Source of the DNA: Rhea pennata
Lineage: Eukaryota > Chordata > Aves > Rheiformes > Rheidae
Direction: 5' to 3'
Assembly: GCF_028389875.1 (NCBI RefSeq)
Contig: NC_084675.1
Span: forward strand, 20,422,412 to 20,486,411
Length of the DNA: 64,000 nucleotides
The notes beneath the pieces are model-generated. The model was not told the DNA's origin and did no database searches. It saw only the letters and a list, made by a program, of their open reading frames with translations. Below, piece after piece: positions 1-64,000 of this stretch; position 1 is the stretch's first letter, and each line of letters opens with the position of its first letter. A program made the translations under genes and the position numbers.

Positions 1-3000
1 TGGACTGTGTGCCTATTCCAGCTCCTATATTCAATCTAAACCACATTGCCCTCACAAAGAACCTTTCAAAAGCAAAGAATTTCAAAAATTACCGCTGTGA
101 ATGGTCCAAGAACCTACATTGTAAAGAAGTCCCCAGATGATCTATCACCATTGCAGATTTGTTTGTTAGCTTGGATTTCTTGCTCCAGCAATGGGTCGAT
201 TTTCACACGCATACAAAAAGATCTTTTGTTTTCCTAAGTATGTGCGAGGCTTATGGAATCCTTTCAGAAAAAACATATCTTTAGTTTCAAAGTGTAACAT
301 GCCAGAAGCAGTTGCTTTGAAAACATCCTTGCCTCTAACATGTTTTTTATTAGGAAAATGTATTCCAAAACGAATTGGTACCAGTTTTCAGGAAGGACTC
401 AAGTATGTTCTTGCCTCAATATCTGTTGGAGTAAATGATGGCATAAAATGTGAGTTCAGAAGAGTATTTGTAACTGGGTAGTAGTGCTGACAACCTGCTT
501 GTAAATGCAGAGCTGTACCCAGTTCAAGTAGGAAACCCTGCAGGAAGGAACACTGTAATTACTGCCGGATCACACTTGCAGACCAGTTTTACAATTTCCA
601 ACCAAATAAAAGAGAAGTTGCAGACCGACACAGAAGTGTCACTGGGAGCAACCTTGGGAACGGTTGAGCTTGGAAAGGAAGTTTACAGTGAAAGCTGTTT
701 TGTTGTGATTTACGTTTTCAGTAAAGCTAAACCCCAGGAGGATTTTGGCCTGTGTGGGGTTTTTGCAATCTGGTGAATGTAGGATGTGAACTTCCTCTAC
801 TCACCAGATTTTAAAACTCTCCCCCCAAAATAGCCTTGCAGAATTGAAAACCTGTAAGCAGGGGGATTGTTGCATTATTATGACTTTAGTTAGTGGGTGG
901 TTGCCTTAACAGGACTCCTCTGACCTTAGTTTAAAATCTAATCACTATCACTTTCCATGGGATTCAGTATGCAAACTAACTAGGGAGCAACCTCCTCCCT
1001 TTTCCTTGAATCCTGCGTTTCTGACTGGGACATTACACTCATTTTTTCCTGCAAACAATGAGATTGACTTGCTGGAAGCAGTTTAAATGCCTGAAGGGAA
1101 AAAGCAGAAACTTGAACACACAATTCGCTTGTTTTAATTCTATTTTTAGAGCATTGCTCCCTCTTGCCTTGAGTGAACAGTCAAACTCGGGGTCCTACTT
1201 TGTGGACTAGCAGGAATATAAGCAGAGCCACCCTACCTGCACCCAGGCAGGGCTGTTGCTCAGTTTTGTGGCTCTGTATTGAGTGAAGGCTTGTTGGGTT
1301 CTTGCTGTTTATTCTGTTAAGAGACTTTCAGTTTCCCTTAATCAGCTGAGAGAAAAACTCAGTGATCTGCAAGCTGATTCAGAGGTGGTTGTTTGGAGTG
1401 ACAACATTTGTCATGCAGGCAGAGCAGATGGCTGGGGTCAGCAACCAGTTCCAAACCCAGGTTTTAATCTGCCCTTAGGTGTCTGTTTTAGGTCTTTCCC
1501 AGCACATCACTCCATATCTTTTTAAAAATTTTGGTCTAATATGCACTAAACCCAAACTTTCTCGGTTTCTTGCTTGCTTTCGATTTAAGTGGATGAACTT
1601 CTGCTGGTTTAATTTAATTCCACATCAGTTCTTACATTCTTTTCCCACTGGAAGGCTTCAGCTTTTCTGGCTATACTGAAAGCAGCATTTGGCATAAATC
1701 ATAAACCTGTCTTCGGACAACTTAATCTATTCAAAATGGTACTGAAAGGGAAAAAAGGACTACTATTGCAAACAAAAGCTTGTATACCTTTTTCTAAGGC
1801 TGAAAACCTTAGGGCTGTGACAGACAAGTTTTGTCTTTTGATCCAACTTCAGGCCATTACTATTTCAGCTGTTTTGGCTGTGTCGCTGCGCTCTGGCTAG
1901 AGCAGAGCTGCCTCTTTTATGCCTTATGCCTGCAAACACATCTGAGTTCAGCGAAGATGCATGTTGAATCGGTTGTCATATCGTGGTACCTGAGACAGTG
2001 GAGATGCTTGGAGTTTAAGGTCAGCAGAGTTCATTAGCTCTAATACAATCTGTGCACCACAGACAATTGTATTCCTCCTCTTTGCTGAGCCCAGTCATCT
2101 GTGTGACTCAGGTTTCTATTCCAGAAAGCAAGCATTCGTGTCTGCGTGGGGGAAGAAATGGAGAATCCGTCAATTCCCTTGACTGTTTCTTCCAGAAGCT
2201 AATCACCTTCACTTATAAAAATGTGTGCATACTTTTTTGTTTGAATTTGTCTACCTTCAGCTTTTTGCCATTGATTCTTGTTACGTTGCACTATGGTCAG
2301 CTGCAAGATACCAGTTCATCCCCAGCCAAACATCATCTTCTTTCTTCACCCCCAGCAGTAAGTAGTGTGGCTCAAGGTCTTACAGCTTGGTGCCCAGTCA
2401 CAGTGAGTTTTGTTAGTTGGATAAAATTGTTGATTGAATCTCTTCTATGTCCCAGTTTAATGATTCTTCTTGGAATATGTCGTCCCACTGGTTGCAAATA
2501 AATCACCAACTAGGGCAAAAATATGCTCAGTTTGTGACTGACTCTTCTGTGCACATGTGTAATAATCCTCAGATAAACTGATCAGGAGATTGTACTGCTT
2601 AAAGACAGTGTTCATCTTTCCAAGCACTTAATGCATTAAATATCAGTATGAAAGGAAAATAAAATGTTTGCAGAGAGTTTTCAGAAACAAGCATGAACTG
2701 GAATATTAAGTAAGAGGCTAGCTGCAAGAAAGGCCAGTTAGCAGATTTATGCTTTCATCTGACAGGTTCCTAGCTTTTAAATAAGAAAGATGAAGATAAT
2801 AAATTCTGTAGTGGTTTTGATTTACAGCTCTGATCAGTTGAACTCTGATGAGTTGAACTACTCTATACAGGTCACAACTGAGATTCTGTATCAATTCACT
2901 CCATAATTGCATCTGTATTAACCCCGTAGCAATGCAATTCTTGAAGCGTGAGGATTCTCCAGAAATCTTGATGAAGTGTGTTATAAGGAAGAGATAGCTA

Positions 3001-4690
3001 GATGCAAGATGCTTCTTGGAAAACAGTTTAAAGGAGAAAGGAAGTGCTTATTTATGCTTCTAGAAGATTTTTATGTTACTGTCTGAAATGCTTTTCGTTA
3101 ACTCTGTAATTCCACCTGAAATGAAGGTGTTTGGAGAAGAAGTGAAAACATTCACAAACAGAATGTGGTCCATGATGACACCCAAGCCAAGGATATTGAA
3201 AACAGCTACTTATCAAAGTGGTGCAGTGAATACTGTTACACTGTTAAAAAAATTAAAGCATTTCATTCCAAAATAGAAGAATCACTTCTGATCTAGAAAA
3301 GAGTATAGTGCTTCTGTCTATCCCCAGTAGTTATTTTCAAGTGCTGTTAGTAACATACAAATAACAGAGTAGTTTGTCACTTCGTAACATGAATATCATT
3401 TTATGATAAAGAACTCTGATACTTTTTTTGAAAAATACTAGTAATTTTCTGAATAAAACTTGAAGGCTTTTTTGAAGGATGTCTGCTCTGCAAGAATTGT
3501 GACAGCCTTGGTTTTCGTTTTGCTTTGGAAGAAAACAAAATTGAAACATTGAAATTTTTGGTTAAACACAGCTCCTGCTCTTTGCTTGCTCTTTGGTGTG
3601 ATAACACACCCTTTGCTGTTATGGTCTGGATGGAATTAAGCTAAGAGTTCAAATCTTACCACAATGCGTTCGAAGCGCAGGATTCTGCATAACAGTTCCC
3701 TTGCATGGATCTTCACTTCGGCCGTTGTAGCCTAGAAAACCGTGTGAGAAGCCAGACTTTAGCCCTTCACCTGCAGCTCCTTTGCTCCCTTCCGTTAGCA
3801 CCAGCGTTGGAATTAACTTGGGACAAGGTTCAACCTTTATTGTTTTTAAAACATTTCACTGAAACACTCATTGGAATCTTGCCCTGGGTGTGATAAAACC
3901 TAGTTTAAACTGCTGCGTGGTTCAGCTGCTGCCTGGAGCAGCTGCATTGCTGTAATTTGCCAATAGGATGTATTACATCCTGATTACAGTTTCTGTTGAG
4001 TGATAGGCCAAAATTACAAGGCAGAAATGTGGCTAATCATGATAAGGGAGATAAGTCTGTTCATCTACCGCCTGTATTTAATATTTGCAGAACAGATGCT
4101 ATTTATTCCCCTTTGGCTGTATTTGCATGGAAATGCTCTGCCATTCTGAGGATATCTTAAGGTTAATGAAAAAAAAACTTATTGAACATTTTGATGAAGG
4201 AAGAGGAAGAGAGATGCAATATATTGGTAGGTTTTTCTTTGTTTCACAGCACTGATAAACCTAAGCAAATGAATCAGTCTTGTAAAATGAGCAAGGCTGG
4301 CAGCTTCCAGACCAGAGGCAGATGTCTGTGAAAGTGGAAGAGAACATGCTTTTAGCGTATGGATTGCCAGCATATTTGCAAAGGAAAGGCTGTGCCCCTG
4401 CAGGGGTTAAGGCCAGAGTAGGCTGTGAATGGTCTTTTATTGTGCTCATTCCCTCCGAGCAATGTGCTGTAGTTGAACCATCACTTTCAGTGTTTTTTCT
4501 CATTTTGCCCAGCCTTGGATTTGGGCTGCATTGACACATTGCCCCTATTATATCCCGGAGTGGTCCCAAAAGTGTGAGATTTGGGGGCAAGGGGGCGGAT
4601 ATCTTGCTTTATAGCTCAGTAAAGAGGAATTACGTTCCACAAACCCATAGGTCAAGTCTGGAAAAATCTGATGGCAAAAGAGGGTCTTGG
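1..4690. other. left flank, no exon recognised
   Basis: Open frames here are short (149 codons at most) and none resembles a protein I know. No splice-flanked coding segment could be read on either strand. The region lies 3' of COTL1. By human synteny the next gene leftwards would be MEAK7 on the minus strand, so part of this could be MEAK7 intron or intergenic DNA; no MEAK7 coding exon was found. The only notable content is the motif cluster near 3.95-4.13 kb, listed separately. Confidence 0.5.
3950..4135. promoter_or_regulatory. candidate enhancer: ETS palindrome, GATA pair, octamer
   Basis: A CCAAT (3960-3964) is followed directly by a perfect 17-base palindrome, AGGATGTATTACATCCT (3965-3981), whose arms each carry an ETS-type GGATGT core. 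Two GATAAG sites lie at 4041-4046 and 4050-4055, and a perfect octamer ATTTGCAT at 4121-4128. The cluster lies about 3.7 kb beyond the likely COTL1 3' end. COTL1 is strongly expressed in blood cells, where ETS, GATA and OCT factors act, so a haematopoietic enhancer is plausible. This is inference from motifs only. Confidence 0.3.
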
Positions 4691-5565
4691 AGAAGTACCC
4701 CAGCTCCCTGCTTCCCCCCGCTGCCTCCGCACCGGCCGCGTCTGTGCGAGGTGCGTTGCCAGCAGCGAGCGGAAGCACCGTCCGCCGGGGAGCAGGCGAG
4801 AAAATCAGCCACGGTCGTCACGCGTCCTGCAACGGAGCTTACAGCTCGTGTGCTCACGGCGACTAGACAATGTGGCTTTTTGTGTTGCGTCTTGGAGTGC
4901 TGAACTGAACCAGACTGATACTGTAATGCGCAAAACACCCTGCAGCTCCCCTTCGCCCCCTCTCCAGCGTCTCCTGCGCTTTGATGCTAAATAGCTGCAG
5001 CAATTCAGGCTGGAGAGATTAGATCACCCCGGGGGTCCGCAGAGCAGAGCCTACTTAGCGCCAGCCGCTAATCCGGCATTAGGCAGCCTTGGGGATAGCG
5101 GTCTATAAAAACACGCGCGGAGAGCTCGCCGGCCGTCTCCGCGGGCCGGGCTGCGCCCCCCGGGTCGCCCGGCTGGGCGATTCGCCGTCCCGTGAAAAGT
5201 CTGCGGAGCAGCTCGCCGTCGCACGGTCCTCGCCGCGCTGCAGCCCCGGCTGCGTCCCGCGGCGCCCGGTCGCCTTCTCCTTCTCCCTGGCGGGAGGTGC
5301 CACCTTATCGCCGCTGCACTGGCGGCGGGCAGGAACAGAAAAAGCCTGCGGTGGGGCCGGGTATGAAGCAACCGTGCTCCCGGCCACGGCGAACGCTCTT
5401 CCTCGCCGTGCCAGGCGAAGAGCAGAGCCTTGCCGGTGCCGAGCGCGCCCGCCGTCCCCGCCGGGGTGGTAAAAGCGCCTGGGGGGCTCCGGCGCCCTGG
5501 CCCAAAAGCCCCTGTGAGGTGGTGGCAGCGGCCGCTGAAGCCCCGTGGAAAGGCTGAGAAGGCAA
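4690..5565. promoter_or_regulatory. orphan CpG island with TATA box
   Basis: A CpG-dense, GC-rich block of about 0.9 kb stands out from AT-richer flanks. It contains a strong plus-strand TATA box (TATAAAAA, 5104-5111) about 30 bp before GC-rich sequence that could hold a start site. It is therefore a likely promoter, but no gene is attached to it in this window. The overlapping open frames on both strands look like GC-driven artefacts. Candidates are the minus-strand promoter of the next gene leftwards (MEAK7 by human synteny) or a plus-strand non-coding RNA. The TATA box favours plus; synteny favours minus. Confidence 0.5.
5104..5111 (+). promoter_or_regulatory. TATA box in orphan CpG island
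   Basis: TATAAAAA is preceded by GGTC and followed by CACGCGCGG, so it is an isolated AT block in a GC-rich island. A start site would be expected about 25-30 bp downstream, near 5130-5140. The first downstream ATG in its frame (5363) opens only about 64 codons of unconvincing, arginine- and alanine-rich sequence. A non-coding or spliced transcript would be likelier. Confidence 0.4.
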
Positions 5566-5610
5566 AAGCAGGGACTCTGACTACTTAATGGTGACAAAGC
5601 AGGGCTCCTG

Positions 5611-5614
<4 letters not shown>

Positions 5615-5643
<29 letters not shown>
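5615..5643. repeat. poly(A) tract, 29 A
   Basis: An uninterrupted run of A sits about 50 bp to the right of the orphan CpG island and is followed by further A-rich sequence. No target-site duplication or retroposed body was seen, so I read it as a simple homopolymer rather than a retroposon tail. Confidence 0.85.
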
Positions 5644-5646
<3 letters not shown>

Positions 5647-5689
5647 GAAAATGAGAAAAAAAGAAAAATCCTACAGTCATTAGCATAAA

Positions 5690-7850
5690 TCCCAGGACGG
5701 AGCATTCTCGGCGTTGCTCTGATAAGGTGAGGAATGCATATATTAAGAGGCTAAGTGCCCAGCCTGGGCTGTGGGGCCCTGTAACACACTGGCTAGTATT
5801 TATGCTTCGGTTCCCTGATAAAAGGCCCTTTTCAAAACAAAAGCATTGTGCTCTGGGAAGGATAGTACCGTCTGGCTTCTGCTAATCGTTGTGAAACACT
5901 CTGAGACCTCCTTATGAAAAGTACGCCAGAAAAATGAGGTATTATTCCCATTATTCCCTCCACCGCTCACCATACAAAATGCAGTCCATAATGTAGTCCC
6001 TAATATATCTGATCAGAGGTTAGACACTTGCAGGCATTCAGCAGTGCTAATATGCTGAGGGATGCTCCAGAGGTTGCTCCAAGAGCCCTCTAGTCTTAAA
6101 ATAGACAATTTATGCTGTGCTATTGTGATATGTCAAGTTTAAGATCCCAAATGAACCAGAAGTAATTGGGGGTGTACTTTTACTCTGCATATCCCAGTCT
6201 TTCTTATGCTTCATTTTTGTCGCTCTTTCTTACATTCTTAATTATTATCAAGGAAGGCTAATGTGTGCAAACACTGAGGGGTAAATACTTTTCCAGCCAA
6301 GCATCAGCAGCCCCCGGAGACAAGTTTTAGTCTGTGGAGCAGATTATATGAGTTATACCGGGTGACTTGCTGAGCTGCTCATATAACAAACATGAGAAGG
6401 ATTTGACTTAATACCAATAAAGTCACTCCCCTGAGGAAGACAAGGCCATTTGGTAATGCTGAAGTGTCATCAACATCTTAAAAACATAGCCATCTAATTT
6501 CTAATTCAGCTCGCTTTTATCAGCACGATGAGCAGAGAGGGACGTCCAGCATCAGCTGGACATTTTTGAAAGACCTTTCGCCTCCCCCCCCCATGCTCGT
6601 TAGCACCCGTGGCCAGGGCAAGGTGTTTCCTAAGCATCCTCTGCGATAAAGATAATCTGCGTTGGGCCAAGTGTTGGGCAAGCGCTGGCTTCATTACGTA
6701 GGCCGCTGCAGGGCTGGGCGAAGGGGACTGTGCCAAGGACACCTCCCGGGTGAGCTTTTCCGAACTGCCCCACCTGCTCTCCAGTGAGGCTGAGGATTGA
6801 GCATCAGCAAAACGCTTCTGAAAAAGCTCACCCCCCCTTTTTTTTCCCCTACAAAATCCATCTGAACACTAGCAAGATGATATCATTTGCTAGCCCAAGA
6901 AGACACGATTGAGGCCAGAAATGAAAAAGAAAAAAGCACACACACTCTGTTGTTAGTATCATTTGTTAGGTTTGATTTTTCCGTAAGGATTTGTCTTGAT
7001 GTCCTATCACAAATGAATAATTCCTTCTCTTCCTCTTTTTGCTTATGCGGAGCAAATGCTGCTCGTGCAAGCACTGTGCTAGTGACTGCAAGCTTGATGT
7101 GCCCGCGGCCAAATGGGACCGCATATGCCAGTACGTTATAGCAGCAATTCAAAGAGATAACAGGGTATCTTGTGCGGATTGGAAACTGGAGCGATAAAGA
7201 GCAAATGGGATGGTTATCTCATGTGAGCACTCGGGAATCCTATTTCAAACCACTTAATGGCTGCGGGAAGTCAGCAGAAAATGCAGGAGGGGGGCGAAGG
7301 CTGCGTCTCACCCTCGAGCCTCTGCCGCCGCGGAGGGTGCGTGCCAGGCACGCTCTTTCCCATTAGCTAGGCCTTTCTTGCAAAAATAACCATCATTTTC
7401 CCTCCCTTCAGGCAAGTTTTAGGAGGATTAGTCCCAGAATTGTAACGCGCCATGGAAGCCTGTGAGGGAAGCTGCAAAACTGCATTGCAAAAGTCCTCTT
7501 GCTCCCAAATCTGTTCCTGACCTCTCTGCATTTACTGTATGTGGGATTGAAATTCTCTTTGACCTAATTACAATTCCCACTGGGTGTTTTGGCACTGGAA
7601 ATTTAGACATAGAGCTGCTTAAAGAAAAAAAAAGTGTGTCAGATGCACTGTGGTCACCTCTGCCTTTCAGGGTGGAGAAGCACAGGCAAGGGCTGCAGGC
7701 ACCAAGATCATTTTACATTTAAGCCAGTGTTTAATTCTGCTAATAGCACCAAGATCGCAAAAGCTCAGAGCCTTACAACCAGGATTAAGCGAACTCCTAA
7801 ATATAGCATCTCATTGTTGCAGGGAAGGTGAAAGAACGACAGAGTCACTG
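5690..7850. other. intergenic stretch downstream of COTL1
   Basis: No coding exon was recognised. The stretch has scattered GATA-type motifs, for example near 5720, 5816, 6645, 7155 and 7191. An octamer-like TTAGCATAAAT lies near 5680-5692. It could hold further regulatory DNA, but nothing is specific enough to annotate. Confidence 0.35.
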
Positions 7851-9061
7851 AGAATTGTTCTTGAAAAACATTTATTTCTTTAATGGGTTTATAGCGCTGA
7901 CTCCCATGCCCCAGTACAACACAGTTTTTCCCTACACCTAACTCTGGGGACAATTACCTTTGATGGAAGGAAAAGCCATACAAAGAACCCCCCAAACAGG
8001 CAGTTTGCTACCAACAAACTGTGTTGAATGCTCTACCCTGCCTGGGACAGAGCTGCATCCCTCAGGCCACAGCTGCAGGATGGATGGTTCAACGCCCAAA
8101 GGCCCCAAATGACTGAAGACGTGTTCAACTGCGAAAAAAAGGGGGGCAGAGAAGGCTGCTAGGATTCAGCGGCTGCTATTTTTGCAGACATTTAAAAAGG
8201 AAATCTATGCATTTCAATTTCTCCTCCTGAGCCCCAGCATTAGGAAAGTCAAATACAAACCCAGAGACCAATGTACAGAAAATAGTGAACAAGTGTCCAG
8301 ACGTTTCTAATCCCCCCCATTTACTGTGCCATAATAACTTCGAAAAACAACAAAAACCCCACATTCAAATCATGTTGGATCTAATTTTTAAGAGGGAGGG
8401 GTGGAGACGCAGCACACAGCATAGCAACTGTCAAGCAATTTTTAAGGCAATTTTTTCCCATTTATTAAGAGTTGAGTTTTTTTGTTTGTTTGCTTTGTTT
8501 TTTAAGCTGTTAAGTAAGATTATCTCAGCTGGGCATTAAGCTTAGGCAGTTGAATCAAAGTTTCAGTGAAGTCAACTCATGCTGATCTGAGCCTAGAAGA
8601 TCGAAAAATATTATTCCCAAGAATATCAATGAGAACAAATTAAAAACATTTAAAATACTCCAGATGCACAACTCTCCAAGAATCTTCATCCCCTCAGAGA
8701 CCAGGTTGAGCCCAACTAAAACAGACACACATGCACACACACGAAGAAGGACACAGTGGCAAGCCTCTACGAACACAATGCTGAATACAGACCAAAGCAG
8801 AGCCAAACCTAAATTCCACAGATGCAAGAGCGTGGACAGAGTTATGAGTACAAAATGGGGGGAAGAAACATCCCACAGAGGGATGCTTCGTTAGATGGAA
8901 TGGAAAATAAAAGTCTGCTGAATGCAAAGAAAGGGAGCTCTTAGGTGCACGCACAGAAAGGTGAGTAGTCTTTCAGTTGCCTCTTCTCTCAGCTGGGTTA
9001 GTTGGTTGTGCCTTTCCCCTCCCTTTGAGATCCAGGTGATGGTGCCAGGAGGTTAGTGCGT
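7850..9061 (-). other. COTL1: COTL1 3' UTR (probable)
   Basis: The segment runs from just after the COTL1 stop codon to the distal candidate polyadenylation signal. It has no coding potential I recognise. A second internal AATAAA on the minus strand at 8466-8461 would make a shorter isoform. Confidence 0.5.
7871..7876 (-). terminator. COTL1: candidate COTL1 polyadenylation signal
   Basis: The minus strand reads AATAAA here, preceded closely by an ATTAAA variant (7884-7879) and followed by T-rich sequence. Use of this site would give a 3' UTR of about 1.2 kb. A second AATAAA at 8466-8461 would give about 0.6 kb. Which is used cannot be told from sequence alone. Confidence 0.45.
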
Positions 9062-9172
9062 TTACTCAGTCTGTGCGTCATAGTTAGCCCCCCCTGCTTT
9101 CTTCAGCTCGTTCTTGATGTAGTCCTCATCCAGCTCTTTGTGGTCACTGATCACAAATTCTTTGGCAAAGTT
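9062..9172 (-). CDS. COTL1: COTL1 coding exon 4 (last)
   Basis: Thirty-six codons plus TAA (stop 9064-9062). The acceptor CTTTCACAG lies just upstream at 9173 and above. The translation begins NFAKEFVISDHKELDEDY and ends GGANYDAQTE, matching the C-terminal part of coactosin-like protein. It covers the last helix of the ADF-H domain and the acidic tail. The ELKKAGG segment keeps the lysine equivalent to human K131, implicated in 5-lipoxygenase binding. The junction with exon 3 is phase 0. Confidence 0.97.
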   Translation of the reverse strand, partial: NFAKEFVISDHKELDEDYIKNELKKAGGANYDAQTE

Positions 9173-12100
9173 CTGTGAAAGATAAAGAAAAAGCACATCA
9201 GAAAGTGGGAGAATTGTCCAAGTACTCATATTGATTAGCCGGCTTCCGTGGCTGTATGAACTGTATGCCCTTATCTGCTACAACAGGGATGGTAGACAGA
9301 AAGCTGCACGTGAGACAGAAGACTGTGGTGATGGTGAAACACAGAGCTTAATCTGGAGACATTTTTGTGTCTGCTTCTACACTTTCTGGCTGCAAGACCT
9401 CATCTTGTCCTATGCAACAGCTCTTCCTAGAGATACATGCACAGGCTAGGTTAGTCAAGTTTCCTAAATAGTATGTAAAAAAGGAGTAAATCAGTATACT
9501 TCAGCAGATTTCCTGGCCACTCCTCTGGATTTTTTGCTTTATGGCCAAAACTGAGGTATTGTACTAGACAGGCTGCTGATTTTTCTATTAGGCTCCAGAA
9601 CACTCTGTGATCTAACACTCCAAAGTGACCTTTAAGGACCCACTTTATTAATATATTTGGAAATTGCAGGGTGGATATCTAGCTGTTCGTATGCTCTTTG
9701 CAAGTTGTGTTAGCTGCCCCAGCCTCAGGCAGAGTGCTATCACACGATGTGGACTTTGTGAACAGAGAAAAACTTTCCCAGGACAGATGCCTGTGAACGG
9801 GATCCCACAGAGCCTTGAAGATCCTTGTTCCCACACTGTCACTGCAATGAAGGACTTGAGCCTTTGGAGGGGCTGTCTCCCCTGCCTCAAAGCAAGGGTG
9901 GCAGGCATGTGTGCATGCAGATGTTTAAGCACATAGGTGTATATGCTTCTCGCTTTCACATTTTCTTCACTTCCTAACCACAACTGAAAACAGTCCATGT
10001 GCCTTTCATTTCCCCCCAACCCACAGAGATTTTACACAGCATGAAAACCATGAGATCCATTGCATTCTGCATGGCCAGGAACACATGGCTGGCAAAAATG
10101 AATAAAATCCCAGCTGCCCTGCTGCAATGGGTCCGGAAGGCAGCACCGGGTAGCGAGCACCGAAAGGCAATGACAGCAACCTGGCAGAATGGGGCGCTGC
10201 TTTGGGAGGGAAGCAGCCGTCTTGTTCGGTCTCCCCAGTGCTGGAACAACCCGGGCACTAACGTGATGCGGGGTGTGGGGGGGCTCTAATTGGTTTCAGA
10301 CTCTGAGACATGGGAGAGCTCTTTATTTGGCAGTGTCTCAAGGACTTTAATTTGGGATCACAGCTGGGTAAAGGAAGGGGGTGGAGAAGGATTCAGCTTG
10401 AAAGAGCCTCACCATCTCTTTCATGCAGTGGAAAAAAATGGAAGGGAGAGCAAAACAGCTCCCTCCCCCACGCCAGTCTCCCAGGCTGCAGCTGATCCTG
10501 TTTCACACTGCAGGAAATCCTCAGCAGCGAAGAGTTGCTTAGGGGAAAAAGAAGAAAGCTTACAGCAGCTACAAGAAGCCCTGTCTGCTCTGCTTTGTTT
10601 ATCAGCGCCTAGAAGTCCTAAGGAACCACAGTGATTTCACAGCACCATTTCACTCCATACTTGCAATCTCCAGCTCTCTGGGCTCTGCACAGACAGACAG
10701 ACAGACCTTGCACTCATCCACGTCTTAGCAGTGTTTGAGAGAAAAAGGAAAGGAAGTGTTTGTTTTGGAGAAGATCCTTTTTGAGTTAGGAAATGAAGGG
10801 GCAAAACTTCCAAAACATCGGATTTGGTCATGCTTACAAGTCTGGAGCCAAAGTGGAAGGAGTGTTATCCTGAAGACAGCTTCTCAACTGATAAATCAAA
10901 AGACATGTCCAACTTGCAATTTCCTGTGTGAGATCTTTGGAAAGCTCAGCTCTTGCTAAGACTGAAAAAAAAAATGATTCCCACCAATGATTTTGTGCTC
11001 ACTGAGATGTGCTACACAGGACTTTTGAGCTGAGGCTTTTCAGTTTCTTTTCTACATGCTAAGAGGTTTAATAAGTCTGCCCCATCTCAGGAAACAGAGA
11101 TTTTGTAGGACTACATAGCTTCAGTGCTGGCCTTGCTTTGACTTTAGTGAGAACTGCATTTCTGAGAGGAGTTCCGTGACAAACGCGTGCATTTTATAAA
11201 TGAGAAGACAGGTATCCTTCATTGCCCAGTCTGCAGATTCAAGTCGATTGTGAAATTAAAACTGCATGTGCCTTCATGCATGAACAAAGGGGAACTAAAT
11301 CACATGCAACACAAATTAATTATAATTACTCAAATGTCTTCTCAATCAAACAGTTCTCCAGATGATTCCAGGGTGATGATCTGTGAGCATCAGCCACTAT
11401 TTTGTGCCAATACCAATGAGACACCTTGCAAGGCCTGAATGATTTCTTCTTAGCAGAGTGAGATCAGTTGGCCAGATGGGTTATGCTCCCAGCATGTTCT
11501 GCCACTCTTAAATATCCTCTTAGCTGACTGGGCCATCTCTTGTGCCAGATTTGTACCCTCTGAGTGCAATCTGGGTCACTCCTATAAATAACTCTTTACC
11601 TTATTCCTTTCCATCAGCAAGCACTGTCATGGGCTTGTATGGTTCTTCGCGCTGATTCTTACCCACTCTGATGGGTCAAGCCTGCTCCCGGGGAGAAGGT
11701 GCTTCAGGGGAGTTTGCTGCCTGGGAATCCCGATTTCAACATCCCGCCTGGCCCTTCTCCAATCATTGTCTCCCTTATCATTCTAAATTAGCTCTTTCAG
11801 CTCCCTGGGGTTAAGGTTTGTAGACTTGTTCAGGGCTCAAATCCTAAGATGAAGGAAGCCATCTAAGTATTTTAGAGACAGTTGAAACTATCTGCTGCTT
11901 TCTATGTCATCAGGGCAGAAGACAGGAGAGACTCCAGGCCTCAGATTAGGAGATTAGACACCCAGGATCAACAGCAGTACTTTCCAGCTCAAGGGCCACG
12001 TTGTCTAGAGTTCACTCCTTTCCTGTCACCTCTGAAACAGCCAGAATATAAAACTATTCCCAACTGCTTTAACTGTTCATGTTAGCTAAACCGAGCACTG

Positions 12101-15100
12101 GTCTTTGACACAACAGTCATCTGCAATTTTAAATAACCACTCATAGCAAACTGGCTCCTACAAAGCACCAGGACTGTAAGGTCTTGGCTTCAAATGGCTA
12201 ACAGCAATGCCGACAGACATCCAACTTCAGTGTGATTTCTAGTCTAGCACCAGACTTTCCTTCTGCCCTTAAGAGCCTCTTGCTTGTGGGGGTGGGGAAG
12301 TCCCTGGCTTCTCTCTTCTCACACATACCCTTTCTCGATTCCTTTCAAGTGAACTGCAGAACACTGTGTGTGTGTCTGAGACACAGTGCAGATCTCTGAC
12401 GCTTCAGCCCTTGCTTTACTGACAAGCATCTTCATGTTGCCTCCTCCACTTCCTTTTCTCCTCTCTTCCCCCCCATCCCCAAGCTCTTTACAGCAGCAGC
12501 AAACCCTGCGAGTGAATTCTAGCCTTTGTGTTCACCCCAGAGTCACCAGCAGCCTACGGATAACAAAAACAATGATGCCATTTTTCTTTATCGCTCTCAC
12601 GACACAACAGTAACCAGAGGGTCTTTGCTTTGCCTCTTCAATCATTGAGTATGACATACAAAGTAAAGTTTACGCAGGGCTCTTCAGTATAGCCATCTAA
12701 CACATGCTTCACTTTTTGTTTGCATAGCAGAGGGTCCCAATTTTGCGATGCAAGCCGCTCTGTCCTTGGCACCTTCCAACCGCTGTGGGCCACCACGGAG
12801 GGAAAGGGCTCCAACCATGCAGGTTGGGTTGCACAAGCAGCTTGGGAAGCAAGAAATCTGTGCAGCAAGCTCAGTCGAGCCTTCCTCTTTCAGACAATTT
12901 TAGGAGAGGAAAAAAAACCAGGGTGGAGTAGAGTTTCTTCCTATTCCAGACCCTGAATGTTTAACATATGGGGCCATAAAATCTCCCTCAGTGGGCCAAG
13001 GGAAAATCTGCTTGGTGTAGACACTGTACAAGAAAGCTCTGCAGAGGCCCATATAAATCCCAGCATGAGTGGGCCTGAAGCCAGAAGGAGAATCCTTGTA
13101 TCGTCTACAGACATATGGGTTCTTAGCAGCTAGGGATGGTGCCAGGTAGTCAGGCAGCTTCTTGCTGTTTTTATTTACTTCGATAGCCCTTGCAGCAGCC
13201 TCCACTGGTGTTCAAAATCCTCAGATCCACAGTGCAGAATTTCACCCTCCCACCCACCAACGATCTAATGTTCAGCGCAGAGGTAGGACAGAAGACACCA
13301 CATCTCCCCTGTTTCTCTCTAGCACAGCATGGGATCCAAGACCTTGGGTCATGGGGATTAAAAGCCATGCCTTATGGCTGTATGTTCTAGCAGGGTTTCT
13401 GTGAGCATAAGGAGAGCTATATAGTGACAAGCCTCTATAGCAATACAGCCCCACTGCCTCCACTCTAGTCTGGCTGCATCTAACCTGGCCCAGCAATCAG
13501 CTGTCAGACTCCAAGCTAGCAGCAAAAGCTCCCTCTTCAAATTTATTCTTTGCCAACTTTTATACATAACAGTTCTAGACATTAGGAAAAGCCAGCGCTG
13601 ACCCCTGGCAAATGCATCTCTCAGCGATGAAAACTGTGTTTGAGTTGATCTCTAAATTACTCCTATCTGTGCAGCATCGCACTGGAAAAGACACATGCCT
13701 GTGTGCCAGAGGTGGGGTGATGAGAGGCTGTTTATCTTGGCCTGAAGAAGCTATGTATAAAGTTACCACCTTCACTAGGCTAGAGCTAGGATTTCTTGTA
13801 AATCCATATCCATTTGGCATGGTGGTTATAGGAAAGCAGCGTAGGAAAAATAGCCAAAAAGTACAATTCTGTTTGCATTCCCAGCAGTATCTCACTCCAT
13901 TTACTCACCTTTCTGATAGATACTGCCATAAAGCAACTGTAAGGGACATAGCCATTACCTTATAAGTTTGATTTTCTGACTGCCTCTCACACAATTATTA
14001 AATCATTTTTTGTTCAGATCACTGTACTAACACAAGAAACCCAGTGCACACTCACGGAGTTACATGCTTTTTATTTGCCCCAAGACCAGGGGCAGTAATC
14101 CCGTAACTGGGTCCTTCTGCCTTAGGCTGCAGCATTAGTGCAGTGGGGAATCCAGGGGGAAAGAGGTGAACAGAAAAGGTCCAATTGTGAGCTCCAAAGT
14201 GAGAGCTCAGTAAAGTTTTTGACATCACTAAAGTCAGGCAAATTCCTCACCGAAAATAATAATGAATAAAATGCCACAGATATTTGCTCACTGAAACAGA
14301 GCTGTTTTACCCTGAATATGATTTAGGCAAATAATAGAGCACATGACTTTGTGGGGGTAGGAGTGTTGGAGAAAACAGAGAAGAGGCAAAATTCATGGAA
14401 AATGAGAGACAAGTTGGCAAAGGCTGGGCAGGCCCTTTATTGAGACTGCCCTGCAGGAGAACTCGGTCCGGTCAGGAGGAGGACCTCCATACTGCCTTCT
14501 GAAGGGTTAAAAGCTCTTGGTAGGAAATGCATGCGTGAAGGGTAACAGTTTTGCAGAGGGGAAGCAACACAGAGAGAAACAAATTCCTGTTTTCAATTCT
14601 TCAGCATTTACATCTACACGAGGCGACCAGAGCACTGCATCAGTGCAATGTCTTCCCCCTCAAGCCCCACACCGTTTTGTGTAGGCTTTTCCTTTCATCA
14701 AAGAAAAGCACCATTATCTCATCCCGCTGCCTCTTACCAGAGCAAAGAAGGTCATTCACCAGAAGGTATGACTCTACCATACTTAAAACCCGTAGCTGCC
14801 AGCTTTCACCTTGCAGGAGTTTTTATGGCTGAACTGAACCTCATTCACTGTAATGACTAGCAGCATACAACAGCCATGACTTCAGGAGTGCGAGCTGACT
14901 TCTCTGTCTCCTGGCCTCTGCGGTAGCGGAGGTCAGAACAAGAGCCTTGAGAACATCTCCTGGAGAGATTTGTATGGAGGTTGAATGAGCCAGAATTTGT
15001 ATATACAAAGAAAGTAAAAGGTAAAACCACCCTTACTCCTGGGAACATAAGAGTTTAAGAAACTCAGCAAAGATGAGATACTCTGCATCACCTTATTCTA

Positions 15101-18100
15101 TGTGCGTGTTTACACAGGGAAGTCTCCACACATTAGTATTTAGCTAGACTCTTAAGAAGTTCAGATGAATACTTCTTTCGCATCCTTTACCTGCTTCCCA
15201 CATGCTTGATCCAAGTCTTCTAATAAGGTTAGACAGGATAGAAAGAAGGATAGAAGGATAGAAAATAAGTGGCCATGAAAAAATGCTACTGAGTGTTCCT
15301 TAAAGCAGCACTTAAATACATTAAATGCAAACTCCAGTTTCCTACAATGTAAAAGAAGTAATAAGGATTTTGCCCAAATAAGCAAGAAGACCTGATTGTC
15401 AGTACGGATGAGGGGAACTAGAGTTATTTGCACCAGATGAGATCCATCCCTGTAATTTTACAGTTATTATAGCTAAAAATCAATTGTCTTTTCTTTCTGA
15501 GAGATTTTTTGACAATCCTCCCTGCTGACTATAAGCATCACTTCCCAGCACCTCCCTGTAGAATTCACAACACCTGCTCCCCTTTCCAAGAGAGGAATAC
15601 AAAAGCGAGGGCAACTCAGTTCCTCTCCCCTTGCATCCTTTTGTTCACAAGCCTATAACCTACTCTTGAACCGTTAATACCCCTTATGTTTTCTTTACAG
15701 CAGGTGCTTCTAGGAGGCTGTGGATAATCACCATGTGTGAAGACCCTTTATTCTACAGATGCAACATGGTAGGTTTTGCTTGCTACTCAGTATTCAAACG
15801 GACTCGCTTTTGAGTGTCTCGGCAGAAAAACAGTGTTTATTGGCATTTGTTCAGCTCTAAGCAGAGCTCAGCCGTAGCTCGTCAATGCATCCACGAAGTA
15901 GCAGAGAATATAAAACAGGCCTCTCCTCACACTGGAGCTTTGGTCTTGAATAAAGAGCCACAGTGAACTTCTGCAAATACTATAAGATAGCGAGTACTCT
16001 TCAAGTTTTACTGAGGGCTTCTCAGACTGAAGATGTTGTTTTGGAGTCCCAGTCAATCACTTCTATAGATCATGAAAATCAAAGCTGTTATCTGCTATGC
16101 CAAAAAGCCTCATTGTGCCGTGCTTCTTTGAAGGTCAGCCATGTTGCACGTTGCAGTGGGATGAGTGCGCCTATGGGTCACACACATGACTAAGCTTCCT
16201 GAGAGCCAAACTGCTCCAAAAGCCTAGAGACTTCTGGGTTTGTAAAAAGAATTTTTTCCCCTGCTTTAGAGTGATAATGGTCCAAAATGATGAACCAACA
16301 CTGACTCAAGTTTGTACTTTCTCATTACAGCAAATAACCAATTGTATTTTTCTATGTATAACTCACATCTCAAGTAATCCATACAAAAATCAGAAATAGG
16401 GGGTGACTAGGAATAAAATTTGGAAGATGAAGGGCAAGAGAAGTATTAAGAGAGAATTAGCACTGGGATTAACTTCTCTCCTTATTAGTTACTAAATTGT
16501 AGGATTTCTTGTTGTCTTTGTTTTTTACAGATTACCTGCAAGGTTACATGCATAAAAAGAAGATAACAGTTCTATACATACTCAACTCCATTGAGAGAAG
16601 TGGAGTTGTACACGTAGATACCTGTCTCAGTCACTATGTACTGGGAGCATAAACTCACATCCTTTATTTCATTTACATTGGTTTAAAGGCAGACAGTGAG
16701 CTATAAACTGAATTTGTGCGAAAAGGCTGTCTGTTTTTGCGAAAGAATACTAGTTACTATTTATTCTCTCTTTGGTCGGGAACCACAGCATCTTGGGAAT
16801 ATTATGTCTGTCCTGCTAGGTGTCTCTATACTGATAAAAAGTGAAGCAGAAATGTCTTCCTAGTGGAACTGGCTCTAACTGTGTCACTGGTTGATCTGTA
16901 TAGTCCTGGATTACTTCTTCGTGGATATCCATTAATATCAGAACAGGATGTGGTATGTGCGAGATGCTCACAAAGACACCTGTACTAATAGCCTTAATTC
17001 ATCTATAAAGAAACTGTTGAAATTAGTTGACAAGGTAATTTCTTAAGGGAAAGATATCACCATTGACCTTACAATAGAAAATAATTTAGAATGAGTTATA
17101 GTCAGGGTTGCTAAATAAAAATGTATTGAACATAAGTTGCATTGTGTTCATATTTTAGCGGAATTAATTGGAATATGAATACTTTTAAGGAACTGCCAAG
17201 AATAGTTAATGTTCCATGACATTATCAGCTCACATAGATTACTAATCAAACATGAAATGAGTGAAATTGCAAATGATATGTAACAAAACTGAGGGGACAG
17301 ATCTCAGAGTGGCATTTGGGAATGTTATTCAAATCACCAGGAATCAGGTGTCTAAACATATTTTAAAAAATCTTGGGCTTAGTGACGCTCATGTGAGTCA
17401 TTCATTAGTACTCTATAATTTTATCTCCAATTAGAATTATACAAGTTCAGCTGCTTCACATGAACAGAGATTTGCTTTCCTATCTATCAGGTGTCGTGAA
17501 AGTTTCTTCTCAGAATGGACCCTCTATATAGTTATTATTTTAAAAGATTTAGCACCAATGCTTATCTCTAGGAAGGAATATGAATTTATTATATTATTTA
17601 TGCTTCTTATCTAAAAATAATCTTCTGTGTAATAGAAATCACCCAATGAACTGAGGGAGCTCTCATTCTCATTCTCCATATTATCCCTTTTGAAGATTTC
17701 TTTATATAGGCAAGAGCAGAATTACTGAGGAAGATATTTCAATATTCAGTCTGTTCTCCCAACACAGTAAGAAAGACCACTTCTCAGGCATTGGAGAATT
17801 GGCACTGGATTTAGTTGAAAGAGCTAATCTTGCTATAAATACTTCTTCAGGGGAGACATATGCTAAACGTTAATATCTTCTCAGCTGGAGTCAGGCACCC
17901 TTGCTTTTCAGCAGCAGTTCTTTGCAGCGTTCCACAGTTCCCATCTCCCACAGCAGCTGTTTGTTTTCCCTGGCTTTAACACTTATTGAGCTTGAAGCCT
18001 GATGGAATGAGCGCTATGTCTTAACATCCTGTAGACCTTGAAACAGTTAAATGATATGCTCGATTTGAGCAGACAAATTCAGTTGAAGTCCTTTCAAGGT

Positions 18101-18620
18101 GTGCACCTTTTCCCTGATACGCCCAATGCCAAACAGAAGACTATTCAAACCTAGTTAGCTATTAAAAGCTGTTAGTTAATTGGTACTGATAGAGACTTTA
18201 GACTTTAGCTGATTGTATCCGAGAATTCATTGTGCAGAGACAAAATGACTCAAGAGAAAAATTACGCAAGGCATGGGCTTCCCTGATTAACCTGACCTGC
18301 TTAACTGCATTGTTCTGTATCATTCAATATTATGTTATTGGCATATCGGGGAGGGAGAAAGTGAAACATCTTGATGGAAACAAGGAGGAGAGTGCATATA
18401 TTCTCTGTTCATGAAACAGTTAAGACAGCTTTAAGCCCAAAGATGCTTCGTTGTGCCTGAGTGCTCAAGGGTGGATGTTTAGTCTTCCTAGTAGGAAGAC
18501 AGGCAACGGGAAACTGTTCTTTTTAAAGGATTAACTACTAACTTGAAGGATGATGTCTCACCTCCTGCTGATGTCCATAGAGCTAAAAGAAAACTGAGAG
18601 GAGCAGAAGCAAGAGGTTAC
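9173..18620 (-). other. COTL1: COTL1 intron 3
   Basis: A 9.4-kb phase-0 intron. The minus-strand donor is CAG|GTAACC at 18620 and the acceptor is CTTTCACAG| at 9173. No nested gene or known repeat family was recognised. A small GATAGAAG-type simple repeat lies at about 15232-15262. Confidence 0.85.
15232..15262. repeat. GATAGAAG-type simple repeat
   Basis: Several imperfect copies of GATAGAAG lie head to tail within COTL1 intron 3. It is a short microsatellite-like tract with no visible functional context. Confidence 0.5.
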
Positions 18621-18778
18621 CTGTACTACTTCCTTGACCAGTGTCTTGTCAGTCCCAGTTTTGGCTCTCTGCAGGCCACTGACACTCTCTCCAATCCAAG
18701 TGATGAGGGCAAACTTGACTCGCTTGCTCATGGCATCACCGGTGGTAAATCGGACAAAACCAAACAATCGAACATCAT
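18621..18778 (-). CDS. COTL1: COTL1 coding exon 3
   Basis: An exon of 158 nt. The acceptor is TCTCTCCAG| (AG at 18780-18779) and the donor is CAG|GTAACC at 18620. The first two bases complete an Asp codon split with exon 2. The translation contains DVRLFGFVRFTTGDAMSKR and TWIGESVSGLQRAKTGTDK, near-identical to human COTL1. It forms the core beta strands and the actin-binding part of the ADF-H domain, and the lysine equivalent to human K75 is present (SKRVK). No frameshift or lost residue is seen. Confidence 0.97.
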
Positions 18779-21700
18779 CTGGAGAGACAAAGAAACAAGG
18801 AGAGAGCAATCAAAAACCAACGTGTCCTTGCCCCACTCTTTTTTTTCGAGTGGGAATATTGCTGCCAACTTAATGGTCAAGTCAGGCACATAATACTGAG
18901 TATTTGTGAGGATCATTGTGGGTTTACAGAGGCACTGCACACCTGCCCATGGCTTGCAAGATGTGCTTTGCCAGCATTAGGTCTGTCTTCCTAGGGAGCT
19001 CTGAGTGACTAGGAGGAATCTGGCTCTGCTGGCTGCACCATGCTACATTAGTGTGCTGCTGGTAAGTTTGGGAAGGACTAAAAAGAGTCAACTGGCAGTT
19101 CAAGGTCACTGAGCTAACCCAATGATATGTCCAGCCAGATCATTCATCTGCAGGTCACTGGTTAAGAAGGAAAGAAAGTGATTACCTAGCCGCTCTCTTT
19201 CTTACAGGATAGCAAGATCACATTTCATAACATATGCTCAGAAAATGGCTGCAGTGCAAATCTGATTCTTTCCCCTCCTTCCATTTAGCAACATTTTTGG
19301 CTCATTTGAATCAGTTTATAAGGGGTGAGGGAGCAGGAGCAAAAACCATCTGCAATTACTTCTCCAGATGTGCTTTTCTACTCATTTCTAAGACCTGTAG
19401 AGAAGCGGGAACATTAGGCCTTGGATTTTAAAACTGTTCTAACCCTTGCTTCACAGCTGATTTCTGCTATATCAGGCTAGACTATTTAGTCTGGCTATGT
19501 GTGTAAAAACCTTGTAAACTCCTTGTCTCGAGGAGTTTTTTCTTTCATTGCAGGGTGACTCATCCACCAAGGCGGTAGGATGCTGTCATGATTGCAAGCT
19601 CTTATAGGGCCTGTGATAGTATCCAATCATAGCCCCAGTCTTTTCTGGCAGCTTGCAGGATGCTGAAACCTATGACCAGGATTGTGCAGAAATGCAGAGC
19701 AGATGGACAGTTGTGCAATCGTGGAATATACCTAATCATAGCTACTTCATCTTTGCCACTGAAGATCTTTTCAACAAAGCAAGATGACTCAAAATAGAAG
19801 AACAAACCTGCTGTTTGAAAAGAATCATGTTAATCTTGGTTACTCTTGCTGTGACCAGCTCAATATGTTTTATATTTATTTGCTGTCTTGACTGCATGCC
19901 AAGTGAGAACACAGTCTCCAAGTGTGGTAACATGTTCACTAAAATCACCTTCATTGGGGTCCATTTCAGCATTCTCCATAAATGGTCAGGATAGCCCCAG
20001 GAGCTCTGGAAATAGGGAAGAAGCAGCTCTATATTGTCCATCCTCAGAAAATAAGCTGCTAGAAATCAATGCAAAAAAAGTGAGATGTTCTCTGAAAGCT
20101 GACAAATCTCAGTGCTTGTTAAACACTTTACTTTGTCAAAGCCTGAATAAGCAGAACTAGCTTTGATGGAAGATATTAACTTTTTAAGTCTTAAAACCTC
20201 ATCCATCCTCTCCATATTTTGTTCTCTATGTACTTTTTTTCTACTGAAAGAGAACTTTTGGGTAAAACTGGAAAACGTGTGTGTGTGAAAGAATAAGTCT
20301 GTAAGAGTGTGTAAAACAAATGCCACTAAGAATTCCAATTTTGAAACAAAAAGAGAAATCTTGTTCAAAAAACTAGACATGCAGATGGATCTCTTGAAGG
20401 AGAAGAACCATGTGCATCAAAAGTGCAGGCAAACAAACCTTCTCTTACAGGCGTCCTATTCCTGGCAGTATGAGAAGCCTCTAGTGAGAGCTCGCATTCC
20501 TGACAGCAAATCCTCTTGCCAAGATTGATTAGAACCGTAAATGAACCGACAGCCAGGAAATACCCAAGGTGAAGAGAGACTGTAAATCCCCGAACGTTAC
20601 TATTAACAGTTATAGGAAAAAAACTTGCTTTCCCAGATTATGACAGTAAAGGAGGCCACATTTTGCTAAGAATTGTGCTGTGGTTCCTCTGGGAACACAG
20701 TGCTAGAAGGCAATTTAATGTTATCACGTCCTGGCCCCTACTATACTGTAACCGTGTCACAATCCTTGTCATGGACTTACCACTTTCCACCTTGAGTATG
20801 TAGGTTTTTCAACCTTGCTACTTCTACTAAAGGCTATTGTAGATCCTGAAGATTGCTTTGGAATATGTCCCTTTACGTAGATAATACGAAAATATAGTGA
20901 ATATGAAGAATTCCAAATTTTTGTGCAGAGCTTTTTCCTAGCAACCCAAAAAGGAGGTCGAAGGAGCATGTCTGACAGCATGAGCTTTAATTTGACATGA
21001 ACCCACAGGCCACTGGCAGCAAGGGGATCTTGATTCTCAGCAGAAAAGTTTGAGCGCTTGCTCATTCTGTTTGAAAGCAGCTTCATCAAGGGCACTTATG
21101 AGAGCCAAAATTAGCTGTTGCCTGTGAGCTTTCATCTTTTAGATCATCTACAGCTTGGTGAGTCTGAGCAACTGTTACCTCATCATGTTAAGTCCTAATA
21201 TGTTTAATGAGCAACAGAGGTTACATTTAGGACTTTGAGTCATAGTCTTTGGCAATACTTCCGCAGGACACATTTACCTGTGTGGGCTTGAAAGGTTACA
21301 CCCAAGCTGAGTGCTTTCTCCTTGTGTCTCCCTGGGGAGGTTTTATGCCCCCACGGTTGGCAGTTCTTCAGCTGCCATAGTTTTCACTCCACTGTGTTGA
21401 ATATAAACTGTCAGTATGTGATGCTTTAACTTAATGTGTCAGGTTGTGAACTGCAGTGGCAGAGGCAGATAAAGCCAAGAGGGAATGTGGATCAGGGCCC
21501 TTAACAATTAACATGTCTCTTTTTCCCAGTGTGTAATAGGAACAGGCGGGGAGTTTTCCAGCAGCAGTGCAGCCTGCGTATGTCCCTCCAGCCGCTGCTC
21601 TGAATCCCTGAGCAGAAGTGGTTGGGTTTCACAATTAGTCTGAAGCATGTTCAGAGCCATAACGGGATCAAAACGCAAGCGCTTTTATACTCACAGATTT

Positions 21701-24223
21701 CCTCTTTCACAGTTAATCCGTTCTACCCTGACACATCACCGCACTGTGCTGGAAGTCGTCAGTGCCATCAGTGCCAATTGCACTAGAAAGCTCAAGACAT
21801 TAATATTATCTCCCTTCTCTTTTTCACACACACACAAAAATTGGTTTTAGGAATTTGCTGGGTTTGTGGGAGAGTGAAAAAAATTATAGAGAGATAGCAG
21901 ATTTCCTCTGAAAGAAGGAAATCCTGTCTAGCTCTGTACAACTACCTTCCTAGTTCCTAAGCTATGAATTTAAGGGCAGAGAGAAGCAAATAAGGCATAT
22001 TATTAATAGAACTGGGTAGAACAGAAATAGCAGCTTTATTTGAGAGGATTTCACAAGCTACAAACAGCACAAATTAACAACATTAATTCCTACTAATGTC
22101 ACTGCTCCTTTAATGCAATTGGTAGTAGGTGCTATTCAAACTATGAAAAGTATAACGAGTGCCTTAGTGAATGTTGTATCTTTCCCCAAACCCTTTACTT
22201 ATTAGCAAGGCAGGAGTTTCCAAATACACTGATTAAGCTGCTCTTGGCTGTCAACAAAGCTTGATGTCAAGCTGCAAGATTTCCTTGATAGTGTTCCCCT
22301 TTTTTCCCTCCGCTCAGACCCTTTGATTCGACAGCACTAAAAAATTCCCCATTAAACTGAAATGCACTGACTCCTCAGTCAAAGCTCTTTGCTGCAAGAA
22401 AGAAATACAGTGTCAGAAGCTTCATGGTTCTTAGTCTTAGAGCTCTGAATGGCCAAGCAAGAGGCATGCTGAGATAAGGCCACCACTCCAAGCTTCATCT
22501 GCCTGCTAAATCGAGGTCAGGCACAGGAAGGCAGCTCATAGAAAGATCTACTTTTGTGTTCTGGCCAACACGGAATTACCAATAGCACATGACAGATTTC
22601 AACAGGGGATTGTTTGTTTTGGTTGGAATTTATTCGTTTTAGAATTAATTTGTAAAATTTCCGTCTCTTCAGCCACCCAAACTCCGTTTAGTCAGCTGGT
22701 AGGAGTACAGACAGAAAATGATCCCTATCTATTGCACTGACTTTTCCCTCTTTTATACTCCAGGGGGGATCCTCAGGGTTTGCCCCTGAAAAAGCCCTTG
22801 AAAATCAGCTTAGCCTTGCCATAGCCTCTGTTGGTGTTTGGAGCGGGCTCTGGGTGAGGGTCCAGAGCTGGAAGCAGTGCAGCCAGGTGCGTAACGGTGG
22901 CTCTGCACCCTGGCTGAGACGGTTGGGGTGCAGTGCTGTCCCAACACAGCTGTGCTGCTTCAGGAGCGGTGCTAATCCCTCTTCACCCAGACACCCGCCC
23001 GTCCAGCCCCAGCCCCTGCACCTCTGGTGCAATGCTGCCTTACCTCACCCAGGCACATTCTTTTGAGTCATCTAAGACAAATACAAAATGTTTGCCCTCA
23101 GGACCATAAACCCAAGACGTGCTGTAGCTGAGGCAGCAGTCCTTCTCCGGGAGCCTGGTGGTGGTTCAGGACACATGTGCATAGCAAGGATGATCCAACA
23201 CTGAGTTCCCTGCTTTCTTGGGGCCAGTGAAGCTAGTGGTAGTGGGTTGTCAGCATGAGATGCTATGAGAGGAAGACTGAGACCTTCTGACCAGGGCTAA
23301 ATACAGGCACCAGTGAAGTACAGAGGTGCCCAGGGCTGCAGAGCACACTGCGGAGGGTTGCAACATGGTCACAGGCCCCATCACCTGCTTTACCAAACCA
23401 CAGATCCCTTCAGCTGGGTTAACTATTTCTGTTGAAGGAGTAAGGAGCAAATGTGGTCCACAAGCGGTAGCTGCTACCCCAGCCACAGTGGTCCTGTATT
23501 GGCCTCTCTCTTGAACTAGGTATATACTTGAGCACAGAGTGGGAAGAAACTGGGCAGCTACCATCCAGCTGATCTTTGATCCTCTTCTCTGAAGGAAGGA
23601 AAGATTTCATTAGAGTTGGCCAGAAGTGAGACTCCAGACAGGCCGCCCCACAAAAGAACATGCAGTAGATAAAACCCTCCTTTTTACTTGCTCTTGTGCC
23701 TTGCACAGGATGGTAAAATGCAGACCTACAGCCATTCTATTTTAATTAAGCATCATAGAACTAAACTGAATGCACAGAGTTGCTCTTTCAGTGCAGAACT
23801 TGACCTGATGAGTTACTCCCACAAAAATTAATAAGAAAACTCCCTAAGACAACCTTCCTTCCATCCCTAGGGACAGCACGAGCTGTAGCTCCAGCTGCCA
23901 AACCCACAGCACTGCAGCTGGAGCCACCACGGCCACAGCGAGGGCCAGGGAAACTCTGCAGACAAAGACACTGTGAAATTCCCATAAACCATCGTTGTTC
24001 CTAGGTCTTCCTTTCCATATATGTACAGGAAAGCAGGGAAGACGGACTTTAAAAAGGAAGAACAGAACTTGTCAGAGACTGATTTACAAAGCCATTTTAG
24101 CACCTAAAGATGTGATACCTATCTCATTATACGTCTTCTATTTTTTACAAATCTCAGGTGTTTCCCTACAACCTCAGATGTCAACATTAGCATGATGATC
24201 TGATTCTTGTCTCTTATCTCCTA

Positions 24224-24245
24224 AGTTCTGGAGATAACCAGAACT
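24224..24245. repeat. short perfect inverted repeat
   Basis: AGTTCTGG (24224-24231) and CCAGAACT (24238-24245) form a perfect 8-bp stem with a 6-base loop. A partial third copy, CCAGTTCTGG, follows at once. It lies in COTL1 intron 2 with no known role. Confidence 0.5.
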
Positions 24246-27200
24246 AACCAGTTCTGGCCAGTTATGGCTAGGCTTTATATGGGAATTGTCATAAACCCAG
24301 AAGAGCTTGCATTTATTTCAGGAGTTGGTTCTGTTCCTATTTTCTTCCTAATATTTTATATCAACCAGAAATAATTTTGTAGAGTATTTGTTTCATACCA
24401 CAGATTTTCAGTTCTTCCTTGTGCTGAATGCACAGTGTGGTTTTGGTCTGATCTTTTCAGACACATGAATAACTATCCCATTTCATGCTGTCATTGCAAT
24501 TATTTATCTGAACCGGGGCTTTCCAAATAGAAGGGTCATTATTTCTTTTGTCAGAGATGCATTGAAAAACAACTGTTCACATGCGGGATGGGGAAAAATA
24601 CAGTATTCAAACTTCTCTATTTCTTCCTGGCAGTGTGTGCATAAAGAAATTAAACTACAGACATAGACTATGCAATACTCGGTTACTCAGTAAGACTGGA
24701 AAACGCACCATGCTGATCAGTGCAGTCAGGTATCACTGATATTTAAAAAATGTTAAGCATATGGTTTGGACTGGTGTTGTAGTTCAGTAGTATTTCAGCT
24801 GTACATCATGCAACTCTTCTCAGAAACAGCAGCAGCCCAAGTAACAGACTTTGAAATTAACTTAAAAATAAATAAATAAGCCTTCACATCCTTCCTTATA
24901 ACAACCTTCAACTCTTATCTGTGTTCCTGGCTTCAAATCCGCCAGCTCAGCTTTTTGTTTAGAATACTGATGGCACGTATTGCTAAACATCAAATTAATG
25001 CTACGTCTGGATCCGTGCCATCTGCACAGGCAGGAGCTGTAACTGTGAAGCAGAATGGATCAAAAGCCTTGAATTAAGTCCTTGTTTAATGCAGAGGTAA
25101 TCTTGTGCTGTTAAACCCAACCAAAACAGTCCTTAGCCAGAAGACACAGGGGGTGTCTACACTGCGTGTTTAATGACCCTGATACAGTTAATGTCCTCAA
25201 CTTACAGTCTCCAGACTCCCTGGGTCAGACAAAAGGAAATACAGCCATGTACGTGGGTCATTATACAGGACTGCAAGAGGGAGCATTATTAGAAGCCACC
25301 TCCTAGTCGTCTAAGGCCAAACTGTGCTGGTCTTCTTGAGGCCTGATATGGACCGGAGCATGACAGCAACTGATGAGCAAATGCTCAGAGCTCAGGCTAT
25401 GCTTATATAGGTATAATCCATGGGCCCCTGTACAAAATGGCATTGAAGAAGAATTTCTTACTATGTTTTCTTCCTTGAAGAGTGGCAATCGCTGTCTCCA
25501 AATAATGGGAAAGGGAAGGATGATAGTAGGATTATGCATTTCCTTAACTCTTCTGCCAGTACACAAGGCTTAGTAAAAAGTTCAGAAAGCCTCCACCCTG
25601 GGATATGTAACATGTAGTTCTGATGTACACTGAATGTTTGAGAACACAGCAGGCAAGAGCAATGAAACCTGCACAAGATGGATAGGGTGCCGCAGCAGCT
25701 CCTGAAGCAGGTCATGGGCCTCACTGCTCCAGGAGCTGAGCATCTCAGCCGTTCATGCATTCATTGAACAGCAGCACACAGATTGTTTCTGGAGGTTTAC
25801 AAAGATCTGCTTTGTCACATGTTTTTTTGAACTGCTACAACCATTAAATGAAGCAATTTCACTTTCTTTCCCTGGGTCATTATCCAGTATTGCTCTCTGA
25901 GTAGGTTTACAGAATTAGTAATAAGTTTGGCCATGGTCCACATGCAAAGACTTATGTATGGGAAGAAGAAAAAAATTGACCCTCCTAAAAACAACCCCTC
26001 CAGCCCTTTATAACCTCTACCCTTGCACAAGGCAGGATACCCACTATGGGCAAAGGCAAGTCTTCCAAATTGGTACCAACAAACTTCCTGGTTTCAGAGC
26101 CTCATGAATTAGCACACACTGACTCTACCTTCCCTGTAATTTAATGTCTTGAGGAAAGTGGTATGTACAGCATGCTGAAGGTGCTCTTAATAAGAATGGT
26201 TATTAAAGAAAGCAGGAGATACAGACGTTTTCCACTCAGAATGGCACTGAAATAGCCGGTGTATAAGTCAAGCCAAGCAAGCTCTGACCGAGGTGCTTGG
26301 TGGTGCTTCACATGCTGAGGTTTGCAATTCCAGCTCCCGCTCGCACCTTCAACCACCAAATTACATTCAGCTTCTACAAGAGGCAGCTGCAGTACGCTGT
26401 GGCTTTCAAGACAGTGTTTTTCACAAAACAGGAATTCAAAACAAGGAAGGAAGTTTATTCTGATGTTAGTTTTTTTTATCTTTTAATCATATTTGCGCTT
26501 TACGTGGATAGTAGCTTTTTCTCCCTCCAGTAAAATTTAGAAGGAGCAAGAGGGAAGAGAGGTAGCAACAGGAAGAAACAATATTTAGCCTCTCTTCCCT
26601 TCCCTTCCTCCTCTTTTTCCACTGACTTTGTTTCAGTAGAAATATTCCAACCAGCTCTGCTTCATAGTAACATTTGGCACCTTTCTTCCAGATGGGAAGG
26701 AAATCTCTAACTTCATTGCTGGCATGAACCTTGCTTTCTGACTGATGTCTAGTGTTCCAGGCTATGGGAAGCTGCACAGATGGAGTCACTGAAACTTGCT
26801 TCTCTTCCTTCCTCAACTGGTGCAGCATCCGTTAATTTGTGGGTGGAGGAAGTTCCTTTCTGACGCTTAGCCAAGAACCTGGCACCTGAATTTGCCTAGT
26901 TCTTTAAAGCCTAGAGGTAGATTTGAGAATAACCTCCCGTGTCTTTGGTCTGTCAAGGAACCAGCCCACAGAAGGTGCATATGAGGAAAGAGGGAGAGGG
27001 AGAAACCTCGAGCAGCCATAAAGGATTTAGCTTCACATTTTAGGCTAAAAATGGGCCAGAGTCAACCCCAAACAAGCTCTTATTTATATCTTCCCTCATC
27101 TTGCTTATGCCTAAAACACGCAGAATTTCCTTTTTGCTTTAAAAGTGTTTCAGTATTGGGACCAGCATGGCACTTTGTTGGTATAAAACCAAGTTTTCTC

Positions 27201-28692
27201 AAACTATATCTGTTTTAATGCCCTGTTTATAAATACGCGTTTGGCACATACAAGTGATGGCAAGAAAACAAACCTGGCCATATTCTAAAATGCAGTATGT
27301 GACCCGTTAATTGTTACAAACATCCTACCCAGCCCAACCAGTAACTGCTCTCTGCCAAAGCCCTTCTCCCTGCTGATCCACTCAACAAGAATATTCCCTT
27401 TGCTACAAAAGGGAAGATATGAACTGTTCCTAAAGAGGGTACCACTTTAGACAAAACATTAAGAATCAACTCAGACAAAATAAGAGACTGGTTCCTTAAA
27501 AACAAGGAGAGAAAATAAATGGAGAAGGTTGCTTTGCAAGCCTCAGATGCGTGGAGATGCTCTTTCGGTTATCTCAGCCACAAGAAGGGACAGAGAACAA
27601 AGGTGCTCAGATATTTAAGCTGTTGACCTCCAAGAAAACTACTAACTCTTTAGATACTGTTGGCATGAACTTCAGAAGTGCTGACACCTTGAAATTTCCT
27701 GAAAGACCACTAGGAACTGAGATGCTCAGCACTTCTGGGCAAAAAAGAAAACAAGAAGTTGCCTGTCTTCAAAATGGAACAATGTGGCAGAACTGAGGAC
27801 AAGTCCTGGGCTTTTCTTTATGCCTGGTACTTTCTTTTTTTCTTTTTTCTTTTTTTTTTTTTTCCTGATGTTCCGCATTAAAAAACATTGGGTGGAAGAG
27901 GGGTTCTTGTGGTACAGGTCATCAGCTCGCCAGACCTTGACTACTTGAATCTAAAAAGGATGCCATTCTATTTTGAAGACTTCCCGTGCAAAGGTCTCAA
28001 GAATAGCTGGAAACTATAGCAGTTGTATCAGTACTGACAAGACCCCATCGCAAATGTCGTGGTAGAACAATCTAAACACTATGATTTAGTGACTACTTCC
28101 CAGGGCTAGAATATAGTTTTCTCCTAAGATCCTATTTACTAATCAGAAGACTAGTACTGTCCTCATTTAAATCAGTGGAAGTCCTTCCCTCAATAAAATA
28201 CAGCCAAGACCTAGGACTAGAAAGTCCAAAATGGACCAGTAAGATCCTCACAGTTATTAGCATTTCAATCCATGCAGGGCTCTTTGACCACAGTGCCTCC
28301 CAGGATTCGCCCCATCTTGGGAAGAGAGATTGCTTAATATACAATTCCTTCAGAAAACAGATACGTAAGTCTAAAAATGCAGAATATTAACCATAACACT
28401 TGACTATGGAGTAACTAAATGATTTGGGAAGGCTTTGTTGGTTACAGACTGGCATTAGTTACGAACGCTTCATATCTCGTATCATCTCATGACATTATTA
28501 AATATTGGGCAAGATAGGGGGAAAAGCTTTAAAATACTCCCCAGAAGTTATTTTGAAAGAAATCAAAGCATGTTTTTGTAAAACATGTCAAAACTTAAGA
28601 TGAGATTAAGTTAAATATTTCTCCATGTATTTTCATTTCCCCTCAGGGTTTTGTTTCTCCTGTTAATATTCTATGGTTGACAGCTTAACTAT

Positions 28693-28810
28693 CAGCTGCC
28701 ACGTTAAACCTAGAGCCGCAGCTGCCACGGTTGTGCAGCGCCACATACACAATTGCTGTCAGCGCAGTATTGTTCAAGCAAATCTGCACAACCACGCTGC
28801 TCTAGGGTTT
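28693..28810. repeat. compound dyad-symmetric element in COTL1 intron 2
   Basis: An 11-base direct repeat CAGCTGCCACG occurs at 28693-28703 and 28719-28729. An imperfect inverted repeat joins 28706-28738 with 28784-28810. Its best stems are GGTTGTGCAG with CTGCACAACC (10 bp) and AAACCTAGAG with CTCTAGGGTTT (one bulge). The 45-base interior can fold again through ACAAT with ATTGT. The whole could form a branched hairpin of about 105 nt. No known RNA family was recognised. Confidence 0.5.
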
Positions 28811-29319
28811 CATGTTCTTAAAAATCGGAGCGAGCCTTCTAACTGCAGTTATGTTAGCACTACCTACATTACATAATTTACAGGAGAAGAATTTCCTTGC
28901 GTAACAGTCAGTATGACTAATTTTTTTAGCCATAAAAATTGGAGGGTTTTTTGCTCTTCAGTAAGATATGCTCTGAAACTGCAGTGCTAAACAATGGGAC
29001 CCTTCCTAAGCAAGCGTTTTAGCTGGTTTATACGCAGACTGAGAAGCAATGAAAATTGCAGAAAAGAGGGGAAAACCCCAAAGGACCTAAAGTCCTGGGG
29101 TGAAACAAAGGACTGATGGGGCTACGGACTTTGGCTGCCACGGGAGCGAGTTGCGCTCTGTGGTGGCAGGAAAACCAAGTCATGCAGGACAGGGCGAGAC
29201 ATGGGGGAGCAGCAGGACACGCTTCACTTCAGCCAAGTTTCCTCCAGCTCTTTACTCCCCTGTCTTGGGCAACAAGAAATATCCGTTTCTTATCCAAGAG
29301 CAACCACGGCAGAGCTTAC

Positions 29320-29402
29320 CTGTGCACTTCCTCGTGAAGGTTTCGTAGTCTACCCCTTGGTCTCCGGGGACGATTGTGGAGCCATCGTATTTAAATGTCA
29401 CC
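29320..29402 (-). CDS. COTL1: COTL1 coding exon 2
   Basis: An 83-nt exon with donor ACAG|GTAAGC at 29319 and acceptor CCCTAAG| (AG at 29404-29403). The first base completes the Trp codon begun in exon 1. The translation VTFKYDGSTIVPGDQGVDYE continues with TFTRKCT, against VTFKYDGSTIVPGEQG in human. The last G starts an Asp codon completed in exon 3. The 3' splice site is the terminal unit of a minisatellite whose other units carry similar acceptors. The unit with AG at 29452-29451 would keep the frame and add 16 codons if used. Confidence 0.97.
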
Positions 29403-29800
29403 CTTAGGGACGGGGAGAAGAGGAGAAGAGGAATATATTTAAAATTCACCCTTTAGGAAGGGGAAAAGCGGAGAAGGGGATTGACATACTTAAAAGTCAC
29501 CCTTTGGGAAGGGAAAAGAGGAGAAGGGAAGTAATGTATTTAAGTCAGTCTTTAGGTAGGAAAAAGGAAAAAGGGGGTTGATGTATGCAAAATACACCGT
29601 TTGGGAAGGGAAACAAAGGGGGGGCTGATGTATTTGAAAGACATCCTTCGGGAAGGGAAAAGGGGAGAATTGACGTATTTAAGTCAACCTTTAGGAAGGG
29701 CAAAGAGGAGAAAAGGGACAATACGTTCAAAAGTCGCTCTTGGGGAGAGGTGGTGGTGGTGTATTAGAAGACATCCTTGGGGAAGGGAGCGGAGGGGGAG
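29386..29800 (-). repeat. about 48-bp minisatellite spanning the COTL1 exon 2 acceptor
   Basis: On the minus strand each unit reads as a pyrimidine tract, then about CCTAAAG, then GGTGACTTTTAAATAC-like sequence. That is intron end, 3' splice site and the first bases of exon 2. Unit boundaries equivalent to the real exon start (29402) fall at 29450, 29501, 29549, 29598, 29645, 29688, 29738 and 29775. Spacings are thus 48, 51, 48, 49, 47, 43, 50 and 37. Units nearer exon 1 are more degenerate and G-richer on the plus strand, and a possible further unit lies near 29811-29840. The array fills most of the 542-bp first intron. Confidence 0.85.
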
Positions 29801-29944
29801 GGGGGCGGTGTGTCCGGAAGACCCTCGCCGGGAAGGGCGCGTAGCGCAGCGCTGCCGGGCCAGGCCGGGGCCGCGGGGCGCCCCCGTCGCCCGCCGCCGC
29901 TGCCCCGCGCCCGGCCCGGGGGTGGGCGGCTGGGGGGCACCTAC
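29403..29944 (-). other. COTL1: COTL1 intron 1
   Basis: A phase-2 intron of 542 bp, with donor AACTG|GTAGGT at 29944 and acceptor at 29404-29403. It is far shorter than introns 2 and 3 and is mostly the minisatellite described above. The exon 1 end merges into the promoter CpG island. Confidence 0.9.
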
Positions 29945-30021
29945 CAGTTGACGGCGGTGGCGTCGTCCCTGACGAGGTTGTACGCCTCCCGGCAGGCCTC
30001 CTTGTCGATCTTGGTGGCCAT
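29945..30021 (-). CDS. COTL1: COTL1 coding exon 1
   Basis: The start codon is at 30021-30019 in a good context (GCGCCCATGG). Twenty-five codons and two bases read MATKIDKEACREAYNLVRDD and continue ATAVN, with a split Trp codon. Human COTL1 starts MATKIDKEACRAAYNLVRDD, so the start is secure. It encodes the N-terminal helix of the ADF-H domain. The donor AACTG|GTAGGT is a strong site. Confidence 0.97.
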
Positions 30022-30082
30022 GGGCGCGGCGGAGGGCGCGGAGCGGAGCGGAGCGGCGCGGAGCTGGGGGGCCGCCTCGGCC

Positions 30083-30113
<31 letters not shown>

Positions 30114-30195
30114 CTGCAGCAGCACCGCGCGCGCCGCCGCGCGGAGCCGAGCCGAGCCCCGGCGCCGCTGCGGCCCGCCCCCGCCGCCGCCGCCC

Positions 30196-30280
30196 GCCAA
30201 TGGCGCGCCGCCTCCGGGCCCCGCCCCCGCCCCCTCCGCCAATGGCGCGCCGCCGCCCGGCCCCGCCCGCGCCGCCGCCC
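30196..30280. repeat. tandem CCAAT/GC-box duplication, 42-bp period
   Basis: GCCAATGGCGCGCCGCC begins at 30196 and again at 30238. Each copy is followed by a GC-box-rich tail (CCCCGCCC). The two copies form a direct duplication of a CCAAT plus GC-box module just upstream of COTL1. Confidence 0.75.
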
Positions 30281-30619
30281 CCGCGGCGGGGAGGAGGAGG
30301 AGGAGGAGGGGGGAGGCGGGACGAAGCGGCGCCCGGCCGGGGGGATGCGGGTGCCGGCGCGGCGGCAGCAGCGGGGCGAGCGGCCCCCCGACCCGCAGGA
30401 GCGGTGACCGCGGAGGGGGCTGCGGGTCCTTCCCCCTCCCTGAGCGGAGCGGAGCGGGCGAGCGGCGCGGAGCCCCTGCGCGCAGCGGCAGCGTCCCGCC
30501 CCGCCGGTGCGCGCCTGCCCGCGGGGCGCCGCGGCGTCCTCCGCGCCGCTGCGGATGGAGCGATCTCCCCCTGCCGGGCTCAGCCTCCAGCACCGGCAGC
30601 AAAAAAGAAAAGAGAAAAA

Positions 30620-31353
30620 AAGGGGGAAAAAAGGGAAAACGGAGGAGCGGGGGAATTCTAATCAAAGCCAAGACACTAATGAGCGGGACTGATTTTTAGG
30701 CAAAAGAATTAAGGTTATCTGTAAAATCGCACTTCATCCCTACGCCCGCAGAAAGAGATAGAGCCTCGGTCCTTTGCTTGCCAGAATCCAACTGGAAACA
30801 CTTGTCATCAGATGTTATGGCCACAGAGTGGAGGTTTAAAAGCCAGTCTTTGTACATCTTAGTGAGTTTCTACCATGAATATGGGAGACTAATTTTTTTT
30901 TCTTGCAAATTTAATAAAAATTCCATTCTGTGATAAAAGTAGCACACTTCATTTCCTTTGAAGCTTGCAAATCGATACATTGTTTGTATAGTTTGCAAAT
31001 ACGAAGTCTGAATAGTAAGAAACTTCGTTACAACATGCAGTTACTCAGTGCGGAGACCTCAGGGAGCAAGATCAGCGGTACACGTGCTAGCTGTGAGAAG
31101 TGTCATGTTCTGCCATACAAAATGAGCCCCTAATTCTGCAAGTACCTTCTTCACAGCCTTATTACTGCAGGGCCTCTCTGTGGTTGAGATGAGATCATAG
31201 GGAAGGGAGAGGTGTCTTTAAAGTCAGCAGAAGTGTAGGACACAGCATCTGCGCGCATTGCACTGTCTTTGCGGACAGCAGTCTCCAGACAATATAATCA
31301 GATGTTAATAAGTCTAAATTTCTATTGATTTTCTTTTAGAACCATCTTTAGGA

Positions 31354-31397
<44 letters not shown>

Positions 31398-32430
31398 GTA
31401 AAAGCCTTTATGGTGACCATTATCTGCTCATAAAATATATATATATATTTTTTGTAGTCTGCATTTATCAGCCTTTGGCACTAGCTTAATGCTATTTATA
31501 CCTGTAACAACCGCTCATGTTGTCCTTGTCTTTTCAAGTTTGTTCCTGAGCTCTGATGTTTCCTAGGGGAGAGGTGGCTGATTAAAAATGTCATTTCCCC
31601 TGAAAGGACAGAAGCTCAGCCTTGTTTAGGTCTCTGTGACCCAGTAGCTGGCATAGTTGATGGTGAGGAACCTGTACTCATTAGCAACTTTGTTCATGTT
31701 TAGAAGTGCCAGATTCAAATTTCAGAAATGCATGCCTTTCTCGTGGGACTAAACCTCTTCTCTTTGCTTCTCTTCCATTTCTTTGATACATTTTCATGGA
31801 TTTTTTTCTTTCAATGCCTGAAGGAATACATACTGTGCTTAGTTTCATGAAGCTGAAACTGGAGAGGGGAAAATAACTACTTTTCTGGCTTCAGTGAGCC
31901 CCGATTTGTTTTCCGTATGGGAGCTCTGGACCTTCCATCTCTGGCACGTGCATCTTTCCTGCACAGGACATCTGTCCTTTTCAAAGGGGACCTCAGAGAG
32001 GAAGCACAGCAAGCAGAGGAAGGACTTAAAGAAAAGAATATGCAGTCCTTCAAAAAGATAAATGTTGTCCCCACCAAGTATGAGATCTTGGGAAACTCAG
32101 CCTATGTCCAGTTGTCTGAACTTTATTAATGAAGTTGAGTAAGGACCTCAGGATGGGTGGAGGGAGCAAAGAGGATGCACAGCCCGCCAGGAGGCTTAGC
32201 TCTTCTCCTAAAATATATTGCTAATGCCTTGGTCCTGTGGCTCTTTTCCATCACGTATTTTTGCTTTGTTTCTGATCTTTTTATGCAGATGTCCCCAGCC
32301 CATCTCTGTCCTCCTTGTGCATGAGCACTCTCCAAAACAACGTGCTCTTTCAGGAAGGAATTGCTATGAGTTAACAGACCACAGTTAACACTAGGGTTGT
32401 GATCAAGGCAGCTTTTTTACTCGGGGAGCG
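30620..32430. other. COTL1-KLHL36 head-to-head intergenic region
   Basis: About 1.8 kb separates the two CpG islands of divergently arranged genes. It starts with A-rich sequence (from about 30600), contains a 39-T tract, and holds no recognised exon. Short open frames here are not similar to anything I know. Confidence 0.6.
31358..31396. repeat. poly(T) tract, 39 T
   Basis: An uninterrupted homopolymer lies in the COTL1-KLHL36 intergenic region. No retroposed body or target-site duplication was noticed beside it. Confidence 0.85.
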
Positions 32431-33420
32431 CAGGAAATGAGGGGTCGCTATCCTGCGCCCCCCTGGTCACACGCGCTACAGGCAAGGCCAAAAGCAAGCA
32501 AAAAAAAAAAAAAAAGAAGGTGCCTCGTCTTGAGCTTCAGCAGAAGCCCATCACCGTGTATGGTTTGCTCTGGGGCTGGAGATCAGACCCAGCAGGCTGG
32601 ATGCTTCCCTCAGCCGTGGAGCAGCCACCGGCCGAGGAGCCGCGGGCGGGCGCGGGCCGCCGCCGCCATTTCCCTCACGGGGCGGCAGCAGCGCGCCGCC
32701 CGCGCCGCCCCGCCCCGAGCCGCCCCGCCCCGCTCCCCATTGGTTCCCCCCGCTGTCAATCCGGCCGGCATTTCCTGGGCCAGCCATGGCCGCCGCGGCG
32801 CGGGGCAGCCATGCCGCGGCCGCCGGGGGCCCTGCGGCGAGGTCGCCCGCTGCCCGCCGCCCCTAGGGACGCCGCGCTGTGGTAACTGCCTTCCCCTGGG
32901 CGCCGGCGGGCGAGGCCGGGCCGGGCCGAGCCTCGGCCCGTTGCCCCTCCGCCGAGGCGGCCCCGCGCCCGGTAACGGCCGCCCAGTAACGGCCGCGGTG
33001 GCGAGGCGCGGGCCGGGGGCGGCAGGACGCCGCTCTCCGCCCTCGGCTCCGGGCGGTTTTTCCCTCCGGCCTCGCCGCCGCCTCGAGGCGCCGCAGTAAG
33101 CGCTGGGGAAACGCAGCCGATGCGGCCGCAGCCGCGGGGGAGTGAGCGTCGCACTGCCCGAGGACGGGCTTAGCCCGCGGAACGGGCTGAGGGCGAGCGG
33201 CCGCCCCGGCCCTCACGGGGCGGAGGAGGCTGGTGCCGGCCCTGGCCGCGCTCGCAGCGCCGCGCCGGGGCGCGGGGCGGCCGCGCCGGGCCCCCCCCGC
33301 GCTCTGCGGGCCGGGCGCCCGCTCCGGGAGGCCGCTAGACCCGGAGGGTGACGCTGCTCAGCGCCGCAAGGAAGCGGTTTTGGCCCTCGCAGCTCTGACG
33401 AGGACTAGGAGTAAGCGACA
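32430..33420 (+). promoter_or_regulatory. KLHL36: KLHL36 promoter CpG island and non-coding exon 1 region
   Basis: A CpG island of about 1 kb precedes KLHL36. Visible motifs are a YY1-type GCCGCCATTTCC (32662-32673), repeated GC boxes, and an inverted CCAAT box (ATTGG, 32739-32743). A 16-A tract (32500-32515) marks its left edge. KLHL36 coding begins in exon 2, so a non-coding first exon should lie here. Donor candidates are GTAACT at 32881, GTAAGC at 33096 and GTAAGC at 33411. If exon 1 covers them, ATGs at 32786 and 32811 would open upstream ORFs of 26 and 24 codons. Confidence 0.75.
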
Positions 33421-33716
33421 ACCCGTGTCTGTAGCGTGGTAGCAGCAATAACGTGTGTGCTGATCTCTGGTTATACAGTAACGTGCGCTGAACTTGTTGG
33501 CACAACAAAGCATTAAAAAAAAGTGAGCAAACAAAACCCATCTGGGAGCTGAAAAGATCTATCTGTACGTGATTTATTTATTTTTAATCCTAATATTTTC
33601 AAACCGTAGATCAGCACGTAGGGGCCTTTTTAAGTGTTTCTGTTGTTTATCCTGCACAAGATGGCTTTTTAACCACTTTGCGTGTGCTGCTAACAAGTTC
33701 TCTGCCTTTGTTCTAG

Positions 33717-33798
33717 GCGTACTGCGGATCAGCCTATCATGGAGGGAACCCGGCAAACTAGGATTTGTCGCCCACACAAGATAAGTGAATCCTCAAAG
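33717..33798 (+). CDS. KLHL36: KLHL36 exon 2 with start codon (coding from 33739)
   Basis: The exon starts after acceptor TTGTTCTAG| at 33716 and ends at TCAAAG|GTCTGT (33798). The ATG is at 33739 in context TATCATGG. It encodes exactly 20 residues, MEGTRQTRICRPHKISESSK, matching the human start [20 protein letters not shown]. This shows the protein does not begin at the in-frame ATG further down in the large exon. The first 22 bases are 5' UTR. Confidence 0.96.
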
Positions 33799-36700
33799 GT
33801 CTGTACCTCTTGTGTTGCCTGCAACAACAAGTTACAAAAATAACTGTTGTTTTTGAGACTGGGACTCTCCTTTAGATGGGCTATGTTGGAGGAAAGTGAG
33901 GAATGTTCTGAGTTTCTGGAAGAGATAAAAAACCCAGCAATCTATTTGCTCAAATACTTTTGAAATATGAGTTTGCTATGTTTTGTTTAAAAACAAAAAA
34001 AGTAGCAGAAAATGGGGTTCTGCTCATTGTGACTCATAACTTAGAAACCTACATCGTTTCAACACAGTGTTTTTAGAAATTCTGTCATTAAGTGAAATTT
34101 TTTTTATGTTGGGAATTTTACATATTGATCCATCTCATAAAATTAAAGCTAGCTACAGAAGCAGAGTTAGGCTTACTCTTTAAACCTAGCCTTTTGTTTT
34201 GTATGGAATGGGAGCCATGATCCAACAAACCGTAGTTAATCCTGTGAACGCAGTGGGATATTTTCTTAGGTTTGTGAGGTTCATTTTCTTTGTCTAGGAT
34301 CTCTGTCAGCACAAATACGTTGATCTCAGTTGGGAATCCACAGAAGTCCATCTTAAGTACCTCTTTATGCAGAATCAGGATGACAGCATACATTTAAAAT
34401 ATGTTAATATCAGCAGTAATTATGTTCATATTGTTTGGTGTCAGTGAAAACTGCTTTTTTTTTTTTTTTTTTTTGTTACAGTGTAAGCACTAGGTTATAG
34501 GCATTGCAGAGCAAGCATCTACCTACTACAGTTAGAAAAGCAAAACTATTTCGTGCCTGTCTGTCTTATCAAAGTTGAATGAGACAGAACTCATTTTTCT
34601 TTCACCTCCCTGAGGAGTACTGATACTCTTTTAACAATCCAAAAAGAAATTAGATACTTGAATCCAAGGGAAGTTAGAATTTTTACAGCTCTTAAGAACA
34701 AATGTTTAAAGATAAAAAGAACTATTTTCTAAATGCATCCCTTCCAGTATAATCTTTTCCTGAGTGCTGATCCTATCTACTATTTAAATGGTTCGGTCTG
34801 AATATAATAATAACTTATCGCATTAAAAATTAATTAACTTGACAGCATTGTGTTATCTTCTTGCTGAGACAGCAGCTGTCACTACCTGTTAAACATAGAA
34901 TTACTGGTTAATGCCAGAGTTGTTCAACAGAATATAATTAGCTTGAGAAAGCTCTTTAGTGTAAAATTTGTCTTGGTTTTGAAATGTGTAACTATCATAT
35001 GTTTCTTGCTCTCTGAGTGAATGGCTAAGTGGCTCAAATATGTTAATACATTCCGAGTCCTTTTGGTCCTGTAAGTAATCATTTTATGCATGGTTTCTGA
35101 AGTGGCAGCAGTTGAACAGGGCAGCAAGGATTTTAGTACTACAAGTTGTCGTAAGCATTTGTGGTCAGGATTATACTGCTGACTGTACAGCCAGCTAAAT
35201 AAATGGGGATCTTCAGCAACTCTTACATTCTCATGTAATCTGTTATGCAAGATGGTAGTATTAGAGAATATTGAGAGAAATGATCAACTATTTAAAAGGA
35301 GGAGAAGGAATGTGGGTTTTGATTTAATCCAATAACTTTGTCTCTCAAGTTAAATTCAGAACGAGGTGCTGTGAACTGTTGATATTACCTGTTCATACGC
35401 TAAGAAAACTTTTCTCATGATTGCCAGAAATGTATGGCTTGTCTTCAGCATGTTTATTCTTCCTCCTACCTCCTCCACCTCTAGGCCTCTGCTTGGGCAC
35501 CTGCATAACATCAGCATTTCTCAAGCTAAAAGAGAGGATAAAATCTTCACAATTTTTAAAGCCCATACATTTTTTTTTCATGTTGTGGTTCTCTGGCAAT
35601 TATATTGTTCAGTGGAAGTTAGTTCATTGGCTAGTGCTATAGAACGTGTTTTAAATTAGAGACCCTGGTGTGAAGTATGAGGCCAGGGCCAACTCAGAGT
35701 TTTGGTCCAGAAAACTTAAAATTGTTGAAGCCTCTCTAGACTGATTTAACTCTGTATACTTGTGTGTATGCAGTTACTCTGAAAGAAGGCTTTTTGGCAG
35801 CCTAGCCTCCGTTGTTTGGAAAAGAGCATAAGCCAGACTGAAGAGAAACCACTTGGATATAATGTTAAGGGCATTCATTTGGGAAATTGCATCTCATTAA
35901 AACTTTCTTTGTAGATTAACCCCAAACAAAGAAGCAGGCAGAGGCCTAGATGTATGCTACCCCCCTGCCCTTCTCCCAGAGTCAACAAGCACAATGTGAT
36001 TGTTATAAAGTAGCCTTTGAGTTTTCAGTTTGGAGAGGATGAAAAAGCAAATTTCCATAGGTGTTAATAACAATTTAAAAAAATCAGTTATTAGCTGCAG
36101 GGGAAACAATTGCATGGTGAGCAATTGCAGGCCCTTGGGGAGTGGTCATGTTCCCTTTCTGAACCTGCCAGGTGTGTATTTAGGGTTGTTGGAGTTTCAG
36201 GACGTGATCCTGAAAGTAAATCAGTAGGCTCAGTTTTGCTGCAGAAGCCTGTCTCTCTGTGCATCATGTTGTAGAAACAGGTCTTGCTCTGTATAATAGG
36301 AAAGCTGCTATCCTGGCTAACCCTTATCTGTCACAGTGCATTTGGTTATTGATGTGGATCTGGTCTTTGGCAGACTGCCTGTCACTATACTGTCAACTGT
36401 TAAAGGGCAGACATGGGAGGTCGGGCTAATACCAAACTTGGTATTAGCTCAGAAAGATTGGCTGCCATTGTGTCTGGACGGTGGTGAACTGTGTGCATTA
36501 ATCCTGGACATCTTGTATAAAAGTGTGATTACCAAATTATGTACACAGAATGCATATACAGAGAGAGAGGTTTCCATGCAGCAGAAAAAAACTTGGCTCT
36601 AAGATTTGAACTTTTCTTGTCCAGGTGTATAGGGAAGTCTCCCAATGAGTTAACAAACCCATTGATGGCTTTGCTAGACCAAAATAATCGTGTACTGTCT

Positions 36701-38074
36701 GCCTGGGAAACTGGGAACACACATTTATGATTTTTAAAACAGTAAATGACAAGCAATGGTTTGGGGAAGGAGAGGCTGAATGACTGAGAGACTTAAGGAA
36801 AACTCAGGTCAGCTGCATGACCTTTTTTGAAACGGATATAGCCTGAGACACCCTTTTGGGGTCAGAACTGTCTTTGTGCAAATGGGAGACTGGGCAAGAT
36901 CTGGAGTCCTGTAGCCAGAAATGTTTAAAGCTAACTTACTGCAACACAAAGATGTGCTTCCGTTTCACTCCCTTTCATTTCTGTTGCATGTTCTTACAGG
37001 CTCTGCATCTCTGTTTTGAATTTGGTAATTAAAATTATGTATTTGTGTTTAACTTAACCTGGCTTTTATTGAGAAAGATCACAAGGTAACTAACTGTACT
37101 AGCATTCCATTCCTTTAGAAGGATGATCCTAAAACCTCTATCACTTGACATACTGGAGTGACCAGTCACTTCAGTATGTCTTCTACAGGACATTTAAAGG
37201 GGTGACAAAATGTTTTCAGGTTGGTTCTTTTAAGACTGGTAATGTGAGTCTGTGAGAAGGAAGGAAACACTGACTGCTTGCTTCAGAAGCTCCATGGCAT
37301 GTTCAGAGCTTGTGAAAAGAATGTCTGGACCAGAAGCGTCCCAGAAGGGCAATTAGCAGACATGGTCTGAGGGCATCTTTCCCTTTTTAAAAAATACATA
37401 TCTAGGTGAATTCATTAAAACAAAAACTACCTTGGTTTCTGGAAGGAAATAGTAGTCATATGGGAATAAGTTAGCCACTTGTGTGGCTTTGCACATAAAT
37501 AAACAGCTATTTTTTAAATGCAGTGTGCATGCCTGAAATAATATGGAAAGAAAGATGGGGATTTACTCTAATGAATTTACCAATGCTGAGCTCTGAAAAG
37601 ATTTAAGGGGAGGTAGCTGTCAAGTAAGCCCTAACTCAAACAATACATAGGCTGAATGAAAATTGGTGCACTGGTGCATGTGTCTCCCCCACTCCAAATA
37701 TTTAGTGTGTAGCTTGGTTGTGAGGGACTATGTAAAAAGTCATTTGGGGAACAAATAAGAAAGGAAATGTTAGCAAGATATCTGAAACAACGTGTGGAAC
37801 AGTTTCAGAAAATAATGGTTTTATAAATCATGAGGGAGGAGGTTTGGATATGGCATTATGGAGAAAGATATAGTAGGAAGGGGTAGAACCTGTGCCAGTC
37901 CTTCAAAGTGAGCTTAGGCTTGTAGTATGTCACATGCCAACTGATTCAAATCAGAAATTGCAGCACAAATAAGCTTTCTGTCCTGTATGTGAATATCTGT
38001 CTTGAGAAAACATTTCAAGAATGCTGGAGTTTTCCTTGCTAAAGAAAGCATCAATCTGATCCTGTTTATCACAG
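33799..38074 (+). other. KLHL36: KLHL36 intron 2
   Basis: A 4.3-kb phase-0 intron with donor AAAG|GTCTGT and acceptor TTTATCACAG|. It contains a 20-T run at 34455-34474 and no recognised nested feature. Confidence 0.85.
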
Positions 38075-39148
38075 GTATACAGATGGGATGACCACTCTAC
38101 TCTTGTTCTTCAGAGTCTGAATGAGCAGAGGCACCGAGGCCTCTTTTGTGATATTGTCCTTGTGGTAGATGAACAGAGAGTCCCTGCCCATCGGAACCTC
38201 CTAGCTGTTTGCAGTGACTACTTCAACTCTATGTTCACTATTGGTATGCGAGAAGCCCATCAAAAAGAGGTTGAACTTTTTGGAGCCTCGTATATTGGTC
38301 TCAAGGCTGTGGTAGATTTCCTGTATGGCAGTGAGCTGTCTTTAGATGGCGGCAATATTGACTACGTGCTTGAAACGGCTCACCTGCTGCAGATCTGGAA
38401 AGTGGTTGACTTCTGTTGCGAGTATCTTGAGAATGAAGTCAGTGAGGAGAACTATTTGTACCTGCAAGAACTAGCCTCTATTTACAACCTGAAGCGCCTT
38501 GACTCCTACATTGATTCTTTCATCTTGCAGAACTTTGGCACACTGTCTTTCACCCCGGACTTCTTGCAAAATGTTTCCATGCAGAAGTTGTGCCAGTACC
38601 TGGACAGCAGCAATGTGCAGCAGGAGTGTGAGCATGACTTGCTGCAGGCTGCCTTGCAGTGGCTTACCCAGTACCCAGAAAGGGAGAATGAGGCTTACCA
38701 GGTTCTGGATAACATTCACTTTCCTTTAATACCTAAAAGTGATCTTCTCCATCGAGTCAAGCCTGCTATCTGCTCTCTTCTTCCCAAAGAAGCAAACTGT
38801 GAGGGTTTTATAGAGGAAGCAGTGAACTATCATAATAATGTCACTGCTCAGCCAGTGCTGCAGAACAAACGGACCGCTCTGAGAACTAGCGAGGAAAGGC
38901 TCCTCTTTGTTGGCGGGGAGGTTTCCGAACGGTGCTTGGAACTGAGTGATGATACCTGTTTCTTGGACATCAGAAAGGGGCAATGGGTAGCAGAAACACC
39001 TCTCCCAGCCAGACGAAGTCACCACTGTGTTGCAGTCTTGGGAGGCTTCATCTTCATAGCTGGAGGCAGCTTTTCAAGAGACAATGGAGGGGATGCAGCT
39101 TCAAATCTCCTATATAGGTATGATCCCCGCTGTAACCAGTGGATAAAG
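38075..39148 (+). CDS. KLHL36: KLHL36 large exon: BTB, BACK and first Kelch repeats
   Basis: A 358-codon exon from acceptor TTTATCACAG| to donor ATAAAG|GTGAGA. The translation starts [20 protein letters not shown] and includes the BTB core ([20 protein letters not shown], then [16 protein letters not shown]). The BACK domain follows ([18 protein letters not shown] and [20 protein letters not shown]), then the first Kelch blades with ERLLFVGGE and [20 protein letters not shown]. It is nearly identical to human KLHL36 through the BTB-BACK part. The same exon carries the BTB and BACK domains in one piece. No premature stop or frameshift is present. Confidence 0.98.
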
Positions 39149-40046
39149 GTGAGACTTGAGCTGTATTATGTATCTGTTCAAAGTCCTTAATATTTGGAGT
39201 GTGTTCTTCATTTTTTTTGTTGGAAGGAAGATGCTTGTCAACATGTAACAATGTATTACAATGTATAGTCAACATGTAACAATGTTTTCAAAAGGGAAAT
39301 TGACTTGCTTAAATGAGGAAGGAGCTACTTGAATCCTTTGTGTGAATGCTTTAGTTATACATGCAGGGAAAGCGTTTGGGGCAAACTTTCAACTTCACTT
39401 AGGAACTAGGCATCTAGCTGAAATTCCTGTTCAGCACCTAACTGCAGCTCTTTCAGATCACTTCTGAGAGTTGTGCTACAGTTTGCCTACAGAAGAGATT
39501 GCTTAGTTCATCTTTTTCAAGCAGTAGCACACACAAATACATCAAAATCAGATTTGATATAAAAAGAAAAATCCCTCTGACATTTAGCTAATCGACATTT
39601 GACGTATGTCTTCTAGAACAAGCTATTCATTTCCAGTCATATTGTAAAATCCTGCTGCAGATGCAGAACCTCTAAAATATTACACTGTTCCTGCCTTTTT
39701 GAGCCAATAATCCTCTGTAATTCAGTTCTGGTTTTGAGTGCCTCCAATATACTTTTATCTGTGACCTATGTACCACTGAAACATTTATAGAGTGACTTGT
39801 TTCTTGGATGCTTTCTGTTGTCCCCTCCCCTTTGAAACAGGGTCCTGTGTAACATGGTACTGCAAAGAAACAAAAGTATTTTTTTTGAATACAGTAGATC
39901 AAAACCAGTAGCTCTCTTTTTCAAATTAATGGGAAAAAAAAAACAGCTATCCTCAATCATGAACATGCATATACATTAAGCCAACTTGCTTACTGGATGC
40001 TTGAAGATGTAAACATGTGTGTGTGTTTTTATTTATTTTTTGACAG
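39149..40046 (+). other. KLHL36: KLHL36 intron 3
   Basis: A phase-0 intron of 898 bp with donor AAG|GTGAGA and acceptor TTTTTTGACAG|. A perfect 18-base direct repeat, GTCAACATGTAACAATGT, occurs at 39237-39254 and 39268-39285. Confidence 0.9.
39237..39285. repeat. 18-base direct repeat, 31-bp period
   Basis: Two perfect copies of GTCAACATGTAACAATGT are separated by 13 bases that are themselves a partial copy (ATTACAATGTATA). It is a small tandem duplication within KLHL36 intron 3. Confidence 0.7.
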
Positions 40047-40204
40047 GTTGCCTCCATGAGACAACGTCGTGTAGATTTCTACCTAGGAGCTATTACTGAC
40101 ATGCTGGTGGCTGTTGGTGGCAGGAATGAAAATGGGGCGCTTTCTTCGGTTGAGACCTATAGTCCTCAAAAGGATACGTGGTCCTATATAGCAGGTTTGC
40201 CAAG
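40047..40204 (+). CDS. KLHL36: KLHL36 exon 4: Kelch repeat
   Basis: A 158-nt exon encoding [20 protein letters not shown], then [20 protein letters not shown], then [11 protein letters not shown] and a split Arg codon. The [10 protein letters not shown] and W-containing segments are a Kelch blade with the diagnostic double glycine and spaced Tyr and Trp. The donor is CCAAG|GTAATA, and the phase-2 junction is completed by A from exon 5. It matches human KLHL36 closely. Confidence 0.97.
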
Positions 40205-43200
40205 GTAATAAAGATAAGTTTGGAAAGTTATCCTGTGTTTGAAGAGTGGTGGTGGAGGGAGCTTATGTGATTTCTTTAGTAGATAAATGAGTATCCTGAG
40301 GAGGGAAGCAAAAGGAAAAATAACCAACATTGTATCAGCGAGTAACATACCATATAAGTGATATTTAAGCAGCTATCTCTTCCAGGCCGTGTGCTTCATA
40401 TCAGCTTGATTAGTTGACTGATTTTGGTTTCAGTACCAAGGTACATCTGAAGGAAGGAAAGGAAGAGGCCTTGTAATTTTGCTGTCCAGGTCTTAATATT
40501 TTTCCAGAAGTCACTTAGAGCTGAGTCTTTTCAGAGGCCCTGTTTACGTCTTGAGCAAAGGCTTTTAGAATTTGTTTGGCCTTACTGTGTTGCCTTGCTG
40601 TGGTCCTTTTCCTTGTAAGGTGTTTGTCCTTGTTTGGCTGTTTATACTGGCTGTTGCAGATGTTCCAAATTTACCTGTATACAAATACTAGATATCCTTG
40701 GCAAAAGTCTCCCTCCCTCTGCCTCGGACATTACTTGTACCTGGGATTGGCATTTGGGTGGTGACTTTGTAAGGCTAGCAGGATAACACTTACTGTAACA
40801 TCTGAATAGCTGTTTGAAAATTATTTCACGCTCTTGAGAATTACAAGGATATTGGCTGTATGAGTGGTATTTTCATGATACCTGGAACCTGTGGCTTCAG
40901 CAGTAGTGCTGACTTTTAGTGGCATCACCAAAAAGATACTTGCAATATGATTTTTAGAGTTCAGTCTTTTTTCCCTTATTCCCTTAGCTGCAGAGCTGCA
41001 GAGCCCTAGGCAGCGAGTAAAGGCACAGAAGCCTGTTACCCAGTTCTATTTTTGGTAGGTGCTGCAATGTGAGTCTGATCCAGGCTAACAGCTGGGCTTG
41101 AGTGCTCTTAAGAAGCAGGATGCTTTTTTTTCTTCTGTTCGTGTAGGCAGATCTGGCAGTTGAGGCTACACATCACCATCTTCCCTGGAAAGCTGCATAT
41201 GAGAGTGACTAGTGAGATTCCAGTAACATCTCAGAAATTGTAGCACAGCTGTTTCAAACACATTTTTTCAAAGAAATGTAAATGTGGCCTGACTGCATTG
41301 TATGTTGTTTAAAAACACACTTGCCTTAGAACAAGGTTAGATTTTTTTTTTCCTGCCTGTTTTCCTTTCCTCCTTCTACCATATAAAAATGGTCTTTGGG
41401 TAAGGTTGCATGATTGGCTTAAGCCAACCGGTTTGTCCCTTTTCGGATGGTTTACAGTCTTGTCTGTCTGTTCCTACTGCTCCCTATGTGTTAGCTTTGG
41501 GAATTTTGCAGCCCTGGCACTTGATGAGGCAGGGGATGATGACTAATTTTTGGTTAGACTGGCAAACTAATCAGGCTTGCCAAGCAAATATTCCCCTTGT
41601 AGGATAGACCTCAGTTACATCATCTTGGTTGGCTGTTAAACTACAGGGTTAAGCTAGTAGTGTAGTCATTATTTTAAGCTATTGCTGTACTCCAAAGAAA
41701 TAGTCCTGTATCCTATCTCTGCCTGCCTGCTCTGTCCTGCTCCTGTGCTAATTATCTCTAGTGCCAGCTCAGGTGTTTGTGCAGCTGTATGGTGAACTGT
41801 CTAATTTTCCATTTTCCCTATAGTTGTTCTCTTACCTGCTAATACATCTTTAGTTACATCTTGGTGGACACTTAGTACCCACAAATTTTGTGGCTTTCCA
41901 GCCTTCTGTCTCCTGTTTGGGAACTCCTACATTGGCCAACATATTGTTAGTAGCATTTTTTATTTTTTATTTTTCAAAAACATACAGAAGAAATAAAGTG
42001 AAAATAACAAAAATAACTGTATTCAGCTTGCAAAAGGCAAAGATCAATGCTGAGGTCAGTGTTAGAAACTATCTTTCTGAAAGCAGGTACAAGCTAATGC
42101 CACAAGCTCAAGGAGAAATGTATGTTGTAGCAGATGTGGACAGCTGCTGGAAGGGAGTGGGACAGTCTGATGTACTTCAGTGGGACTGGTGTACTTCAGG
42201 TGTATTTGCTGACAGCAGAGAAAGGATGAGAGGAATTTTGTGATCTGTTCAAGAGCAGGAGAATGCGTGCTGGTTACAATTGCTTCTGCATATTCTTCCT
42301 GTTTCTCTTCAACATACTTCTCATTTTCTGTTGTGGTTTCCTCTGCTATCATATACTTTTGTTTCTCATACTGATTTTCATTCATTTTGCCCAAATGACA
42401 TCTTCCCCAGCCCTAATATAGCAGCAAGTTGTTCCTTCTCATGCAGGAGGAATTAGTGGGTCCAATCCTATGCCTTCTTACTGTGATAGTCCCATCAGAA
42501 AACATGTCCCTCTGTATCCCTCTTGTTTATCACATTTTATATCTCGTCCTCTCTGAAGGAACATCTGCAGTTTTTTTTTTTTTTTTTGGAAGGGGTGTGT
42601 GTGGTGGGGAGTGTCTTTGGTCCTCTTAAGTGTATGGTCATGGAAGGCACTCTGCCCTTAGCTCTGGTGTTGCTTCTGACTGCTCTAAGTCAGCAGCTGT
42701 ATGGCAAACTATTCCTTGGAGTGTAGGCACATGTTGTTCTGTGGTGATGGTCTGTATGTAGCTTGGTTAGAGCTGTGTGAGGTGGGATTTTCAGAAGTTA
42801 TATATGCTAAAGTTTTTATTCAGTGTGCAGATAAGGATTTTCTTTTCTTTCCAAAGAGAGGCTTGCCATGTGTGTGGAGATTTTCAGGGGAGAAGCAATG
42901 GTTGCATCCTTGATACACAGGCCTCCTGTCCACTTCCGAATTCTGTGTCCTTGTTACTGTGCACAGGAACAATAACGCTCCTCGGAGAAAGAGCTTTGCA
43001 GACTCCTCCCCGCCCCCCCCCCAAGTGTGGTCAAAACAATGTGTTGTTTTCCTTAACCACTTTTTTTGGAAGGAGCTGAGCTGTTTTGACTGAAATAACA
43101 CTATCTTACTGGAAAAGAAAACAGCACATCCTGAGGTAGGTGCTTAATGTGGAAAACTTCAGCCAAGCTATCTAAATGATGGAGCTGGTCCAAGTCTGCT

Positions 43201-46200
43201 ATAAGTGAATTTTGCATGAATCTCATAAGGGTTCATGGTTATTGGATATCTTTCCCGTTCCTAAGAGAAGTGCTATATTTTTTAGCCATTCCTCTTGTCT
43301 CTTTGGGAGCAATTGCTGCCACAATTTACAGTATGGAGGGGAGTAGCAGTAGCTGACTAGCCTGGCAGAGCAGAAGCTGGTGCAATGTGTTCTCATCTTG
43401 AATAGACTTAACAAGAGTGCTGCAGCCATCAGTGAAATTAATTGGGTGGCTCTAGGTTAAAGTCTGGCAGAATAACTGAGAACAGTTGTACAAGGAAATG
43501 TGTTGGAACAGGTTAATGAATGACGGTAGCTGTTCTACTGGTTGTATCATGAATAATCTTGCAAGGTTGCAACAGGTGGACTCTTAAGATTCTGAGTAAT
43601 CACAGCTCGTCTGGGCTTCAGCTGTAGTCGAGGATTCCCAAAGTTTTAATAGATTTGGGCTCTGTGTGGTATTCATTCTGCTTAAGAAGATAAATCCGAG
43701 ATTTTTCTAGAGCTTACAGAATGGTGTTACTGTGACAGAAGCTGTAATTTTTGCAGCATTATGCCTAGGAAGGTTATTCAAAATTGATGGTTGGCTCTGG
43801 TATGTTCTGAATTGAAACTTCTTTCTCCTTAATGCCTCTGTCTTTTCTGTTCACCCTATAGATGATACTGCCAAAATACTTGTTGCATGCATTTGGAGAA
43901 TGGCTGAGCCTGTTGTGTAGAAGTGTCCTGTTCTGTTGCACACTTAGAAATGACACTGTTTAAACCACATGGCCTACAGAAAGCATTCTTTTTGATTGTT
44001 TTAAATTTGTGTAGTTTCAGGCGGTTTTCTATTAATCCGAAGTGTAGTATGTGCAGCTTTTCATCTGTTAGTCCAAGTGAAAGCATCTTAGCCTGTTTCA
44101 ACAGGTAATCTCCCTATATTGCAAAATAACAAGTTCACAGCCAATTTGATGTTTCAGATATGATTGCCTTTTCAAGTTACTGTTTTAACTGTTGTCATTC
44201 ACTGGACGTACCTATTGATTAAGGCAAAAAGAAAAACTTTTTCTATAGCAGTCTATACTAGACTGCTTGCATGGGCTTAAGAGGAAGTGTCTACCACTTA
44301 CCTGTATAGAATTCTGCTCCCTGTTAGTATAGGGAAAGGTTTAGCCTACGTCACCCAGGATCAGTGAAGTTCTTCAAAAGAAAAAAAAAAAAACTCTGAA
44401 TGTGATAAGATTGCTCTTAGCAGCACATGTGTTGTGCTATGTGTTGGACTCAGTGTCACCATACTCTTCTTGTTTTGCCTTTTAAAAACTGTGTGTTATC
44501 TCTCACTGCCTCCATAGTGTGCTGTACTGCACATCTTCCAGGTAGCTTGTTGGTTAGAAATTGTGGGTTTAAAATCTCACCCAGTTTGGGAAAGGAAAAG
44601 AATTCAGGTCATCCATCCTGTTTCCTAGATAGGTAGTCTAGCTTCTCAGACCCACCCCTCTGTGTGCGTAGAGAAGCAAAGAGTGTGTCAGTCAGACTGG
44701 GTGCCACAGGAGGCTGGATGCTGCTCTACTTTGTAGTCTCTCAGAGACATGAATTGGGAGCCTATCTGCATTACACATAGCATTTTTGGAGAGCGCAAAA
44801 GGTGGAATGCATATGCCAACGGAATTTCATGCCTCGTGGAAGCACTGGGCAGGATTTAGGTGCCTCCATGGTTAGGCAGGTTGTGAGCTACAGAATTTTT
44901 GAAATGCCTTTTTTGGGTAGCTTTTCGTAGCTATCTTTGAGGGGGTTTTGTTTTGATGTGTGTGTGTTTTATTTTGGGGGGTGGGTTTTTTGTTGTTTGT
45001 TTTTTAAATCTTGCCTTTAAGCTTCTGAAGCAAGTGCCTAAGAAGCGAGAGAGTTCTGAAGTCTTCTCTTCAAGTTCCCCAGGGATGGTATTGCAGCCTT
45101 TACAGCTGTAGTGTCTGTCTTGGGCACACTACATACTTAAGCCAAGTGTGTCAAGGATTTTTGTTTCTTGTAGCAGGAGCTTATTCAAATAATCTGATTC
45201 CGACACTGGTCGGGGATCAGAGACTTTGGTCATGGTCTCTAGAATAATAAATATCTTTTAGTTTTCCTCAGAAGTGTTGTGCTTTCAGGGTAAGTGTGGC
45301 TTTTCTTGCTTTTCTTTTCTACCTTCTCCCTTGGCACAAAGTGCTTGATACTTTATGTGTATGGAAGAAGTTATGGTGCAATTTGTGTAGTTGAGACAAA
45401 CTTACAGCTCAAGGTTCTCCACATTCAGTTTTGAGCTTGTTCAGGCATGGTTCAAAAGCATTCCAGGCTAAAGCAATGTTAACAGGTTTGTCTGCTGTAG
45501 AGGTTGAGTTATCTTGAGTCCTTGACTACAAAGGATGGTAGCAGATTGCAGCATGATGTGTATGTTGCTCTGCAGCCCTGTGGGGATTAAATTGTTTGGA
45601 TTTTTTTTTAATCAATGTGCGAGTCAGTTTGTCATGATGGCTGGTGCTGCAGCTACAGTTTTTGACAAAAAAAAAAAAAAAGTGCAGGAAGGATGTGTTC
45701 AAAGAAGCTGAGATTGTCCCTTATCTTAGCATTCTACTTTGAGTTCAAAAGGGTTTGGTCAGAAATATCCTTATGCAAAGTTAAGAACGGCCTCAAGAAC
45801 TGAATCTGTTGTGGCTTTATTATAGCCAATCAAAGCTACTTTCTCTTTGTCCTATGGAAACAGCATGCATGGTGCTGGTTTCTACCAGGTTATTTTGTCT
45901 CATTTCATGACCTGTGATTAATAAGGTCTGTTGACTTGTTCTGAGGTGACTGAAGAAGTTAAAACCTGTAGAGCTGAAGTGGTAGAACAGACAGGTAGCT
46001 CATGAAAAGGACATTGAACGTAACATGCCTTTAAATAAACTGGGCTGTGAACACTGGTGATTAAGAACTGATTCATGATCCTTAAGCTGTGGAAGGGGAA
46101 GGTGGTAGTAGTTTTCTTGTTGTTTTTTCTTGGTTAATTGCTCCTATTCAGTCTGACAGGTATCATGATTATTTCCTCTTTCTGTCATAGAATCCCTTGC

Positions 46201-46607
46201 TGAGATGTGGATTTTTTCCTCTCAGGCCCTCTCAGACTGATCCAACCCGAGCACTGGAACAGGAAAATGGGAGAGAAGGCCATGCCAACTAGAGCAGGAT
46301 GGGTTACTTCTGTTGTATGACACACTGTAGAGGATGCCTTAAAAAGTGATTGTCATACCTTAGCGCTCTGTAGCGAACAGGTATGAAAAGGATGCCTTAA
46401 AAAGTGATGGTTGTACCTTAGCGCTCTGCAGCCAGCAGTATGAATGTAGAGAAAAGTTACTGGGTAACTAACAGGATTAGGGATTCTCCTATCTTCAGTT
46501 ACTGTTAATTCTCTTGTTTAGTATCAATCCTTGTTAAATGCTAGGTATCTCAGTAAAATCCATGAGTACTAAGATGGATTTTTTTTTTTTTTGTTTGCCT
46601 GTCCTAG
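40205..46607 (+). other. KLHL36: KLHL36 intron 4
   Basis: A 6.4-kb phase-2 intron. The acceptor is preceded by a long T tract and reads TTTGCCTGTCCTAG|. It holds several homopolymer runs (for example A near 44380 and 45667, T near 42571) and a GT/T-rich stretch near 44940-45005. A 58-bp tandem duplication lies at 46332-46447. No nested gene was recognised. Confidence 0.85.
46332..46447. repeat. 58-bp imperfect tandem duplication
   Basis: GGATGCCTTAAAAAGTGAT starts at 46332 and again at 46390. Both units continue with a TACCTTAGCGCTCTG block and a GTATGAA end. It lies about 160 bp before the KLHL36 exon 5 acceptor. Confidence 0.75.
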
Positions 46608-47163
46608 ATTTACTTATGGCCATGCTGGAACAGTCTACAAGGAATTTGTGTACATTTCAGGAGGCCACGATTACCAAATTGGCCCATATAGAAAAAATCT
46701 GCTCTGCTATGATTATCGCACAGATGTCTGGGAGGAGAAAAGGCCAATGATCACTGCCAGGGGCTGGCACAGTATGTGCACCTTACAGGACCATATCTAT
46801 TCTATTGGAGGCAGCGACGACAACATAGAAACGATGGCCCGCTTTGACATTCTGAGTGTGGAGTCGTACAGCCCTCAGTGTAACCAGTGGACCAGAGTTG
46901 CTCCTTTGCTGCAAGCAAACAGTGAGTCAGGGGTGGCTGTTTGGGAAGGCAAAATTTATATTCTTGGAGGCTACAGCTGGGAAGAAACGGTCTTCTCCAA
47001 AACAGTCCAAGTTTATGATAAGGAGAAAAATAAGTGGTACAAAGGAACAGACTTACCCAAAGCAATTGCTGGTGTGTCTGCATGTGTCTGTGCATTGAAA
47101 CCTAAAACAGATGACAAAAAGAAAAAGACAAAAACAAAAAAACATCAAGATCGAGGAAGATGA
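46608..47163 (+). CDS. KLHL36: KLHL36 last coding exon: Kelch repeats and tail
   Basis: The exon starts with A completing an Arg codon, then [20 protein letters not shown]. It continues through further Kelch blades ([38 protein letters not shown]) to [10 protein letters not shown], and stops at TGA 47161-47163. The final segment is a basic tail rich in Lys ([17 protein letters not shown]), also present in human KLHL36 and possibly a nuclear or RNA/acidic-surface contact. This exon closes the Kelch propeller. Confidence 0.97.
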
Positions 47164-50000
47164 CTACTTCTAGATAACCAGCCTTTGAGGGCGGACTCCA
47201 AAGGAACATTGTATTTAATTGCTTCTTTCTAACCTTAATTCTTTTCTTTTAAAATGGAAACAAAAGAAAGTGTTTTCTGAAGCCTCAAAATGTACAGCTG
47301 AATGTGTTTTTTTTTGGATTGAGCTTATGTTGAAAGTTAAACAACAAAAACAGAAGCTCCAAAGAACCTCTACTACTTTATAAAGAGTGAGGTAGCAAGA
47401 GAGGTTATGCCACCCTCCTGAATGTTACTGCATAGTCTTTTACTTCTGTGGTTCATGGCATTTCCATGCACATCTTATTCTGTTGATGTTATTTTAAAAT
47501 AACATTGAATTTTTGGCCAAGGTGATAATGTAGACAGAATGCAGAGTATAGAGTATCCAGCTTGAAGTTACAGAGCAGTTCAGAGGAGTTCAAAAGCATC
47601 TGCTAAGAAAAAATGAAATAGAACTTGGACATTGTTATAAATCTTGAATTTTTGTTCCATTAAATTTAATTTACAGTATGTTTTTGAGTTGTTAGTATCA
47701 GATTTCTGGAACACATGAGTGTTCAAAGAGAATATTGCTTTTGATGAATGAAAGTCAGATCAGCCTGTTAGGAAATAATTCCACTGTACTCTTAAGCTTC
47801 AGATGTTACTATGTGGCTAAAGAATAATGGCGGAGTGATATGGGCTTGGAGTGGTAGCATTGCAAATTCTGAAATCTGGGGAAAATGACATGATTTTTGC
47901 ATCCCTTCGTGGCAAACTGTGCAATGCTTTTCATAACATAGGAGCAAGCTTTGCTCAGATTTCAAAACCTGCCACAGAATGGGATGAAAACTACCGAAGA
48001 ACTTGAAGATCGGAGGATTTGGATGGAAAGGGTATAGTTTGCCTGGAGCTTCAAAGCAGATGAAACTGATGCAGTTCAGTGGGAGGTGGCTGAGTATGTT
48101 ACAGTGTGTGTGTGTTCGGGGGGGGGCAAATGGCAGGAGGAGCCTCTAGGTGAACCTTAACCAAGAGTATGTCCTTCCCAGCCCCTTCAGGCACTAGAAG
48201 CTGGGATCTGCTTCATTTATGTTGGGGCTTACAGTGGTCACCCCTGCCAGTACGTGTTTGGGGGAGAGGGTGTACTGGGCACATCTGCTATCAAGAAGCC
48301 GATTATCTCAGGATGATTACTTGGGGTTCAGTAATCCGGAAGAAAAGCAACTTGAATTTTTACCTGAGCTAATAGCCTACCTCTGCTTCCCATGCCCAAC
48401 ACGCACACCTTCAAGTTTAAAATGTCTTTTCATGGAACCAATGATTTGAAAAAAAAAAAAAAATCTGATAGGCTTGGTGGGGACTGCAGCTCAGATCGTA
48501 TCAGGCATGCTACAGAACACCTTCCCCAGCGAGAAGAGTTTAAAATGGAGACAATTAAGTATTCTTAGGGCTGTGTTTAGGACCCAGATGGAGGGACTGT
48601 GAATTGCATGTTAGTCTGTGTCACACTGTCCTCTGCATACCAAGTAAAGAGATTTCTAACCCAAATGTTAGTCCATCCTCTACAAACACAGCTGATTCTG
48701 CTGCAGATATTAAAATTCCCCGACTGTCTGGCCAGCCTTTGGTCATTCACCCTGGGGCATTTTACAAATGCAGCTCTGATTTGGAAGAAGTTGATCTCCA
48801 GCAATCTGATACAACTGCTTTAGTTACTGTAAGAATGCCAGGCCACAGACTAGTATTCCTTCTTCCCAAAAGAGGAGCTTTTTAGAAAGTTTTTAAAAAC
48901 TTTTATACTCTTTTATAGCACATTTTGCTAACTCAGTCTCGTTTACCATATATTATGTTATTTACTATGGAAGCTACTACTCTAATTGTGGCCCTGTTGT
49001 CGCTGTCAGGAACTCGTAACTAGATGGCTCTTTCTGTGTAGTTGGTTGGGATGTGATGCAGCTGTTAAAGCAGCATTTACATTCTCAGCATTGTTAGGCA
49101 GTCGGCTATAATTGTGACTCTTGTGCAGCCTCTCCGCAGAGAGTCCAGCTTGTCAGATATACTAATAAACATTCTTTATTTTCAGCTATTGGTGATCTGC
49201 TGAGTGGATTTCAAGACCTTTGGTTTAAAGTTTTACTGGGGAACTGTTGATTCCTTCTGCCCGCCCAACCCTCTCAATCCTCCTTTCACATCTCGCTTGT
49301 CATACATCATAACCATGTATTTCAGATTTGCCTCTTTTTTTTCCATCTAGTGTACATACAGTTGATATTCTGCTACTCCCTTTTTTGTAACTCTTTACCT
49401 CATTATTTGGAAAACACTAAGAAAACATTTTTGCACTTAATGTCATTAGAAGTTCTTGTAATTTAGAGAACCCCTAGATATATTACAAGAATTTACTTGT
49501 ATTGAAAGAAGTACCTTTCAATAAATTCCTGCAGTGCAAGAAAGTTACAGGACTCTTTCCCAATGCTAAGAAAGGATTTGAGAAACTGGTTACGAGATGA
49601 ATTTTGTAAAAGTCTTTGATAATTTTTTTGATGTTTTAAAAAATGCCTAAGGAGTTAGTCTTTTACTTGCATTAATGAATTTGTTTTAAAGACTTTGTAC
49701 ACTGCATGAGGTAATGGTTATTCTTTTTTTTTCCTAAAAATAAATACATTTTGGTTATGACAAACTCATTAATGAGTTTTTTTATATATAAATATATATA
49801 GATGACTGAAATCCTTGCTATATTGACTGACAACGCCTACTTAGCCTTTGGGAAGTTTTCATGCGTATGTATAGAACAAAGATTTCAAAGACTTTATTTC
49901 AGTTAATTGGTTGCTTGTTACTATATTTCCCCCCCCTCTTAATTAAATGTGCTTATGTATTACACTGATGTCTGAAAAAATAAATTCAATTTAGAATATT
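47164..50000 (+). other. KLHL36: KLHL36 3' UTR (probable)
   Basis: AT-rich sequence without coding potential follows the stop codon. AATAAA signals occur at 49164-49169, 49520-49525, 49739-49744 and 49979-49984. The 3' UTR would thus be about 2.0 to 2.85 kb depending on the site used. Confidence 0.6.
49979..49984 (+). terminator. KLHL36: candidate distal KLHL36 polyadenylation signal
   Basis: AATAAA is followed at 20-50 bases by a TGTCTGACTTGTGTGTTGAT-type G/U-rich stretch and then T-rich sequence, the usual downstream element. It is the best-supported of four candidates, and earlier sites could give shorter isoforms. Confidence 0.5.
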
Positions 50001-50049
50001 GTATTCATCAGTGTCTGACTTGTGTGTTGATTTAGTTGATTTTTTTTTA

Positions 50050-53000
50050 CTGATAAAATTGAAATAAATAATTATTTTAAGATGGCATTAATACTAAATG
50101 CAGACATTTTAATAGGCAGAAGCCAAATGTAACAGCTGGAACTGAAGTAGAAATATAAAATATTGTATGGCTAATGCACATTTTTTCCATCATGCTCCAA
50201 ATTGTAACAGTCCTGCATAATTTTTCACGTTCTTTTTGGAGCTGTGATAAAAGACTCAATCCAATTTACAGTGGTTTCAAAGGTAGCGTTTAATGGGGGC
50301 AGACTAAACACTGTTATGGCTTCATAACATTAAACTGAATTATGTAGGCAAAATGTAGCTCGATACTCAGCAAAGAAAGTTTGTTTGATTCCACCTTCCC
50401 CACCCTCCCCCCGTCATTATCCGTTTGTTGCTCTTTCAGAAGCAAAGGCTATAAATGGATGCGTGACATCTCTCATATTATTACAGACTCCTGGAGTATC
50501 CTATGTGTCATTATTGTAAGAATATTTCTATTATTAAGGGAGCAAATCACCATTTGCACATAGAAGACCCGTGGTAGTGAGTGTTGCTAAAAGCACAGTT
50601 TGGCAGGTTCTTCCCTTAGCATGGATGTTGTTTGCCAAGCTGTGTTTTAGCATCATCACTCAGGAAGCGTTAGTAGTTTATTAGTAAATGGCATGTTATG
50701 TTTTCAAACAGCTTCAAAATAAACTTAAATGCTGCACTGCTCTTTCAAATTGGTGTGCTGGAATTTCATAAAAATGAAAGACAATGTATGAGATGAGTGA
50801 ATTTCTACTTTCATTTTCACAGTCAAAACAGCAATCTTGATACGTACTTAAGATTGGTACAGAAAGGGTGTATCTTACTGATCTCTGCTCCAACAGATAG
50901 AACATCAGCCTGGCTTTTGCACCTGTAAATTCCCCAGACTTCATCTGTAATCTTTGTAAGACATTTTACCTCTTGTGAGGAAGCACTGGTTTCTTCCTAC
51001 CCCAGGGAAAAATAAACACTGCTCTGCCTCATTTTAAAAAGGCTCCTAATCCAAATTCTGAGGAAAGCTCCTCTTGCCTGACACAAAGTAGCTAACAAAA
51101 AACTCCATTTGATCTTCCTACACTTACACGCATGTGTTTTAGCATCAACATGCCAAGGAGCTGCTGCCTGTAAAACTAACGTTAGATAACAAAAATCCCT
51201 GGAGATACCCCGAGGAAAAATTGCACAATGGTGTGAAATGCAGTTGTTTTGAATGCTTGAGAACAGAGCAGTAAATATTTCAGATTTCAACTTGAAAACA
51301 GAAATTGTGAAGATTAGGTCTGAGGGTCTGTCTGTCTCCACAAGGGATCAAATTGCTTTCTTCCAAATATTGACGATTTCTATATGACATTCCAGATTCA
51401 ATAGATTCTTGAGTAATGGTAAAAAAAATGTCTAAAGGATTTAAAGAAATACTTTAACCTTTAGTACTCTTCTAGAGAAGCAGTTTAACTTGCAGGAAAA
51501 AAATAGCCTAGATTCTAATTGTGATTCTTAGGTTACTGATATGTCTTAAAGGAGCTCTGAACAATCAGAAGTTTCTTTCAGGGGGAAAAAAAACAAGACA
51601 AATATAAGAGTTTTTTTAATATCATTTTATTTATGTTTATTATAACAATTCGGCTCTCCTCATCCAGTAGAATTTGTGAAGACTTTGAACACTTCAGCAA
51701 GAAGGTGGTGTCATCCCTACATCAGACAAGTGGAAAATGAGATACAGTTTTTACATGGCTGATAGTCACAAAGATAGAAATGGGCCTCAGGATTGCTGAC
51801 TTCCTTTTCTTTTAATCTGTTAAACTCAGCTGCAGTCCTTTTGATGAATTGCCTTTATTTGAGCAGTCTTAGCAGGAAAGAAGACGGAGTGGAAACAGAA
51901 ATTAAGAATGACCTCTGGCCAATTCCAGACCATTCTGTTCCCATGACTTTAATGAGTGAGAAGCTAATTACACCTTTAAGAACTCCGATTTTGAGCTATT
52001 TTTCAGACCACAGAAGGTAGGTGCACCCCCAATCCAGATGGGAATGTGTTGTTGCTGTTCTGTACAAGACAGAGCGTACACAAATTAAGGTTCCAGCTAC
52101 GCAGTTTCCTTCTCCCTGTTGATCCACTACCAGATGGATGACAAACACACAGCCCTGCCGCGCATTTGTTGATACTAAATCCATGTTATAGCACCACATG
52201 GGCTCTTGCTGGAACTCAGTATGGCTCCGGGAACGAGAATGTAGTTGTGTTTCTATCATGATGGGTTCAGTGAGGAGTAACAAAATGGCGAAAAGAAGGA
52301 ATTTAGAGGTGAGATAAAGGTTCTTCTGAAACTATTGCCCTAAAATAGACTGCATTACATGAGAAGAGAGAAGGCTCATACTTAAGATAAGGAAAGATGA
52401 GACACAATTCTTCCAAAAGGTCTGCATAGATAATTGGAACAGAATATACTGAGTCAAGCATCCACACAATCTACTAAGGGCTTGTCTAGACTTGAGATTT
52501 CTTTCAGACTTACTTGAACTATTTCACGCTTAAGTTCCTTGCATGAACAAATTAAATGTGTATGTTACAAATTACCAGAAAGCTTATTACCAGAAAGAAG
52601 GCGTTCGGAGTCCAGTGTGCTTCAGTGCTTTCTGGAACAAAACACTTCCTATTGGCATCCTGTGTCACTTTGCTGATTGCTTCTAACTGTACAGCCTTTC
52701 CTGCACCGGTGCTGTCTCAGCTCCCTTTCTAAACACAGAGATGCCTATTGCTAACCTGTGCAATTTCAGGTCATAGAAAGTTCACGAATTTCTAACTACT
52801 CAGCAAGCATGTTTCAGTAGTCAAGATACTCTAAAGTACAAGGTTTTAGATTAAGTTTTCTTGGGAAAGCCTCAGGACTGAAAATCCAGCAGAACACTAT
52901 TCAGAGCATTTAAGTGCAGGCAGCAATCCGAAAAAAAAGTTTTGACAGCAAATACCTCAACAAGCTCTGCAAAGAAAGGAAAATAACTTCATCTGGGCCG

Positions 53001-55370
53001 TCAGATGTTTTACTACAGCCATTAGCAGTAGAAAGGACCTCCTTCAACAGTGAATTCTGTTCCAGGTACCGCAACATGTAACTCCTTTTGTATGCCTGGG
53101 CACTGCAAGGTAGCTAAGTCTACCTCTGGCAAAGTTCAGCGGGTTTCTGTGGATATTATATTGGAGAGAGACTGTAACTGAACTCTGCCAATGACATCTC
53201 TGTTGATATCAACCCAGACTAGGCTGGTTGGTTGAGAACCTGAAATTCAAGGAGCCAACTGAACCATCATCAGAGGCTCCTGCCTCAGGTCCAAGAGGGA
53301 AGATGACTGCTTCCAGTAAGTATTTTGTGTGTCTATTGAAAAGAGCTTCCTTCACAACGCTATTTTGGTGCTACTGTGGGCACGGGACTGATATCGCTAT
53401 GCTCCCTTCATCTCCTGTTGCTTTAAATAAATAATCTGTTTCTGAATGTTCTCTAACACACAGCAGCCACCTTAGCTTTTTGTGTCTGGGTGCCCCAGTG
53501 CACAGTATAGTGTTGGCTGGGTTTTTTCCTCCCGGTTGAGTTCCATTACCAAAACAACTGGAGAAACAACAAAGCCCTTATTGCATGTAGAAACTACGAG
53601 AATGAAAGTGCCACACCTCTGAAGAAAAGTCTTCTAAAGCTCTCAGCACTATGAAGAAACTTTACATGGACGTGGATAAACCTTTGATAAACAGAAAAAT
53701 ACTCCATTCTGTCTCTGAAAGAACAGTTCAAAGGGGCCCATCGGTTTCTTCTGTTCAGGAACCTCGAGTGTACAAACCCTCAACCTCCTGAGCATTGTTT
53801 AGGCTTATGATGTAGTAATATTATATCATAAGATAAGCAATTCCCAAGCATGGATAGAAGGCTAAGGAGAATTACAGTAGTTGCTATTGGGAAGCAACTG
53901 ACTTGCAGTATTTTATTCAGCTCACTGGCTAATGTAAGACAAGGCTGTCTGATTTCCAAAGACGTGATCCTCCACTGCTGTTGATCAATATTCAAAATAG
54001 TTAAGTGGGTAATATGCTGTGAGTAACATTATTTTACTCTCCCTGCGACTCTTAAGAACACTGTAGTTGTGTATTTTTCTCTCTGTGTATCAATTATTTT
54101 AAGTCTAAAAGGCAAAATATTGCTCATGTGCTTTGGCCATTGACATAAAGGATAGAAAAAAACAAAACTGCTTTGAGCAATGTAGTGACTAGTAATACAA
54201 TTATAGACCACTAGAAATGGCAAAAATGAATTACAGGATAGAACCGAGGAGGAAACTTTCCAGCAGGTAAAAGTTTCTTTAAAGAATTCTATTACGATCA
54301 AACTTACAATATTACAAAATATTGTGGTAAAATTTTAACAGACATTACCATGAGACTGTATTAAGACAGGATGAAATTGGAGGTGTTATTAATTTTGCTC
54401 AACTATAAAATAATTGCGTCCTCTCTGCCCACAACCCAATTCTGCCAAATCTGTTTTGGCTTTTAGCAATATTGGTACTTGAGTTAACCGGTTCTCAGAC
54501 GGGAGGCTGTGCTCATTTGTGTTTTCAGCCATTTGCAGGAGCAACCTTTCCAGCAAACACAGTCCGTTTACTTAGGCAGGACTGCGGGCAGGAGGGAATT
54601 TTGCCTTCAGCCAGATGAGCTATGTAAGGATTTTTTTTTCTTTTTACTCCATTATTTACTTTGTAAATCAGACTCCTGTGCAGAGAAGGGGGTTTCAGGT
54701 GTATGAAGTCCTTTATGTAAAATCCCCACGTACATCTCTCCCCCTCTACTTTTTTTTTTTTTTTTTTTTTTTCCCCTTTTAATATTAAGCAGCTATTTTC
54801 ACTGCTGGGTCTCTGCCTTAGGACAGAGGAGCAACACTTGCTAGAACAGAAAGAAAGGGAGTGGATTAGGGTGTGTCAGCTGAAATGACAGAAACGGATA
54901 GAGAAAATCATTTACTGTAGCTCCTTCCCATTACTCTCATGAACACACATGAAGTGCTGCACTTCAGCGAGTAAGAGGGAAATGTCTTCGTTAAAAATTG
55001 AAATGGACTAAGTCTTCTTTCTGTCTTCACTGAACCTTCTCTCTGAAAAAGTCAAAATCACAAAGTTCCTTAGGAGCACATCGTTTATTTCCTTTTCTTC
55101 TCTTCAGCTTTCACAGCAACTTTTCACACCACTTACTCCCCAACTTTTGCAGGATCCAGCAGTTTGCTCAAAGAAAAAAATACGGAGTAAATTAGCGATT
55201 AGTTTAATGGCTTCTTGCCTGAGGGGTGAGGGGGTCAGCACCGCCAGCTTACAAGTACTCAGTTATGACTCAGTCCTCTTAAAATCATGATAGGCTTAGT
55301 CACTTTATTATTATTTTTTCCAAATACAAATGCCGAATTCGTTACCGCTTTCGCTATCTGGGATGAAGGC
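50050..55370. other. KLHL36-USP10 intergenic region
   Basis: About 5.3 kb without a recognised exon on either strand. A T run of 23 lies at 54750-54772. A donor-like GAAG|GTAGGT follows an open stretch near 52015, but no matching protein or acceptor could be supported. Confidence 0.5.
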
Positions 55371-55404
55371 TTTTTTTTTTTTTTTTTTTTTTGGGGGGGG
55401 GGGG
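55371..55404. repeat. T22 G12 homopolymer pair
   Basis: Twenty-two T are followed at once by twelve G, about 90 bp before the USP10 CpG island. Confidence 0.85.
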
Positions 55405-56024
55405 AGGATTTTTTTGGCGTTTGAGCCTTTCAACCTCCGCAAACGGCGGGAGGAAACACGCTCCTGGAATGGAGCTGAAGCTAAACGCCTGAATGCCTAA
55501 AAGTCCCGGGCTCCCCGGCGCAGGGCCCGCCCCGAGGGCCGGCTGCAGCCCCCCGGGCCAAGCCACCCCCCGGGCCTCGGCGGCGGCATCGCCTCAGGGC
55601 GCCCGGGCGCGGCGCCGCGGTGAGGCGGCCCCGCGCGCCGTTGGCGGGCAATGGCCGCCCGCCTCGTGGCAGAGCCCTGGGGCCGAAGATGAAGCTTTTT
55701 GGCTGCCTCGCCCACGTCGGGGCTCCCGGGCAGCCTGGCCCGCCCTCCCCTTCCCGCCCAGAGCAGTTCGGCCCCGACCTCGGCCCGGCCCGCCCGACGG
55801 CGCCCGCCACCCCCCGCCGCCGGGCCCCTTCCCCAGCCCGCCCCGCCCCCGGCGGGGCCGGCACTGCGCCTGCGCGGCGCCGGTGCCACCGCCTCCCGCC
55901 GCCGCCGGCGGGCGCGCGCGCAGGCGCAGAGGAGCGCCGCCCCTCCCCTCCCCTCGCCGGCGGGGCTGTGCGCAGGCGCAGTGCTCGCCGCCTGCCCGCC
56001 CGGCTGGTGCGTGCGAGAGAGAAG

Positions 56025-56051
56025 ATGGCGGCGGCGGGGGCAGCAGCGTGA
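56025..56051 (+). other. USP10 upstream ORF (8 codons) at TISU motif
   Basis: The ATG within GAAGATGGCGGC has A at -3 and G at +4. It opens MAAAGAAA and then TGA, ending 42 bases before the USP10 start codon. If the transcript starts upstream of 56025, this uORF would be met first. Whether it is within the mRNA depends on the unmapped start site. Confidence 0.5.
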
Positions 56052-56093
56052 GGCGCTTGCGAGACGCCGAGCTCCCTAGTGAGGCGGGGCGCC

Positions 56094-56114
56094 ATGGCCG
56101 TGAACAGCGCCCAG
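56094..56114 (+). CDS. USP10: USP10 coding exon 1 (partial gene)
   Basis: The ATG at 56094 lies in an excellent context (GGCGCCATGG). Seven codons read MAVNSAQ and end at CAG|GTGGGG (56114). Human USP10 starts MALHSPQ before an exon junction, so position, length, phase and promoter type all agree. The gene is next to KLHL36 in human too. USP10 is a cytoplasmic ubiquitin-specific cysteine protease that deubiquitinates p53 and other targets and binds G3BP. Its G3BP-binding and catalytic parts lie beyond the window. Identification rests on seven residues plus synteny. Confidence 0.85.
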
Positions 56115-57989
56115 GTGGGGGCCGGGCCCGCGCTGCCGGGCCGGGGGGGGAGCGGGGGGCGCTGCCTGCTTGGGCAGGGCGGCCGGGCCCCGCGGCGCGG
56201 CTCGCCGGAGGGGGGAGCGTGGTGGCCGGGACTAGGCCCCGGGCGATTCTGCAGCCTCATTGAGGCGCCTCGGGGCGGGCGGCGCGGCGGGCGCGGGGCC
56301 CGGGCCGGGTGCGGCGCGGCGCGGGGGCCGCCTGCCGCTGCCCTTTACGGGATGCGGTCGGTGCTGCTCCCCCATCCGAGGCGTTGCGGAGCGGGGAGGG
56401 ATGGGGAGCCACTCGGTAGGTCGGGCTTTTTTCGGGGGGGAGGTTGGCGAGGAGAGCGGCAGGGGAGGTTCTATAAAGGGAAAGAAATAAGGAGATTTGT
56501 AAATTAATCCTCCTCCCCCCCCCCCCCAAACACACCGTAAACCTCGATGCATTGGGGTGCGAAGTGCCGCAAGATCGTAATGCGTGGGAATGGGTGTGCA
56601 GTTCCGCCGTCTCCCACTAACCAAACCAGCCAGAAGAATTACACATGGAGTAACAAAATCTGCAGGCAGACTAGCTTTTCTTGGAAAGTCAAAAGCTCGA
56701 TGCTTGGGTCTACTCTAGTTTATGCTTAAAACAAAGCAAATGGTCGAATGGGTCAAGGGTCTTCCCTCCCCTCCCCCAAGGAAAGAAAACTTTAAAGCAA
56801 AAATTTCTGGCAATATAAATGTTGCATTGGGGTGTGCATTTGCAAAACTTCGTAAAACTTTATTCTTTAGAGAGTAGTGAAGTTTAGAAAACTTAAATCA
56901 TGTTAAGTGCAGTTCTACTAAAGAATAGCACTTCTTTTTTGAGGGGGGGAATCTTTATTAAAATTTTAAGTATTTCTAATGTGATAATATATTAGCCTCT
57001 TTATTTTTTCTAAAGGTTGACAAAGGTATTCATACATTAAAATTGTATGCTAGTGGTACTGACTTTTTGCTTTAAAGAGAAGTTTGCAATTGGTGAAAAC
57101 TGTCATGACATTTCTTATCAAGATTGATTTTTTTAAAGTTTTTTTTTGCGGTAGATGTTCTGAGAACAGTTATGGTTTCTGAGGTTTGTTAAATTTTAAT
57201 GTGCAAGGCTGTGATTATAGAACTTTGTATTCTTAAACTTTCTTTCACAGTGGAGAAATCTCACTCTAGTTCTAGTACATTGGTTGACTGACCTAATGAA
57301 TGGTAATTAGAATGCAGTGTATATCAAAAGGCAGTGTGGAGGAAATTGTGTCCAACTCAGGAGCTGTTTCACTCTCTGCTTTCTCCTTCTCTTGAGTATT
57401 AGAGAGCAAAATACTAGACAGGAGCGCATGTAGCCAGTTTGATAAAACTGTGGGGCTTTCATTACGTTTTATTTTTTAATTTAAAACAATAAAGGGCATT
57501 TTTGTGTCTGTACTTAATTAAGTTGCTGTACTTACGTTGAAACAGTGCATACCCATAATTAAAACGAGACTGCAGATTCATCTTTTTTCTTCGCCTAGTT
57601 CTTGTTTTTTGTCAAGTGAAAGTCTTTGGATCTGGTCCTTTGTAGTTACTTGCTGTCAGTATTGTACTGTAGATCAAACCACTCTGTAAGTAAAGGTAGA
57701 TATTTAGGTCTCTTGAGGATTGCTGCTTAAATTTATGTATAATTCAGCAAACAGATCTGTAAGATTCTTTTTTCAGCTAATGCTGTCTTCATGTCATTAA
57801 ACACAGCCTCTTGGTGAGTTTTTTTTCCTCTAGTATATTATAAACCGTTTATTTAAATGGTGCTTTGTATTTATATGAGCACGCATTCTAGAGCAACACA
57901 GCACTGTAATGCTGAAATAAGGTAACGATGTTTTGTACTTTGGGGACAGAGGACATGAAAATAAGTTTAGGGATGTAGTTTTGCATGTA

Positions 57990-58089
57990 GGTATTTCCTT
58001 TTAATTTTAGGATGACAGCATATAGGTTATTTCCTTTTAATTTTAGGATGACAGCATATAGGTATTTCCTTTTAATTTTAGGATGACAG
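57990..58089. repeat. three-copy 35/36-bp tandem repeat
   Basis: Units start at 57990, 58025 and 58061. Each contains TTTCCTTTTAATTTTAGGAT and then GACAG. The core is a pyrimidine tract plus TTTTAG|G, resembling a 3' splice site three times over. It lies in USP10 intron 1. Confidence 0.8.
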
Positions 58090-59474
58090 TGTTGAAGATT
58101 AGTAGAAGAGTTTCAGAGAGAATTTTGATAAGTCATATTTTAAGCACATGACTAAATAACATTATTTAGTTATGTTCTTGTCATCATGTGGAGTCCTAGG
58201 CAGAAGTACTTAGTTTGCCATAATTGAGACATTTTTTGTCACGTAGGGGAAAAGTCTTCTAGAAAATCATGCTCTTCTAAATATCATAAAATGTGCCATC
58301 AGGCTACTGCCAATTAATGGATTCATGAAGTGGTGTGCAGAAGTAGTCCATAAACTGACTTGCATACTCTTAACAAGTGGACCATGAAACGTGCCCATAT
58401 TGGATATTTTGAAAGGAGGATTAATTTTGGATTGCCAGCTATTCAAAAGGTATATCAGTATACATTATTACAGTTTTTATATGCTGATCATTTATAAGTC
58501 TGTATTTCATGCAGCTATTTCATAATCATTTAATCAGATTCTTAAGTGTTGCTGTCACTTTTGGACTTCTGGGTGTGTTCTGAGTATATTTAAAATCTGT
58601 AAGATGCTTTTTTCTTAAAGCAAACTGGAAGTAAACCTGTTCTATCACTACTGTTCCGTGTAACACTACAGATACTGAGCTGATTTAACACTAGATATAT
58701 CTGAAATCGTTTATCAAAGAAGACGTTAAATCTTCCTCTTTTTAAAAAAAGATTTTTAAACAAATATTTCTGTGTTTTGAAATAGTAGGACTCTATAGGA
58801 ATGTCTTGAAGAGTTGTCCCAGTGACTTACCATTTTTAATGGAATGAATTACACTTCATTTATAAATCTTGTGAAAACAAGTTAAACAAAAAAAGGATAC
58901 CAACACAGAATGAATCATTTATGCTTGCTTTGTTCTTTAACTCTTAGTCTGGTTTCAAATTAATCTAGTACCATTCTAAATATGCTATATTGCCCCCAAA
59001 TAACCTGAAGTAAAAACCAGTAGAGTTGCTATTTGGAAGAAGCTGATCAAACTTGTAAGCTGCTCATCCTTACCCTAGCCAGTATCTGGCCTGACAACCA
59101 GAATAACTGGAACTCAGAATACAGCATGCAATTTGACTCCTTGAAATACTGCACTGCAAACTACCTCTTTTATGGCTGGCTTGGAGTGTTGCTCCCTGTT
59201 ACGGGAGTAGTTTGATGTTCCTTTAAGCCAGTGCTCTTTCTAGAGTAAAACAGTCTCTAGGCACTTATTCCTGTGTTGCTTTTATGTTGTATTGCCTAAG
59301 TTTTGTCAGTAACCTTGCTTAGGAATTTATCTGCCTCAAAAATAATCCTAAAAAGTGGTTCTTACTCAGCTAGATGAATTTCTTTTGTTACCTTACTTGC
59401 ACGTATGCGTATGTTTCTAACATGATAATGTTGTTACAGGCAGGATCAAGTAGTTGCAGAGAGGGCAGTGTGTG

Positions 59475-59502
59475 TTTTTTGTTTTGTTTTGTTTTGTTTT
59501 CT
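59475..59502. repeat. (GTTTT)n microsatellite
   Basis: Four to five GTTTT units follow a T run, in USP10 intron 1. Confidence 0.7.
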
Positions 59503-62500
59503 GTCAAGTCCCTGGAATGCAGTAAAAACGATGTGTTAGTTGCAGGGGGCACCCCAAGCACAAAATGAAAAGTTGCTCTGGACAAGCAGTACCATTGGAT
59601 GGGTTTGGAGAGAGGTGTTGAAGTGCATCATCATACTGTGATGGCCTGTCCTGCTTGGTCATTCTTTTGTGTTTTAAGGGAGTAAAGAAAGTGGACCCCC
59701 CCCCCCCCCAGTTCTGTTTTCTTTTTCTCTTAGAATCCCTCATTCTTTGCTCATAATTGCTTGGTTTGGTCCTTCTGCTAGAGCTCTTGCCCTCGCAGAG
59801 AGTAGCTTTTCTGGGCTTCTGTGTTCTCGGGCAGCAAAAGTAGCTGCAAGTTTGGGTGGCCAGAAGGGATCGTTTCTAAAATGTGAATGGTAAGTCTGCA
59901 CAGGGTAGTGTGAATGTGGGCTGGTTGTTTTAAAAAGGAAGTCTGAGAAAATTGACATAGTACTTATTTGTGTGCCAACGTGCAAATAATAGAGTAAAAA
60001 CTCTACAGTTTTTCTGAGTCACTGCTATTCTGTGAATTTTAGACTATAGTATTGGCTCAGAGACTTTTTTAGAATGGATTCAGCCATTTACATATTAATA
60101 AGTCTGGTTTTTGTAGGCAGTTGCTTAGACACACTGCTGTTGCCATTACTGTAGCTATTAAAATATTTGTAAAGTTAAAGTGGAGTTCTGCTTATAGGTA
60201 AACTAGGCTGTTCAGTTTCTGTTTATTGATATGTATGCAACATGCTGTGTCGTACAAAACAGACAAATCTGTTGTAATAGAACTTGCTGGCCTTGGGCCA
60301 TTGGATTATAGTCATTTGTCACTCTAATGCCATTTCAGCAATGTAGATGTTCATTTCCAAAGAATTAAACATGCTAGAACTGCGTTTTTTCTTTTTAATA
60401 GAAGTATTTTAGGTATGATCGTTAAACATACAACTCAGGATTATGGAACAAAAGATTACGCTTCATGATGGAAAAAGTGTGTGTGTGTAGATGTATCTGG
60501 GCATATATATGAATACTCTAATGGAATAATCTGATATTTTAGAATTGGGATTATAAGCCCTATTTTTGTTTTACAAAACTGTAATTTATGAGTTAAGGCT
60601 ACTTATAATAAGCAATGTTCACAATAAAAATGAACTTTTTACTGTATTTCTTCCGTAGATTATTTTTAAAAAACTGTAAAGATTTTTTCAAGATTAGAGT
60701 TCAAGAGACTACATCCATTAATTCCCCAGGAGAGCAGAACTTTAAAGTATGTTATTCTCTTTAATTTTTTACTTGTCTCTTAATACTTGATTTAATTGCA
60801 GGTGTCCCTAATATTTTAAATACATCCCCCCCTTATTTGACACCATAAAGTCTTCAGTGCATGCTGCAAGGTCTATTTTTTGTAGTTAGATGGGAGGTAC
60901 TTTAAATCACAGTAGTCCGGACATAGTGATTGTGTTAGGCTTATTTAAAGCATACACCTCCCCCCCCCCCCCAAAAAAAAAAAAAACATATGCTTAACTT
61001 AAAACTGAGAAAGAGATGTTGATCTTCTGATAGTTACAAGAATTGCCACAGTAGAAACTAAAATAAATGTTCAAGCATGGTTTTGGGAACGTTGCTGTTC
61101 ATAGTATCGTGTGAATTCCTGTCCTCATATGTGAGAGTTCTAAAAGAAGCATTTTATACGGTTTGCCTTGGAATTTTATAATCTAAGAAAGAAAGGGATG
61201 TGGAACAACTTTCATTGAATGTAATGTTAATACCAACTGGAAAATCATAGAGTTCTGTAACTCTCTTATTTTGATAAAGGGATTGGGATCAGCTTTGAGC
61301 AGGAAGAAGTGAAATACCATATCTGTAAGAAACTATATAGAACATCTCTCTAAAGGTCATGTGAAAGAATCAACTTAAAAAAATTCCTCAAAGAATTATG
61401 TGTATGAAAGACATTTTTTTGGTATTTTTTTTTGTTTGAACTAAACTGAACATACTAGCAGAAATAGCAATGCTGTATTCCCTTAGTGCAATGGGCAAGT
61501 TTTTTCATACAACGTTTAGAGTTTACAGTAGTAGTTCACAAATATCCTGCCTCATTTTTCCTATGAAAGTTACAGGTTAGTATCCTTCATGCAAAGAAAG
61601 TGAAGGCATTTGTCATGAAAGCATTTTATCTTGTTTGAGTGGGATTATTTTGCAAGTAGTGTAGCAATGTATAACCAGTGGTGGTGATCCTTACACTATC
61701 AAGGAAATATTCCTCTTTTCATGATGATTTAACAGCTTTGCCATATGCGCATATCTATCTCTACGGGAACATATAAATAATTTTCTCTTTACACTGTGTA
61801 AGGGAAAAAAATTTTTTTTGAAGTTGATTTAAGATAGCCAGTTTTATTAGCATTGAAGCCTCCCAAAATGCAGACAGGATTACCAGGTTACCAGATGACA
61901 AGAATAGGTTTTCCAGATGTGTTGACTTTTGTTATATGAATTTATCAAGACTTCAAATTATGTATATGTTATCAAACCACAGATTTTTCCACTCCCGGTT
62001 TTCTGATGAAGAGGCATTGTTGCATGTGCCACCCCTTTGATCTGGCTCAGCATAAGCCTTAAAGAGAAAAACGAACACAGAACTTACCTTCTTTACCAGA
62101 TGGGAGTGAATGAAACTGGACTGTGACAGCAAAAAGGGACAGTAGAGCCAAGTTATTGATAATCCCTTTGATTCTTCCTGAAAGCATTTAGATGGATGAA
62201 GAGGAAAAGTAAAGAAGTTCAATTGTTTAGTTTAAAGGAAAAAAATAGACCGATATTCAAATAATATTTTTGTGCCGTGCTAGTTGGTAGAGGATTTGAT
62301 TAAAATTGATGTTATACATGAACATAATATGTTTTTTTCGACTTACAATATGGGCAGATGCAACAAAAGGAAAGGAAAATAAACCGTAGAGAGAAAGAGG
62401 TATGTTCAGCACAAGTTAGAATTGAAATGCTGGAAGAATCCAGTTCTCTTGAGTTGCAGCCTCTTCAGTCTGGCCATTAAATCATATGGTCTCTAATAAT

Positions 62501-64000
62501 AGCTAGTGGTTACCAAAGAAGGTAAGAAATACTGCTGTGATGTCTGCAAAGCACCAAAAACCTCACTTGCTGTACTTTTCTGTTGTCTTCGGGATACAAA
62601 TCCAAAACTGACACTATTTGAAGTTTTATTCTGTGGAGTATTGTTATTAATTGATAAAAATGAAATATTGAGAATTACCTAAATTAGTTACCTATGACTT
62701 CTTTCCAATTTTTTCTTTTTCTCAACTAAGAGCTGTAATACTACAGTATTAGCTTACCAGTTCAGTGTTGTCTGCCTTGGCCACTATCATAGGCTGTTAT
62801 CCCTTAACAAGTAGTTTAAGCTTCCGTGAATTGCACACAGTGAAACTTCCATAGCAGAACTTGAGACAACAGATAAGGGATTATGCTGTTAATGTGCTTT
62901 CATAGTAAGCAAGAATTAGATATATAAAATTATCATCCTGGAATTGCAAGCAACAGAAAATGTAAGCACAGCAGAATCGTCAGCTTTTAGGGCAGGAGAA
63001 CTGTTAAATTTGCTCGTGTCAACAAGTTTGCACTCGCAGTTTTTTGAACTTCTGTTCAAAAGCAGATTTGGATTGTGGTGGTCACTCTTGTTGCTGCCTG
63101 TCAAAAGGACTTTAAATACTTGCTGCTGGCTTATGGTGTTTCAGTTCTGAATGTTGCCAAAGAGTCAGTTTCCTTAATCAGGGAGGTTAAAGGCAATAAA
63201 CATCCATTAGCTTAAGTACTAATAATTGTCACAAAGGCTGCTGTGGGTTTTCTGATTTGATGTAATTGCCTTCTTAAAGTAGAAATTTCCCAGAGTTCTT
63301 GTCAACATTTACTACTGGAGGAATGTATTAGGGTGAGCATGTACGCGTTTGCTTTTCTTTGTGCTACTGTTAGTAATGGTAGGTACTGTGATCAGAAATT
63401 GCAGTGGGCTAACAGGAATTCCTCACTGAGATTAGCAGCTCTTGACTGTGTGTGCTTACCTGCCTGTACAATATTTGCATGGTAGTATGACTTTACATTT
63501 ATTCTGTTTTTTTTCTATTATTTATTTATTTTTTAAACATTTTCTCTGGCCTAAAAATTGAGGGCTCAGCCAAGAGCCAAAGTGTGTTACAATGTTTTGC
63601 TTTACATACCAAATTTTGTTTATGTTTGTGCTTCAAAATTATTTATTTTATGACAGCTTTTTTTAAAGAAGAATCTGTAATTAATGCACAACAGCTTATT
63701 GTGCTATCTCTGAAGGTCAGCTGCCAAGTATGAGAGTACAATGCGTCAGTGTTTTCAGAGCAGCAAAAAGTTGCAATATCTGATAATGACAGATATCGGT
63801 ACTGGAATACTAGTTCATACAGTATTTTCTGTCTGTCTTAATGGCTGTTTTTCGAATAACAACAGTATAAGTGATTGTGATTGTTTTTACCAATTTTTTT
63901 TGATGGTTCGTAAGAATCTTTTTTCTGGATTTGGAACAAAAGGCAACATATAGTCACATTAGAATACTGACAGAAAATCTATAAGGAAAGACGTGAAGTA

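Follow-up and report, generated by a model that had tools for sequence, protein, structure and literature searches.

A tandem array of splice-junction units in the first intron of COTL1 of Rhea pennata

Splice junctions repeated in tandem

Tandem duplications of an intron–exon boundary have been described in lancelets as "mirages" (PMC3087553, PMC3902484). Splice signals are kept by many, though not all, of the repeats (PMC3087553), and data on the Adh3 and globin mirages are taken there to indicate regular splicing (PMC3087553, PMC3902484). Imperfect copies (PGBD5) and degenerate intronic repeats (BflGb13) are also counted among the lancelet mirages (PMC3087553). On the donor side, intron 7 of human F7 has highly homologous 37-bp repeats, variable in number, of which the most upstream donor alone is normally used, in keeping with oriented scanning (PMC6627357). 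An intronic VNTR that alters splicing is known from TERT: VNTR6-1, with a 38-bp unit and a position some 3.5 kb upstream of exon 7, reportedly acts through G-quadruplexes (PMC11830802).

Here, a tandem array was analyzed in intron 1 of COTL1, the gene for an actin-binding, coactosin-like protein on the minus strand of a 64-kb window of Rhea pennata DNA, the window being the whole stretch analyzed (contig positions 20422412-20486411). In three sequence features the array agrees with a mirage: its unit spans the boundary, with 24 nt of intron and 17 nt of exon; it is tandem and minisatellite-like, with several copies (eight intronic ones and the true junction); and many copies carry the splice dinucleotide, AG being kept in seven of the eight intronic ones. 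As in lancelet BflGb6, the unit runs from the 3' end of the intron into the beginning of the following exon, and the copies lie upstream in the intron. BflGb6 units are 150–160 bp long, 81–100% identical and subject to haplotype length variation, whereas those of COTL1 measure 37–51 nt and are 55–88% identical; for lancelet Adh3 the corresponding unit length is 10–72 bp. The use of mirages in mRNA has been tested in lancelets; the COTL1 array is described here from its sequence.

Each repeat of F7 intron 7 holds a donor-like site, and COTL1 shares with F7 a tandem repeat of short units that is built on a functional vertebrate splice site and forms a row of similar sites. The two differ in side and in the site concerned: F7 represents the donor side with the most upstream site used, and COTL1 the acceptor side with the last site expected to be used. 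In line with this, no COTL1 unit match covers the donor at 29944, unlike the F7-type unit, which carries the 5' splice site. VNTR6-1 of TERT is likewise an intronic minisatellite, one whose consequence for splicing is reported as established, and unlike the COTL1 array it is not built on the splice site. The initial annotation had presented a minisatellite seeded on a functional splice junction as out of the ordinary. Novelty could not be upheld, as the lancelet mirages have the same arrangement (PMC3087553, PMC3902484); it is nonetheless unusual, its nearest relatives being those mirages and the repeated donors of human factor VII. Among the matches listed, a literature search returned nothing on a COTL1 array or a bird mirage, which does not prove their absence from the literature, and a search for COTL1 intron splicing in chicken found nothing.

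Gene setting, units and register of the array

Coding exons 1–4 of COTL1 are present in the window, with the frame open where matched (Table 1). The translation of exons 1 and 2 (53 residues) matched coactosin-like protein 1wm4 with E 1.7e-24, and the alignment with this solved structure, which we take to be that of the mouse protein, runs without a gap across the exon 1/exon 2 junction. Exons 3 and 4 were located by tblastn using the mammalian protein as query. The acceptor of exon 2 is AAG and those of exons 3 and 4 are CAG. The exonic part of the unit is coding and aligned without a gap to 1wm4, which bears out the earlier suggestion that the junction on which the unit was seeded is a functional one. 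The plus strand of the same window carries a BTB/BACK/Kelch gene, presumably KLHL36. Both genes have a further repeat nearby: a G+C-rich 42-bp repeat of 2.7 copies at 30161-30273, which ends some 140 nt short of the COTL1 start codon on its upstream side, and a 58-bp unit present twice (87% matches) at 46331-46444 on the plus strand, with a Kelch-coding exon about 160 nt downstream.

Table 1. Features of COTL1 and of the array in its first intron (window coordinates). E-values of copies 1–8 are for matches to a profile that these intronic copies themselves built.
Feature	Position	Strand	Basis or remark
COTL1 exon 1, coding part	29945..30021	minus	sequence; ATG 30021-30019; 3' end ...AACTG
COTL1 intron 1 donor GT (GTAGGT)	29943..29944	minus	assigned from sequence and reading frame
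COTL1 intron 1, 542 nt	29403..29944	minus	ends from sequence and frame; exon joining checked by translation
COTL1 intron 1 true acceptor AG (CCCTAAG/GGTGACA)	29403..29404	minus	sequence; intronic-copy profile match 29426-29386
COTL1 exon 2	29320..29402	minus	29402-29386 (17 nt, exon start) belongs to the repeat unit
COTL1 exon 3	18621..18778, 3' end approximate	minus	CAG acceptor; tblastn match at 18779-18621, 94% identity over 53 residues
COTL1 exon 4, coding part	9065..9172	minus	CAG acceptor; tblastn match at 9175-9065, 89% identity over 37 residues
Whole array, nine splice-junction units (eight intronic and the true one)	29386..29803	minus	Tandem Repeats Finder (TRF), repeat search, AG-anchored alignment, profile
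Copy 1 (farthest)	29757..29803	minus	AG 29777-29776; profile match E 1.1e-6
Copy 2	29719..29764	minus	AG 29740-29739; profile match E 1.8e-6
Copy 3	29671..29716	minus	AG 29690-29689; profile match E 5.4e-9
Copy 4	29626..29673	minus	AG 29647-29646; profile match E 1.9e-10
Copy 5	29579..29625	minus	CG 29599-29598, AG lost; profile match E 9.6e-9
Copy 6	29532..29577	minus	AG 29551-29550; profile match E 5.5e-6
Copy 7	29482..29529	minus	AG 29503-29502; profile match E 3.8e-11
Copy 8 (nearest)	29431..29478	minus	AG 29452-29451; profile match E 2.8e-10
Copy 8, exon-derived A-bearing stretch	29434..29446	minus	inferred branch-point place for the true acceptor

The array is a real and well-defined feature. 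Tandem Repeats Finder reported it at 29391-29528 with period 48, 81% matches and score 172, in agreement with the tandem repeat of about 48 bp first noticed in this intron, and a repeat search found a 39-mer eight times (at least 67% identity to the reference) in 29391-29802, with spacings of 48, 51, 48, 49, 47, 43 and 87. AG-anchored alignment and the profile resolved eight intronic copies upstream of the junction, the approximate number originally proposed. Listed from the unit farthest from the exon to the nearest, their lengths are 37, 50, 43, 48, 48, 48, 51 and 48 nt; a unit of about 48 bp holds as the TRF period and not as a uniform length. The unit consists of at least some 24 nt of intron, comprising a pyrimidine tract and AAG, and of the start of exon 2, for which "16 or so" bases had been estimated and profile matches gave 17 nt. 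The seven AGs that the initial annotation listed, from 29452-29451 to 29777-29776, are all present, and copy 5, in which it placed the loss of AG near 29599, indeed reads CG. A ninth upstream copy at about 29823 resembles the unit by eye; it is absent from the matches to the full-unit intronic profile. The three-unit blocks 29775-29646 and 29645-29502 align at 0.69, as against 0.55 and 0.53 with the shorter remainder, and copies 3 and 6 have a common 2-nt alignment gap. These observations are suggestive of a higher-order three-unit structure, in a block comparison that is uneven in length.

Several controls were applied to the repetition and to its register. Seven non-overlapping copies at 66.7% identity or more were counted in 29370-29830, whereas of 100 dinucleotide shuffles 98 gave a single copy and the other 2 gave two, and identity at lag 48 was 0.429, versus a maximum of 0.381 over lags 10–199 in 500 shuffles. 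A whole-unit profile made from the eight intronic copies, exon excluded, matched the true junction at 29426-29386 (24 nt of intron and 17 nt of exon) with E 3.8e-6. Window-wide, its nine top matches were the nine units, eight of which are in the profile, and the next was 44601-44568 with E 0.06. A 22-nt post-AG profile, made from intronic copies only, put the start of exon 2 (29402-29386) in exact register; taken alone this match is weak, with E 2.3 per window and rank eight among the matches of both strands together, and a site at 60813, outside the array, outranks it. The exon 2 17-mer has 6 placements in 29427-30030, where 88 other COTL1 coding 17-mers averaged 0.8 and never exceeded 3; none of 200 letter shuffles of it reached 6, the maximum being 5.

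Other acceptors were surveyed in the same manner. Upstream copies numbered seven for COTL1 exon 2 and zero for exons 3 and 4, and the acceptor of the Kelch gene exon that starts at 46608 had a single one, exactly at threshold and perhaps due to a T run. Acceptor-like sites were defined as AG preceded by at least 16 pyrimidines in 20, with copies sought up to 450 nt upstream. Among the 198 such sites in the window, 190 had no upstream copy and five had one (two of these in the array); the three with at least two copies, 29502, 29451 and 29403, had four or five each. A survey of arrays (TRF score 70, period 20–150) covered 284 kb, namely the window and 22 stretches of 10 kb from the same contig, a sample too small for a rate, and found six array places. 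In two of them, the COTL1 array and an array of 2.4 copies in L009, the consensus unit has a pyrimidine tract and AG. With only six array places in 284 kb, chance alone would not be expected to put an array exactly on a splice junction. When 29391-29528 was searched against the rhea's own genome (1.27 Gb, 180 contigs), the three overlapping matches obtained all lay inside the COTL1 array; since simple repeats and very frequent words are passed over in such a search, this is no proof of uniqueness.

Two other repeats were recorded in these surveys. At 57983-58089 on the plus strand lies a 35-bp tandem repeat of 3.0 copies with an acceptor-like unit, TTTCCTTTTAATTTTAG/GATGACA; given its 95% matches it is probably young. 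It was considered as a second acceptor array and set aside, as no open exon was seen downstream on reading. A G+C-rich 29-bp minisatellite of about 12 copies (98% matches) lies at L009:5385-5735, about 45 kb from the low end of the window.

Splice signals of the copies and a possible branch point of the true acceptor

Pyrimidines occupy 16–19 of the 20 positions from -4 to -23 in the eight copies, each of which therefore has its own tract, as had been claimed; the true acceptor has 19 pyrimidines in these 20 positions, and an A at -3 is common to all nine units. By pyrimidine count and -3 base, the decoy acceptors are not visibly weaker than the true site. RNA structure hiding the decoys received no support from folding (z -1.56, with 9 of 100 shuffles folding equally well). 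In Drosophila, AG is reported to be under negative selection within polypyrimidine tracts, and the pattern in other eukaryotes is reported to indicate the same (PMC10946897). Among 47 dinucleotide columns of the array, three are kept in all eight copies, and AG and six others in seven of the eight. The retention of AG is not exceptional, and there is therefore no sign of selection for or against the decoys.

Reading from the decoys into the exon, six of the seven upstream AGs lead to a stop, and copy 5, which lacks the AG, would likewise read into one. The AG of copy 8 extends the coding sequence by 48 nt in frame, that is by 16 residues, and the frame is open through exon 2. Any use of upstream AGs would thus produce a premature stop at six of the seven and 16 additional residues at 29451.

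Within the last unit, the only adenines outside the AAG are those at 29446-29434, 31–43 nt upstream of the final base of the intron, and 46 nt separate the AG of copy 8 from the true AG. Because of the prior AG at 29452-29451 and the lack of any A 3–30 nt upstream of that final base, the branch point of the true acceptor would fall within 29446-29434, that is, inside exon-derived sequence of copy 8. If the AG is chosen by scanning from the branch point, correct splicing would need a branch point in this exon-derived stretch. The candidates that it offers, GTGAA, TTTAA and TTAAA, match yUnAy poorly, and we regard the chances for and against this location as evenly balanced. Each unit could in the same manner form a whole 3' splice module, the exon-derived A stretch of the prior copy serving the next tract and AG. 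A fuller proposal, that each duplication inserted the first 17 nt of the exon between two acceptors and that the resulting branch regions of coding origin would make the array a set of self-propagating 3' splice modules, with the real acceptor dependent on one of them and an isoform longer by 16 residues, is put forward as tentative and somewhat doubtful.

Origin, age and alternative readings

We consider it probable that the array is an old, degenerate mirage of the COTL1 intron 1/exon 2 junction and is mainly passive. The junction would have undergone repeated tandem duplication, possibly by slippage or unequal exchange, with the copies placed upstream within the intron. Because the exonic part is coding (VTFKYDG here, VTFRYDG in 1wm4), the exon is taken as the source and the intron as the recipient. 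Correct COTL1 mRNA would use the last AG, and the upstream AGs would be little used; protein conservation, we think, points to the use of this last acceptor.

The state of the units was assessed by pairwise comparison. Over 41 nt at the junction and in ungapped columns, the mean p-distance between units is 0.253, the minimum 0.125 and the Jukes–Cantor (JC) distance 0.31; whole-unit comparisons with gaps counted gave 0.48–0.76, with some units matching poorly. The near-identity of units that marks an active minisatellite or VNTR was not observed. Because the junction copies are 55–88% identical, the array looks old and quiet rather than active. If the neutral rate is about 2e-9 changes per site and year, a mean JC distance of 0.31 would make the array several tens of millions of years old. 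Nearness to the exon brought no clear rise in identity to the true junction (Spearman 0.43, p 0.29).

An alternative is that the copies form a ladder of functional acceptors regulating COTL1 output, with 29451 giving the longer protein and the others leading to mRNA decay. The AG kept in seven of the eight upstream copies, the pyrimidine content close to that of the true site, and a nearest copy that is in frame and stop-free to the end of exon 2 all speak for it. We nevertheless hold it to be improbable: AG retention equals the general level of conservation, lancelet mirages are reported to leave regular splicing undisturbed (PMC3087553, PMC3902484), and of the human F7 repeats only the most upstream donor serves in normal splicing (PMC6627357). 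Still less credit can be given to an ordinary pyrimidine-rich intronic minisatellite that adjoins exon 2 and resembles the exon start by chance. The exonic part is just 17 nt, some of the eight copies, compared with the exon over 20 nt with gaps allowed, match it poorly at 55–70%, and the post-AG profile alone places exon 2 at the E-value given above; yet the register is exactly at the splice site, profiles made without the exon recover it, and the shuffle and coding 17-mer controls, with the whole-unit profile, are strongly contrary, which makes this reading very unlikely.

Tandem arrays are also the usual places of assembly error; nothing specific was found here, and, false duplications in assemblies being near-identical copies, units that differ at about a quarter of their bases make an artefact hardly conceivable. 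Active arrays consist of near-identical units as well, and the divergence described above equally opposes an active, polymorphic minisatellite whose copy number would differ between individuals and alter COTL1 splicing. Its tandem architecture would suit such an array, and lancelet mirages vary in length, BflGb6 having 6 versus 3 units in two haplotypes (PMC3087553); we judge this reading only marginally less remote than that of chance likeness. On present evidence, polymorphism of the array is unlikely, and an effect of the array on COTL1 splicing, as judged from the sequence, is plausible.

As an old, mainly passive mirage, the COTL1 array would extend mirages from lancelets to a bird. Its diverged units allow the duplication to be dated through which birds share the array. 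With its series of like 3' splice sites inside a single intron, it is also a natural setting in which to test how near-equal acceptors are told apart by the spliceosome. If the branch point is exon-derived, a splice signal would have been rebuilt from coding DNA after duplication separated the acceptor from its old branch point.
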